45,801 nucleotides of DNA from Heterostelium multicystogenum. Taxonomy: Eukaryota; Evosea; Eumycetozoa; Acytosteliales; Acytosteliaceae. The notes beneath the pieces are model-generated. The model saw only the letters and a list, made by a program, of their open reading frames with translations. It ran no database searches and had not been told where the DNA came from. Made by a program: the position numbers and the translations under genes. Where the stretch lies: positions 1 to 45,801 of the forward strand of contig RCNN01000014.1 of NCBI GenBank assembly GCA_003667245.1, in the 5' to 3' direction. Positions 1-45,801 of the stretch are shown piece after piece (position 1 is the first letter of the stretch; each line of letters opens with the position of its first letter).

Positions 1-2
1 GG

Positions 3-912
3 TCACTGCACTGCGCGGTTGACCGGGAACTCGCGCAATAACGCCAGCCAGGCCTGGCCGGCTTTCGACAGGTAGGCAACCCTCAACGCCAGATAAAGGC
101 AATGTCCCAGCGCAGGTAGTCCGGCGCCTTGAGCGTCAGGCGACCACCCCGGGCCCGCACCAGGCCCCGGGCTACTACGCTGGGCAGGCAACACCACGCC
201 TTGGCCGGCGGCCACCAGGGGCCGCGAGGAAATCCGCCTGGCCGCTGCGGCCCGCTTTCTTTCGGGGTAAAGCCCAGTTGCTTGACAAGGCCTGGAGCAG
301 GCGGTCGTTCAACAACAAAACTGCGCTGGTACATCAGAACGGCGTATCAGCCAGTTCTTCCAAGCGGATGTGCGGTTATCGGCCAACGGATGGTCCATGG
401 GCAGAAGGGCGTCCAGCGGCTCATCGGGCAGAATGCTGCCAGGCGAATGCCGGATCGCTGGGCATCAGGCTGCCGCCCACCTCCAGTTCTCTCACTCAAA
501 TCGCCTGCTCGATACTGCGGCTGCCGCCTTCCAGCAATTGAATGGTGACATTCGGATAACGCCGTCGGTATTCGGCAAACAAGCCGGCAAACAACGTGTC
601 ACCGCCCAACTGCGGCAAGCCCATGCGCAGTTTCGGCCACGGGTCAGTTGATTCAAGTCGTCCAGCTCACTGAGCAGTTCGGCTTGGCTGGCGCAGCATC
701 GCTTCTGCCCGCTGCAACACCACTTGGCCAGCCCGCCGTCAGGCGAATCTGCGAACCCAGGCGATCCAGCAGCGGCGTGCCCAGGCTTTGTTCCAAATTG
801 CGCCACCTGCTTGCTGACCGCGGACTGGCTGATGTGCAGGGTTTTGCCGGCTTGGGTAAAACCGCCCCGGTGGATCACTTCGAACAAAACTGCGCAGCTG
901 TTTGAATTCCAT
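3..912 (-). CDS. LysR-family regulator next to cidAB-like genes (frameshifted)
   Basis: This is a LysR-type transcriptional regulator read leftward from ATG 912. The start region reads MEFKQLRSFV, and the winged helix-turn-helix follows in another frame (GGFTQAGKTLHISQSAVSKQ). The C-terminus closes in a third frame at the TCA at 3-5. The span of about 303 codons is the normal LysR length, so the gene is complete but broken by several single-base indels. It is divergent from the LrgA/LrgB-like pair that starts at 1012, the arrangement of cidR with cidAB, so control of that pair is a reasonable inference. The inducer domain is too scrambled to suggest a ligand. Confidence 0.8.
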
Positions 913-1011
913 TCGCCTGATTCCAGTTTGGAATAGATTGCAGTCTAACAATTCGCTGTGGGGATGCCAGGCGCCTCTTTAAAATGAGTGCCCTGGGAGG
1001 ACCCAAAGCTC

Positions 1012-1397
1012 ATGAAACGTTTCACCTTCAAATTCGTCGGTCGGTTGCTGGCTGAACTGATCATCCTGCTGGCCATTTACTTTCTGGGCTGCCAACTGGC
1101 GGCCTGGCTGAGCTGGCCTATTCCCGGTGGTGTGATCGGCCTGGGCCTGTTGCTGCTGACCTTCGCCACTGGCCTGGTCAAGCCGGCGGCCCTGCAATTG
1201 GCGCCGGTGTGTTGATGGCGGAGATGCTGCTGTTCTTCATTCCTGCGTTGATGAGCCTCTTGGACTACGGCGGCCTGGTAAAGCACGACGGCTGGAGGAT
1301 CATGTTGGTGATTGGTTTCAGCACCTTGTCGGTAATGCTGGTGACGGCGTTTACCGTCGAATTCGTCTGCCGCTGGAAGCTGCGCCATGAAGCTTGA
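1012..1397 (+). CDS. CidA/LrgA family holin-like membrane protein (frameshifted)
   Basis: Small hydrophobic membrane protein of the CidA/LrgA family. Members oligomerise in the inner membrane and influence murein hydrolase activity or export of small metabolites. The sequence from ATG 1012 has a basic start (MKRFTFKF) and a first membrane segment, then the family signature WLSWPIPGGVIGLGLLL. The frame breaks near 1195, where one G appears to be missing from CAATTGGCGCC, and continues as VLMAEMLLFFIPALMSLLDY to a stop at 1397. The total of about 128 residues fits the family. The 3' end overlaps the following LrgB-like gene by 11 bases, so the two are translationally coupled. Confidence 0.85.
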
Positions 1398-2075
1398 GCT
1401 GATGCCGATGTTCTGGCTGGCGCTGACCCTCGGTGCCTACGGCTTCAGCCGCTGGATCTACCGGCGCACCGGGCGCTACCTGCTGTCGCCGCTGATCCTG
1501 GTGCCGGCGCTGCTGCTGGCGGTGGCCGTGGCCGATGAAAACCGCCTATGCCGAATACGCCACCGACACCCACTGGCTGATGCTGGTGCTGGGCCCGGTG
1601 ACCGTGGCGTTCGCGATTCCGATCTGGCAACAGCGCCAATTGCTGGTGCGCCACTGGTCAGCGTTATTGCTGGGGATGGTCGCGGGCAGTGCGGCGTCCA
1701 TCGCCACTTCGTATGGCCTGGCCAAGGCCCTCGCTCTCGACAGCTCGGTGACGATGTCGTTGGTGCCCCGTTCGATCACCACCCCGTTCGCGATGCCGGT
1801 GTCTTTCCGACCTGGGCGGCGTGCCGGAACTGACGGCGGTGTTCGTGATGTTCACCGGGGTGTTTGGCGCCATGCTCGGCGGCGTACTGCTCAAGTGGTT
1901 ACCGTTGCGCACGCCATTGGCCCGTGGCGCATTTGTTTGGCGTGGGCGCTCATGGCGCGGGTGTCAGCCGGGCTCATGAGGTGGGCGGTGAGGAAGGCTC
2001 CGTGGCGGGCCTGGTAATGGTGCTGACCGCTTGCTCAACCTGTTCGCCGCGCCTTTATTGGCGTCGCTTCTCTGA
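1387..2075 (+). CDS. CidB/LrgB family membrane protein (frameshifted)
   Basis: Partner of the upstream CidA/LrgA-like protein. LrgB-family proteins have about 230 residues with many membrane segments and work with LrgA. Starting at ATG 1387, the frame reads MFWLALTLGAYGFSRWIYRR, continues in a second frame (LALDSSVTMSLVPRSITTPF, which is the conserved LrgB serine/proline-rich motif) and ends in a third frame with GAHGAGVSRAHEVG and the family's usual closing segment up to TGA 2073-2075. At least three indels are needed, near 1530, 1800 and 2030. The ends lie where the family expects them, so this is probably an intact gene read badly. Confidence 0.85.
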
Positions 2076-2224
2076 CACGCGCAGAACAAAATCGAACTAT
2101 CCTCAGGACTGACCCGTTCGGTCATCAAGCTGGCTGCCAATGCAACTACGGCGGCCTCGAGGTCTGACTAGACTGCCTCTTCACTCAAAAAAACAATAAT
2201 AAGCGCGCCAAGGAGGTCATTGCC

Positions 2225-3011
2225 GTGAGCCTAGCCACTGTTCAATCGACACACCAGTGTGTAAAAGACCAGGTCAGCGCGGCCGAATGGCAGGCCCGCG
2301 TCGACCTCGCCGCGTGCTATCGCCTGGTGGCGATGCATGGTTGGGACGACCTGATTTTCACCCACATCTCGGCCAAGGTGCCGGGCACCGAAGACTTCCT
2401 GATCAACCCCTACGGGCTGATGTTCCACGAGATCACCGCGTCGAGCCTGGTGAAGGTCGATCAGGCCGGCAACAAGCTGATGGACAGTCCCTACGAGGTC
2501 AACCCTGCCGGGTACACCATTCACAGTGCGGTGCACGAAGTGCGGCACGATGTGGTCTGCGTGCTGCACACCCACACCGCCTCCGGCATTGCCGTCTCCG
2601 CGCAGAAACAGGGCGTGCTGCCCATCAGCCAGCAATCGTTGTTCGTGTTGTCCAGCCTGGCCTATCACGCCTACGAAGGTGTGGCGCTGAACCACGAGGA
2701 AAAGGCCCGCTTACAGGCCGACCTTGGCGAAAACAATTTCCTGATGCTGCACAACCACGGTCTGCTGACCTGTGGCGGCAGCATCGCCGATACGTTCCTG
2801 ATGATGTTTCATCTTCCAGCGCACCTGCGATATCCAGGTGATGGCGCAGAACGGTGGCGCTGAACTGATCAGCATTGCGCCCGCAGATATTGGCCGGTGC
2901 CCGGGCGATGATCGCCGGGGTCACCAAAAGCGCTCAGGGCATGGGCGGCGCGCTGGCGTGGCGGCGTTGCTGCGCAAACTCGATGCACTCGACCCCGGGT
3001 ATAAAAGCTGA
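2225..3011 (+). CDS. Class II aldolase/adducin family protein
   Basis: Class II aldolase/adducin fold, a zinc-dependent sugar-phosphate aldolase/epimerase superfamily. The start is GTG 2225, placed by the strong Shine-Dalgarno AAGGAGGTCAT at 2210-2220. Visible family marks are GWDDLIFTHISAK near the N-terminus, the zinc-ligand motif VLHTHTASG and the third histidine in LHNHGLLTCGG. A single frameshift near 2815 separates the last 65 or so residues, which end ALDPGYKS at TGA 3009-3011. The combined length of about 262 residues is usual. The stop overlaps the start of the following hydrolase (TGATG), so the pair is an operon. The substrate is unknown; members of this kind are often annotated only as class II aldolase. 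Confidence 0.85.
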
Positions 3012-3916
3012 TGCCACTCGCCGAGATTCCCGCTGCGCATCTGGCGCCAGCGTGCCCAGAGCTTTGAGTTTCGCGGCCGCACCATTCGGTACTGGGTGGC
3101 GGGGCAGGGCGAGCCGTTGCTGCTGATCCATGGTTTTCCCACGGCCAGTTGGGATTGGCATTACCTCTGGCAGCCGTTGGCCCAGCGCTATCAAGTGATT
3201 GCCTGCGACATGCTGGGGTTTGGCGATTCGGCCAAGCCGCTGGACCACCACCTATTGCCTGCTGGAGCAGGGCGGACTTGCAACAGGCGTTGCTGGAGCA
3301 TCTTTTGGGTGCAGCAGCCGGTGCATGTGTTGGCCCATGATTACGGTGACAGTGTTGCGCAGGAGTTGTTGGCGCGGCATTACGAAGGCCGGTTTCGGAT
3401 GGGCAGTTGTGTGTTTCTCAACGGTGGGTTGTTTCCGGAGACGCATCGTCCGGCGTTGGTGCAGAAGCTGTTGCTGAGCCCATTGGGTTGGATGATCGGG
3501 CGGGCGTTTGGGCGTAATGCCCTGGCTAACAGTTTTGGGCAGATTTTCGGGCCGGCGACTCGGCCCAGTGAGAGTGCGCTGGATGATTTCTGGAGCTTGA
3601 TCGAGAGCCAGGATGGGCCGCGGATTTTGCACAAGTTGATTGCGTATATTCCTCAGCGTAGGCAGCAGCGGGATCGATGGGTGGCGGCCATGCAGCGGGG
3701 GAGGTGCCGTTGCGGGTGATCGATGGGGAGGTTGATCCGATTTCCGGGGGGCATATGGTTCAGCGTTATCGTGAGCTGGTGCCGCACGCGGATACGGTGT
3801 TGCTGGCGAATATTGGGCACTACCCGCAGATTGAGGCGCCGGTGCAGGTGTTGAAGCATTATCTGGCGTTTCGGGAGGGGCTTGGGGTTGGGGCTGCTCG
3901 GGTGGCTTATTCTTGA
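3011..3916 (+). CDS. Alpha/beta hydrolase with HDYGD elbow (frameshifted)
   Basis: Alpha/beta hydrolase of about 300 residues, coupled to the aldolase gene by a TGATG overlap (ATG 3011-3013). The oxyanion motif [18 protein letters not shown] and the strand ending [13 protein letters not shown] are clear. The nucleophile-elbow region reads [17 protein letters not shown], which has Asp where lipases have Ser. This resembles the MEST/haloalkane dehalogenase/epoxide hydrolase branch. The acid and histidine lie in the last part ([12 protein letters not shown] and [11 protein letters not shown]). Frameshifts lie near 3026 (one extra C), 3255, 3290 and 3690. Because the breaks are single-base and the protein is otherwise complete, a functional gene is likely. 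The substrate is unknown. Confidence 0.8.
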
Positions 3917-3927
3917 TTGGGTTGAGT

Positions 3928-4743
3928 ACATATCCGTTATTTAGGTAACGGCGGCTTATGGTTCCGCTCTTACAGCGGGTCACTTTTTGAAAAGCGCAAA
4001 AGTAACCAAAACGCTCTGCCCCGCCTGTCGGCGCCTCGCTTCGGCTCGGCGTTCCCTCACTCCGGCATTTGCTCCGCGGGCCGCCGCGACGGGCCATCCA
4101 TGGCCCGGCGCGGCTAAACCGGCGTCCTGCCGGTTTACCCGCTGCGCAATACCTGCGTTCGGCCTCGGGCTTATTGGGGCAGTCAGAGCAAGATCAAAAG
4201 CAAGAGCACGGCGGCCTGAGAGCCGACTTGAGTGTTAAAAGCAAAGGCAAGATCCAGAGCGAAAACAGAGCTGCTTTTCTGTGGGAGCGGGCTTGCTCGC
4301 GAAAAACCTGAGACCGCCGCGTTCATCCAGAATGCCCGCGTTATCGTTAACGACCTTCGCGAGCAAGCCCGCTCCCACATTTTTTGGACCGTGCCCGCTT
4401 TAGATTTTGATTTGGCTTTTGCTCTTCAACACTCAAGCCGGCCGGTAGGCCGCTGTGCTCTTGATCTGCTTTTGATCTTGATCTTAGGCGCCCCGTTAAA
4501 CCACGCTGGCCGAACGCAGGCTTTGGAGCGTGGGTAACCCGGCAGGACGCCGGGTTAGCCGCGCTGGGCCAAGGATGGCCCATCGCGGCGGCCCACGGTC
4601 CAAAGCCGGAGTGAGGGCACACCGAGCCTAAGCGAGGTGCCGAGTGGTGGGGCAAGAGCGTTTTGCTTACTTTTGCGCTCTTCAAAAGTGAGCCGCTGTA
4701 AGAGCGGAACCATAAGCCGCCGTTACCTAAATAACGGATATGT
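3928..4743. repeat. Giant inverted repeat (about 816 bp) of the P. fluorescens type
   Basis: The left arm starts ACATATCCGTTATTTAGG and the right arm ends with its reverse complement (CCTAAATAACGGATATGT). The complementarity continues inward through the GGCGGCTTATGGTTCCGCTC and CTTACTTTTGCGC blocks and through the AAGCAAGAGCACGGCGGCCT block, so almost the whole element folds on itself. The arms diverge by substitutions and small indels. A REPIN (4281-4379) sits at the centre. Elements with these sequences are scattered through P. fluorescens intergenic DNA. Only fortuitous ORFs lie here, so I call no gene between the hydrolase and the SDR. Confidence 0.85.
4281..4379. repeat. REPIN (inverted REP pair)
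   Basis: Two REP units in inverted orientation: GTGGGAGCGGGCTTGCTCGC begins at 4281 and its reverse complement ends at 4379, with about 50 bp between them. This is one of five REPINs of the same type in the window, and it lies at the apex of the giant inverted repeat. Confidence 0.9.
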
Positions 4744-4876
4744 CCCCCATCTAACCCACACCAATCATCCCCCAGCCTTATCGCGCACCATTCACCCCCA
4801 GCCGTATTTATTGTGACCCCAGGCCCCGTGCCTGACACTCAACCCATCCACCCCTAAACCACCCCTGGAGTCCCCA

Positions 4877-5790
4877 ATGAGTGAGCCTGTGCAGTTCCAA
4901 GACAAGGTCGTGATCGTCACCGGTGCCGGCGGCGGACTAGGCCGCGCCCACGCACTCCTGTTCGCCAGACACGGCGCCAAAGTGCTGGTCAACGATCTTG
5001 GCGGCTCAACCCAGGGCGAAGGCGCCAACGCCTCGGCGGCCGACCGCGTAGTGGCCGAAATCCGCGAAGCCGGCGGCATCGCCGAGGCCAACCACGACTC
5101 CGTCACCGACGGTGACAAGATCGTCCAGAACGCCCTCGACGCCTTCGGCCGCATCGACGTCGTGGTCAACAACGCCGGGAATCCTGCGGGACAAAACCTT
5201 CCACAAAATGGAAGACAGCGACTGGGACCTGGTCTACCGCGTACACGTCGAAGGCGCCTACAAAGTCACCCGCGCCGCCTGGCCCCACCTGCGTGAACAA
5301 GCCTACGGCCGGGTGATCTTCACCGCCTCCACCTCCGGTATCTACGGCAACTTCGGCCAGTCCAACTACGGCATGGCCAAGCTCGGCCTGTACGGCCTGA
5401 CCCGCACCCTGGCGCTGGAAGGCCGCAAGAAACAACATCCTGGTCAACGCCATCGCCCCCACCGGCGGTACACGCATGACCGAAGGCCTGATCCCGCCGC
5501 AAGTCTTCGAACGCCTCAAGCCGGAATTGATCAGCCCGCTGGTGGTGTACCTGGGCAGCGAGGCGTGTCAGGAAACCTCCGGGCTGTTTGAGGTGGGCGG
5601 CGGCTGGATCGGCAAGACCCGCTGGGAGCGCAGCCTGGGGGTTGGGTTTGATCCTGAAGCCGGGTTCTCCCCGGATGATGTCGCCGCCCACTGGCAGCAA
5701 ATCTGTGACTTCGACGGGGCCGCTCACCCCAAGGACAACATCGAGGCCTTGAAGGAGATGATGGCCAACCTGCAGAAGTACAGCCTGTGA
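4877..5790 (+). CDS. SDR-family 3-hydroxyacyl-CoA dehydrogenase-like (frameshifted)
   Basis: Short-chain dehydrogenase/reductase related to the dehydrogenase unit of peroxisomal multifunctional enzyme type 2. From ATG 4877 it shows the NAD(P)-binding motif [11 protein letters not shown], the NDLGG strand end and VVVNNAG. The catalytic serine ([10 protein letters not shown]) and tyrosine/lysine ([12 protein letters not shown]) follow, and then the long C-terminal extension ([16 protein letters not shown]) usual for this branch, to TGA 5788-5790. Total length is about 304 residues. Frameshifts near 5180 (extra A/T around AACGCCGGGAATCC) and 5430 (extra A in the GAAACAAC stretch). The likely reaction is NAD-dependent oxidation of a 3-hydroxyacyl-CoA. 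The gene stands alone, followed by hairpins. Confidence 0.85.
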
Positions 5791-5815
5791 TCATTACGTG
5801 AAAAAGTTTTAATCA

Positions 5816-5839
5816 AGCGGGGCGCCATGGCGCCCCGCT
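5816..5839. terminator. 24-bp perfect palindrome after the SDR gene
   Basis: AGCGGGGCGCC followed by its complement around a central AT forms a perfect 24-bp palindrome 26 bases after the SDR stop. It has no T-run directly behind it, so it may be a terminator or an mRNA-stabilising hairpin. Confidence 0.55.
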
Positions 5840-5852
5840 GTATTTCAGGCAT

Positions 5853-5880
5853 AAAAAAAAGCCGCTGCAAAGGCAGCGGC
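5853..5880 (-). terminator. Intrinsic terminator hairpin, T-run on the minus strand
   Basis: The stem GCCGCTGC/GCAGCGGC (5861-5880) is preceded on the plus strand by eight A's (5853-5860), which is a T-run on the minus strand. It fits leftward transcription, although no leftward gene is seen just upstream. The segment 5881-6276 holds nothing else I recognise; it must contain the promoter of the DUF1302 gene. Confidence 0.6.
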
Positions 5881-6292
5881 TGAAGTAAGACGTTTGATCA
5901 AGGAGCAATAAATCAACGTCAGTGAACACCGGTAACAGATTGAAAATATTGATCAATCCATAAAAAAATGGCTGTTCCTCCAGGTTCTGGAAGCGGGCGG
6001 TTTGCCCTGAAAGCCAGGCAAGAATAGGCTTTTGTTACAAAATGAAAAATAGCGATTCGAGACAAGGACTGTTACCAAACCCGCAACAGTGGCAATAACA
6101 CCTCATCCATCCTCCTGATAATCCTTCATCCATCTCGTCCATGGCCTCTCCAAGACCCCGGCCAGAGCGCCCTCTCATCCTTTCGAGCGACAACACGAAT
6201 ACCTCCTTGGTGCGCTTATCGCTCCTGATCGCGGGCAGTAGGGTGGGGCCTTCTGTCACACCACCGGGGAAGACGCATGACAAAAAACAACA

Positions 6293-8069
6293 ATGCGCGC
6301 CATCTTCAGGCCACAGGCGCTGGCCGCTGCGGTTGCCTTGGGTTGCTGTGCCCAGGCGCAGGCTGTTTCGTTCAACATCGGCGAGATCGAAGGGCAATTC
6401 GATTCCTCGCTGTCGGTCGGTGCCAGTTGGGGCATGCGCGATGCCGACAAGAAGCTGGTGGGCATTCCCAACGGCGGAACGGGCCAGGCTTCCACCGGCG
6501 ATGATGGTCGCCTGAACTTCAAGAAGGGCGAGACCTTCTCCAAGATCTTCAAGGGCATCCACGACCTGGAACTCAAGTACGGCGACAGCGGCGTGTTCGT
6601 GCGCGGCAAGTACTGGTACGACTTTGAACTGCAGGACGAAGACCGCGAATTCAAGCAGATCAGCAATAACCACCGCGACGAAGGCGCACGCTCTTCCGGC
6701 TACGAATTACTCGACGCGTTTGTCTATCACAACTATTCCATCGGCGATTTGCCGGGCAACGTGCGCGTCGGCAAGCAGGTGGTCAGTTGGGGGGAAAGTA
6801 CGTTCATCGGCAACTCCATCAACAGCATCAACCCCATCGACGTTTCCGCGTTCCGCCGCCCTGGCGCCGAGATCAAGGAGGGCCTGATTCCGGTCAACAT
6901 GGTGTTCGCCTCCCAAAGCCTCACCAACCAGTTGAGCGTGGAAGGTTTCTACCAGTTGAACTGGGAAAACACCGTGGTGGACAACTGCGGCACCTTCTTC
7001 GGTAACGACGTGGTGGCCCACGGCTGTAACGGCAACTACACCGTCGGCAGCCCGGCGATTGCGCCGTTGCAGCCGGTGGCGGCGGCGTTTTGGCCAAGGC
7101 TTCCAGGTTACGAAAGAAGGCGTAGTGGTGCAGCGTGCAAAAGACCGCGAGGCGCGCGATGGCGGCCAGTTCGGCATGGCGTTGCGCTGGCTGGGAGATG
7201 ACACCGAGTACGGCCTGTACTTCATGAACTATCACAGCCGCACGCCCACCGTCGGTACCATCACCGCCAACACCAACCTGGCAACCATTGGCGCTATTGC
7301 CAACGCGGCCAACGGGATCGCACCGGGTACCGGGGCCGGCCTGGCGCAAAGCACGATGCTCGGTCGCGGCCAGTATTACCTCGACTACCCGGAAAACATC
7401 CGCCTGTTCGGTGCCAGTTTCTCCACCACCTTGCCCACCGGCACCGCCTGGACCGGCGAAATCAGCTACCGCCCGAATGCTCCCGTACAACTCAACACCA
7501 CCGACCTGACGCTGGCCCTGGTCAACCCGATTGCCGGCAACGCCGCTTCACCGATCAGCAGTTCCTTCGGTGCCGACAACGCCGGCTACCGCCGCAAGGA
7601 AATCACCCAGATCCAGAGCACCATGACCCAATTCTTCGACCAGGTACTGGGCGCCGAACGCCTGACCCTGGTGGGCGAGGCGGCCTTTGTGCACGTCGGC
7701 GGGCTGGAGGCGAAATCCAAGCTGCGTTATGGCCGTGACTCGGTCTACGGCCAATACGGTTTCGGCGGCGACACCGATGGGTTTGTCACGGCCAACTCCT
7801 GGGGTTATCGCGCCCGGGCCATCCTCGATTACAACAACGTATTCGCCGGGGTCAACCTCAAGCCCAACGTGTCGTGGTCCCAGGACGTCAGCGGCTACGG
7901 CCCCAACGGCCTGTTCAACGAAGGCGCCAAGGCCATCAGCGTCGGCGTGGACGCGGACTACCGCAACACCTACACCGCGAGCCTGAGCTACACCGACTTT
8001 TTTGGCGGTGACTACAACACCCTCACCGACCGCGACTTCATCGCCCTCAGCTTTGGCGTGAACTTCTGA
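6293..8069 (+). CDS. DUF1302 family outer-membrane protein (frameshifted)
   Basis: DUF1302 proteins are Pseudomonas-type outer-membrane proteins of roughly 550-600 residues, predicted beta-barrels that usually sit beside a DUF1329 gene. The N-terminus shows a signal peptide (PQALAAAVALGCCAQAQA) and then SFNIGEIEGQFDSSLSVGAS, the family opening. Further marks are VRVGKQVVSWGESTFIGNSI and the terminal FIALSFGVNF with an aromatic last residue, as in barrels. One indel near 7090 splits the gene. ATG 6293 is the simplest start; an upstream ATG at 6277 (MTKNN) in another frame could be the true start if a base is miscalled at 6290. It forms an operon with the DUF1329 gene 27 bases downstream. Confidence 0.85.
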
Positions 8070-8095
8070 TTTGGCTTAAGTAAGGACAAGAGACT

Positions 8096-9462
8096 ATGCG
8101 CAAGATGATTCTGCAATGCGGGGTGTTGGCCCTGAGCCTGTTGGCCGCCAACGTGATGGCCGCAGTGTCGCCGGAAGAAGCGGCCAAGCTCGGCACTACC
8201 CTGACCCCGGTGGGCGCCGAGAAGGCCGGTAACGCCGATGGTTCGATCCCGGCATGGACCGGTGGTATCCCGAAAAACGCCGGGGCGGTGGACAGCAAGG
8301 GTTTCCTCGCTGACCCGTTCGCCAATGAAAAGCCGCTGTTCGTGATCACCGCCGCTACGGTCGACAAGTACAAGGACAAACTGTCCGAAGGCCAGGTGGC
8401 GATGTTCAAGCGCTACCCGCAAACCTACAAGATCCCCGTGTACCCGACCCACCGCACGGTCAACCTGCCGCCGGAGATCTACGAGTCGATCAAGCGCAGC
8501 GCGCTCAATGTACACGCGATCAACGACGGCAATGGCCTGGAAAATTTCACCGGCAACCGCTACTACGCCTTCCCGATTCCGAAAAATGGCGTGGAAGTGC
8601 TGTGGAACCACATCACCCGTTACCACGGCGGCAACCTGCGCCGCATCATCACCCAGGCCACGCCGCAGACCAACGGCAGCTACACCCCGATCCGTTTCGA
8701 GGAAGAAGTGGCCGTGCCGCAACTGATCCCGGACATGGACCCGGTCAAGGGCGCCAACGTACTGACCTTCTTCAAACAATCGGTGACCGCCCCGGCGCGC
8801 CTGGCCGGCAACGTACTGTTGGTGCATGAGACGCTCGACCAGGTGAAGGAACCGCGCCTGGCCTGGGTCTACAACGCCGGCCAGCGCCGGGTACGCCGTG
8901 CGCCGCAAGTGGCCTACGACGGGCCGGGCACTGCGGCCGACGGCCTGCGCACCTCGGATAACTTCGACATGTTCTCCGGCGCCCCGACCGCTACGACTGG
9001 AAGCTGGTGGGCAAGAAGGAGATGTACATTCCCTACAACAGCTACAAGCTCGATTCGCCGACCCTCAAGTACGACGACATCATCAAGGCCGGCCACATCA
9101 ACCAGGACCTGACCCGCTACGAGCTGCACCGGGTCTGGGAAGTGATCGGCACGGTCAAGCCGAGCGAGCGGCACATCTACGCCAAGCGCCACATGTACAT
9201 CGACGAAGACAGCTGGCAGGTGGCGCTGGTGGACCACTACGACGGCCGCGGCCAGCTGTGGCGTGTTGCTGAAGGTCACGCGCAGTTCTACTACGACCAT
9301 CAGGTGCCGGCCTACACCGTCGAAACCCTGTACGACATCATCGCCGGGCGCTACATCGCCCTGGGCATGAAGAACGAAGAGAAGAGCAGCTTTGTGTTCG
9401 GCTTTGCGGCCAAGGCGGCCGACTACACGCCGGCAGCATTGCGCTCGGAAGGCGTGCGCTAA
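8096..9462 (+). CDS. DUF1329 domain protein (frameshifted once)
   Basis: DUF1329 family protein of about 455 residues with a signal peptide (MILQCGVLALSLLAANVMAA). The family is related in fold to outer-membrane lipoprotein-handling proteins and is nearly always paired with DUF1302, which suggests joint work in moving hydrophobic molecules across the envelope. Visible motifs are SIPAWTGGIPKNAG near the N-terminus, GNRYYAFPIPKNGVEVLWNH, AWVYNAGQRRVRRAP and, after a frameshift near 8990, DRYDWKLVGKKEMYIPYNSY. It ends at 9462. The function of the pair here is unknown; linkage to the SDR upstream hints at a lipid or hydrophobic substrate. Confidence 0.85.
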
Positions 9463-9487
9463 AACCTGATTGAAATGCGATCAAACT

Positions 9488-9575
9488 GTGGGAGCGGGCT
9501 TGCTCGCGAAGGCGGTCTGTCAGTTAAAGCATCAGTGACTGATACACCGCCTTCGCGAGCAAGCCCGCTCCCACA
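9488..9575. repeat. REPIN
   Basis: Inverted REP pair of the GTGGGAGCGGGCTTGCTCGC type in the gap after the DUF1329 gene. The spacer (GTCAGTTAAAGCATCAGTG and flanks) is nearly the reverse complement of the spacer of the REPIN at 12259. Confidence 0.9.
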
Positions 9576-9733
9576 TTTACGGTGTTCCACCTTTAGAACG
9601 AGTGCCGGGTGGCCTTTTGGCTCCGGCTTTTTTATACCCGCCAATCAGCCTGCTGAATACTCCTCAACAACCGCCAGCCACAGGACTAGGGTAGGGCGCA
9701 CGCCGCCTAATAATAAAAAACAGGGACGCAGTA

Positions 9734-12222
9734 ATGACCGCCATGACCCGTTGTCTGGATCGTCCTGGATTCATGCCACGCTTGTCTCCCCATCATCTGT
9801 TGCGCCCGCGCCTGGCCGTGCCGCTGCTCAACGCCACGGCACGGGTGAAGTTGCTCTGCGCCCCGGCCGGCAGCGGCAAGAGTGCATTGCTCGCCGAGTG
9901 CGCGTTGCAGGCGCCTTCGCAGTGCCAGGTGTACTGGTTGCCGCTGAATGGCGTGGCCTCGGATTTGTGTCAGCGCCTGGCGCAAAGCCTTGGCCTCGAC
10001 TTTGTTGATGAGGCCACGTTGCTGCTGGCCCTGAACCGCTGGCAAGCGCCGGCCTGGTTGTTTCTCGATGACTTCTGCCGCGTGCCGGCGCCTGAACTGG
10101 ATGGGTTGCTTGACCGCATTCTGGCGGCCAGCAGCCCGGCCTTGACCTGGTGGATCGGCGCGCGGCGGCGGCCGGCCTGCAACTGGCCCCGACTGTTGCT
10201 TGATGATGAACTGTGGAATGCAGCGCTGCCGAGTTGGCGTTTGACCCCAGCGAAATCCAGCACTTGGCCGGGCCCAGCGCCGACAAGGTATTGCAGTTCA
10301 GCGCCGGCTGGTGCGCCGGAGTGCGTATCGGATTGCTTGAAGGCGACGGGCACCCGGACAAAACCTTGCTCGACTACCTGCAACACGAACTGTTCACGGG
10401 CCTGGCGCCGGAATTGGCTGAGGCCTGGCGCGTGCTCGCGCACCTGCCACGCTTCAACCCGAGCTTGTGTGACCACCTGTTCGGCTTTGGTGATGGTGGC
10501 GACTACCTGCGAGACTTGCAGACGCTGGGCGCCTTTATCGAGCCCTGGGAAGAGTCCACCGACTGGCTGCAAGTCTTCCCGCCACTGGCCCAACTGATGC
10601 GCGCCGAACCCTGGCCGGCCAGGCGCTCCTGGCACCGGCGCGCGTGCCAATGGTTTACCGCCGCCGAGGACTGGCAAGCAGCCTTTGAGCAAGCGTTGCA
10701 GGCCGAAGAGTACGAAGTGGCCGTAAGCCTGTTGCAGCATTTCAGTTTTGAAGACCTGTTCCGCCAGCAAAACGCGGTGCTGTTGTTGCGCCTGCATGAG
10801 CAGCATGGTGATGAATTGATGCTGGGCTCGGCGCAACTGGTGGGCTTGGTAACGGCGGCGTTGCTGTTTGCCGGGCGTTTTCGACCAGGCGGCGTTGTGC
10901 ATTGACCAACTGGCGCGTTTCACTCCGCAACCGACCGCGCACCTGCAGCGTTATCTGCTGGCCCGCTGGCAGGCGCAATGGGGCTGGCTGTTGCATCTGG
11001 GCGGCGAAGCCGCACGGGCCCGGGAACATTTTCTCGAAGCCCTGCAAGACTTGCCCGAGAGCGCCTGGACGTCGCGCCTGATGTGCCTGTCGGGCCTGAC
11101 CCAGCAAGCCTTGCTGCGTGGCGAGCTGGATGTGGCCCAGGCGCTGAACCGCGAGGCGTTGTGCCTGGCGCGCTCCCACGGTTCACTGCTGTTGGAGGCA
11201 TTGTTGGAGCTCGATCATGCGCAGTTGCTGGAGCAGCGCGGCGCGCCGTATCGGGCCCAGAGCCTGCTGGAAAATGTGCAGCGCATGCTGGTGCAACAGC
11301 GGCTTAAAGCCGGGCCGTTGATGGGGCGGATTTGCTTGCGACGTGGGCACCTGGCGCTGCGCCAGGGCCACGACGGCGTGGCCGCCGAATGCTTCGAATC
11401 CGGCCTGGGCATGTGCCTGCACAGCCAGGACAAACGCGTGCTCTACGGCTACCTGGGACTGGCGCTATTGGCCGCCAACAAGGGCGATTACGCCCAGGCG
11501 TTTATCCAGTTGCGCGACGCTGAACGCCTGATGCAGCAACGCCAGGTGCCCGACACCGTCTATCGCGCCGTATTGCTGTTGCTCAGCGGGCATTTCTGGC
11601 TGCAACAGGGCCGTGCCGAACTGACCCTGGAGGCGGTGACCCGGGTGCTGCGGCACTACCGTGGCCCCAAGGCGAAACAAGCACCGCCGGCCACCCTGGA
11701 GTTGATCCCCAGGCTTGAATATTTGCAGGTGCTGGCCGAAGTGAAATTGCATCGCGCCGAAGAGCCTGTCGCCCGCCTGAGTGCGTTACTGGAGGTCGCC
11801 CGTCAGCGGGGCATGCTGTGCCTGGAAGCGGAGTTGCACTTGGTGCTGGGGGAAGTGGCCTGGCAAGTCGGCGATCGCCCATTGGCCGTGCGCTCGCTGG
11901 AAGCCGGATTGAAACTGGCGGGGCGTTGCCAGGTACAGCAGGCGATTCGCGAGCTGCGCCTCAGGCAACCGGGGTTGTTGAGTGCGTTGGGCTGGAGCCG
12001 CAGGAATGCCCGGCGGCGGCGGGGGAAAATCCCCTGAGCCAGCGCGAGCTTGAGGTGCTGCAACTGATTGCCCAGGGCAATTCCAATCTGGAAATTGCCA
12101 GCCAATTGTTTATCTCGCTGCACACGGTAAAAACCCATGCGCGGAGGATTCACAGCAAATTGGGGGTGGAGCGGCGCACCCAGGCAGTGGCCAAGGCCAA
12201 GACGCTGGGCTTGATGGCTTGA
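9734..12222 (+). CDS. MalT-like LuxR-family ATP-binding regulator (frameshifted)
   Basis: Large LuxR-type regulator of the MalT/LAL class, about 830 residues. The N-terminal STAND ATPase has a Walker A motif [11 protein letters not shown] at residues 43-53 and a Walker B-like [10 protein letters not shown] long helical, TPR-like region follows ([34 protein letters not shown]). The C-terminal LuxR helix-turn-helix is [20 protein letters not shown] with [15 protein letters not shown]. Indels lie near 10220, 10880 and 12020. ATG 9734 is the first in-frame start; a second ATG (9743) is also possible. Regulators of this class respond to small metabolites and activate nearby catabolic genes. Its target is not evident; it lies between the DUF1302/1329 pair and the hmg genes. 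Confidence 0.85.
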
Positions 12223-12258
12223 AGCCATGCACTATTCGTCAAACAATGACGATCAAAT

Positions 12259-12346
12259 GTGGGAGCGGGCTTGCTCGCGAATGCGGTGTATCAGTCACTG
12301 ATGCTTTAACTGACAGACTGCATTCGCGAGCAAGCCCGCTCCCACA
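12259..12346. repeat. REPIN
   Basis: Inverted REP pair lying between the convergent LuxR-type gene and hmgR. Its spacer matches the one at 9488 in reverse orientation with only a few differences, so the two copies bracket the LuxR gene. Confidence 0.9.
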
Positions 12347-12377
12347 TTTTGTTCTGTTGTGTGCCTGATACTGAGCG

Positions 12378-13175
12378 TCAGGGCTGATAACCCATGCGCC
12401 AACTCACCGCCTGGGTCGCCGCCAGCAAATGCTTCGCCGCCGGGCCGTCTTCATCGGCATGGAACAGCGACGTCGGCCCCACCACGGTCAACACCGCCGC
12501 CACTTGCCCGACCGCGTTGAACACCGGCGCCGACAACGCGTCCACACCCGGCATCAGCAAACCATGCACAAAGTGCAAGCCGCGCTGGCGGATCTGCTCA
12601 CAGGTGGTCGCGTATTCCTGGTCATCCGCCAACGCATGGGCGACGCCCGCCTGAATCTCCCGCTCGCGCAACTCCACGGTTTCCCGCGACGGCAGGAACG
12701 CACTGAACACCAGCCCGGTGGACGAACTGAGCAACGGCAACACCGAGCCCAATTGCGTGACCACCGTCACCGCGCGCACCGCCGGCTCGATATGCACCAC
12801 CGTCGCGCCCTGGTTACCCCAGACGGCCAGGAAGCAGGTTTCATTCAACTCATCCCGCAGTTCCGCCAGGGGCAGGGCGGCGACTTTCAGCACGTCCATG
12901 CTGCCCAGCGCGGCCAGCCCCACGCGCAAGGCTTCGCGGCCCAGGCCGTAATGGTTGGTGGCGGTGTTCTGTTCGGCAAAACCCGAGGCAATCAGCGCCT
13001 GCAAATAGCGGTGGACCTTGCTCGCCGGCATTTGCACGTGCTCGGCCAGGCGCGACAACGAGGTGGCCGGCGACAGTTCAGCCAGGGCCTTGAGGATGTC
13101 GGTGCCCACTTCAGCCGAGCGGACTTTCTGTTTACCGGTGTCGCGGGGGGCGGGCGGCTTTTCCATGGAAGGCAT
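12378..13175 (-). CDS. hmgR: HmgR, IclR-family repressor of homogentisate catabolism
   Basis: IclR-family regulator, 265 residues and intact. The N-terminal winged helix reads TDILKALAELSPATSLSRLA followed by MPASKVHRYLQALIASGFAE. The C-terminal IclR effector domain follows (CFLAVWGNQGATVVHIEPA, LPLLSSSTGLVFSAFLP, GLHFVHGLLMPGVDALSAPV). It is divergent from hmgA. In P. putida HmgR represses hmgABC and is released by homogentisate, so the same role is inferred here from identity of context and family. The start at 13175 (MPSMEK) leaves 110 bp to hmgA, which contains two inverted repeats suited to its binding. A later in-frame Met at residue 4 is the only close alternative. Confidence 0.9.
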   Translation of the reverse strand: MPSMEKPPAPRDTGKQKVRSAEVGTDILKALAELSPATSLSRLAEHVQMPASKVHRYLQALIASGFAEQNTATNHYGLGREALRVGLAALGSMDVLKVAALPLAELRDELNETCFLAVWGNQGATVVHIEPAVRAVTVVTQLGSVLPLLSSSTGLVFSAFLPSRETVELREREIQAGVAHALADDQEYATTCEQIRQRGLHFVHGLLMPGVDALSAPVFNAVGQVAAVLTVVGPTSLFHADEDGPAAKHLLAATQAVSWRMGYQP

Positions 13176-13207
13176 GAATCCGAAAGACGAATGGGCGTCT
13201 TTATAGC

Positions 13208-13244
13208 TTGACGGTCAACAGGTATCAAATTACGTTATGCGTAA
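13208..13244. promoter_or_regulatory. Candidate HmgR operator in the hmgR-hmgA intergenic region
   Basis: Two perfect inverted repeats lie in the 110-bp divergent region: TTGAC-N-GTCAA (13208-13218) and TTACG-N5-CGTAA (13230-13244). HmgR of P. putida is known to bind a palindrome in the hmg promoter. Which of these two, if either, is the site is inference. Confidence 0.5.
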
Positions 13245-13285
13245 CTGGATTACGATAAAAACAACTTCCGCTCAGAGGACGATCC

Positions 13286-14569
13286 ATGACCCTCGAATAC
13301 CAATCGGGTTTTGGCAATGAATTTGCCACTGAAGCCTTGCCCGGTGCATTGCCCGTCGGCCAGAACGCCCCGCAGAAAGCGCCCTACGGGCTGTACACCG
13401 AACTCTTTTCCGGCACCGCCTTCACCATGGCCCGCAGCGAAGCCCGGCGCACCTGGTTGTACCGCATCCAGCCGTCGGCCAATCACCCGGCGTTCGTCAA
13501 GCTGGAACGGCAATTGGCCGGTGGACCGCTGGGCGCTGTGACGCCCAACCGCCTGCGCTGGAACCCGCTGGATATTCCGGGTGAGCCGACAGATTTCGTC
13601 GATGGCCTTGTAGGCATGGTCGCCAATTCCGGATCGGAAAAACCCTCGGGCATCAGCATCTACAACTACCGCGCCAACCGTTCGATGGACCGCGTGTTCT
13701 TCAACGCGGACGGCGAACTGTTGGTCGTTCCCGAACAGGGCCGCCTGCGCATTGCGACCGAACTGGGTGTGCTGGAAGTCGAGCCACTGGAAATCGTCGT
13801 GCTGCCCCGGGGCCTGAAATTCCGCGTCGAACTGCTGGATGCCCAGGCCCGCGGTTACGTCGCCGAGAACCATGGCGCGCCACTGCGCCTGCCGGACCTT
13901 GGTCCTATCGGCAGCAACGGCCTGGCCAACCCACGGGATTTCCTCACGCCCGTCGCCCATTACGAAGACCTCAAGCAACCGACCACGCTGGTGCAGAAAT
14001 TCCTCGGTGAACTGTGGGGCTGCCAGCTCGACCATTCGCCGCTGAACGTGGTGGCGTGGCACGGCAACAACGTGCCGTACAAATACGACCTGCGTCGTTT
14101 CAACACCATCGGCACCGTGAGCTTCGATCACCCGGACCCGTCGATCTTCACCGTATTGACCTCGCCCACCAGCGTGCACGGCCTGGCCAACCTCGACTTC
14201 GTGATCTTCCCGCCCCGCTGGATGGTCGCCGAAAACACCTTCCGGCCACCGTGGTTCCACCGCAACCTGATGAACGAATACATGGGCCTGATCCAGGGTG
14301 CCTACGACGCCAAGGCTGAAGGCTTCGTGCCCGGCGGCGCGTCGTTGCACAGCTGCATGAGCGCCCACGGCCCGGATGGCGAGACCTGCACCAAAGCCAT
14401 CAACGCGACGCTTGAGCCCCACAAGATTGATAACACCATGGCGTTCATGTTCGAGACCAGCCAGGTGCTGCGTCCTACACAGTTCGCGCTGGAATGCCCG
14501 CAGCTGCAACCTTCCTACGACGCTTGCTGGGCCTCGCTCCCTGCAACCTTCAACCCGAATCGGAGATAA
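13286..14569 (+). CDS. hmgA: Homogentisate 1,2-dioxygenase
   Basis: Iron(II)-dependent ring-cleaving dioxygenase that converts homogentisate to 4-maleylacetoacetate, the key step of tyrosine and phenylalanine breakdown. It has 427 residues, intact, with the family opening [16 protein letters not shown]. The metal ligands fall at the expected places: His325 and Glu331 in [12 protein letters not shown], and His361 in CMSAHGPDG. The closing [15 protein letters not shown] is also typical. It is the first gene of hmgA-fahA-maiA, four bases before fahA. Start ATG 13286 is preceded by AGAGGAC. Loss of this enzyme causes brown pyomelanin in Pseudomonas. Confidence 0.97.
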
Positions 14570-14572
14570 CCC

Positions 14573-15861
14573 ATGACTCAGCCTAATCTCACCCGCAGTT
14601 GGGTGGTTTCCGCCAACGGTCACCGGGATTTCCCGCTGCAAAACCTGCCGTTGGGTGTGTTCAGCGTTGACGGCGCTACGCCGCGCAGTGGCGTGGCGAT
14701 TGGCGACCATGTTTTCGATCTGCAGGCCGCGTTGGAGTTTTTTGACGGCGAAGCCCGCCGTGCCGTTGAAGCCACCGCTGGCGGCCAACTGAACGCGTTT
14801 TTTCGAGCTGGGTCGCGGCTCGCGTGTGGCCCTGCGTGAACGCCTGCTGGAGCTGCTGGCGGAAGGCAGCGACCTGCAAGGCAAACTGCAATCAGCGCTG
14901 CACCCGGCTGCCGATTGCCAGATGCACCTGCCGGCCAAAATCAATGATTACACCGACTTCTACGTCGGCATCGAGCACGCACAAAACGTCGGCAAACTGT
15001 TCCGTCCCGATAACCCGCTGCTGCCCAACTACAAATATGTGCCGATCGGTTATCACGGCCGTGCGTCGACCATTCGCCCATCGGGCACCGACGTGCGCCG
15101 CCCTAAAGGCCAGACGCTGCCAGCCGGTCAAACCGAGCCGACCTTCGGCCCCTGCGCACGCCTGGACTACGAGCTGGAGCTGGGCATCTGGATCGGCCAG
15201 GGCAATGCCATGGGCGACTCGATTGCCATCGGCGACGCGGCTGATCACATCGCCGGTTTCTGCCTGCTCAACGACTGGTCGGCGCGGGATATCCAGGCCT
15301 GGGAATACCAGCCGCTGGGCCCGTTCCTGTCGAAGAGTTTCATCACCAGCATTTCGCCATGGGTGGTGACGGCTGAAGCCCTGGAACCGTTCCGCAAGGC
15401 ACAGCCGGCGCGCCCTGAAGGCGACCCGCAACCACTGCCATACTTGCTGGACAAGCGCGACCAGGCTGCCGGTGGTTTTGATATCGAACTGGAAGTGCTG
15501 CTGACCACCGCCTCGATGCGCGAGCAGAACCTGCCGGCCCATCGCCTGACCCTGAGCAATACCCAACACATGTACTGGACCGCCGCGCAGATGGTTGCGC
15601 ACCACAGCGTCAATGGCTGCCAGTTGCAGGCGGGTGACCTGTTTGGTTCGGGCACCTTGTCGGGGCCTGAAGCCGGACAATTCGGCAGCCTGCTGGAAAT
15701 CACCGAGGGCGGTAAAAAGCCGATCGAACTGGCCTCCGGCGAAGTGCGTAAGTTCCTCGAAGACGGCGACGAAAATCATCCTGCGTGCCCGCTGCACCCG
15801 CGACGGGTTTGCCTCCATCGGCTTCGGCGAATGCCGGGGTACCGTGGTCGCGGCGCGCTGA
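14573..15861 (+). CDS. fahA: Fumarylacetoacetase (frameshifted)
   Basis: Hydrolyses 4-fumarylacetoacetate to fumarate and acetoacetate. About 430 residues. The N-terminal SH3-like domain (MTQPNLTRSWVVSANGH, LPLGVFSV) is in one frame up to about 14803, where an extra T in CGTTTTTTCG shifts to the catalytic FAH domain. That domain shows the active-site stretches KINDYTDFYVGIEHAQNVG, YKYVPIGYHGRAS, RLDYELELGIWIG and CLLNDWSARDIQAWEYQ. A second shift near 15770 precedes the final GFASIGFGECRGTVV to TGA 15859-15861. Both ends match the family, so it is probably functional. It lies between hmgA and maiA in one operon. Confidence 0.93.
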
Positions 15862-15873
15862 GAGGGCAGGGCC

Positions 15874-16509
15874 ATGGAACTCTATACCTACTACCGCTCC
15901 ACTTCGTCCTACCGGGTGCGGATCGCGCTGGCCCTCAAGGGCCTGGACTTCACCGCCGTGCCGGTCAACCTGCTGGTGCCCAAGGGCGGCGCCAACCATC
16001 AGCCGGAGTACCTGGCGATCAACCCGCAGGGGCGTGTGCCGGCCTTGCGCACTGATGATGGTGATGTGTTAATTCAGTCACCGGCGATCATCGAGTACCT
16101 GGAGGAACGTTATCCACAGGTGCCGTTGCTCTCCAGGGATTTGGCGACCCGCGCCCATGAGCGCGCGGTGGCGTCGATCATCGGTTGCGACATTCATCCG
16201 CTGCACAACTCCAGTACCCAGAACCTGCTCAAGCAATGGGGGCACGATGAAGCGCAGGTGCTGGAGTGGATCGGGCACTGGATCAGCCAGGGCCTGGCGG
16301 CGGTTGAGCAGTTGATTGGTGATCAGGGTTACTGCTTTGGCGAGCAGCCGGGGATGGCGGATACGTTCTTGATTCCTCAGTTGTATGCGGCCGAGCGGTT
16401 CAAGGTGTCGCTGGCGGCATACCCGCGCATTCAGCGGGTGGCGGGGTTGGCGGCGCAGCATCCGGCGTTCATGGCGGCTCATCCCGCCAACCAACCGGAT
16501 ACCCCATAA
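15874..16509 (+). CDS. maiA: Maleylacetoacetate isomerase
   Basis: Zeta-class glutathione S-transferase that isomerises 4-maleylacetoacetate to 4-fumarylacetoacetate using glutathione. It has 211 residues, intact. The thioredoxin-like N-terminal domain starts MELYTYYRSTSSYRVRIALA, with the glutathione-activating Ser-rich loop STSSYRVR; it also has NPQGRVPAL and QSPAIIEYLEERYP for glutathione binding. The all-helical C-terminal domain has CDIHPLHNSS and GMADTFLIPQLY. It starts 12 bases after fahA behind AGAGGGCAGG and completes the operon. A REPIN follows. Confidence 0.95.
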   Translation: MELYTYYRSTSSYRVRIALALKGLDFTAVPVNLLVPKGGANHQPEYLAINPQGRVPALRTDDGDVLIQSPAIIEYLEERYPQVPLLSRDLATRAHERAVASIIGCDIHPLHNSSTQNLLKQWGHDEAQVLEWIGHWISQGLAAVEQLIGDQGYCFGEQPGMADTFLIPQLYAAERFKVSLAAYPRIQRVAGLAAQHPAFMAAHPANQPDTP

Positions 16510-16534
16510 ATCTCCAGGCTCACACCGGCCAAAT

Positions 16535-16623
16535 GTGGGAGCGGGCTTGCTCGCGAATACGGTGTATCAGTCAGCAGATGTATTGACTGGCATACCGCTT
16601 TCGCGAGCAAGCCCGCTCCCACA
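16535..16623. repeat. REPIN
   Basis: Inverted REP pair, GTGGGAGCGGGCTTGCTCGC type, between maiA and the transporter gene. It may separate the hmg operon transcript from the transporter. Confidence 0.9.
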
Positions 16624-16675
16624 TGTAATCTTCAGCGTGTCCAAAATATATAAAAAACAATACAGGTCCCTTGCG

Positions 16676-18060
16676 ATGCACAATCAGATTGCCAGCTTTC
16701 GTGCGGCACTCGACGCCCGTCCGGTGTCGCGCTATCAGTGGTTGATTCTCCTGTTGCTGGCACTGTTGCTGGTCACCGACGGCTACGACGCCCAGGTCCT
16801 GGGCTACGTAGTACCGGCGCTGGCCAAGGACTGGGGCCTGGAAAAAGCCGCGTTCGGCCCGGTGTTCAGCGCCAACCTGCTGGGGCTGACGCTGGGCTCC
16901 CTGGCCGTCACGCCGCTGGCGGATCGCTTCGGGGTGCGGCGCATCCTGCTGTGCTGTGTGTTGATCTACGCCAGCCTCACGGTGCTGATGGTGTTCGCCA
17001 ACTCTCTCAATACCTTGATGGCCGCCCGCTTTATCTGCGGCATCGGCATGGGCGGTGCAATGCCCAGCGCCATGGCCTTGATGTCGGAATACTCACCACC
17101 CCGCCTGCGAACATTGATGGTGACGCTCGCCGCCTGTGGCTTCTCTTTCGGCGGTGCGGCCGGTGGTTTTGTCGCGGCCGGGTTTATCGACAGCTTCGGC
17201 TGGCAGGCGGTGTTCCTCGCCGGTGTGTGACACCATTGCTGTTGTTTCCGTTTCTTGCCTGGATGTTGCCCGAATCCCTGCCACGCCTGCTGCGTGATGC
17301 ACCGCCGTATGCGCGCCTGCAAAAAGTCACCGCGCGAATGCTGCCAGGCTGGCAACCGCCGCCAGCGAGCGAGGCGGAAAACCGCCAGGAGCAAGGCAGC
17401 AAACTGACGGTGGTGGAGCTGTTCCGCCATGGCTACGCGCGCCCGACATTACTGCTGTGGGCGACGTTCTTTGTCAGCCTGATCCTGCTGTATTTCATGA
17501 TCAGCTGGCTGCCTTCGCTGTTGCTGGAAAGCGGTTTGGGCCTGAACGAAGCCAATCTGGTGACCTCGATGTTCCTGTTCGCCGGGACCTTGGGCGCCAT
17601 CGGCATGGCCTGGTTTGCCGACCGGCTCAAAAGCAAAGTGCGCCTACTGTCCGGCGTGCTGGCAGCGGCTGCGGTGTGCACCATCCTGCTGGGGCTGAAT
17701 CACGACAATCCGCGCTATCTGGTGGCCTGCGTGTTTGCGGCGGGCTTCTGCATCATCGGCGGTCAACTGACCCTGAACGCGTTCGCCAGTAACTTCTACC
17801 CGGCTCACGTGCGGGCCACCGGTACAGGCTGGGCACTGGGTGTCGGGCGGTTCGGGTCGATCCTGGGGCCGCTGTTCGGCAGCCTGCTGCTGGCGATGCA
17901 CATACCGGTGCAGCAGATTTTCTTCTTCTGCGCGATTCCGGCGGTGATAGCGGCGTTGTTGATTATCCAGGTGCGCTCGCCAGTCAATGCACCACAGAGT
18001 TCGGCGGCAAATGGCCCAGCCGTTCGGTCAGGCGTAGACGCTGGATCGGGTCTTCGCTGA
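16676..18060 (+). CDS. MFS transporter, aromatic acid:H+ symporter type (frameshifted)
   Basis: Major facilitator superfamily transporter resembling PcaK/BenK (aromatic acid:H+ symporters). It has about 460 residues with twelve predicted membrane segments. The hallmark of the branch, LLVTDGYDAQVLGYVVPALA in segment 1, is present. So is the loop 2-3 motif PLADRFGVRRILL, as well as RFICGIGMGGAMPSAMALMS and, in the second half, YPAHVRATGTGWALGVGRFG. One indel near 17225 splits the halves. Start ATG 16676. The last 25 or so codons (to 18060) overlap the convergent SirB1-like gene, so the true end may be earlier. Its position suggests uptake of an aromatic acid that feeds homogentisate. Confidence 0.85.
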
Positions 18061-18786
18061 GCATCAACGCGTGTTCCAGGTCAAAACGCTCGGCGTTCGG
18101 GCAATCCAGGCGCTGATACAAACTGGCCCGGCCAGGTAATCGGCGGCGCTGGCATTGCCCAGCTCCAGCACGCGTTCGGCATCCACCAGAGCGGCCAGGT
18201 GGTCGTCGTTGGACAGGTGCAACTGGCGCAGATTACGCGACAGCCGTTGCAGGATCGATCGCGGCTCGGCGGTGTGCAGGTGGTCGGCCTGCAACTTGAG
18301 ATTGGGCCCGTACTGGCGGGTCAGCAGGTCGCGGCAATCGTTGGGGTACAGGCGTCGGCCGCCGCAGGGGTCGAGCAGGTGATCGGCGCCCGGCACCCGC
18401 AACAGGAAGTGCCCCGGGAAGTTGACGCCCACCAGCGGAATGTCCAGGCGCCGCGCCAGCTCCAGGGCAATCAGCCCGAGAGCCAGCGGCTGCCCGCGTT
18501 TACGCTTCAACACCTTGTCCAGCAGCGCGGCGGCGGGGCGCAGCGGGTGTGGTCATCCTGGGCGAACCCCAGGTCGTTCATGCGCCGCAGCAACGGTTGT
18601 CCGAGTTCATCCGCCGGCAGCATCGGCATGCTGAGGCTGACCAATTGCTGCAATACCTTGAAGTCCTGCAGGATGGCCAAGGGGTCCACCGCCGGGTCGT
18701 GCTCGGCCGCCAATCCACAGCGCGGCTTCAAACAGCGCGGGCGGTGACCGTTCCAGGCAGGCAAAAAAGGCGTCGAGGGGCTTCAT
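17984..18786 (-). CDS. SirB1/transglutaminase-like family protein (frameshifted)
   Basis: SirB1-family protein (transglutaminase-like core followed by tetratricopeptide-like helices), about 267 residues. It runs from ATG at 18786 (MKPLDAFFACLERSPPALFE) to a stop at 17984-17986. The central motif RKRGQPLALGLIALELARRL and GVNFPGHFLLRV matches the family. The ending EDPIQRLRLTERLGHLPPN is in another frame, and other indels lie near 18730, 18545 and 18130. Proteins of this family are common in gamma-proteobacteria and often poorly defined; I assign no reaction. It overlaps the 3' end of the transporter by about 77 bases in the convergent direction. Confidence 0.8.
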
Positions 18787-18972
18787 TGGGTTCTCCGGCG
18801 GATGTCTCGTTTTAGCCTTGCTGTGAACTTTCGTCCAGTGCCTTAAGACAGGTCCTACCTGTTTATGTCGCAAACCCTTTAAAACCGGTGGTCTTATTCC
18901 TGCGCGCTTCAGCAGGGTTTCGCTGGCAGTCCTATACTTGGCGCCTACCAGAAGTGATTCGGGAGCTTGACG

Positions 18973-19996
18973 ATGTTTTGCGCTCATGCACAGCACCCGC
19001 CTTGAATCGCTGCACCTGAGCGTTGACCCGGCCACCGGGTTGAAGGCGGTCATTGCCATCCACAAACAGCCGCCTGGGTCCCGCCCTTGGAGGCTGCCGC
19101 TACCTCTCTTACCCCGACGATGAAAGTGCCGTGGCGGATGCCGCGCGCCTGGCCCAGGGCATGAGCTACAAGGCCGCGCTGGCCGGTTTGCCGGTGGGTG
19201 GCGGCAATGCGGTGATCATCCGCCCCGCCCATGTGGAAAGCCGCGCGGCATTGTTTTGAAGCCTTCGGCCGCTGCATCGAGCAGTTGGATGGCCGCTACA
19301 TCACCGCCATCGACAGCGGCACCTCGGTGGCCGACATGGATTGCATCGCCCAGCAGACCCGCTATGTCACCAGCACCACGGCGGCCGGCGATCCCTCGCC
19401 CCACGCGGCGATGGGCGTGTTCGCCGGCATCCGCACCACCGCGATGGCTCGCCTGGGCAGCGATAACCTGGAAGGTCTGCGCGTGGCGATTCCAGGGCCT
19501 GGGCAACGTCGGTTATGCCCTCGCCGAGCAGCTGCACGCCGCCGGGGCTGAATTGCTGGTGAGCGACATCGACCACGGCAAGGTGCAACTGGCCATGGAA
19601 CAACTGGGTGCGCACCCGATTGCCAACGAAGCCTTGCTCAGCACCCCATGCGATATCCTTGCGCCCTGTGGTGTGGGCGCGGTGTTCAACCGCTACACGG
19701 TCGCGCAGTTGCGATGCGCAGCGGTGGCCGGCTCCGCCAGTGCGCAACTGACCAACCTGCAAGTCGCCGATCAGTTGGAAGGCCGTGGGATTCTTTACGC
19801 GCCGGACTACGTGATCAACTCCGGTGGGCTGATCTACGTGGCCCTCAAGCACGGCGGCGCGGAGCTGGAAACCATCACCGCGCACCTGTCGAACATCGGC
19901 ACGCGCCTGACCGAGATCTTCGCCCATGCCCAGGCTGAAAAACGCTCACCCGCGCGGGTAGCGGATGAGCTGGCGGAGCGCTTGCTGTACCGCTGA
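18973..19996 (+). CDS. Glu/Leu/Phe/Val dehydrogenase family protein (frameshifted)
   Basis: NAD-dependent amino acid dehydrogenase of the Glu/Leu/Phe/Val family, about 340 residues, most like leucine dehydrogenases. ATG 18973 with GGGAG upstream gives [15 protein letters not shown] after one extra T in the TTTT run is allowed for. The amino-acid-binding site reads [20 protein letters not shown] with the catalytic lysine, followed by [19 protein letters not shown]. The Rossmann motif ([13 protein letters not shown], read across a shift near 19497) and [15 protein letters not shown] complete it. Other indels lie near 19080 and 19255. It would deaminate a branched or aromatic amino acid to its 2-oxo acid. 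The substrate is unproved. Confidence 0.88.
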
Positions 19997-20002
19997 GGCG
20001 GG

Positions 20003-21305
20003 TCAAAGCTGATATTTCTCCCGGGCCAGTTGGCCCACGCCCATACGATCAAGGATGTGCATCGGGCACAGAATCGTGACCCGCACGGTTCCCGGCAGGC
20101 GGCTGATTTCAATCGAGCCGTTGATGGTCGCGCGGTTGCGCACTTCGTCGAGCGGCAGCCCGGTCACGGCGGCGGCGCGTTCCAGTCCATTGTCTGTCGC
20201 GACGTTGAGATTGGTCCCACTGCCGATGAAGGTGATGGGCGCGTTCTCCTCGATCTCCACCTGGCCCCAGCGCTCCCCCAGTGCCTTCACCCGCAGGCGT
20301 TGCTCCGCGTCATCGGGCGCGCCATGGGCGGCAGGTCATCGAGGTTTTGCAGCAGGATCGGCCCGTCCAGGCTCAGGCCCTTGATCACCTGCACCGTCAG
20401 TTCGGTTTCCCCGACACATCGGTGGCATGCCCGGCAATTTCGCCATTGCCCTGTTGAGCATGCATATCGCCCATGTACACCCCGGCGCCGGGACCTTCAC
20501 CGGGCAGATCAGGATGCAGCCTTCGCGCACCGAATTGGTGTCCATGTGGCCATCGGTTTTCGCGGCGTGCAGTTCATCGTGGGTCATGCTGTAGCGATGG
20601 GGCGCGCCCACCAGGTACTGGCCGAAGTCGCCGCAGTTGTGGGAATCCGGCAGATCCCGTGAAGGCGTGGTGCCGATGTTGCCCAGGAATGGGCGCATAT
20701 GCGCGGCCAGGCCCGGGATATCGGCGCGGGCCAGGGACAGGATCGAGTGCTGGGCAGACAGTTCGGGCAGCGCCGACATGTCCGATGCCTTGCCGGCCAG
20801 GCGATCCGCCACAGCCTGATTGACCGTCAGGCTCACCTGATGCTCGGCATCCAGAACGATCACGTAACCATTGCTGAACGAAACGCACTGACCTCGGCGC
20901 CACAGGCATCGCAACGAATGGCGTCATCGCCAATGCCTTCGACGTGGCTGGCGGGATGCTCTTGCCCGCAGTTGGAGCAGAACTTCGCGACGAACGGGTC
21001 GCCGTGGTAACGCCCTTCGACAAAACTCATGACCCCGAGGACGTGGCCAGGGAGGTGACGCGCATGCGCTTGATCTTCAGCGCCACCGCGTCGCCGATGT
21101 CGGCGCCGGCGATGAACACGGGCTGGGTCACTTCATGGCCACCCTCAAAGGCCGGCGTGATCATCGGGCCCCAGCAACCGGGCGGGGTGCCGGTGATCAA
21201 GGTGCCACCGTCGGCCAGCGGGCCGAGCATTTTCTGGCTGGGGCCGAGCAGCCCATTGGTGTAGGAGGTGACGGTGAGACGGTCGACAGAAGGGAGGTTA
21301 TTCAT
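20003..21305 (-). CDS. Acetamidase/formamidase with zinc-ribbon-like insertion (frameshifted)
   Basis: Acetamidase/formamidase (FmdA/AmdA) family enzyme, which hydrolyses formamide or short amides to ammonia and the acid. The reading runs from ATG 21305 (MNNLPSVDRLTVTSY) through GPLADGGTLITGTPPGCWGP and GGHEVTQPVFIAGADIGDAV, then through later frames to VTILCPMHILDRMGVGQLA and a stop at 20003. In the middle, a stretch reading FCSNCGQEHPASH and later CDACGAEV has two CxxC pairs about 22 residues apart, like a zinc ribbon. Indels lie near 21030, 20885, 20420 and 20325. The length of about 430 residues fits the family plus the insertion. It is convergent with the dehydrogenase and divergent from the hydrolase at 21523. 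Confidence 0.85.
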
Positions 21306-21365
21306 TTTATTTTCCGGGCCCTGGGTGATTGAATGTTGAACAGGCTTCATCACTTAAGCGCCGAT

Positions 21366-21443
21366 GTGTATCTGTCGTGTGTCGCGCTGCCGCGATTGCC
21401 GTACGTGTGTATCTCAGGGGCATCCATACACACTCTGATACAC
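21366..21443. promoter_or_regulatory. Operator-like set of GTGTATC sites
   Basis: Four copies of GTGTATC or its near complement lie in 78 bp upstream of the dienelactone hydrolase gene: 21366-21372 (+), 21407-21413 (+), CATACAC 21425-21431 (-) and GATACAC 21437-21443 (-). GTGTGTAT at 21405-21412 and ATACACAC at 21426-21433 form a perfect inverted repeat. This looks like a multi-site regulator target in the divergent region between the amidase and hydrolase genes. The regulator is unknown. Confidence 0.4.
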
Positions 21444-21522
21444 CCGCAGTGGCGGACACGTGCAAATACAGATATCTCTGTTATCGGCTTATTTTTTTCA
21501 AACCCATCAGAACGAGGTTGGC

Positions 21523-22248
21523 ATGTCCAAACAAACAGCAGGGCGCTCCAGCGGGCGCATGATCACCTTCAAACGCCGGATGGCGCGGACGTCAACGGCT
21601 ACCTGGCCAGCCCGGCGGTACTCGAAGGCGCGCCGGCGATCGTGGTGATCCAGGAATGGTGGGGCGTAAACGATCAGATCAAGGGCGTGGCCAATCGACT
21701 GGCCGAATGCGGTTACCGCGTGTTGGTGCCGGACCTTTATCGCGGCGCGTCGACCGTGGAAGAGGAAGAGGCTCACCACCTGATGGATGGGCTGGATTTT
21801 GGTGACGCGGTTTCCCAGGACATCAAGGGTGCTGTGCAGTACTTGCAGGCAGATTCGAAAAAAGTCGGTGTGACCGGTTACTGCATGGGCGGGGCGTTGA
21901 CGTTGCTGGCGTTGAACGCGATTCCGGAAGTCGCTGCGGGGCGTGGTGTGGTACGGCTTCCCGCCGCTGGAGTATCTGGATGCTTCGAAGATCAAGGCGC
22001 CGCTGATCGGGCATTGGGGCACGCAGGATGCCTTCTTCAATATCGACACCGTGGCGGAGCTGGAGGCAAAACTGCATGCTGCGGGTGTGGAGGCGACTTT
22101 CCATCGCTACCTGGCGCGCCATGCGTTTGCCAACGAGACGGCGATTGGTGATGGTCGGATTGCAGACACGCAATACGATGCCGCCTGGTCGCAACTGGCG
22201 TGGGACCGCACGTTGACGTTCTTCGGCAAGACCTTATGGCAGGCATGA
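21523..22248 (+). CDS. Dienelactone hydrolase family protein (frameshifted)
   Basis: Alpha/beta hydrolase of the dienelactone hydrolase family, about 242 residues, cytosolic. It starts at ATG 21523 (MSKQTAG), with a shift near 21575 where an A is missing from an AAAA run, then reads IVVIQEWWGVNDQIKGVANR. The nucleophile motif is GVTGYCMGGALTLLAL with the active-site cysteine. After a second shift near 21945 come IGHWGTQDAFFNIDTV with the catalytic aspartate and YLARHAFANET with the histidine. The triad Cys-Asp-His is complete. Members hydrolyse dienelactones in chloroaromatic breakdown, but many act on other esters. The promoter region carries repeated GTGTATC sites. Confidence 0.88.
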
Positions 22249-22277
22249 CATATGTGAAAGGCATCAACGCATAACCT

Positions 22278-22370
22278 GTGGCGAGGGAGCTTGCTCCCGC
22301 TGGGCTGCGCAGCAGACCCAAAAGCTTGGGAGCGCTGCGCACTCCAGCGGGAGCAAGCTCCCTCGCCACA
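22278..22370. repeat. Second REPIN type (GTGGCGAGGGAGCTTGCTCC)
   Basis: Inverted pair of a different REP class: GTGGCGAGGGAGCTTGCTCC begins at 22278 and its complement ends near 22370. The inner part also folds (GGGCTGCGCAGCAGACCC and GGGAGCGCTGCGCACTCC). Confidence 0.85.
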
Positions 22371-22408
22371 GCAAGCTCCCTCTGCCACAGCAAGCTCCCT
22401 CTGCCACA
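22353..22408. repeat. Tandem 19-bp copies of a REP end
   Basis: The end of the right REP unit, GCAAGCTCCCTCGCCACA (22353-22370), is followed by two copies of GCAAGCTCCCTCTGCCACA (22371-22389 and 22390-22408) and a partial fourth copy. It is a local tandem expansion of a REP tail. Confidence 0.85.
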
Positions 22409-22437
22409 GCAAGCCCTTCGCCACTACTGGCAATGCA

Positions 22438-22698
22438 TCACTCAGCCGCTGGCTGCCCAATCTCCGCCAATGCACTCGCATTGTTCTTGAACGCCGCCGC
22501 AAACGCCGCGCGGTTCTTGGCCATGAAAATACCGGCATCTTCTGCCTGCTTCTCGCTCAAGCCTTCGACGTTTTTCAACAGCACTTCCATCAGGGACTCT
22601 GCCAGCTCAAGCATCTGGTCGTGTGCGTCGGCAAGTTTGCGATCCACGAATGTAGTCTCCAGGTCACGGGTACTGCGATACAGGGTTTCAACAGCCAT
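22438..22698 (-). CDS. Hypothetical 86-residue helical protein
   Basis: Intact leftward ORF starting MAVETLYRSTRDLETTFVDR and ending SALAEIGQPAAE. It is almost wholly helical and charged, with no membrane segment or cysteine. I recognise no domain. The composition and regular hydrophobic spacing (MLELAESLMEVLLKNVEGLS) suggest an amphipathic helical bundle. It stands alone, directly after the REP repeats, with about 300 bases of non-coding DNA upstream (22699-23004), where I see no other feature. Confidence 0.7.
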   Translation of the reverse strand: MAVETLYRSTRDLETTFVDRKLADAHDQMLELAESLMEVLLKNVEGLSEKQAEDAGIFMAKNRAAFAAAFKNNASALAEIGQPAAE

Positions 22699-23004
22699 TT
22701 TTCGGCCTCGTCATCGTGCAGTATTGAAGGGAGTTGCCCTTTGGTTCGAATGTCGCCAAGCGTTCTCGCGACTACTGTATTTATATACAGCTAAAAAGCA
22801 TAAGCCAATCCATGGGCTTTGGGTAGTGGCTTTTCAATGTAGCTGGCAAATGCTGGTTTGCCCTATCGGAAACTTCTCACAGGTTGGTGGGGTTGCAGGA
22901 GCGTCATTCAGTGGCTTACCTTCTCCGGGCTTCGCTTATGCGGTACACGAGTTTGGCGGCTCGAATTTAAGGAGCAAACATCTTGTAAATCCAAGGAATG
23001 CACC

Positions 23005-23262
23005 ATGGTAAAAATGACTGCCTGTTTTTCTGAATCGCCTATAAAGCCGCCTACCGCGCTTTTCGCTGTGACCCCAAATACTGACACTGAAACATTACTC
23101 GCCAATGCCAGCGAAACCTTGAACAGTGCCCGTGAAATGGCCAGTAGCCTGGCTTTTGAGCTTGAAGGACCACAGCGAAGTTTGCTTCTGGCGATCCATC
23201 AACTGCTGGAAATGAGTGGTTTATTGGTCGATCAAGCGTTGGATCAAGTCGCCCCGACCTGA
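23005..23262 (+). CDS. DUF6124/DUF3077-like small Pseudomonas protein
   Basis: A protein of 85 residues starting at ATG 23005 (MVKMTACFSES), preceded by AAGGAATG. The segment LFAVTPNTDTETLLANASET followed by GPQRSLLLAIHQLLEMSGLL matches a widespread Pseudomonas family of unknown function whose members share a 'F-V-P-D-D-E-LL-A-ETL' block and a helical end. The family occurs in many paralogous copies per genome. No function is known to me. Confidence 0.75.
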   Translation: MVKMTACFSESPIKPPTALFAVTPNTDTETLLANASETLNSAREMASSLAFELEGPQRSLLLAIHQLLEMSGLLVDQALDQVAPT

Positions 23263-23284
23263 CCTGAATCACCCGGTCACCTGG

Positions 23285-23407
23285 ATCGTTCCCACGCTCT
23301 GCGTGGGAATGCATACCGTGACGCTCCGCGTCACCTCTACCCGAAACCCTGGGGCATGGGACGCGGAGCGTCCGGGGCGGCATTCCCACGCAGAGCGTGG
23401 GAACGAT
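23285..23407. repeat. Inverted repeat of the ATCGTTCCCACGCTCTGCGTGG type
   Basis: Starts ATCGTTCCCACGCTCTGCG and ends with its exact complement at 23407. Inner sub-repeats GACGCTCCGCGTC fold as well. This family is frequent between genes in Pseudomonas and commonly gives false short ORFs, one of which runs leftward here. Confidence 0.88.
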
Positions 23408-23544
23408 CATCAAGCAGCAAGATAAGTGCCTCATATCACCCCGCCACCATCTCACTTCCTGTTCCCTGGCCTTTTTTCTGCATGCAGAGAAACCGTCACG
23501 TCCAACCGCATTATCCGGTCGAGCCGACCTAAGGAAGCATCATC

Positions 23545-24033
23545 GTGAAAATCAACTGGCTGAAAACCTGCGCAAGACCGTGCACCAACTGGCCGAGTCC
23601 TTGGGAAATCTGTTCGTCGAGACCTTCCACTACCTGGCACTGTTCGCCATTGGTGCGGTGACCGCCTATGCCGCGGTGATGGAATTTCTGGGGATGCTGG
23701 AGACGGGGCACATCAAGATTCGATGACATCTTGCTGCTGTTCATCTACCTGGAACTGGGGGCGATGGTCGGGATTTATTTCAAGACCAACCACATGCCGG
23801 TGCGTTTCCTGATCTACGTGGCGATCACGGCGCTGACCCGTCTGCTGATTTCCAACGTGTCCCACCACAACCCGCCCGACATCGGCATCATCTACCTGTG
23901 CGGTGGGATTCTGCTGCTGGCGTTCGCGATTCTGGTGGTGCGGTATGCGTCGTCGGCATTTCCGTCGGTGAAGGTCGAAGGCCCGCGCCGCAAGGGCGAA
24001 GCGAGCCTTGAAACAGAGAAGGGCGAGCTCTAG
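23545..24033 (+). CDS. psiE: PsiE family phosphate-starvation-inducible membrane protein (frameshifted)
   Basis: Inner-membrane protein of the PsiE family, about 163 residues with four membrane segments. The start is GTG 23545 (VKINWL), with AAGGAAG eight bases upstream. A G appears to be missing soon after (CTGAAAAC), then LRKTVHQLAESLGNLFVETF and HYLALFAIGAVTAYAAVMEF follow. After a second shift near 23722 come LLLFIYLELGAMVGIYFKTN, HMPVRFLIYVAITALTRLL and the last segment IIYLCGGILLLAFAILVVRY. E. coli PsiE is induced by phosphate starvation; its biochemical role is not established. The stop overlaps the convergent DUF3509 gene by four bases. Confidence 0.85.
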
Positions 24034-24347
24034 AACCCTGCGTTGAGCGGCGGCCTGCTGACCGGCGGCCGCTGCAGTACCTGGTGGCTGTCCCCATCGG
24101 TCATCACCGCCAATATCTCCATCGCGCTGTGCCCCTGCTCGATCGCAATCCCGAATTGCACACTCTGCACCAGCCGTTTCAGGCGCTGGGGGTCGTTGCG
24201 TTGTTCGGCGCTGATCATGCGTTTGGCCACGACGCCGTCTTCATCGGACAGGGTCAGCATGATGCTGCCGTCCAGCCGCTGGATGCTTAAATTGACCCGG
24301 TATTTCGGGGCGAAGGTGTCGGTGATGATCTGAAAAGGGTTGTCCAT
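24030..24347 (-). CDS. DUF3509 domain protein
   Basis: An intact protein of 105 residues read leftward from ATG 24347 (MDNPFQIITDTFAPKYRVNL). The pattern 'RLDGSIMLTLSDEDGVVAKR' followed by MISAEQRNDPQRLKRLVQSV is that of DUF3509, a family nearly confined to Pseudomonas. Its function is unknown. The stop (24030-24032) lies inside the psiE stop, so the two genes converge with a four-base overlap and no room for a separate terminator. Confidence 0.85.
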   Translation of the reverse strand: MDNPFQIITDTFAPKYRVNLSIQRLDGSIMLTLSDEDGVVAKRMISAEQRNDPQRLKRLVQSVQFGIAIEQGHSAMEILAVMTDGDSHQVLQRPPVSRPPLNAGF

Positions 24348-24524
24348 GGTGCGTTACCGCCTGATAAGAACATGCAGTCATTGACGACCGGTGTCGGGAT
24401 TAGTTCGCGTTTCCTGACCACCGGCCATTCGCTCGCTGAGGTTTTCACAAGGTCCGTTTTCCTCAAGTGCTGTACAGCAAGGGGCGTGCCGTACAGCAAT
24501 CTGCCTGCCATCAAAATTTCCCCT

Positions 24525-24610
24525 GTGGGAGCGGCTTGCTCGCGAATGCGGTGTGTCAGCCAATGATTGCTCAGCTGAACGACCGCTTTCGCGAGCAAGC
24601 CCGCTCCCAC
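24525..24610. repeat. REPIN with a one-base deletion in the left arm
   Basis: Left arm GTGGGAGCGGCTTGCTCGCG lacks one G of the GCGGG run; the right arm is full-length and ends at 24610. It lies between the DUF3509 gene and the end of sdaC. Confidence 0.9.
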
Positions 24611-24648
24611 AGTGGGTGGGTGGTGTTTTTTGAGTTCGGTGATCCGTT

Positions 24649-25941
24649 TCAGGGCATGACCGAAAAAACGATCGCAGACAGCGCAATCAAACCGATCAAC
24701 ACCACAAACACGTTGGACGCCTGGCCCGAGTACTGGCGCAGGGATGGCACGCGGCGGATGGCGTACATCGGCATCAGGAACAACAGGCAACGATGATCGG
24801 CCCGCCCATGGTTTCGATCATGCCGAGGATGCTCGGGTTGAAGGTGGCCACGGCCAGCAGGTGAGCACCATGAACAGCGCGGTGCAGCGCTCCAGCCACT
24901 TGGCCGACATGCTGCGGTTGCGCCCGCGCAGGGATTTGACGATCAGGCCCTGGAAGCCTTCGCTGGCGCCGATGTAGTGGCCCAGGAAGGATTTGGTGAT
25001 CGCCACCAGCGCGATCAACGGGTGCGGCGTAGGCGATGACCGGGGTCTGGAAGTGGTTCGCCAGGTACGACAGGATCGAGATGTTCTGCGCCTTGGCGGC
25101 GGCGAGGTCAGCCGGCGACAGGGCCAGCACGCAGCTGAAGCAGAAGAACATCACCGTCAGCACCATCATGCTGTGGGCCATGGCCAGGATGCGCTGCTTT
25201 TGCGTTCGGCTTGCGGGCCGTACACGCGTTTCTGGTCGACGGCGAAGGCGGAGATGATCGGCGAGTGGTTGAAGGAAAACACCATCACCGGGATCGCCAG
25301 CCACAAGGTCTTGAAAAGGCCGGCACGGGCATGCCTTCGCTGGCGGAGGCGAAGAATGCGCCGTTCCAGTTGGGGATCAGGCTCACCGCCAATAGCAGCA
25401 GGGCGGCGACGAAGGGGTACACCAGCACGCTCATGGCCTTGACGATCACGCCCTGGCCGCAGCGCACAATGGCCATCAGGCCGAGGATCAGCACCAGCGA
25501 CAGGATTGCCGGGGCGGTGCAGCCAGGTGCAGTTGGTGTTCCATAAAGCTGGTCAGGGTGTTGGTCAGCGCCACGCTGTACACCAGCAAAATCGGGAAGA
25601 TCGCGAAGAAGTACAGCAGGGTGATCAGCTTGCCGGCGCCGATGCCGAAGTGTTCTTCCACCACTTCGGTGATGTCGCCGGATTTGCCGACAACACAAAG
25701 CGCGTCAGCCCACGGTGGGCGAAGAAGGTCATCGGGAAGGCCAGCAGCGCCAGCACGATCAACGGCCAGAAGCCGCCCACGCCAGCGTTGATCGGCAGGA
25801 ACCAAGGTGCCGGCACCGATGGCGGTGCCGTAGAGGCCGAGCATCCAGGTGGTGTCGTGTTTGTTCCAGCCTTGTGTAACGGTGGTCGGCGTCAGGTCTA
25901 CAGCGGGATTTTCGGCAGCAGGTGTACCGTACATCGGTCAT
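24649..25941 (-). CDS. sdaC: Serine/threonine permease, HAAAP family (frameshifted)
   Basis: Inner-membrane amino acid permease of the HAAAP family (SdaC/TdcC type), which imports L-serine with protons. About 425 residues with eleven predicted segments. Marks are [20 protein letters not shown] at the first segment, [57 protein letters not shown] and [20 protein letters not shown]. The end is reached at TGA 24649-24651. The start is probably ATG 25941 (MTDVRYT) with a one-base shift; ATG 25934 ([10 protein letters not shown]) in the main frame is the alternative. Further indels lie near 25800, 25690, 25520, 25310, 25205, 25020 and 24790. It is downstream of the serine deaminase gene and very likely co-transcribed. 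Confidence 0.88.
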
Positions 25942-26001
25942 CGTTATTGCCTCGTTATTATTTTTGCGCGGGCTCACGTTGGGGCGATCAGGGAATGCTC
26001 C

Positions 26002-27379
26002 TCAGCACTCCACCCAGCTGACGGCCAGGCCGCCCCGTGAAGTTTCTTTGTATTTGTCGTGCATGTCGGCGCCGGTGTCGCGCATGGTGCGGATCACCCG
26101 GTCCAGGGAGATGAAGTGTTTGCCGTCGCCGCGCAGGGCCATTTGCGTGGCGTTGATCGCCTTGACCGCGGCGATGGCGTTGCGCTCGATGCACGGCACC
26201 TGGACCAACCCGCCAACCGGGTCGCAGGTCAACCCCAGGTTATGTTCCAGGCCGATTTCGGCGGCGTTTTCCAGTTGCTCCGGGGATGCGCCGAGCACGT
26301 CCGCAAGGCCGGCAGCGGCCATGGCGCAGGCGGAAACCCACTTCGCCCTGGCAGCCGACTTCGGCGCCGGAGATCGAGGCGTTTTTCTTGCAGAGGATGC
26401 CGACGGCGGCGGCAGCCAGGAAGAAATTCACCACGTCATCGTCGGATGCGTCCGGGTTGAACTTCATGTAGTAGTGCAGCACCGCCGGGATTGATTCCCG
26501 CCGCGCCATTGGTCGGTGCCGTCACCATGCGCCCGCCGGCGGCGTTTTCTTCGTTGACGGCGAGGGCGAACAGGTTGACCCATTCCATGGCCGACAAGGT
26601 CGAGGTGATAACGTTGGGTTTGCCGATTTCCAGCAGGCTGCGGTGCAATTTCGCCGCGCGCCGTGGCACATCCAGACCGCCGGGCAGGATGCCTTCGTGG
26701 CGCAGGCCTTGTTCGACGCATTCACGCATCACGACCAGATATGCAGCAGGCCGCTGCGGATCTCGGCATCGCTGCGCCAGGCCCGCTCGTTGGCCATCAT
26801 CAGCTCGGAAACCCGCAGGCCGTGCTTGTTGCACAAGGCCAGCAGTTCGACGGCGCTCGAAAAGTCGTAGGGCAATTGCACTTCGCTGGTCGGCGCGATA
26901 CCGGACTCGGCTTCTGCCGCTTCGATGATGAAACCGCCGCCCACCGAGTAGTACGTTTGCTCGCTCAACGGGCCGTTTTCGCCGTAGGCATGCAGGGACA
27001 TGGCGTTGGGGTGGTAGGGCAGGCTTTCGTCCAGCAGCAGGAGGTCGTGTTGCCAGTTGAAGGCAATCGACGTGCGGCCGCCGAGCAGCAATTGGCCGGA
27101 CTCGCGCAGTTGCTGGATGCGTGGGCCGATGCTGGTGGGGTCGATGCTGTCTGGCCATTCGCCCATCAGGCCCATTACACAGGCGCGGTCGGTGGCGTGG
27201 CCGACACCGGTGGCGGACAGCGAGCCGTACAAACGCACCTCTACGCGACGGGTTTCGTCGAGCAATTGCTGGTCGATCAGCGCTTGGACGAAGGTCGCCG
27301 CGGCCCGCATCGGGCCGACGGTATGGGAGCTGGAAGGACCAATGCCCACTTTGAATAGATCGAAAACACTGATAGCCAT
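26002..27379 (-). CDS. sdaA: L-serine ammonia-lyase, iron-sulfur type (frameshifted)
   Basis: L-serine dehydratase that deaminates L-serine to pyruvate and ammonia with a [4Fe-4S] cluster; about 458 residues. From ATG 27379: [20 protein letters not shown], the family signature with the SSSHT serine loop, then [20 protein letters not shown]. Later frames carry [32 protein letters not shown] and [20 protein letters not shown], whose cysteines are the cluster ligands, to [11 protein letters not shown] at 26002. Breaks lie near 26735, 26490 and 26335. sdaC follows about 60 bases on. The GcvA-like LysR regulator is divergent and may control the pair. Confidence 0.92.
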
Positions 27380-27517
27380 GCTAAAACCCTTACAAGCAAT
27401 GGAGTAGGAATCGCTGCCATGTTTTGTAGGACAAGCGGAATTGGCGCGATACTGAGCCTCTGGATCGGCACTGACCAACGAATTATCCTAAGACACCCTT
27501 TAGCAGGACTAAATCCT

Positions 27518-28466
27518 ATGGCTCGCCCGCTTCATGGCCAGACCTACGTCTGGTTGCACGTTTTTTTCCTGCGCGGCACGGCATTTGTCGTTCACCCGTT
27601 GCGCCGAGGAACTGCACATCACCCCGGGCGCGGTCAGCCAGCAAATCCGTCAGTTGGAGGAGCGCCTGGGCTTTCGCCTGTTCCATCGGCGCGCACGCGG
27701 GGTTGAGCTGAGTGCAGAGGGCCAGCGGTTGGCGATCACCGTGGGCGAGGCCTATGGCAGCATCGATGCCGAGCTGCAGCGGCTGGACGCCGGGATGATC
27801 AGCGGCACCTTGCGCCTGCGTTCGATCCCGTCGTTTCTCGGCAAATGGCTGACCCCGCGTTTGCCGCGTTTGCAGCAGCGCTTCCCGGATATCCAGTTGC
27901 GCATGGTTGCCGAAGACAGCAGCGTCGCCCTGCACGAGGGCGACTTCGACCTGGCCATCGACCTTAACGACGGCAGCTATCCCGGCTTGTTGTCCACAGC
28001 CTTGCTGGACGAGCAGATTTTCCCGGTGTGCGCACCGAGCCTGCTGCGGGGGCGACCGCCACTGCATGGCCCCGCTGACCTGGTGCATTTCCCGCTGCTG
28101 CACGACATCACTGCCTGGCGTGGGAGTTATGAGTACGCAGAGTGGGAGTTCTACCTGAACGCCATCGGCTATGACGCCGCCGACGTACGGCGCGGGCATA
28201 CCTTCAACCGCAATCACCTGACCATCGAGGCGGCGATTGCGGGCATGGGCGTGGCGATTGCCCGGCGAACCTTGCTCAATGACGAACTGGAACGCGGCAC
28301 CTTGATCGTGCCATTCGGCCTCGCCGTCCCCAACCACAAACGCTATGTGCTGCTGTACGCGCCGGGTGCGCTGAGCCATCCGGGCGTGCGGGCGGTGCAT
28401 GACTGGCTGGTGGAGGAAGCGGAGATTTTTCGCGGATTGCACCCGTTGGGAGAGGGGCAATTGTAA
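27518..28466 (+). CDS. GcvA-like LysR-family regulator (frameshifted at the start)
   Basis: LysR-type regulator of the GcvA class, about 310 residues. ATG 27518 gives MARP, typical of this class. Two indels in the T-rich stretch 27555-27590 separate it from AARHLSFTRCAEELHITPGA and VSQQIRQLEERLGFRLFHRR, the helix-turn-helix. The effector domain runs intact to 28466 (GTLRLRSIPSFLGKWLTPRL, DFDLAIDLNDGSYPGL, HTFNRNHLTIEAAIAGMGVA). It is divergent from sdaA with 138 bp between starts, so regulation of serine catabolism is the natural inference. No ligand can be read from the sequence. Confidence 0.87.
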
Positions 28467-28678
28467 GGAAGTTGGCGGTAAGAAGATGTAACCAACTCCC
28501 CACCCTAACAGCGTTTTTGGTTGTAGTCAGGGTTAATTTGTAATGTGGGATTTATCTTTGCAAAGGGGTTGAAATGTTCCTCTGTCTGCTCAATTGTGTA
28601 ATCAGGAGGTCATGGTTTTCACCCCTCCGGTGAAGCAGGAATGGCCTTCGGCGAGCTAGCTGAAATAAGGGAAAAACT

Positions 28679-29089
28679 ATGCAAATCCAAGTCAATAGCG
28701 ATAACCATATTGAAAGCAGCATCCGACTGGAGGAGTGGGTACGTACCACCATTGAGAGCACGCTCGAACGTTACGAAGAAGATCTGACCCGCGTCGAGGT
28801 TTACCTGCGGGACGAGAACGGTGACAAGCCCGGCCCACACGATCTGAGTTGCCGACTGGAAGCACGGCCAAAAGGCCATCAACCGCTTTCGGTCCTCCAT
28901 AAAGCCGATACGCTGGAACAGGCGATCGATGGCGCAGCGACCAAGCTGGAGCATGCCCTGGAGCATCTGTACGGCAAACTGCGCGGCAAACCACGCGCCG
29001 CGGGTCAAAGCCTGCCCAATACCAAGGCCGACGAGGCCGAGCTAGAAGAGGAATTCCTGGAAAACGAACAGGCTGCGCTTAACGGCTGA
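28679..29089 (+). CDS. HPF/RaiA-family ribosome-associated protein
   Basis: Intact, 136 residues. It has the S30AE/HPF/YfiA fold pattern: MQIQVNSDNHIESSIRLEEW, then TTIESTLERYEEDLTRVEVY, LRDENGDKPGPHDLSCRLEA and TLEQAIDGAATKLEHALEHL. Short members of this family bind the 30S subunit and inactivate ribosomes in stationary phase or stress. The acidic tail (ADEAELEEEFLENEQ) goes beyond the core domain. It is distinct from the rpoN-linked hpf, so it is probably a second paralogue. A strong terminator follows. It is the last clearly core gene before the mobile region. Confidence 0.88.
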   Translation: MQIQVNSDNHIESSIRLEEWVRTTIESTLERYEEDLTRVEVYLRDENGDKPGPHDLSCRLEARPKGHQPLSVLHKADTLEQAIDGAATKLEHALEHLYGKLRGKPRAAGQSLPNTKADEAELEEEFLENEQAALNG

Positions 29090-29191
29090 TAGCTGATACT
29101 TTTTTCAACCCCACTGAAAACGGGCCTGCAGATGTTATTCCCCCCAGCAGGGAATACATAGTTCAGCTACCTAAGAAATCTGATGCTGACA

Positions 29192-29218
29192 ACACCCCTC
29201 TTTCGAGGGGTGTTTTTT
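29192..29218 (+). terminator. Intrinsic terminator after the HPF/RaiA-like gene
   Basis: The stem ACACCCCTC/GAGGGGTGT with a TTTC loop is followed by TTTTT. It ends the ribosome-associated gene and lies close to the presumed left edge of the mobile element. Confidence 0.9.
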
Positions 29219-29407
29219 GTTCTATTGTTGTGAAAGCCATACCTTGATCTAGCATGTTATGCATCTGTCGATTTGTGTGCCATCGCTAGAGTGGCCTCAC
29301 CAAAAACTGATTGCTCTTCTGCCCGGCGCCGAGTCAATGTTGCTCAGTCTTCATATGTTCTATGTCGTCAGCGCGCTTGGCGCCTTGCAATTTTATCGAA
29401 TGGAACG

Positions 29408-29611
29408 ATGCATATGCCTACCGGCTATTATCTGGCGCGCCTCGAAACCCATCGGTACATCTGGATCGGCGCACTTGGCGATACACCATCTGCCGCCGGC
29501 GTCGATATTGACCTCGTATCCAGTTTTTGCTTGGTGCATCGCGGCAAGGCGCTCATTGTGGTCAGCGAGTCGCATCAGGTCGTTGAAAAAGGCAACAAAT
29601 GGACGATTTGA
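29408..29611 (+). CDS. Possible 67-residue ORF upstream of gmtY
   Basis: Open frame from ATG 29408 (MHMPTGYYLARLETHRYIWI) to SHQVVEKGNKWTI, 31 bases before gmtY in the same direction. I recognise no domain. The upstream sequence has only a weak GGAA as a ribosome site, and the frame is also open further upstream from 29273. It could be a small leader gene of the mobile element or chance. The stretch 29219-29641 must also hold the element's left border and the gmtY promoter, neither of which I can pin down. Confidence 0.3.
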   Translation: MHMPTGYYLARLETHRYIWIGALGDTPSAAGVDIDLVSSFCLVHRGKALIVVSESHQVVEKGNKWTI

Positions 29612-29641
29612 CCTTCACACGCCACAGATAGAGCACGCATC

Positions 29642-31039
29642 ATGTTTGTGACCGTAAAGACTCGCGTCTACTCAGATGCCACCGGTGCCTACACAGAGCT
29701 TCCAGCTTTGTTGACTTCCTTCGGTGTGCTGGAACCACTGCTCGATTACTGCCTTCACCGCAGTCACGACCGAAGTCTGACATGGATGACAAAGGTCGCG
29801 CGCTCGGTACGAATGTTTCTCGAATACCTGCAAAGCAACCCCGCCGAGCGCGACACTTATCAACTGTTTCAGAACTTTGCTCAGCGCCTCTACACAGGGA
29901 CGTTCGACCGCGAAACCGGAATCGATCCTAGCGGGTTGTGCTGGGCTCCGCGATCGCCTCAGGATGCCTCTCACATTATTACCCACTTGACCGACTTCTT
30001 CGAATGGCTCGGCGAGATGCGCCCCGAGGCGTCCAAGGTGAATCCCCGCTATGCGGGTGGCGCCTTCGACCGACAGACCGATGAGACTGCATACCAGTAT
30101 CGGCGCTGCAAGGCATTTCTTGGGCATACGTGGGCTGCCAACGTATCGCTGGAAACCGGACACCGAGTGCGTAGTCGACGTCTCCCCAAAGTTGAAAAAG
30201 GCGAACCACCGGCATTTCCGGAGGAGCGTTTCGAGGAGCTTCTGATGAGGGGATTTCGTACAGCCGGCCGCTACGATTACCGTGGCATGCTCATCACATT
30301 GCTGCAGCACGGCGCCGGCTTCCGCGAATCCGAGCCTTTCCACCTCTATATCCCCGACGTGTTCCCCGATCCCGCGAATCCAGGCCAAGCCAAGGTCCTC
30401 ATTCACCATCCAAGCCACGGTGCAGCTCCCAATGATTGGTATGACGAACGAGGAAAGCCCCGAAAAGGTAATCGAGCGGAATACCTTGCGAATGAGTTCG
30501 GCTTGGCGCCGCGTACCGATTTACTTGATCGCCGTCATGCCGGGTGGAAAGGCGGTATACACGACGCCCCCTATTACAAGCAGGCCTATTGGTTCCTACC
30601 GGAGTATGGCGAGTGGTTTCAGCACCTCTGGCGACGCTACCTTGACCAAGTTGTGCGCTTTGAGCGCGACCACCCTTTCGCTTTCATCAATCTGTACCGG
30701 GCTCCCGTCGCCGCGATGTATACGCTGACTCAATACAACAAGGCTCATGCTACGGCATGCGAGCGTATAGGCCTTACAGTGGGCAAGGCACTGGGAACAA
30801 CACCGCATGGACATCGGCACGCCTATGGCCGGCGACTGCGTTCCGCAGGCGTGGATAAAACATTGATTCGGCGCTTTATGCATCACACCTCATTGGAAAG
30901 TCAGGAGGTTTATACGCAAGCTACGACCCGAGAGGTCTTGGCTGAACTCTCAGCGGCCGCGCACCGACTGCGTGAGAAAAAAATTGAGAGCGGTCCTGCG
31001 ACGACTGAGTTGATGAGCGCGATGAGCGTCTGTGAATAG
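29642..31039 (+). CDS. gmtY: GmtY, tyrosine recombinase of a gamma-mobile-trio
   Basis: Site-specific tyrosine recombinase, 465 residues and intact. The catalytic set is visible in the C-terminal half: Arg228 in QHGAGFRESEP, His389 and Arg392 in TPHGHRHAYGRR, His414/415 in FMHHTSLESQ and the nucleophile Tyr424 in EVYTQ. The N-terminal half (LTWMTKVARSVRMFLEYLQS, HIITHLTDFFEWLGEM) is the core-binding domain. It is the first of three genes in one tight operon (gap of 8 bases to the next). This layout and length match GmtY of the gamma-mobile-trio elements, which carry variable cargo. AT content is visibly higher than in the preceding genes, consistent with transfer. Confidence 0.8.
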   Translation: MFVTVKTRVYSDATGAYTELPALLTSFGVLEPLLDYCLHRSHDRSLTWMTKVARSVRMFLEYLQSNPAERDTYQLFQNFAQRLYTGTFDRETGIDPSGLCWAPRSPQDASHIITHLTDFFEWLGEMRPEASKVNPRYAGGAFDRQTDETAYQYRRCKAFLGHTWAANVSLETGHRVRSRRLPKVEKGEPPAFPEERFEELLMRGFRTAGRYDYRGMLITLLQHGAGFRESEPFHLYIPDVFPDPANPGQAKVLIHHPSHGAAPNDWYDERGKPRKGNRAEYLANEFGLAPRTDLLDRRHAGWKGGIHDAPYYKQAYWFLPEYGEWFQHLWRRYLDQVVRFERDHPFAFINLYRAPVAAMYTLTQYNKAHATACERIGLTVGKALGTTPHGHRHAYGRRLRSAGVDKTLIRRFMHHTSLESQEVYTQATTREVLAELSAAAHRLREKKIESGPATTELMSAMSVCE

Positions 31040-31047
31040 GAAAGCCA

Positions 31048-33638
31048 ATGTCTCAAGAAAAGAAAACGATCGAGTCATCTGCATTCGAAATCACGGCACC
31101 AAAGAAGAAGGGAGTGACTCGCAAAAGTGACACGTCCCTTGGTTGGGTAGCGCGTGAATACCCTCAGCTTATTCCGTGGCAACGCTTGGCTGTGAAATGG
31201 TTGAAGGGCGAAGTGCGGGGAATGGCAAATCGGCTTACAGCGATGGCTATTTTTTTGGAACGTTACATTATCAGGCAAGGGCTGCCACTCGACCCCGCCG
31301 CATTCTTGAGCCGAGATACGATCCTGCCCGATTTTTATCGCACGGTATGCCCTGATTCGCTCGACGGTATCAACCACAACAACACTATTCATGCGTTCCT
31401 AAATTTCGTTTTGCTGCGCGACTTTAGCGAAACCTCTAATTACGGTCAGTTGGTGGTCTCACCGGCGTTCTACAACCCAGTGCCCCGTCTTTCTAGCAGT
31501 GCGATTCCAAAGCGGGACGAGAGCGTCCATTCGCCACTCCCCTACGGCTATATTGATGAACTGCGACAGATACTGGCGGCCGGCCCGCACTTCAAAGACT
31601 GGTATTGGGCGCAGAGCGCGATAGGTAGCGGGATCGGCAAATCGGGGATTTGTGCGCCTGACTGGTTTGAAGTCACGGAAGATCAGATCGACAAAAACGA
31701 CCCTGATTGCATTTGGCGTGTACGCCCGATACGGAATGACACTCGCTTGGAAATATGGAGTCCCGTCCGTTGGGTCGCCCTGTTAGTAAAGCTCATCTTG
31801 CCTCTGCGCACGTTCCAGGTTCGCATGCTCGATTCCGGAGAAGCAGACACCTGGCGTTTCTCAGCAGAGGGTTGGGCTTTAAATTCGAGCCCACTCGCGC
31901 AGGGCACCGAACGAAGGCCCTTGCAGCAGGGCGTGTTCCGAAAAAATAATCCACTAGCCGATGATGAGGCTGTTTCAACGATTTTGTACATCAGCACCAA
32001 CAAGACCACCGACACCTTAAAGTTCGGCCCTGATAAAGGCTACAACCTGCCATGGCTCTTTGGCGGACCGGTACATCAAGACGTCTTCTATTGGCTGGAG
32101 AAGCTGCGCAACTGGCAAGAGAAGTACAACCCCATCTCGCGGCGTACGCCTTGGACAGAACTTGACGGTCGCCATTTAAAGGTAAAGACCGACGTGCAAC
32201 TCGCCAGTTATGCTGACGCCTGCTTTCTCTTTCGGATGCCTGAAACAGCTGAGGGAGAGCACCATCTTCCACTCAAAGAAATGACATTAGCCCCTAGCTG
32301 GTACCGCCTGCTTGAAACCCTTCAACAGCGACTTGCGGCTAGGGGCGAAAGCCACCGCAACGGTACTCCAATTCTTTTTATTCCACCGGTGGAGCCCGGT
32401 GTCTATGCGTTGAAGACTTTATTCCCCCTACACAGCTTGCGCGTCTCCCTCATCACCGCTCTTGCCTTGGATGGGAAAGTACCTTTCCCCATACTCCAAA
32501 AGCTGGTCGGCCACAGCCGCCTGCTGATGACTGTCTACTACACAAAGCCTGGTGCGACGCGCATTCGCGACATACTGCTCGGTGCGGCAGAATCGCCTGG
32601 AGGCGAACAAGGAAGCGAGCATTCAGACGTTTTTGCTCGACACCGAGCACGGTGAGCTTCTACAGAATATTATCTGTAACAGCGTATCGAGCGTCGCGGC
32701 CGCCATCCCAGAGCATCCTGCCACCCGCAACCCGACGGGCTGGATGCCTCTGCATCACGGCCTTTGCATGGTTGGTGGGAACACAAGCGCATTAGAAGAA
32801 AACAGTACGGTCGATGGCTGCCACAACGGCGGGGTGAATATCGGGTCACCATCGGTCCCAAAATTCGCGCCCGTTCCAGGAGGCATTCGCAACTGTGTAC
32901 GTTGCCGCTGGTTCGTAACGGAACCACACTACCTGCCTGCACTCACTGCTCACTTCAACACACTCGCTTACCATTTCGACGAAGCGCGAAACACCTGCCT
33001 CGCGTCGGAAAAACGAACTTCAACATCTGAAAAAGCAAAAATTAGATGTTGAGGAAGTCGGCCAGCCCTTCACCCGAATGAACGACTATCGACAAGCTGA
33101 GCGTGTATGGGAAAAGTCAATGAAACGCTTCAGTGATCTCGCCGAAGACCTTGTCTCCTGCTGGAGACTCATTGAGCGTTGTAAAGCAGCGCTTGAAATC
33201 TCCCATGATAATTGTATGCAACTGATTGCTGTCGGCACGGTAGCGGAAGTCCATGTCACCTTCGAGGAAACAGAGTCCGAATTGCTCCAGCTCGCGGGCG
33301 TGTGTGAAGACGTTGAGGTCTATCCCGACCTCGAACCGGGCAAGGCTGTATTTCGCCGTAGTCAATTGCTTGATGCAGTACTTTATCGAGACGATATGGC
33401 GCCGGTATTCATGCTGTTAAGCGAAGAGGAGCAGCTCAAAGTGGGTAACGCCTTTCTGCGGCACCTGGCTCGGCAAATGAACCCGAAAAATCTGGCCCTG
33501 GGGAAGCGAGAAGTCATTCACCTGATAGATGCGGGCGCAAGTCTCAGCCAGCACTTCAACTTGGATCTCACTTCGTTGTTGCCCACGGCAGACTTTACCA
33601 GGTACTCCCAAGGGAAAGCACTTCTTCAAGAGAGATGA
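31048..33638 (+). CDS. gmtZ: GmtZ, large integrase-like protein of a gamma-mobile-trio (two frameshifts)
   Basis: Large recombinase-like protein of about 860 residues in three frames. The first 535 codons contain a tyrosine-recombinase-like C-terminal half: H462/R465 in PLHSLRVSL, H489 in KLVGHSRLL and Tyr497/498 in MTVYYTKPG. The usual first arginine region reads GSGIGKSGICAPDW, so Lys198 may stand where Arg is expected. A shift near 32600 leads to QNRLEANKEASIQTFLLDTE and GGIRNCVRCRWFVTEPHYL, a cysteine-pair segment seen in large phage-type integrases of this kind. A second shift near 33010 leads to the helical tail ending at 33638. It is probably one continuous protein, as in known GMTs. 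The smaller frames 32552-33052 and 33078-33638 should not be annotated separately. Confidence 0.75.
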
Positions 33639-33641
33639 AGC

Positions 33642-34304
33642 ATGAACGGAATAACCGACATCCATCCGGACGCGGTCCTAGAGTCGCTACTCGCGAAAGG
33701 CGGACGCTCGAACCGGAGGGCAAACCTGACAAAGATGCATGAGGTGTGCGGCAAGCAGAACGAGAGCGGCTCGCGGGAGTTTTCGTTGCCAGCAATCGGT
33801 CGTCTGATCGAAGCCGAGGGCATCATGAAAGGGCGCGCCCTCTACAATGCCCAATCCGCAGACTACCGGATACTTATTGAAGCTTGGGCGGCCTATGCCG
33901 GGCCGCCTGCTTCCAAACCAAAAAAGATGCTGGCAAGCCATGAGTACCTGATGCGCATCGGGGACCCAGCTATCCGCTCCATCATGCAGGCTATTATCTC
34001 AGAACGTGACACGCTCAAGGCGCAACTTAACGTCCTGAAGTCCACGACACGGTTAACCGTGGACCGGCGCCCCTTGGGTGCGACCATTTCGGTTGCGTCT
34101 GGAAAGCAGCGTGTGGCTGTGCTCACCCTGTCCGCACAACTGACCCCATCAGAACGCGATGCCTTGCAGAAGGCAGTGTCGGCCGAATACCTGGAAGAAC
34201 GTGACCTGCATGAAGGCAGCCACGGAGAGATCCTGAACGAGCGCGGCCGGACGGTGTTCGAGGTGGGCTTTGCCCGTGCAATCCGAAAGGTACTAGGCGA
34301 ATGA
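33642..34304 (+). CDS. gmtX: GmtX, third protein of a gamma-mobile-trio
   Basis: Intact, 220 residues, starting four bases after the gmtZ stop (MNGITDIHPDAVLESLLAKG). The first 90 residues look like a DNA-binding accessory domain: RRANLTKMHEVCGKQNESGS, then SLPAIGRLIEAEGIMKGRAL, a pattern similar to KfrA-like and to TnpC-like helper proteins of Tn554-type recombinase trios. A predicted helix (AIISERDTLKAQLNVLKSTT) in the middle suits a short coiled coil. No catalytic motif is visible. Assignment rests on position in the trio, size and this accessory-like N-terminus; the biochemical role is unknown. Confidence 0.65.
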   Translation: MNGITDIHPDAVLESLLAKGGRSNRRANLTKMHEVCGKQNESGSREFSLPAIGRLIEAEGIMKGRALYNAQSADYRILIEAWAAYAGPPASKPKKMLASHEYLMRIGDPAIRSIMQAIISERDTLKAQLNVLKSTTRLTVDRRPLGATISVASGKQRVAVLTLSAQLTPSERDALQKAVSAEYLEERDLHEGSHGEILNERGRTVFEVGFARAIRKVLGE

Positions 34305-34367
34305 CCCTCGACGGCCAACCCCACAGTCAATGCGAAGTGGTGCGGTGCAAAATTACGGACCCGATAA

Positions 34368-34398
34368 TGAAAAAAAGCGCCGATGTTACCGCGGCGCT
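34368..34398 (-). terminator. Minus-strand intrinsic terminator
   Basis: The stem AGCGCCG/CGGCGCT (34376-34398) is preceded by a run of A's on the plus strand, which reads as a T-run in leftward transcripts. It would end transcripts coming from the frm operon. Confidence 0.6.
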
Positions 34399-34452
34399 AG
34401 GGAGCGATGCATAAGCTTAAGTCACAACTCAACATCCTAAAGGCCAACACGC

Positions 34453-34592
34453 TGTTGATGCTGACCCCAGATTGACCCAATTGCCGACGCGAGAATGACC
34501 CATCTCCAAAATGGCAACGATCGATCACAGCCAATGATTCACAACGATTCAGACTGGTTCAATGAAGTCTCGGCTACTGGGTCAACTCGACA
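34453..34592. mobile_element. 140-bp element with IS21-like ends
   Basis: The left end reads TGTTGATGCTGACCCCAGA and the right end, in reverse complement, TGTCGAGTTGACCCAGTAG. Internal TGACCC repeats (ATTGACCC, AATGACCC) lie near the left end, as at IS21-family termini. There is no transposase. It looks like a miniature non-autonomous element or the fused ends of a deleted IS21-type element. It ends exactly where the fghA similarity stops. Confidence 0.55.
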
Positions 34593-34746
34593 TCGGCGCC
34601 AACAAATACAGTACCGGCACCTTGCCATGCTGCGCCTGCGGAGGCAGATAGACACCGACTTTGATCGTTCAGCCTAGCGTCGTGGACTCATGCTGATAGA
34701 CGTCCTGCCAACCATCAAATCTGGCGTGATGTTCGACGAGTTCCAT
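34593..34746 (-). pseudogene. fghA remnant, S-formylglutathione hydrolase N-terminus
   Basis: From ATG 34746, with an AGGAGAA ribosome site, the leftward frame reads MELVEHHARFDGWQDVYQHE and then, after an in-frame TGA, TIKVGVYLPPQAQHGKVPVL before it stops at the 140-bp element. This is the conserved N-terminus of S-formylglutathione hydrolase, the second enzyme of glutathione-dependent formaldehyde oxidation. Only about 50 of 280 residues remain, so the gene is broken and not an assembly indel. Position at the end of the frm operon supports the identity. Confidence 0.75.
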
Positions 34747-34749
34747 GCT

Positions 34750-34950
34750 GTTCTCCTGCATTCGGTCCTGAAAGCGAGCTGCAATATGCCGCGGGGTTCT
34801 GAATCAACAGATGCGGGCGCGCGCGCATTTCAGCCACGGCTGCATCGCGATCGGCGCAGGCGGGCATGCCGTACACGATGGCGGTTGGGGCGAGTTGTGT
34901 GGTCGTCGTATTATGTTGGCCGGCTCTTTCATAAGGACCTCATTTCTCAT
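34750..34950 (-). other. Unassigned stretch between the VOC gene and fghA remnant
   Basis: Leftward sequence from ATG 34935 (MKEPANI) reads, in a second frame, AIVYGMPACADRDAAVAEMR and ARPHLLIQNPAAYCSSLSG, up to the fghA start. It looks somewhat protein-like but I do not recognise it and it needs a frameshift. The rest to 35113 includes a hairpin (CCCGCAG/CTGCGGG, 34980-35012) and no gene. Confidence 0.3.
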
Positions 34951-35113
34951 AGGTTAAAAAACACGCTTGAAGGCAAATGCCCGCAGCCGTGCGTTGCGCA
35001 CATCGCTGCGGGCCAATCTTCATGAGCAGGCATCGCCCTACACGGCCTGTCTAATAGGCTCGTCGTATCGATGCTTGTGCTGGCCAGTTCAAAACGCCCA
35101 CAGCTTCCTCGCT

Positions 35114-35512
35114 TCAGACGAAGGTGTATGAGCAGACCTTGTTACCCGCCGGATCACGCAGATAGGCCGCATAGGCACCTGGCAGGTGACCACGCGGGCC
35201 AGGCTGGCCCTCGTCGGTGCCGCCTGCGGTAAGGCCGGCAGCATGGAAGGCATCCACTTCGGCGGGAGTGGCGGCTGCAAAGCCGATCGTCACGCCGTTG
35301 CTGGAGGGCGCTTCACCATTGCCCGGGCGAGCGATGATGAAAGCTGGCTTTTCGCGACCGAAAAGCACCCAGCCGTCGCCAAAAGGACCAAGGTTCTTGA
35401 TGCCGAGAGCACCCAGAGCGGCGTCGTAGAACGCGGCCGACTTCTGAACGTCTGCGGCGCCGATAAAGACGTGCGAAAAGATGCCGTCACCGGAAATAAC
35501 AGGAGTGGACAT
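35114..35512 (-). CDS. VOC family (glyoxalase/dioxygenase fold) protein
   Basis: Intact, 132 residues. It has the vicinal oxygen chelate fold: FSHVFIGAADVQKSAAFYDA at the N-terminus, GWVLFGREKPAFIIARPG and the closing YAAYLRDPAGNKVCSYTF. The metal ligands seem to be His14 (FSHVFIG) and a Glu-like position, but the C-terminal ligand is Asp/Cys-rich and unclear. It lies 51 bases after frmA, in the same direction. VOC proteins are commonly co-located with frmA in Pseudomonas and may handle a glutathione adduct. The reaction is unknown. Confidence 0.85.
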   Translation of the reverse strand: MSTPVISGDGIFSHVFIGAADVQKSAAFYDAALGALGIKNLGPFGDGWVLFGREKPAFIIARPGNGEAPSSNGVTIGFAAATPAEVDAFHAAGLTAGGTDEGQPGPRGHLPGAYAAYLRDPAGNKVCSYTFV

Positions 35513-35563
35513 GATAATTCCTTAATTTGTGGTGTTGAGAGTGGATAGTTTGTGATCGCTGAA

Positions 35564-36678
<1,115 letters not shown>

Positions 36679-36733
36679 GATGTCGCTTCCTTTACTAACT
36701 AAATTTTCCCTCGCCGAGGGCACCCTGATGCCT

Positions 36734-37003
36734 CTACCGCAGATAGTAGCGGACGATAGAGATGGTTTCGTCAATGGATTTGCTCTGCGAATCGCTCCTG
36801 ATTTCGCTACTGGGAAACTCTTCCCGCAGATAGCTCTCCAGAACCGTCGCCATCAATCCGTTGCCTGCCCCACGAACGGCCGCAAGCGGCTGAAGAATCG
36901 CAGCGCAATCAGCACCTGCATCGAGCGCTCGCTCAAGGGTCGCTACCTGACCTTTTATGCGCCTAATGCGCGTCAATGCTTTGGGGTATTCGGAGCGGAG
37001 CAT
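36734..37003 (-). CDS. frmR: FrmR/RcnR-family repressor (CsoR superfamily)
   Basis: Intact, 89 residues, all-helical CsoR/RcnR/FrmR superfamily. It keeps the family core [20 protein letters not shown] and the sensing cysteine Cys33 in [20 protein letters not shown]. In E. coli FrmR the formaldehyde crosslink joins this cysteine to the N-terminal proline (Pro2), and His60 is conserved; here residue 2 is Leu and the His60 equivalent is Tyr58 ([10 protein letters not shown]). Even so, linkage 55 bases before frmA makes control of formaldehyde genes the natural reading. A different start in a shifted frame cannot be excluded. Confidence 0.85.
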
Positions 37004-37125
37004 TTTGGGGTGTTGCTAGTTTGGGCAACCACGCCTCCCTTGCATATGGATTTTTGTTACGATTTTTATAATTCCACCATCTGGAATAATTCACGACCAG
37101 CGAAACTGGCCATTAGGCGTACGTC

Positions 37126-38013
37126 ATGAACAAGGTAATCGAACTACTGCGCATCTTTCGGGCGGCAGCCGAAAGCCGCAGTTTTTCGCGATGCGGCCGT
37201 CCGGCTGAGGACTTCCCGCAAGGCGTCACGCGTGCCATCCAGCAGTTGGAGCAACATTACGGCGAGTTGTTATTTCATCGAAGCACGCGCCAGGTGCGCA
37301 TCACCTCCTTTGGTGAGGGCCTGTTAGACCAGGTGCGCCCGGCATTGGATCGGTTCGAGGAACTATGGCGCACACCTGGGGCCGACCAGAAGGCGCCGCT
37401 GTCCGGCACGGTTTGCATCACCGCACCGCACAGTTTGGGCACCAGAGCAGTAACTACCTGCACTGGAACGCGTGGCCTCACGTCATCCCGGTATCACTCT
37501 GGATGTGCGCCTGTCCGATCGCCCTTAGCAATTCGGTTGACGAAGGGATTGACGTTGGGATCAGGGTTGGATTCATGCGCGATAGCCGCTTCGTCGCGCG
37601 CAAAGCAGCCAACATGAGACTCCCAATTGTTGCTGCTCCGCGCCTGATCAAGAAAGTGGGCGTACCTGAGAATATCGATGCGCTAAGCCGCCTGCCGATC
37701 ACCGTGGCCTTGGATATCAATACCGGCCGTCCATGGCCTTGGCACTTCAAGGCGGGACGCCAGTGGACACCCGCCGCTCCCACTCTCGTCGCCGACAATG
37801 CCGACATGGAAATGGGCGCCGCGTTGGCCGGGATCGGCTTCGCGCAACTAGCGGACTACATGGCTGCCCCATATATTGCCAGCGGGGAGCTCGTGCAAGT
37901 GCTGGACAAACGAAGAACCTCCGGCATGGGGGGTGTACGTCTATCGGCCTCAGCGCGTCCCCACTCCGGGAAGGGTTCGAGCGGTATTTGATGAAAATGC
38001 TGGCCGCCGTTAG
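37126..38013 (+). CDS. LysR-family regulator divergent from frmR (frameshifted)
   Basis: LysR-type regulator, about 296 residues. ATG 37126: MNKVIELLRIFRAAAESRSF. After an extra T and a missing C (37180-37215) the helix-turn-helix continues with QGVTRAIQQLEQHYGELLFH. The effector domain follows in another frame (SNSVDEGIDVGIRVGFMRDS, IVAAPRLIKKVGVPENIDAL, NADMEMGAALAGIGFAQLAD) and, after a further shift near 37915, ends WGVYVYRPQRVPTPGRVRAV to TAG 38011-38013. The gene is divergent from frmR with about 120 bp between starts, rich in A/T. It may regulate the frm genes or be unrelated cargo. Confidence 0.83.
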
Positions 38014-38061
38014 ATCGTTGCCAACTTTGCGCTGACGCGCCGCAAGGTGCTATAGGATTTA

Positions 38062-39295
38062 CACCGGGTTCTACCCCATTTCCACGGACGGGTTTAATAG
38101 AGCTGAAAACTTTAAATCCTGGCGAGCTACTCTACGACGCATTCTCGGATTATGGAGCCGCTCGATGTATCTGAACACATCATTCCTTGCTGCATCGAGT
38201 GTTTGATATTCCACGCGGTAAACCCACTCGCGTTTGAGAACGCCAAATAAGCTCTCGCAGGCGGCATTGTCGCCACAATGGCCCACTGCGCTCATCGAGC
38301 ACGCCAGGCCAATTGCTCGTCAGGTAATGCTGGTAGTCGTCGCTTCGAAATTGACCGCCTCTGTCGGAATGCAGGATCATCGGATCGCTCTCCTGGCGCT
38401 GCCAGACCGCCATCTTCACGGCCCGAATGACCATTTGCCGGTCTTGTCGGTGATACATCGACCACCCCACAACCCGTTGATCGAACAAATCCAGCACGAC
38501 ACACAAATACAGCTTGCCTTCACCCGTCTAGATCTCGGAGATGTCGGTGACCCACTTGGTCTCCGGTTCTAGGGCCATAAAGTCCCGCTCCAGTAGGTTG
38601 CGTACAACTGGCGGCGTCACTGACGGCTGAGCGCTTACCACGTCGTTTGGGGCGCGGCCAGCCTTTCAAGTCATTGGTTGCCATCAGGCGCGCCACCCGG
38701 TTCAGGCTAGCTGATTCACCTTCATCGACCAGATCTTCGTGCATGCGGCAAGCTCCCAACGTACCCCGGCTGTCTTCATGAAGCTCTCGGATACGCCAAG
38801 CAACCTCTCATTGTCCAACTGCCTCTGGCTAGGCAAGCGCTTGCTCCAATCGTAGTAACCGCTGGCCGACACTCGTAGGCAACGGCACATCAAGCGAATC
38901 GGAAACTCATCGCGACAACGCTAGATCACCTGATACCTCAAGATGATCCCTTGGCAAAGAACGTCGCCGCTTCTCGCAAAAAAATCCCTTCCTTCTTCAC
39001 TCGGACCAGTTCGCGTTTTAGCCGTGCCAGCTCCTCGTCCCGCGGCGCTCCGGTGCCGCTGAAGGCTGCTTTACCCTGTGCTTGGGCTTCGCGTTTCCAA
39101 GCGGGCTAGCAAGCTGTCCCGAATCCCCAGTTCGCGTGCCACCTGGGCACAACTGACGCCCGGCTGGCTCGCCTGCTCAACTGCGCCACGTTTGAACTCG
39201 TCACTTGAACTTCTTTCCCTTTGACATGAACACTCCTCATTGACCTCGATCGGCCTTTTTGTAAGTGTCCGTGAAAACGGGGGTAGAACCCGGTG
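38062..39295 (-). mobile_element. Degraded IS3-family insertion sequence
   Basis: About 1.23 kb bounded by inverted repeats: CACCGGGTTCTACCCC (left, 38062-38077) and its complement GGGGTAGAACCCGGTG (right, 39280-39295); the similarity extends further inward to about 27 bp. The transposase reads leftward. No target duplication is obvious at the flanks. It separates the formaldehyde cluster from the catabolic cluster. The next 200 bases (39296-39497) hold no gene I recognise. Confidence 0.85.
38071..39227 (-). pseudogene. IS3-family transposase (OrfAB), disrupted
   Basis: Leftward from ATG 39227 (AGGAGTG site) the OrfA part shows a helix-turn-helix, SDEFKRGAVEQASQPGVSCA then ARELGIRDSLLAR. A leucine-zipper-like segment follows (DEELARLKRELVRVKKEGIF). 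OrfB begins with [19 protein letters not shown] and carries the DDE core: CVVLDLFDQRVVGWSMYHR, MILHSDRGGQFRSDDYQHYL and NAACESLFGVLKREWVYRVE. Besides the normal programmed shift between OrfA and OrfB, several indels and an in-frame amber codon at 38528-38530 (just before [11 protein letters not shown]) break it, so it is unlikely to be active. Confidence 0.85.
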
Positions 39296-39497
39296 GCGCG
39301 GATCGCCATGTTTAGGCGAGGTGCGTCCAAAAAGCGCCGAAAGGCGAATATTCGCGCTGGAATCGGTAAAACACCCGCTGATTGAGGCCAGACAAAAGGC
39401 ATCGCCAAGCCTGAGAGGCTGAAAAATTTCAAACTTGGCGGGTTGGGGCAGTTAGGGCTGAATTTTTCAAAGGCCTGTTAAATACATGAAGGCGCAC

Positions 39498-40771
39498 TCA
39501 CAACAGCGAGATAGGGTAACTGATGAACAAGCGGTTGTCGTCAAAGTCGCTTGTCGATCTATCGCGCCAGCTGTGACGGGCGCTTGAGTTTTTCAAGACA
39601 ACGCTCAGATCTTTTAAAGTGCCGGCTTGCCACGACATAACTGATAATGAGTTCGCGCTCAGACTCCGTACCATTGTCGATACCGATATTTTTCACCCTG
39701 ACATTGTTCGCCCCGAATGAAACGATTTGAAACTGTAAGGCCAGGCACACCCATCTGAACGAAGTCCAGATCGTAACGAAGTTGCCAGGAGCGCTCGTCT
39801 TCACGGTCGAAGCTGGAGTTGAGGTTATCATTGCCAAACTCCCCCCGCCACTGGTCCCACCGGTTGCGCCGACACGCATCCAGGAACTGTTGCCTTCAAC
39901 TTTCTGCAAGCCAACGTAAAACGTGTGCACCCCATACTTGGCAGAGAACAAACCAGTGAATGTTTTATTGTCCAGATCACCGGCACGCGCACCTCCGTCT
40001 TCTTTGCCAAAGAATACCCCCATATTGCTGCCCAGAAATCCAGTCTCCGACCGGTTGGGTATGAGTCAGATTGATGAACTGCTGCTGGTAGATATCCTTG
40101 AGTTGCGCATTCCATAGGCCAATCATCGTGCGATTCTGATTGAAATAGTACTCGCCTCCCAAATAGTTTGAAGCGATCAGATATCGCGCCCCATAAGAGA
40201 GGTCACTGTCCCATATCGACGGAATTGCGCAGGCTGGTAGCACGAATCTGACCGCCATAAAGCGTCAGGTTGTCAATTTCCTGCGAAGTAAACGTGGCGC
40301 CCTCGTAGGTCTGGCATTTTGGCGCGACCAGGGTCAGAAACGTAGGACCGGCAGGTTCATTACCGTGTCGCCGATCTTGAAGACTGTCTTCGAATACTTG
40401 ATCCTTGGCAACAGGATCGATACGGCTGAGATCGTCGGGAGAACCCGGCGGTAGCAGTTGCGTACCACTGGAGCCCGGACTACCGTCGAGTTTGATACCT
40501 AGCTGACCTATCACATCCAGACCAAATCCGACCGGCCCGGATGTATAGCCGGAGCGGACATCCAAGGTAAAAACTGAATCCATTCCGCCGCCTGTGCCTG
40601 GGCAACATTATTGCCTAGAAAAATTACGATTCTGGTTAAAGTTCTTGAACGTCAGGTCGACCTTGGCGTCATCGAAAAAACCTTCAGCCCTGGCTGAGGA
40701 CTGACGACCAATAAAGCACCTAGCATTAACGAACGGAAGACAAACTTTTCCTCAAGCACACTCAAGATCAT
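39498..40771 (-). CDS. OprD-family outer-membrane porin (frameshifted)
   Basis: OprD-type porin, about 420 residues. From ATG 40771 come an atypical signal-like start and AEGFFDDAKVDLTFKNFNQN, the OprD N-terminal pattern. Then VFTLDVRSGYTSGPVGFGLD, LTLYGGQIRATSLRN, YGARYLIASNYLGGEYYFNQ, FTGLFSAKYGVHTFYVGLQK and the last strands (ELIISYVVASRH, then DNRLFISYPISLL) to TGA 39498. At least five indels. OprD homologues take up specific carboxylates or aromatic acids. It is divergent from the AraC gene at 41194 and shares the accessory cluster with a catabolic regulator and transporter, so it probably imports the same substrate. Confidence 0.8.
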
Positions 40772-41193
40772 CGAACTTTCCCTAATCAACTTGAAGACTT
40801 ATGGATTTTCATTTAACCCACTTATCTAATTTTATTATTTTAGACGCCTGCATCTGGTCATTTCAGATTGAACAGTCACTCGCGTTAGGTAATAGCCAAA
40901 ACTTTGCAAGGTATTTTATTTTCAGAGGCCATCGGCAAGTTAGAGTTTACACGAGCAAGTATCGATATTGGCAGCAACACCGTCACTGGGGCCGTCTTTA
41001 TAAAACCGCCCCTCATTAAAATTGATGCATCCAAAGCAGTAGACGGTCCCTAGAATAGAAGCACGATACCCTTCACAAAAATGGACAAAAACGACAATCG
41101 TCGAGACTTTTACAGCAAATCGGATAGGCATTGGCCAACGCCCAAATTCTTCGTTAAGGTAGAAAGCAGGTACTCTTCAAGACTATAAATATA
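40772..41193. other. Divergent promoter region of oprD-like and araC-like genes
   Basis: About 420 bp with visibly low GC and no credible ORF. It lies between the starts of two divergent genes, so it should hold both promoters and the AraC binding sites. I see no obvious direct repeat to name. Confidence 0.5.
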
Positions 41194-42088
41194 ATGAAAC
41201 AAGATCCCTACTACTCCCTCTATGGCGAGTCGACACCCCCGGTCTGGCATGACTCGCTGCATGTCGAATCGATATCAGTACGCTCCGGCAACTACAACTG
41301 GGAGATCGCCGCCATCGACACGACGGACTGCTGCAAATGCTATACCTACAAAGTGGCGAAGGCGAAGTGCTGCTGGACAACCAGGAGGGTCCAGGTCAAG
41401 GCCCCGTGTTTGCTATTCATCCCTGAGCAAATCGTCCATGGCTTCGCCTGGAACGGACGTGTTGACGGGCATGTGAATCACCGCCGCCCAGCACTCGCTG
41501 GAAAACATCGTGCAGGTGCTCTCCCCCGGCCTGTTGGCCGCTGATCCAGAAGCCCTACATTGTCACCCTGCCGCACTGGGCGCCAAGCCGATAACCCGCT
41601 GGAGCCACTGTATCGCGCGTTGTACGAGGAATATCACTACCGTGCCCGGGAGCACGTTGCGTGCAGCATGTCATTACTGTTCACACTGGTGATCCAGATG
41701 CTACGCCTGTGCGAAACACCGACGGAATGCCTGCGCACCATCACGACCGCGCGCAGCCAGCAGATCATTGCCTTTCGCGAACTGGTGAATCGCCACTTTC
41801 GCGAACACCTGTCGCTCAATGACTACGCCAGTCGCCTGGGTATCACAGCCGTCACTCTGGGGCGACTGTGCCATGAGCAACTGGGAATGAATGACGCCGA
41901 TGACCCTACTGAACGCCCGGCTGATCCTCGAGGCCAAGCGCTATCTGGCCCATTCATCCCAGAGCGTTAAACAGATCGCGCACGGCCTGGGCTATCTCGA
42001 TGTCGGTTATTTCAGCCGATTCTTTCGCAAACACACCCAGCTCAGCCCCAGTGAGTTTCGTCTGCAGGCCCATGCCTCGCGCCGGTGA
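41194..42088 (+). CDS. AraC-family regulator (frameshifted)
   Basis: AraC-type regulator of about 298 residues. The N-terminal cupin-like part starts MKQDPYYSLYGESTPPVWHD and, across shifts near 41325 and 41470, includes GPCLLFIPEQIVHGFAWNG. The C-terminal DNA-binding domain is ELVNRHFREHLSLNDYASRL followed by LGITAVTLGRLCHEQLGM, then a break near 41885 and AHGLGYLDVGYFSRFFRKHT, the second helix-turn-helix. This layout is that of PobR/HpaA-like activators of aromatic catabolism. A divergent OprD gene and the SDR/MFS/FAD genes are the likely targets. The effector is unknown. Confidence 0.82.
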
Positions 42089-42223
42089 ACGCTCAACCTC
42101 AGTGCGCTCGGCCAGGTGATCCGTCGCGAGGCCGACGGTCGACTGGTGGGCGACTTCGTCGACGGTGAAGGTTTTCTCAATGCCGTGCGTGCGTCGAAGT
42201 ACTCGGCGATTTTCCAGTCGTAG
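42089..42223 (+). pseudogene. Unidentified truncated coding remnant
   Basis: Just after the AraC stop, the open frame reads TLNLSALGQVIRREADGRLV and GDFVDGEGFLNAVRASKYSA to a stop at 42221-42223, with no start codon. It looks like the C-terminal end of a lost gene. I cannot name the family. The remaining gap to 42414 shows nothing further. Confidence 0.35.
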
Positions 42224-42414
42224 ACACAGAGCGCAGCGATATCGGTGGCATCACTGGTTTTGCCCGAAAAGTGTCGAGCATTGAGCGTTTTGTCCTATCT
42301 TGCGCCGCTCATCTCTGCCTGACAGGGTGCCAGCAGTCGATGAGCAGTCTGGAGGTGGTGGCCTCGAGCTGAATCTTCGCAGCGCTGACAGGGATTGAGT
42401 CATCAGCGTCGCTA

Positions 42415-43163
42415 TTACCGCCGTATATACCCACCATCCGCATTGATGCAGGCTCCTGTGATCATTTGATGCCGCGCTGCTGGCCAAAAACGACACCACC
42501 CGCGCAAATTTCAATCGGCTGACCCAAGCGTCCGATGGGGCTGTTTTTCCACAATAGCGGCCAAAAGGGACTTCGGCAGCCTGCTCAATAGTGGCGTTTC
42601 TACATACCCCGGCGAAATGCAATTGGCACGAATGCCTTGTTGTGCGTAGGTCAAGGCGACGCTGCGCGTGAGGTTCACAACGCCAGCCTTCGAAGCCGAG
42701 TAAGCATGGACTATTGGCCTGAACCTACATGGGCGAGGATGGAAGCCATATTAATGATTGCTCCGCCATTGCCTTGCAACATCCTTTGGACCGCGTACTG
42801 ATTACACAGCGCCACGCCCGTTAGATTGATGTCGATCACCCCGTTGCAGGCAGTAAGGTCTAACTCATGAATAGGGCTTTTGGCTTCGGGGATGCCGGCA
42901 TTTGCAACCAATACATCCAGGTGGCCGAAATGCTCCACCGCCGAGCTCATTAAATTCCCCACACTGTCCGAGTCAGTGACATCGGTAAGCACAAAAAAAG
43001 CTTCAAATCCGAGGCTCGCGGCCACCTCCCTTGCGGCATCGTCAATGTCGCCGAGTATGACCTTTGCCCCTTCTTCCACCAGCAAACGCGCGGAATAGCT
43101 GCACCAATTCCCGAAGCGGCGCCCGTGATAACCACAACTTCCCTTATGTCTCTGGACGCTCAT
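42415..43163 (-). CDS. SDR-family oxidoreductase (frameshifted)
   Basis: Classical short-chain dehydrogenase, about 249 residues. From ATG 43163 (MSVQRHK) the NAD(P)-binding motif TGAASGIGAAI is split by small shifts. Then come LLVEEGAKVILGDIDDAARE, LDVLVANAGIPEAKSPIHEL with the NAG motif, GGAIINMASILAHVG (serine) and, after a shift near 42715, AYSASKAGVVNLTRSVALTY (Tyr/Lys). The usual end, TGACINADGGYIRR in the third frame, stops at 42415. It follows the MFS gene in the same direction and probably acts on an intermediate of the compound imported by the cluster. Confidence 0.85.
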
Positions 43164-43201
43164 GATAAAGCTACCTTCTCAGCTAGTTTCAATTGTTGCT
43201 G

Positions 43202-44535
43202 TCAATCGAAGAGGCGTTGGCACTGGCAATATATCGCCAGCGCGGCAACGCCGGCGGGGGATCAGCATCGACGTCGCGCAGATTTCGGCCAGCGACCAAC
43301 CGAGGCTGAGCATCTGCGCGCCAGCGAATGCGCTCAAAACAGCACCGACGCCGGCCGACACCGCTCATCCAACTGGCACCCGTGGCGCGGGCTTGAGTGG
43401 GGTAATAGCTGGCCGCCATTGCGTTCATGCCAACGGACACACCGTTGAGCCCGAAGCCGACCAGACAGGCCACTGCGCACAGCAGAACAAAAATGGCCAG
43501 TGGACTGGCCGATGGCGTAGATCGCCAGGCCGCAGCCCAGAAACGCCAGTGTCAAAACGTTACGATGCCCCAGCGATTTCCATCGCCCAGCCCACAAAAA
43601 ATTGCGCCTGCAGGGCCACGATCTGAAAGATGGCGGTGACCACGGCCGCGTCCGCCACGCTGTATTGGCCGACCTCTTTTACCAGCATTCCGGTAACCAG
43701 CCAAACTAAAGAGGTTAAAACCATAAATAGGGCAATGATGTAGCCGATCCACAACATCAGTGTGCCGAACAGGTAGCGCCGCGACAGCACCAACCAATGG
43801 CTCCAGCCGCCGTTTTGCCAGCCAGGAGTATCAGAAAAGTTGAATCAGCTGTGGCCAGGTCAGGCGCCAGTCGCTTCATGATGGCGCGAATACTTTCGGG
43901 CGACGCACGCTGCGACACGAGGAAGGTGACAGACTCCGGTAGTTTGAAATATAGATTGGCAGCACCAGCAACGGCAAGATACCACCCGCTATCAACCAAC
44001 TTTGCCATCCCATATTCGGGATCATCCAGGCACTGGCGAAACCGCCCACCGCCGCCCCTAACGAGAAACCGCAGAATGCAATAGTGATCAGGAACGAACG
44101 GCTGCGTGCCGGTGCATACTCACTGACTAGGATGCTTGCGTTCGCATGGCTGCGCCCCAGGCCAATGCCGGTCAAAAAGCGCAAAATAACCAAGGTTTGC
44201 ACATCAGGGGCGAAGGCTGTAGCGATGGTCAGCATCCCAAACAAGCAGACACTGCATAGCAGAACGATCCTTCGGCCATACCGATCAGCCAGCGGCCCGC
44301 AGTCAACGCACCGGCCACCAACCCGATCAAACGCGGCACTGAGCACCGGACCCAACGCCTGAGCCCCCAAACCCCACTCCGTTTTCAACTGCGGCGCTAC
44401 AAAGCCCATGATGGCAACGTCGAAACCATCAAGGGCGATGATCAAAAAGCCAAAGAATACAACCCATTTCTGAAAGCGACCCACCGGGTGAGCATCGATC
44501 CACTCACGCACATCAATCGATTTTTGCTGGTCCAT
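43202..44535 (-). CDS. MFS transporter, aromatic acid:H+ symporter type (frameshifted)
   Basis: Major facilitator transporter of the PcaK/AAHS branch, about 445 residues. The start at ATG 44535 has a GAGGGAC site (MDQQKSIDVREWIDAHPVGR). Segment 1 has IIALDGFDVAIMGFVAPQL, the mark of the branch, followed by PLADRYGRRIVLL, RFLTGIGLGRSHANASILVS and SEYAPARSRSFLITIAFCGF. The second half is in several frames (YLFGTLMLWIGYIIALFMVL, NVLTLAFLGCGLAIYAIGQS, GLNGVSVGMNAMAASYYPTQ, ARATGASWMSGVGR). An upstream ATG 44571 is less likely. The stop is near 43202, 39 bases before the SDR start. It would import an aromatic carboxylate. Confidence 0.83.
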
Positions 44536-44584
44536 CGAATGTCCCTCATTTTTATTATTGTGCTTACTCAACCGTGTATGTCGC

Positions 44585-44923
44585 TCATTTTGAAAGGTTC
44601 AGGCTGGCGAAGTGCACCGGTCTGATAATGCGTGTTTCCTGAGCCACGACCAGATGGCGGGTCGCCTGCAGATAGGCTTCGAATTCAGGATCGCTATCAC
44701 GGGCCAGGCTGCGCTTTTCCAGATCGTCGAGGCTGTCGTAGCCCCATAGATGAACGACCTGGTTCAGCGGGCCGATGTTGCTGGTGTAAAAACGCCAGCG
44801 CGCGCCCAAATGCTTGAGTAGCAGAGGCACCGCTAACTGGTCGAACGCTTGGAGAAATTCGGCCATGCCGCGGGGGGCGATGGTGTAAATGCGATGGTCG
44901 ACCACAGGTTTGGAGGCGATCAT
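44585..44923 (-). CDS. NIPSNAP family protein
   Basis: Intact, 112 residues from ATG 44923 ([20 protein letters not shown]). The dimeric alpha-beta barrel pattern is clear: [40 protein letters not shown] and [27 protein letters not shown] proteins often sit in aromatic or steroid degradation clusters; their reaction is usually unknown. The start overlaps the stop of the FAD-dependent gene (ATGA), so the two are coupled. It ends 50 bases before the MFS gene, giving an operon FAD enzyme-NIPSNAP-MFS-SDR. Confidence 0.88.
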
Positions 44924-45801
44924 GCCACTTGCTCCTTTTGGGTATTCTCTGCGCCCAGAGAGGTGCTGGCCAAATGGCGGCCGGTAATGAAAACCGAAGG
45001 TCATGATGGGTCCCAGGGTGATACCGGCGCCGGGGTAGTTTCCGCCCATGATACTGGCGCGGTCATTGCCCACCGCATAGAGCCCTGCTATTGGAAGATT
45101 CTGTTTTATCCAGTACTTCACCAACGACGCTGGTACGCAGGCCATCGAATGTGCCCAAGTCGCCCATCACCAGTTTTGACGGCGTAGTAAGGTCCGGCGC
45201 CGATCGGTGCCACACATGGATTTGGCTGATGCTGCAGGTCTCCCAGGTAGCGGTTGAACGCCGTCGCACCACGGCCGAACTCGTCGTCCCGCCCCTTGCT
45301 TGCACCCTGGTTGTAGCTCGCTACGGTTCGCTCAAGCCCTGGCCCGTCAATACCCGCCTTTAGCGCCAATTCAGCAAGCGTATGTCCTTTTAACAAGTAA
45401 CCATTGCGCAACAGTGCACCCAATGGCATGGGTGATGGTTTGGCAAAACCAAGCCCGTACTTGCCCAGCGTCCGGGCGTCGCACACCAGCCACATGGCTG
45501 TCTGATCGCGTGTCGCGTCGTTTTCGATCATCGCTGCGCCGACGTCATGATAAGAATTGGACTCATTGGTGAAGCGCCGCCCGGTTACATCGACACCAAT
45601 GATGCCGGGTTTATAGCGATCCAGAAGGTGCGGGAAGGCTGTGAATTGCCTCTTGCCCGTTGGCACTTTCGATACAGGCATCCAGGCCGCCGCCGCTTGC
45701 AGACAAATATCCACTTGGCCACCCACCGCTTCGGCCATTCGTGCACTGTCGCCCGTATTGCTGTCGGGTACCGGCGAAAAATGCTCTCCGCCGCGCTTTA
45801 C
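44920..45801 (-). CDS. FAD-dependent dehydrogenase/fumarate reductase-like flavoprotein (partial, frameshifted)
   Basis: Runs off the window's right edge, so only the C-terminal part (about 290 codons) is seen. It is a FAD_binding_2 flavoprotein like 3-ketosteroid dehydrogenases and fumarate reductase-like enzymes. Visible stretches are [50 protein letters not shown] followed by [10 protein letters not shown], and the C-terminal FAD motif [20 protein letters not shown] with [11 protein letters not shown]. Shifts lie near 45190, 45100 and 44985. Its stop (44920-44922) overlaps the NIPSNAP start. It probably introduces a double bond into a ring or acid substrate. Confidence 0.82.

Follow-up and report, generated by a model that had tools for sequence, protein, structure and literature searches.

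The window, by which we mean the whole stretch of 45,801 nucleotides that was analysed, carries three closely packed genes, gmtY, gmtZ and gmtX, preceded by the end of an hpf-like host gene and followed by formaldehyde-detoxification, porin and catabolic genes (Table 1). The order of the three genes, their position on one strand and their short spacing match the arrangement of gamma-mobile-trio (GMT) islands, which Mahata and colleagues reportedly defined in Nature Microbiology in 2024. Judged from its genes, the element would be a mobile island with cargo like those islands, having the same three proteins (NF040693, NF047926 and NF040692) in the same order and on the same strand.

Table 1. 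Features of the window, with positions counted from its first base
Feature	Position	Strand	Remarks
Host terminator: left arm, then central six bases CAGATG	29116-29128, 29129-29134	+	After the hpf-like gene; split
GMT left terminal repeat	29135-29163	+	TTATTCCCCCC...ATACATAGTT; aligned with 21 chosen relatives
Element's own intrinsic terminator	29191-29218	+	56 bases in from the left end; hairpin conserved in alignment A1
ORF65, conserved small companion gene	29414-29611	+	Homologues in GMT relatives
gmtY	29642-31039	+	Tyrosine recombinase; NCBIfam NF040693, 524.9 bits (cut-off 340)
gmtZ	31048-33638	+	Three frames: 31048-32655, 32552-33052, 33078-33638; NF047926
gmtX	33642-34304	+	NCBIfam NF040692, 225 bits (cut-off 40)
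Second gmtX fragment	34413-34452	+	40 bases; 90% match to G003:C93, in a part that by coordinates lies inside gmtX of L015
fghA relic (S-formylglutathione hydrolase)	34607-34757	-	About 150 bases; 90.7% to fghA of an Aeromonas caviae plasmid
DUF3422 gene relic of the frm block	34758-34934	-	Alignment to L092
VOC/glyoxalase-family gene	35114-35512	-	PF00903
frmA, S-(hydroxymethyl)glutathione dehydrogenase	35598-36680	-	PF00107, PF08240; more than one frame, end approximate
frmR, formaldehyde repressor	36734-37015	-	NF008464, 130.5 bits, slightly below the cut-off of 133
LysR-type regulator	37126-37991	+	Frame-shifted
IS3-family transposase pieces	38180-39451	-	NF033516, PF13276, PF01527
OprD-family porin, in pieces	39559-40607	-	PF03573 for 39562-40065
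Stretch without assignment	about 41.2-42.7 kb		Between the OprD porin and the catabolic block
Catabolic block	42711-45801	-	SDR, aromatic-acid MFS transporter, NIPSNAP, FAD-dependent oxidoreductase; runs off the contig

An earlier note on this DNA, made from the letters alone, had placed the three genes correctly, with gaps of 8 bases between gmtY and gmtZ and of 3 bases between gmtZ and gmtX, and the catalytic residues that it named for GmtY (R228, H389, R392 and Y424) are those read off the sequence. Its identification of the trio as a GMT is borne out, with GmtY, GmtZ and GmtX each scoring above the cut-off of its own NCBIfam family, and the profile scores exclude a chance match. The best other recombinase model for GmtY, of the XerA type, reaches 27.9 bits, far under the NF040693 score; the trio matches the GMT families, and no other recombinase-trio family fits it better. 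The description of three genes holds in so far as the three families stand in order, but gmtZ forms no single open frame here. Its three frames cover positions 1-485, 483-621 and 633-784 of the 784 in the NF047926 profile, and the first frame alone scores 623.2 bits against a cut-off of 600. PADLOC returned zero hits for GmtY, the first GmtZ frame and GmtX, and complete Escherichia coli genomes contained no match to positions 29642-33600 in the search mode for distant DNA.

The source assembly comprises 29.7 Mb in 528 contigs, Pseudomonas contigs among them, and long stretches of one other contig of the same assembly (C511) match a Pseudomonas chromosome at 83-89% identity. The window looks like bacterial DNA within a mixed assembly. 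Its contig, which stops at position 45801, is rich in small indels: there are 32 (26 of a single base) in the 5.7 kb of neighbouring chromosome on the contig when compared with Pseudomonas W4I3, and 20 over 3.3 kb in the frm block when compared with a plasmid. Because of this background, sequencing errors are the most likely cause of the shifts of frame within gmtZ, real decay being also conceivable; the reading of gmtZ as a true pseudogene was set aside on the same ground rather than disproved. All gmtZ frames were taken as assembled, with no frameshift mended.

The left border of the element is exact. It falls between 29134 and 29135, inside the intrinsic terminator of the hpf-like gene (PF02482, within 28679-29134). 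Two relatives without the element, L161 (97% identity) and L162 (95%), read ...GAAAACGGGCCTGCAGATGCAGGCCCGTTTT... at this point with the hairpin whole, the bases of 29116-29134 running on into the right arm CAGGCCCGTTTT, whereas the window reads ...GAAAACGGGCCTGCAGATG and then the terminal repeat; the element therefore starts at 29135, in the loop of the terminator hairpin. The stretch 28679-29134 was matched in 140 of the 149 genomes of the genus of W4I3, and the GGGCCTGC...GCAGGCCC hairpin is present in 29 of 30 hpf loci taken from these 140 genomes. The remaining locus (L181) holds a relic of another GMT at the same site, in which 67 bases of a left end are fused to 51 bases of gmtX, each at 88%.

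The hpf site of W4I3 (L047) is empty as well. Alignments of the window with three near relatives (about 20 kb each) end at 29130-29134, and nothing of 29135-45801 aligns at their hpf site within the approximately 18 kb examined downstream. Relative to these three, the whole of 29135 to the contig end is therefore inserted DNA, the frm and OprD genes included. The earlier note had considered that strains lacking the trio might keep the frm and OprD genes here, and all three of these close trio-less relatives lack them at the site. Comparison with relatives, which had been put forward as a way to find both borders, thus delivered the left one exactly, but no right end lies within the window. Measured in the coordinates of L191, contig C511 takes up the native DNA again approximately 3.5 kb farther downstream.

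A GmtY search of GTDB genomes yielded 37 loci with which the ends of the element could be compared. Upstream of gmtY, the left end, consisting of TTATTCCCCCC...ATACATAGTT followed by a terminator hairpin, was found with no more than 4 mismatches in 25 of the 37; the left repeat was not found at that threshold in the other 12, and 8 of the 25 loci with the repeat gave no usable pair. The right end of the relatives is AACTATGTAC..TTAGGGTATAAGTC, detected on the + strand with up to 6 mismatches in 21 of the 37 loci, as a single hit in each; the hit in L013, with 6 mismatches, falls at its contig end. In these relatives the two ends carry imperfect inverted terminal repeats, TACATAGTT and AACTATGTA, the right-end repeat being of the GTATAAGTC type, and the window shows the left one only. 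The right end was first found through the complement of the left host flank and later examples by pattern, while that of L004, with 7 mismatches, was retained partly for its flank. When 3 mismatches were allowed, the right-end pattern gave 23 matches (13 with no more than one mismatch) in 30 whole genomes, against 24 for a reversed control, and is not specific; support for the putative right ends comes from their position relative to the trio and from the flanks, not from the genome-wide count.

The delimited relatives measure 5.1-9.8 kb, excluding L011, L013 and L029, whose ends are doubtful, and the element on an IncC plasmid (L107) measures 13.6 kb; in several delimited elements there is little apart from small ORFs and the trio itself. 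Searches for a right end to the element of the window, by consensus, by the expected right terminator arm and across the whole assembly, gave nothing above the control. Plasmids from Halomonas (L108), P. antarctica (L106) and P. syringae (L113) gave no convincing left end with the pattern of this clade, an exact right end being present on the P. syringae plasmid, and L110 has a left end with no right end within 15 kb. Another candidate, H128, matched by an insertion-sequence stretch alone and was not used.

The left ends of the window and 21 relatives, hand-chosen from loci having a left end, were aligned (A1), and 20 of the 103 columns are invariant. Columns 60-78 contain the hairpin of the element's own terminator, in which 90.8% of cells are paired (a value reached by 1 of 500 shuffles) and 9 cells have changed on both sides (0 of 500); when the partners are slid, pairing falls to 45-63%. 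Much of the stem is invariant. No support came from double-change pairs (2, reached by 306 of 500 shuffles) or further pair types (5, reached by 491 of 500), and the RNAalifold covariation term is approximately zero. The distant IncC element has, by eye, a different hairpin with a T run at the same place. We read the left-end hairpin as a putative replacement for the terminator of the host, which the insertion has broken.

The host arms that flank the elements are complementary to each other. Over 22 junction pairs, drawn from 18 loci of the chromosomal collection and 4 plasmids, the mean score was 10.6, against a mean of 5.9 for shuffled junction pairs and a maximum of 8.1 in 5000 shuffles. 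For 17 of the 22 pairs the score was reached at no more than 5 of 500 random positions in the same locus, and with L004 dropped 16 of 21 pairs pass. The five failing pairs were equalled at 455 (L029), 231 (L112), 108 (L030), 22 (L034) and 15 (L007) of 500 positions; L029 and L112, which show no arm complementarity, were kept despite failing. Also admitted were L009 (7 mismatches at the left) and L004 (7 at the right). Loci left out of the test were L011, whose right match has 9 mismatches, L012, L014, L021, L023 and L024, which have no right match, and L013 and L019, which stand at contig ends without host flank.

Two of the failing loci, L007 and L030, are copies on one contig of Paraburkholderia caffeinitolerans whose flanks are exchanged: the arms score 14.0 and 10.5 when paired crosswise, against 7.5 and 6.0 as assembled. 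In this genome, CTTTGG ends the left junction of site b and opens the right junction whose arm pairs with site a, a pattern to be expected had b been the source of the copy at a. The exchange of arms itself could reflect misassembly of like copies or recombination between the copies.

For five empty sites the left junction, defined by the last base shared with the empty site, could be placed relative to the axis of the hairpin. The junction lies past the axis by 3.0 bases at the hpf site of the window (against L161), 3.5 in L015 (against L117), 3.0 in L009 (L132), 3.0 in L008 (L152) and 3.5 in L107 (L114), such that all five fall within 3.0-3.5 bases. At the right junction the conserved GTC is followed by bases that are not native to the site and then by the native arm. 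These foreign bases are clear in L015 (7 bases) and L009 (5 bases) and less countable in the other two relatives: L008 shows approximately 4 differing bases by eye, its relative L152 being aligned on the left to the junction and on the right only from base 152, with the right arm read by eye, and the right junction of L107 differs from the native loop, with the element end too loosely fixed for a count.

L107 lies on a Shewanella IncC plasmid and its GmtY is 34% identical to that of the window; an element on a Vibrio alginolyticus plasmid (GmtY 35%) likewise sits between terminator-like arms. Because these elements are so distant, the axis rule is not limited to one clade. Two further elements, L027 and L038, occupy one shared palindrome in opposite orientations. 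This palindrome looks like coding sequence and not a terminator, which argues that symmetry, rather than termination, is the signal.

Our data are consistent with a model, to which we assign a probability of about 85%, in which, in a Pseudomonas, a GMT inserted into the intrinsic terminator that follows the hpf-like gene, with GmtY and GmtZ recombining at dyad axes. Most likely, the two proteins would act on a short crossover region that has the dyad axis of an inverted repeat at its centre, the repeat being in most cases an intrinsic terminator. The central 6-7 bases of the target would remain at the left end of the element, and bases carried from elsewhere, probably from beside the left end at the previous site, would be placed at its right end. 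As the insertion would split the host terminator, the element would retain one of its own, 56 bases inside the left end. Sequence comparison shows the trio, the left border, the end repeats, the terminator arms, the axis offset and, in relatives, the foreign right-junction bases; we infer which protein cuts, the nature of the intermediate and the roles of GmtX and ORF65.

As to what the recombinases recognize, one reading, to which we give somewhat less than even odds, is that they respond to structure or symmetry and not sequence: any terminator-like hairpin could be a landing site, cut around its axis, with a replacement terminator brought along and termination kept. A recombinase that instead binds a loose sequence common in terminators, an A-tract followed by a C-rich stretch, without reading symmetry, is a possibility that we take seriously and yet doubt. 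Across the 32 left flanks compared, information content is indeed highest for C at position -10 (0.74 bits) and for A at positions -18 to -16 (0.46-0.62 bits), but no column exceeds 0.74 bits and the flanks share little sequence; five elements (L010, L027, L038, L107 and L105) use sites lacking an A-run of 3 or more in 25 bases. Neither the narrow offset of the junction from the axis at all five empty sites nor the use of one palindrome in both orientations by L027 and L038 sits well with loose sequence recognition. The same two observations bear on the proposal that integration is random and terminators are enriched only through loss of insertions elsewhere. Terminators are safe places and selection would, by reasoning alone, enrich them, but selection for safety would not fix an offset of 3.0-3.5 bases in five of five sites and leaves the shared palindrome unexplained; we consider random integration highly improbable.

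Two further alternatives concern the DNA to the right of the trio. A chimaeric contig, with the downstream DNA misassembled onto the trio, is a natural worry in a 29.7 Mb assembly of 528 contigs with Pseudomonas contigs and many indels, but is very unlikely in our judgement. The junction at 29134 coincides with the start of the left repeat of the aligned relatives, so that at least the join at 29134 is real, and parts of the catabolic block occur elsewhere in one of the eight relatives searched (G185, at 70-80%) and at the hpf site in none. Nearly as probable as not, we estimate, is that the frm and OprD genes are not GMT cargo at all, the right end having been lost and the genes having arrived later via insertion sequences or plasmid-derived recombination. 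A second gmtX fragment, relics of fghA and of the DUF3422 gene, and IS3 pieces follow gmtX, and more than 11 kb after gmtX contain no right end, where most delimited relatives are 5.1-9.8 kb long in total and the IncC element 13.6 kb. Against this, the entire downstream DNA is absent at the site in the three close relatives, and C511, the contig on which native DNA is taken up again, starts approximately 3.5 kb beyond the site by the coordinates of L191.

The metabolic cargo claimed by the earlier note therefore stands in part: comparison places the frm and OprD genes within the inserted DNA, but with no right end in the window they may or may not belong to the GMT, and that they travel with the element is our inference. 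The formaldehyde operon is incomplete, fghA being a relic, and the frm block shares approximately 90% identity with a plasmid of Aeromonas caviae. In eight Pseudomonas relatives, frmA is matched at 71-73% elsewhere in the genome, with a further match of 78% in one of them (G106). Within the DNA available for each locus, frmA and the VOC gene were absent by tblastn from all 37 loci of the GmtY search. The piece at 40206-40607, which has no NCBIfam hit, is presumably part of the OprD porin. In the catabolic block the best NCBIfam hit of the SDR is ChcB2 (cyclohexanecarboxylate type); all hits in this block are below their cut-offs because the genes are broken or cut.

GMTs are described in PMC12039261 and PMC12715929 as carriers of antiphage and antibacterial genes, and the cargo adjoining the trio here is metabolic, unlike the load described there. 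Among the delimited relatives, defence-like genes include BovA (L008) and an NsnA/GmrSD-like protein (L005), and other cargo includes a RelA/SpoT-domain protein (L015) and a small multidrug transporter (L016). The load was called unusual in the earlier note, and within our sample it is, but it is not unique: a Vogesella GMT with both ends defined (L018) carries an M20 amidohydrolase, an MFS transporter and, as assigned by sequence only, a LysR-like regulator.

Several known elements resemble GMTs in part. The preferred site of Tn554 is radC, and group IIC introns are tied to hairpin or palindromic targets but work via RNA. According to PMC10214605, SE and Tn554 elements follow a similar 6-base rule. 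As characterized there, SEs have two tyrosine recombinases and imperfect terminal repeats, as GMTs do, and, like the GMT relatives, keep central target bases at the left and donor bases at the right; they differ in their genes (intA-tfp-intB-srap) and in using few selected locations, whereas GMTs use varied inverted repeats. The Tn554 family, as described in the same paper (PMC10214605), shares with GMTs three genes (tnpA, tnpB and tnpC), a six-base footprint and imperfect inverted repeats, but has one preferred site. GInts are likewise islands moved by several recombinase genes, but with four genes, ginABCD (PMC5385486). REP-targeting insertion sequences also use hairpin or palindromic targets, with transposases in place of a trio (PMC1525189). 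Relative to GMT islands as described in the sources covered, what is added here would be the ends, the terminator-axis target, the replacement terminator, the foreign right-junction bases and ORF65. A literature search on gene names and terminator-targeting elements, covering titles and the starts of abstracts, with the founding GMT paper outside its scope, found no report of the axis rule.

If a fixed terminator rule is true, GMT borders could be located computationally in any genome, cargo could be separated from neighbouring genes, and the history from donor to target may be readable from the right-end bases. Such a rule would also offer a simple reason for the tolerance of GMT islands, and would be an unusual target choice for a tyrosine recombinase. 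Should the reading of symmetry hold as well, GMTs would be general terminator-hopping elements, with a great many possible landing positions in the genome or plasmids of any proteobacterium.

Lastly, small companion genes accompany the trio in many of the loci. Homologues of ORF65 were found in a search of 47 loci, lying upstream of gmtY in four Pseudomonas loci (L008, L012, L017 and L113) and downstream of gmtX in seven others (L003, L010, L019, L027, L038, L110 and L112). Between the ORF65 of the window and the four upstream homologues, dN is 0.12-0.13 and dS 0.80-1.15. A different ORF of 101 residues, from L111, which like ORF65 is without a Pfam hit, is matched directly upstream of gmtY in a further 14 loci.

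The whole window (1–45801) is Pseudomonas DNA, in an assembly of 29.7 Mb and 528 contigs, and single-base indels are frequent along its contig. Three repeats in it are probably REP-like.

Repeats, the small gene ORF65 and a metabolic gene set of another gamma-mobile-trio (GMT) element
Feature	Location	Description
Repeat	window 12238–12363	about 90–120 bases; many copies in assembly and relatives
Repeat	window 16534–16624	as above
Repeat	window 24524–24633	as above
ORF65	window 29414–29611	small conserved gene
Metabolic set, GMT with both ends defined	L018 15023–18697	M20 amidohydrolase, MFS transporter, LysR-like regulator (last assigned from sequence only)

Cargo may also be located within the trio itself, as suggested by the annotation of a GMT on a Serratia marcescens plasmid (L104), in which a haemagglutinin-type cluster is placed between gmtY and the integrase-family gene adjacent to gmtX. 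The position of ORF65, which precedes gmtY in the window, is not constant with respect to the trio, and switches sides between elements.

A degenerate GMT relic occupies the same site downstream of the hpf-like gene in another Pseudomonas genome (L181, from G185). Sequence comparison showed that the relic consists of the left-end terminator joined to a piece of gmtX, and no host terminator hairpin was seen at this hpf site.

Two GMT copies of 5406 bases each (L007 and L030) lie 180 kb apart on a single Paraburkholderia contig. The arms of the split terminators are swapped between the two copies, a pattern that would fit either recombination of a circular molecule bearing one copy into the second copy or a misassembly. 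Elsewhere, GMTs of two species (L027 and L038) are inserted in opposite orientations within an identical palindrome, CAACATGTTG. Lastly, a right-end match in a Microvirga genome (L069, G020), which may belong to a single element with L023, is flanked by GGCCGCGTTTT, which is complementary to the left flank of the L023 element, AAAACGCGGCC.
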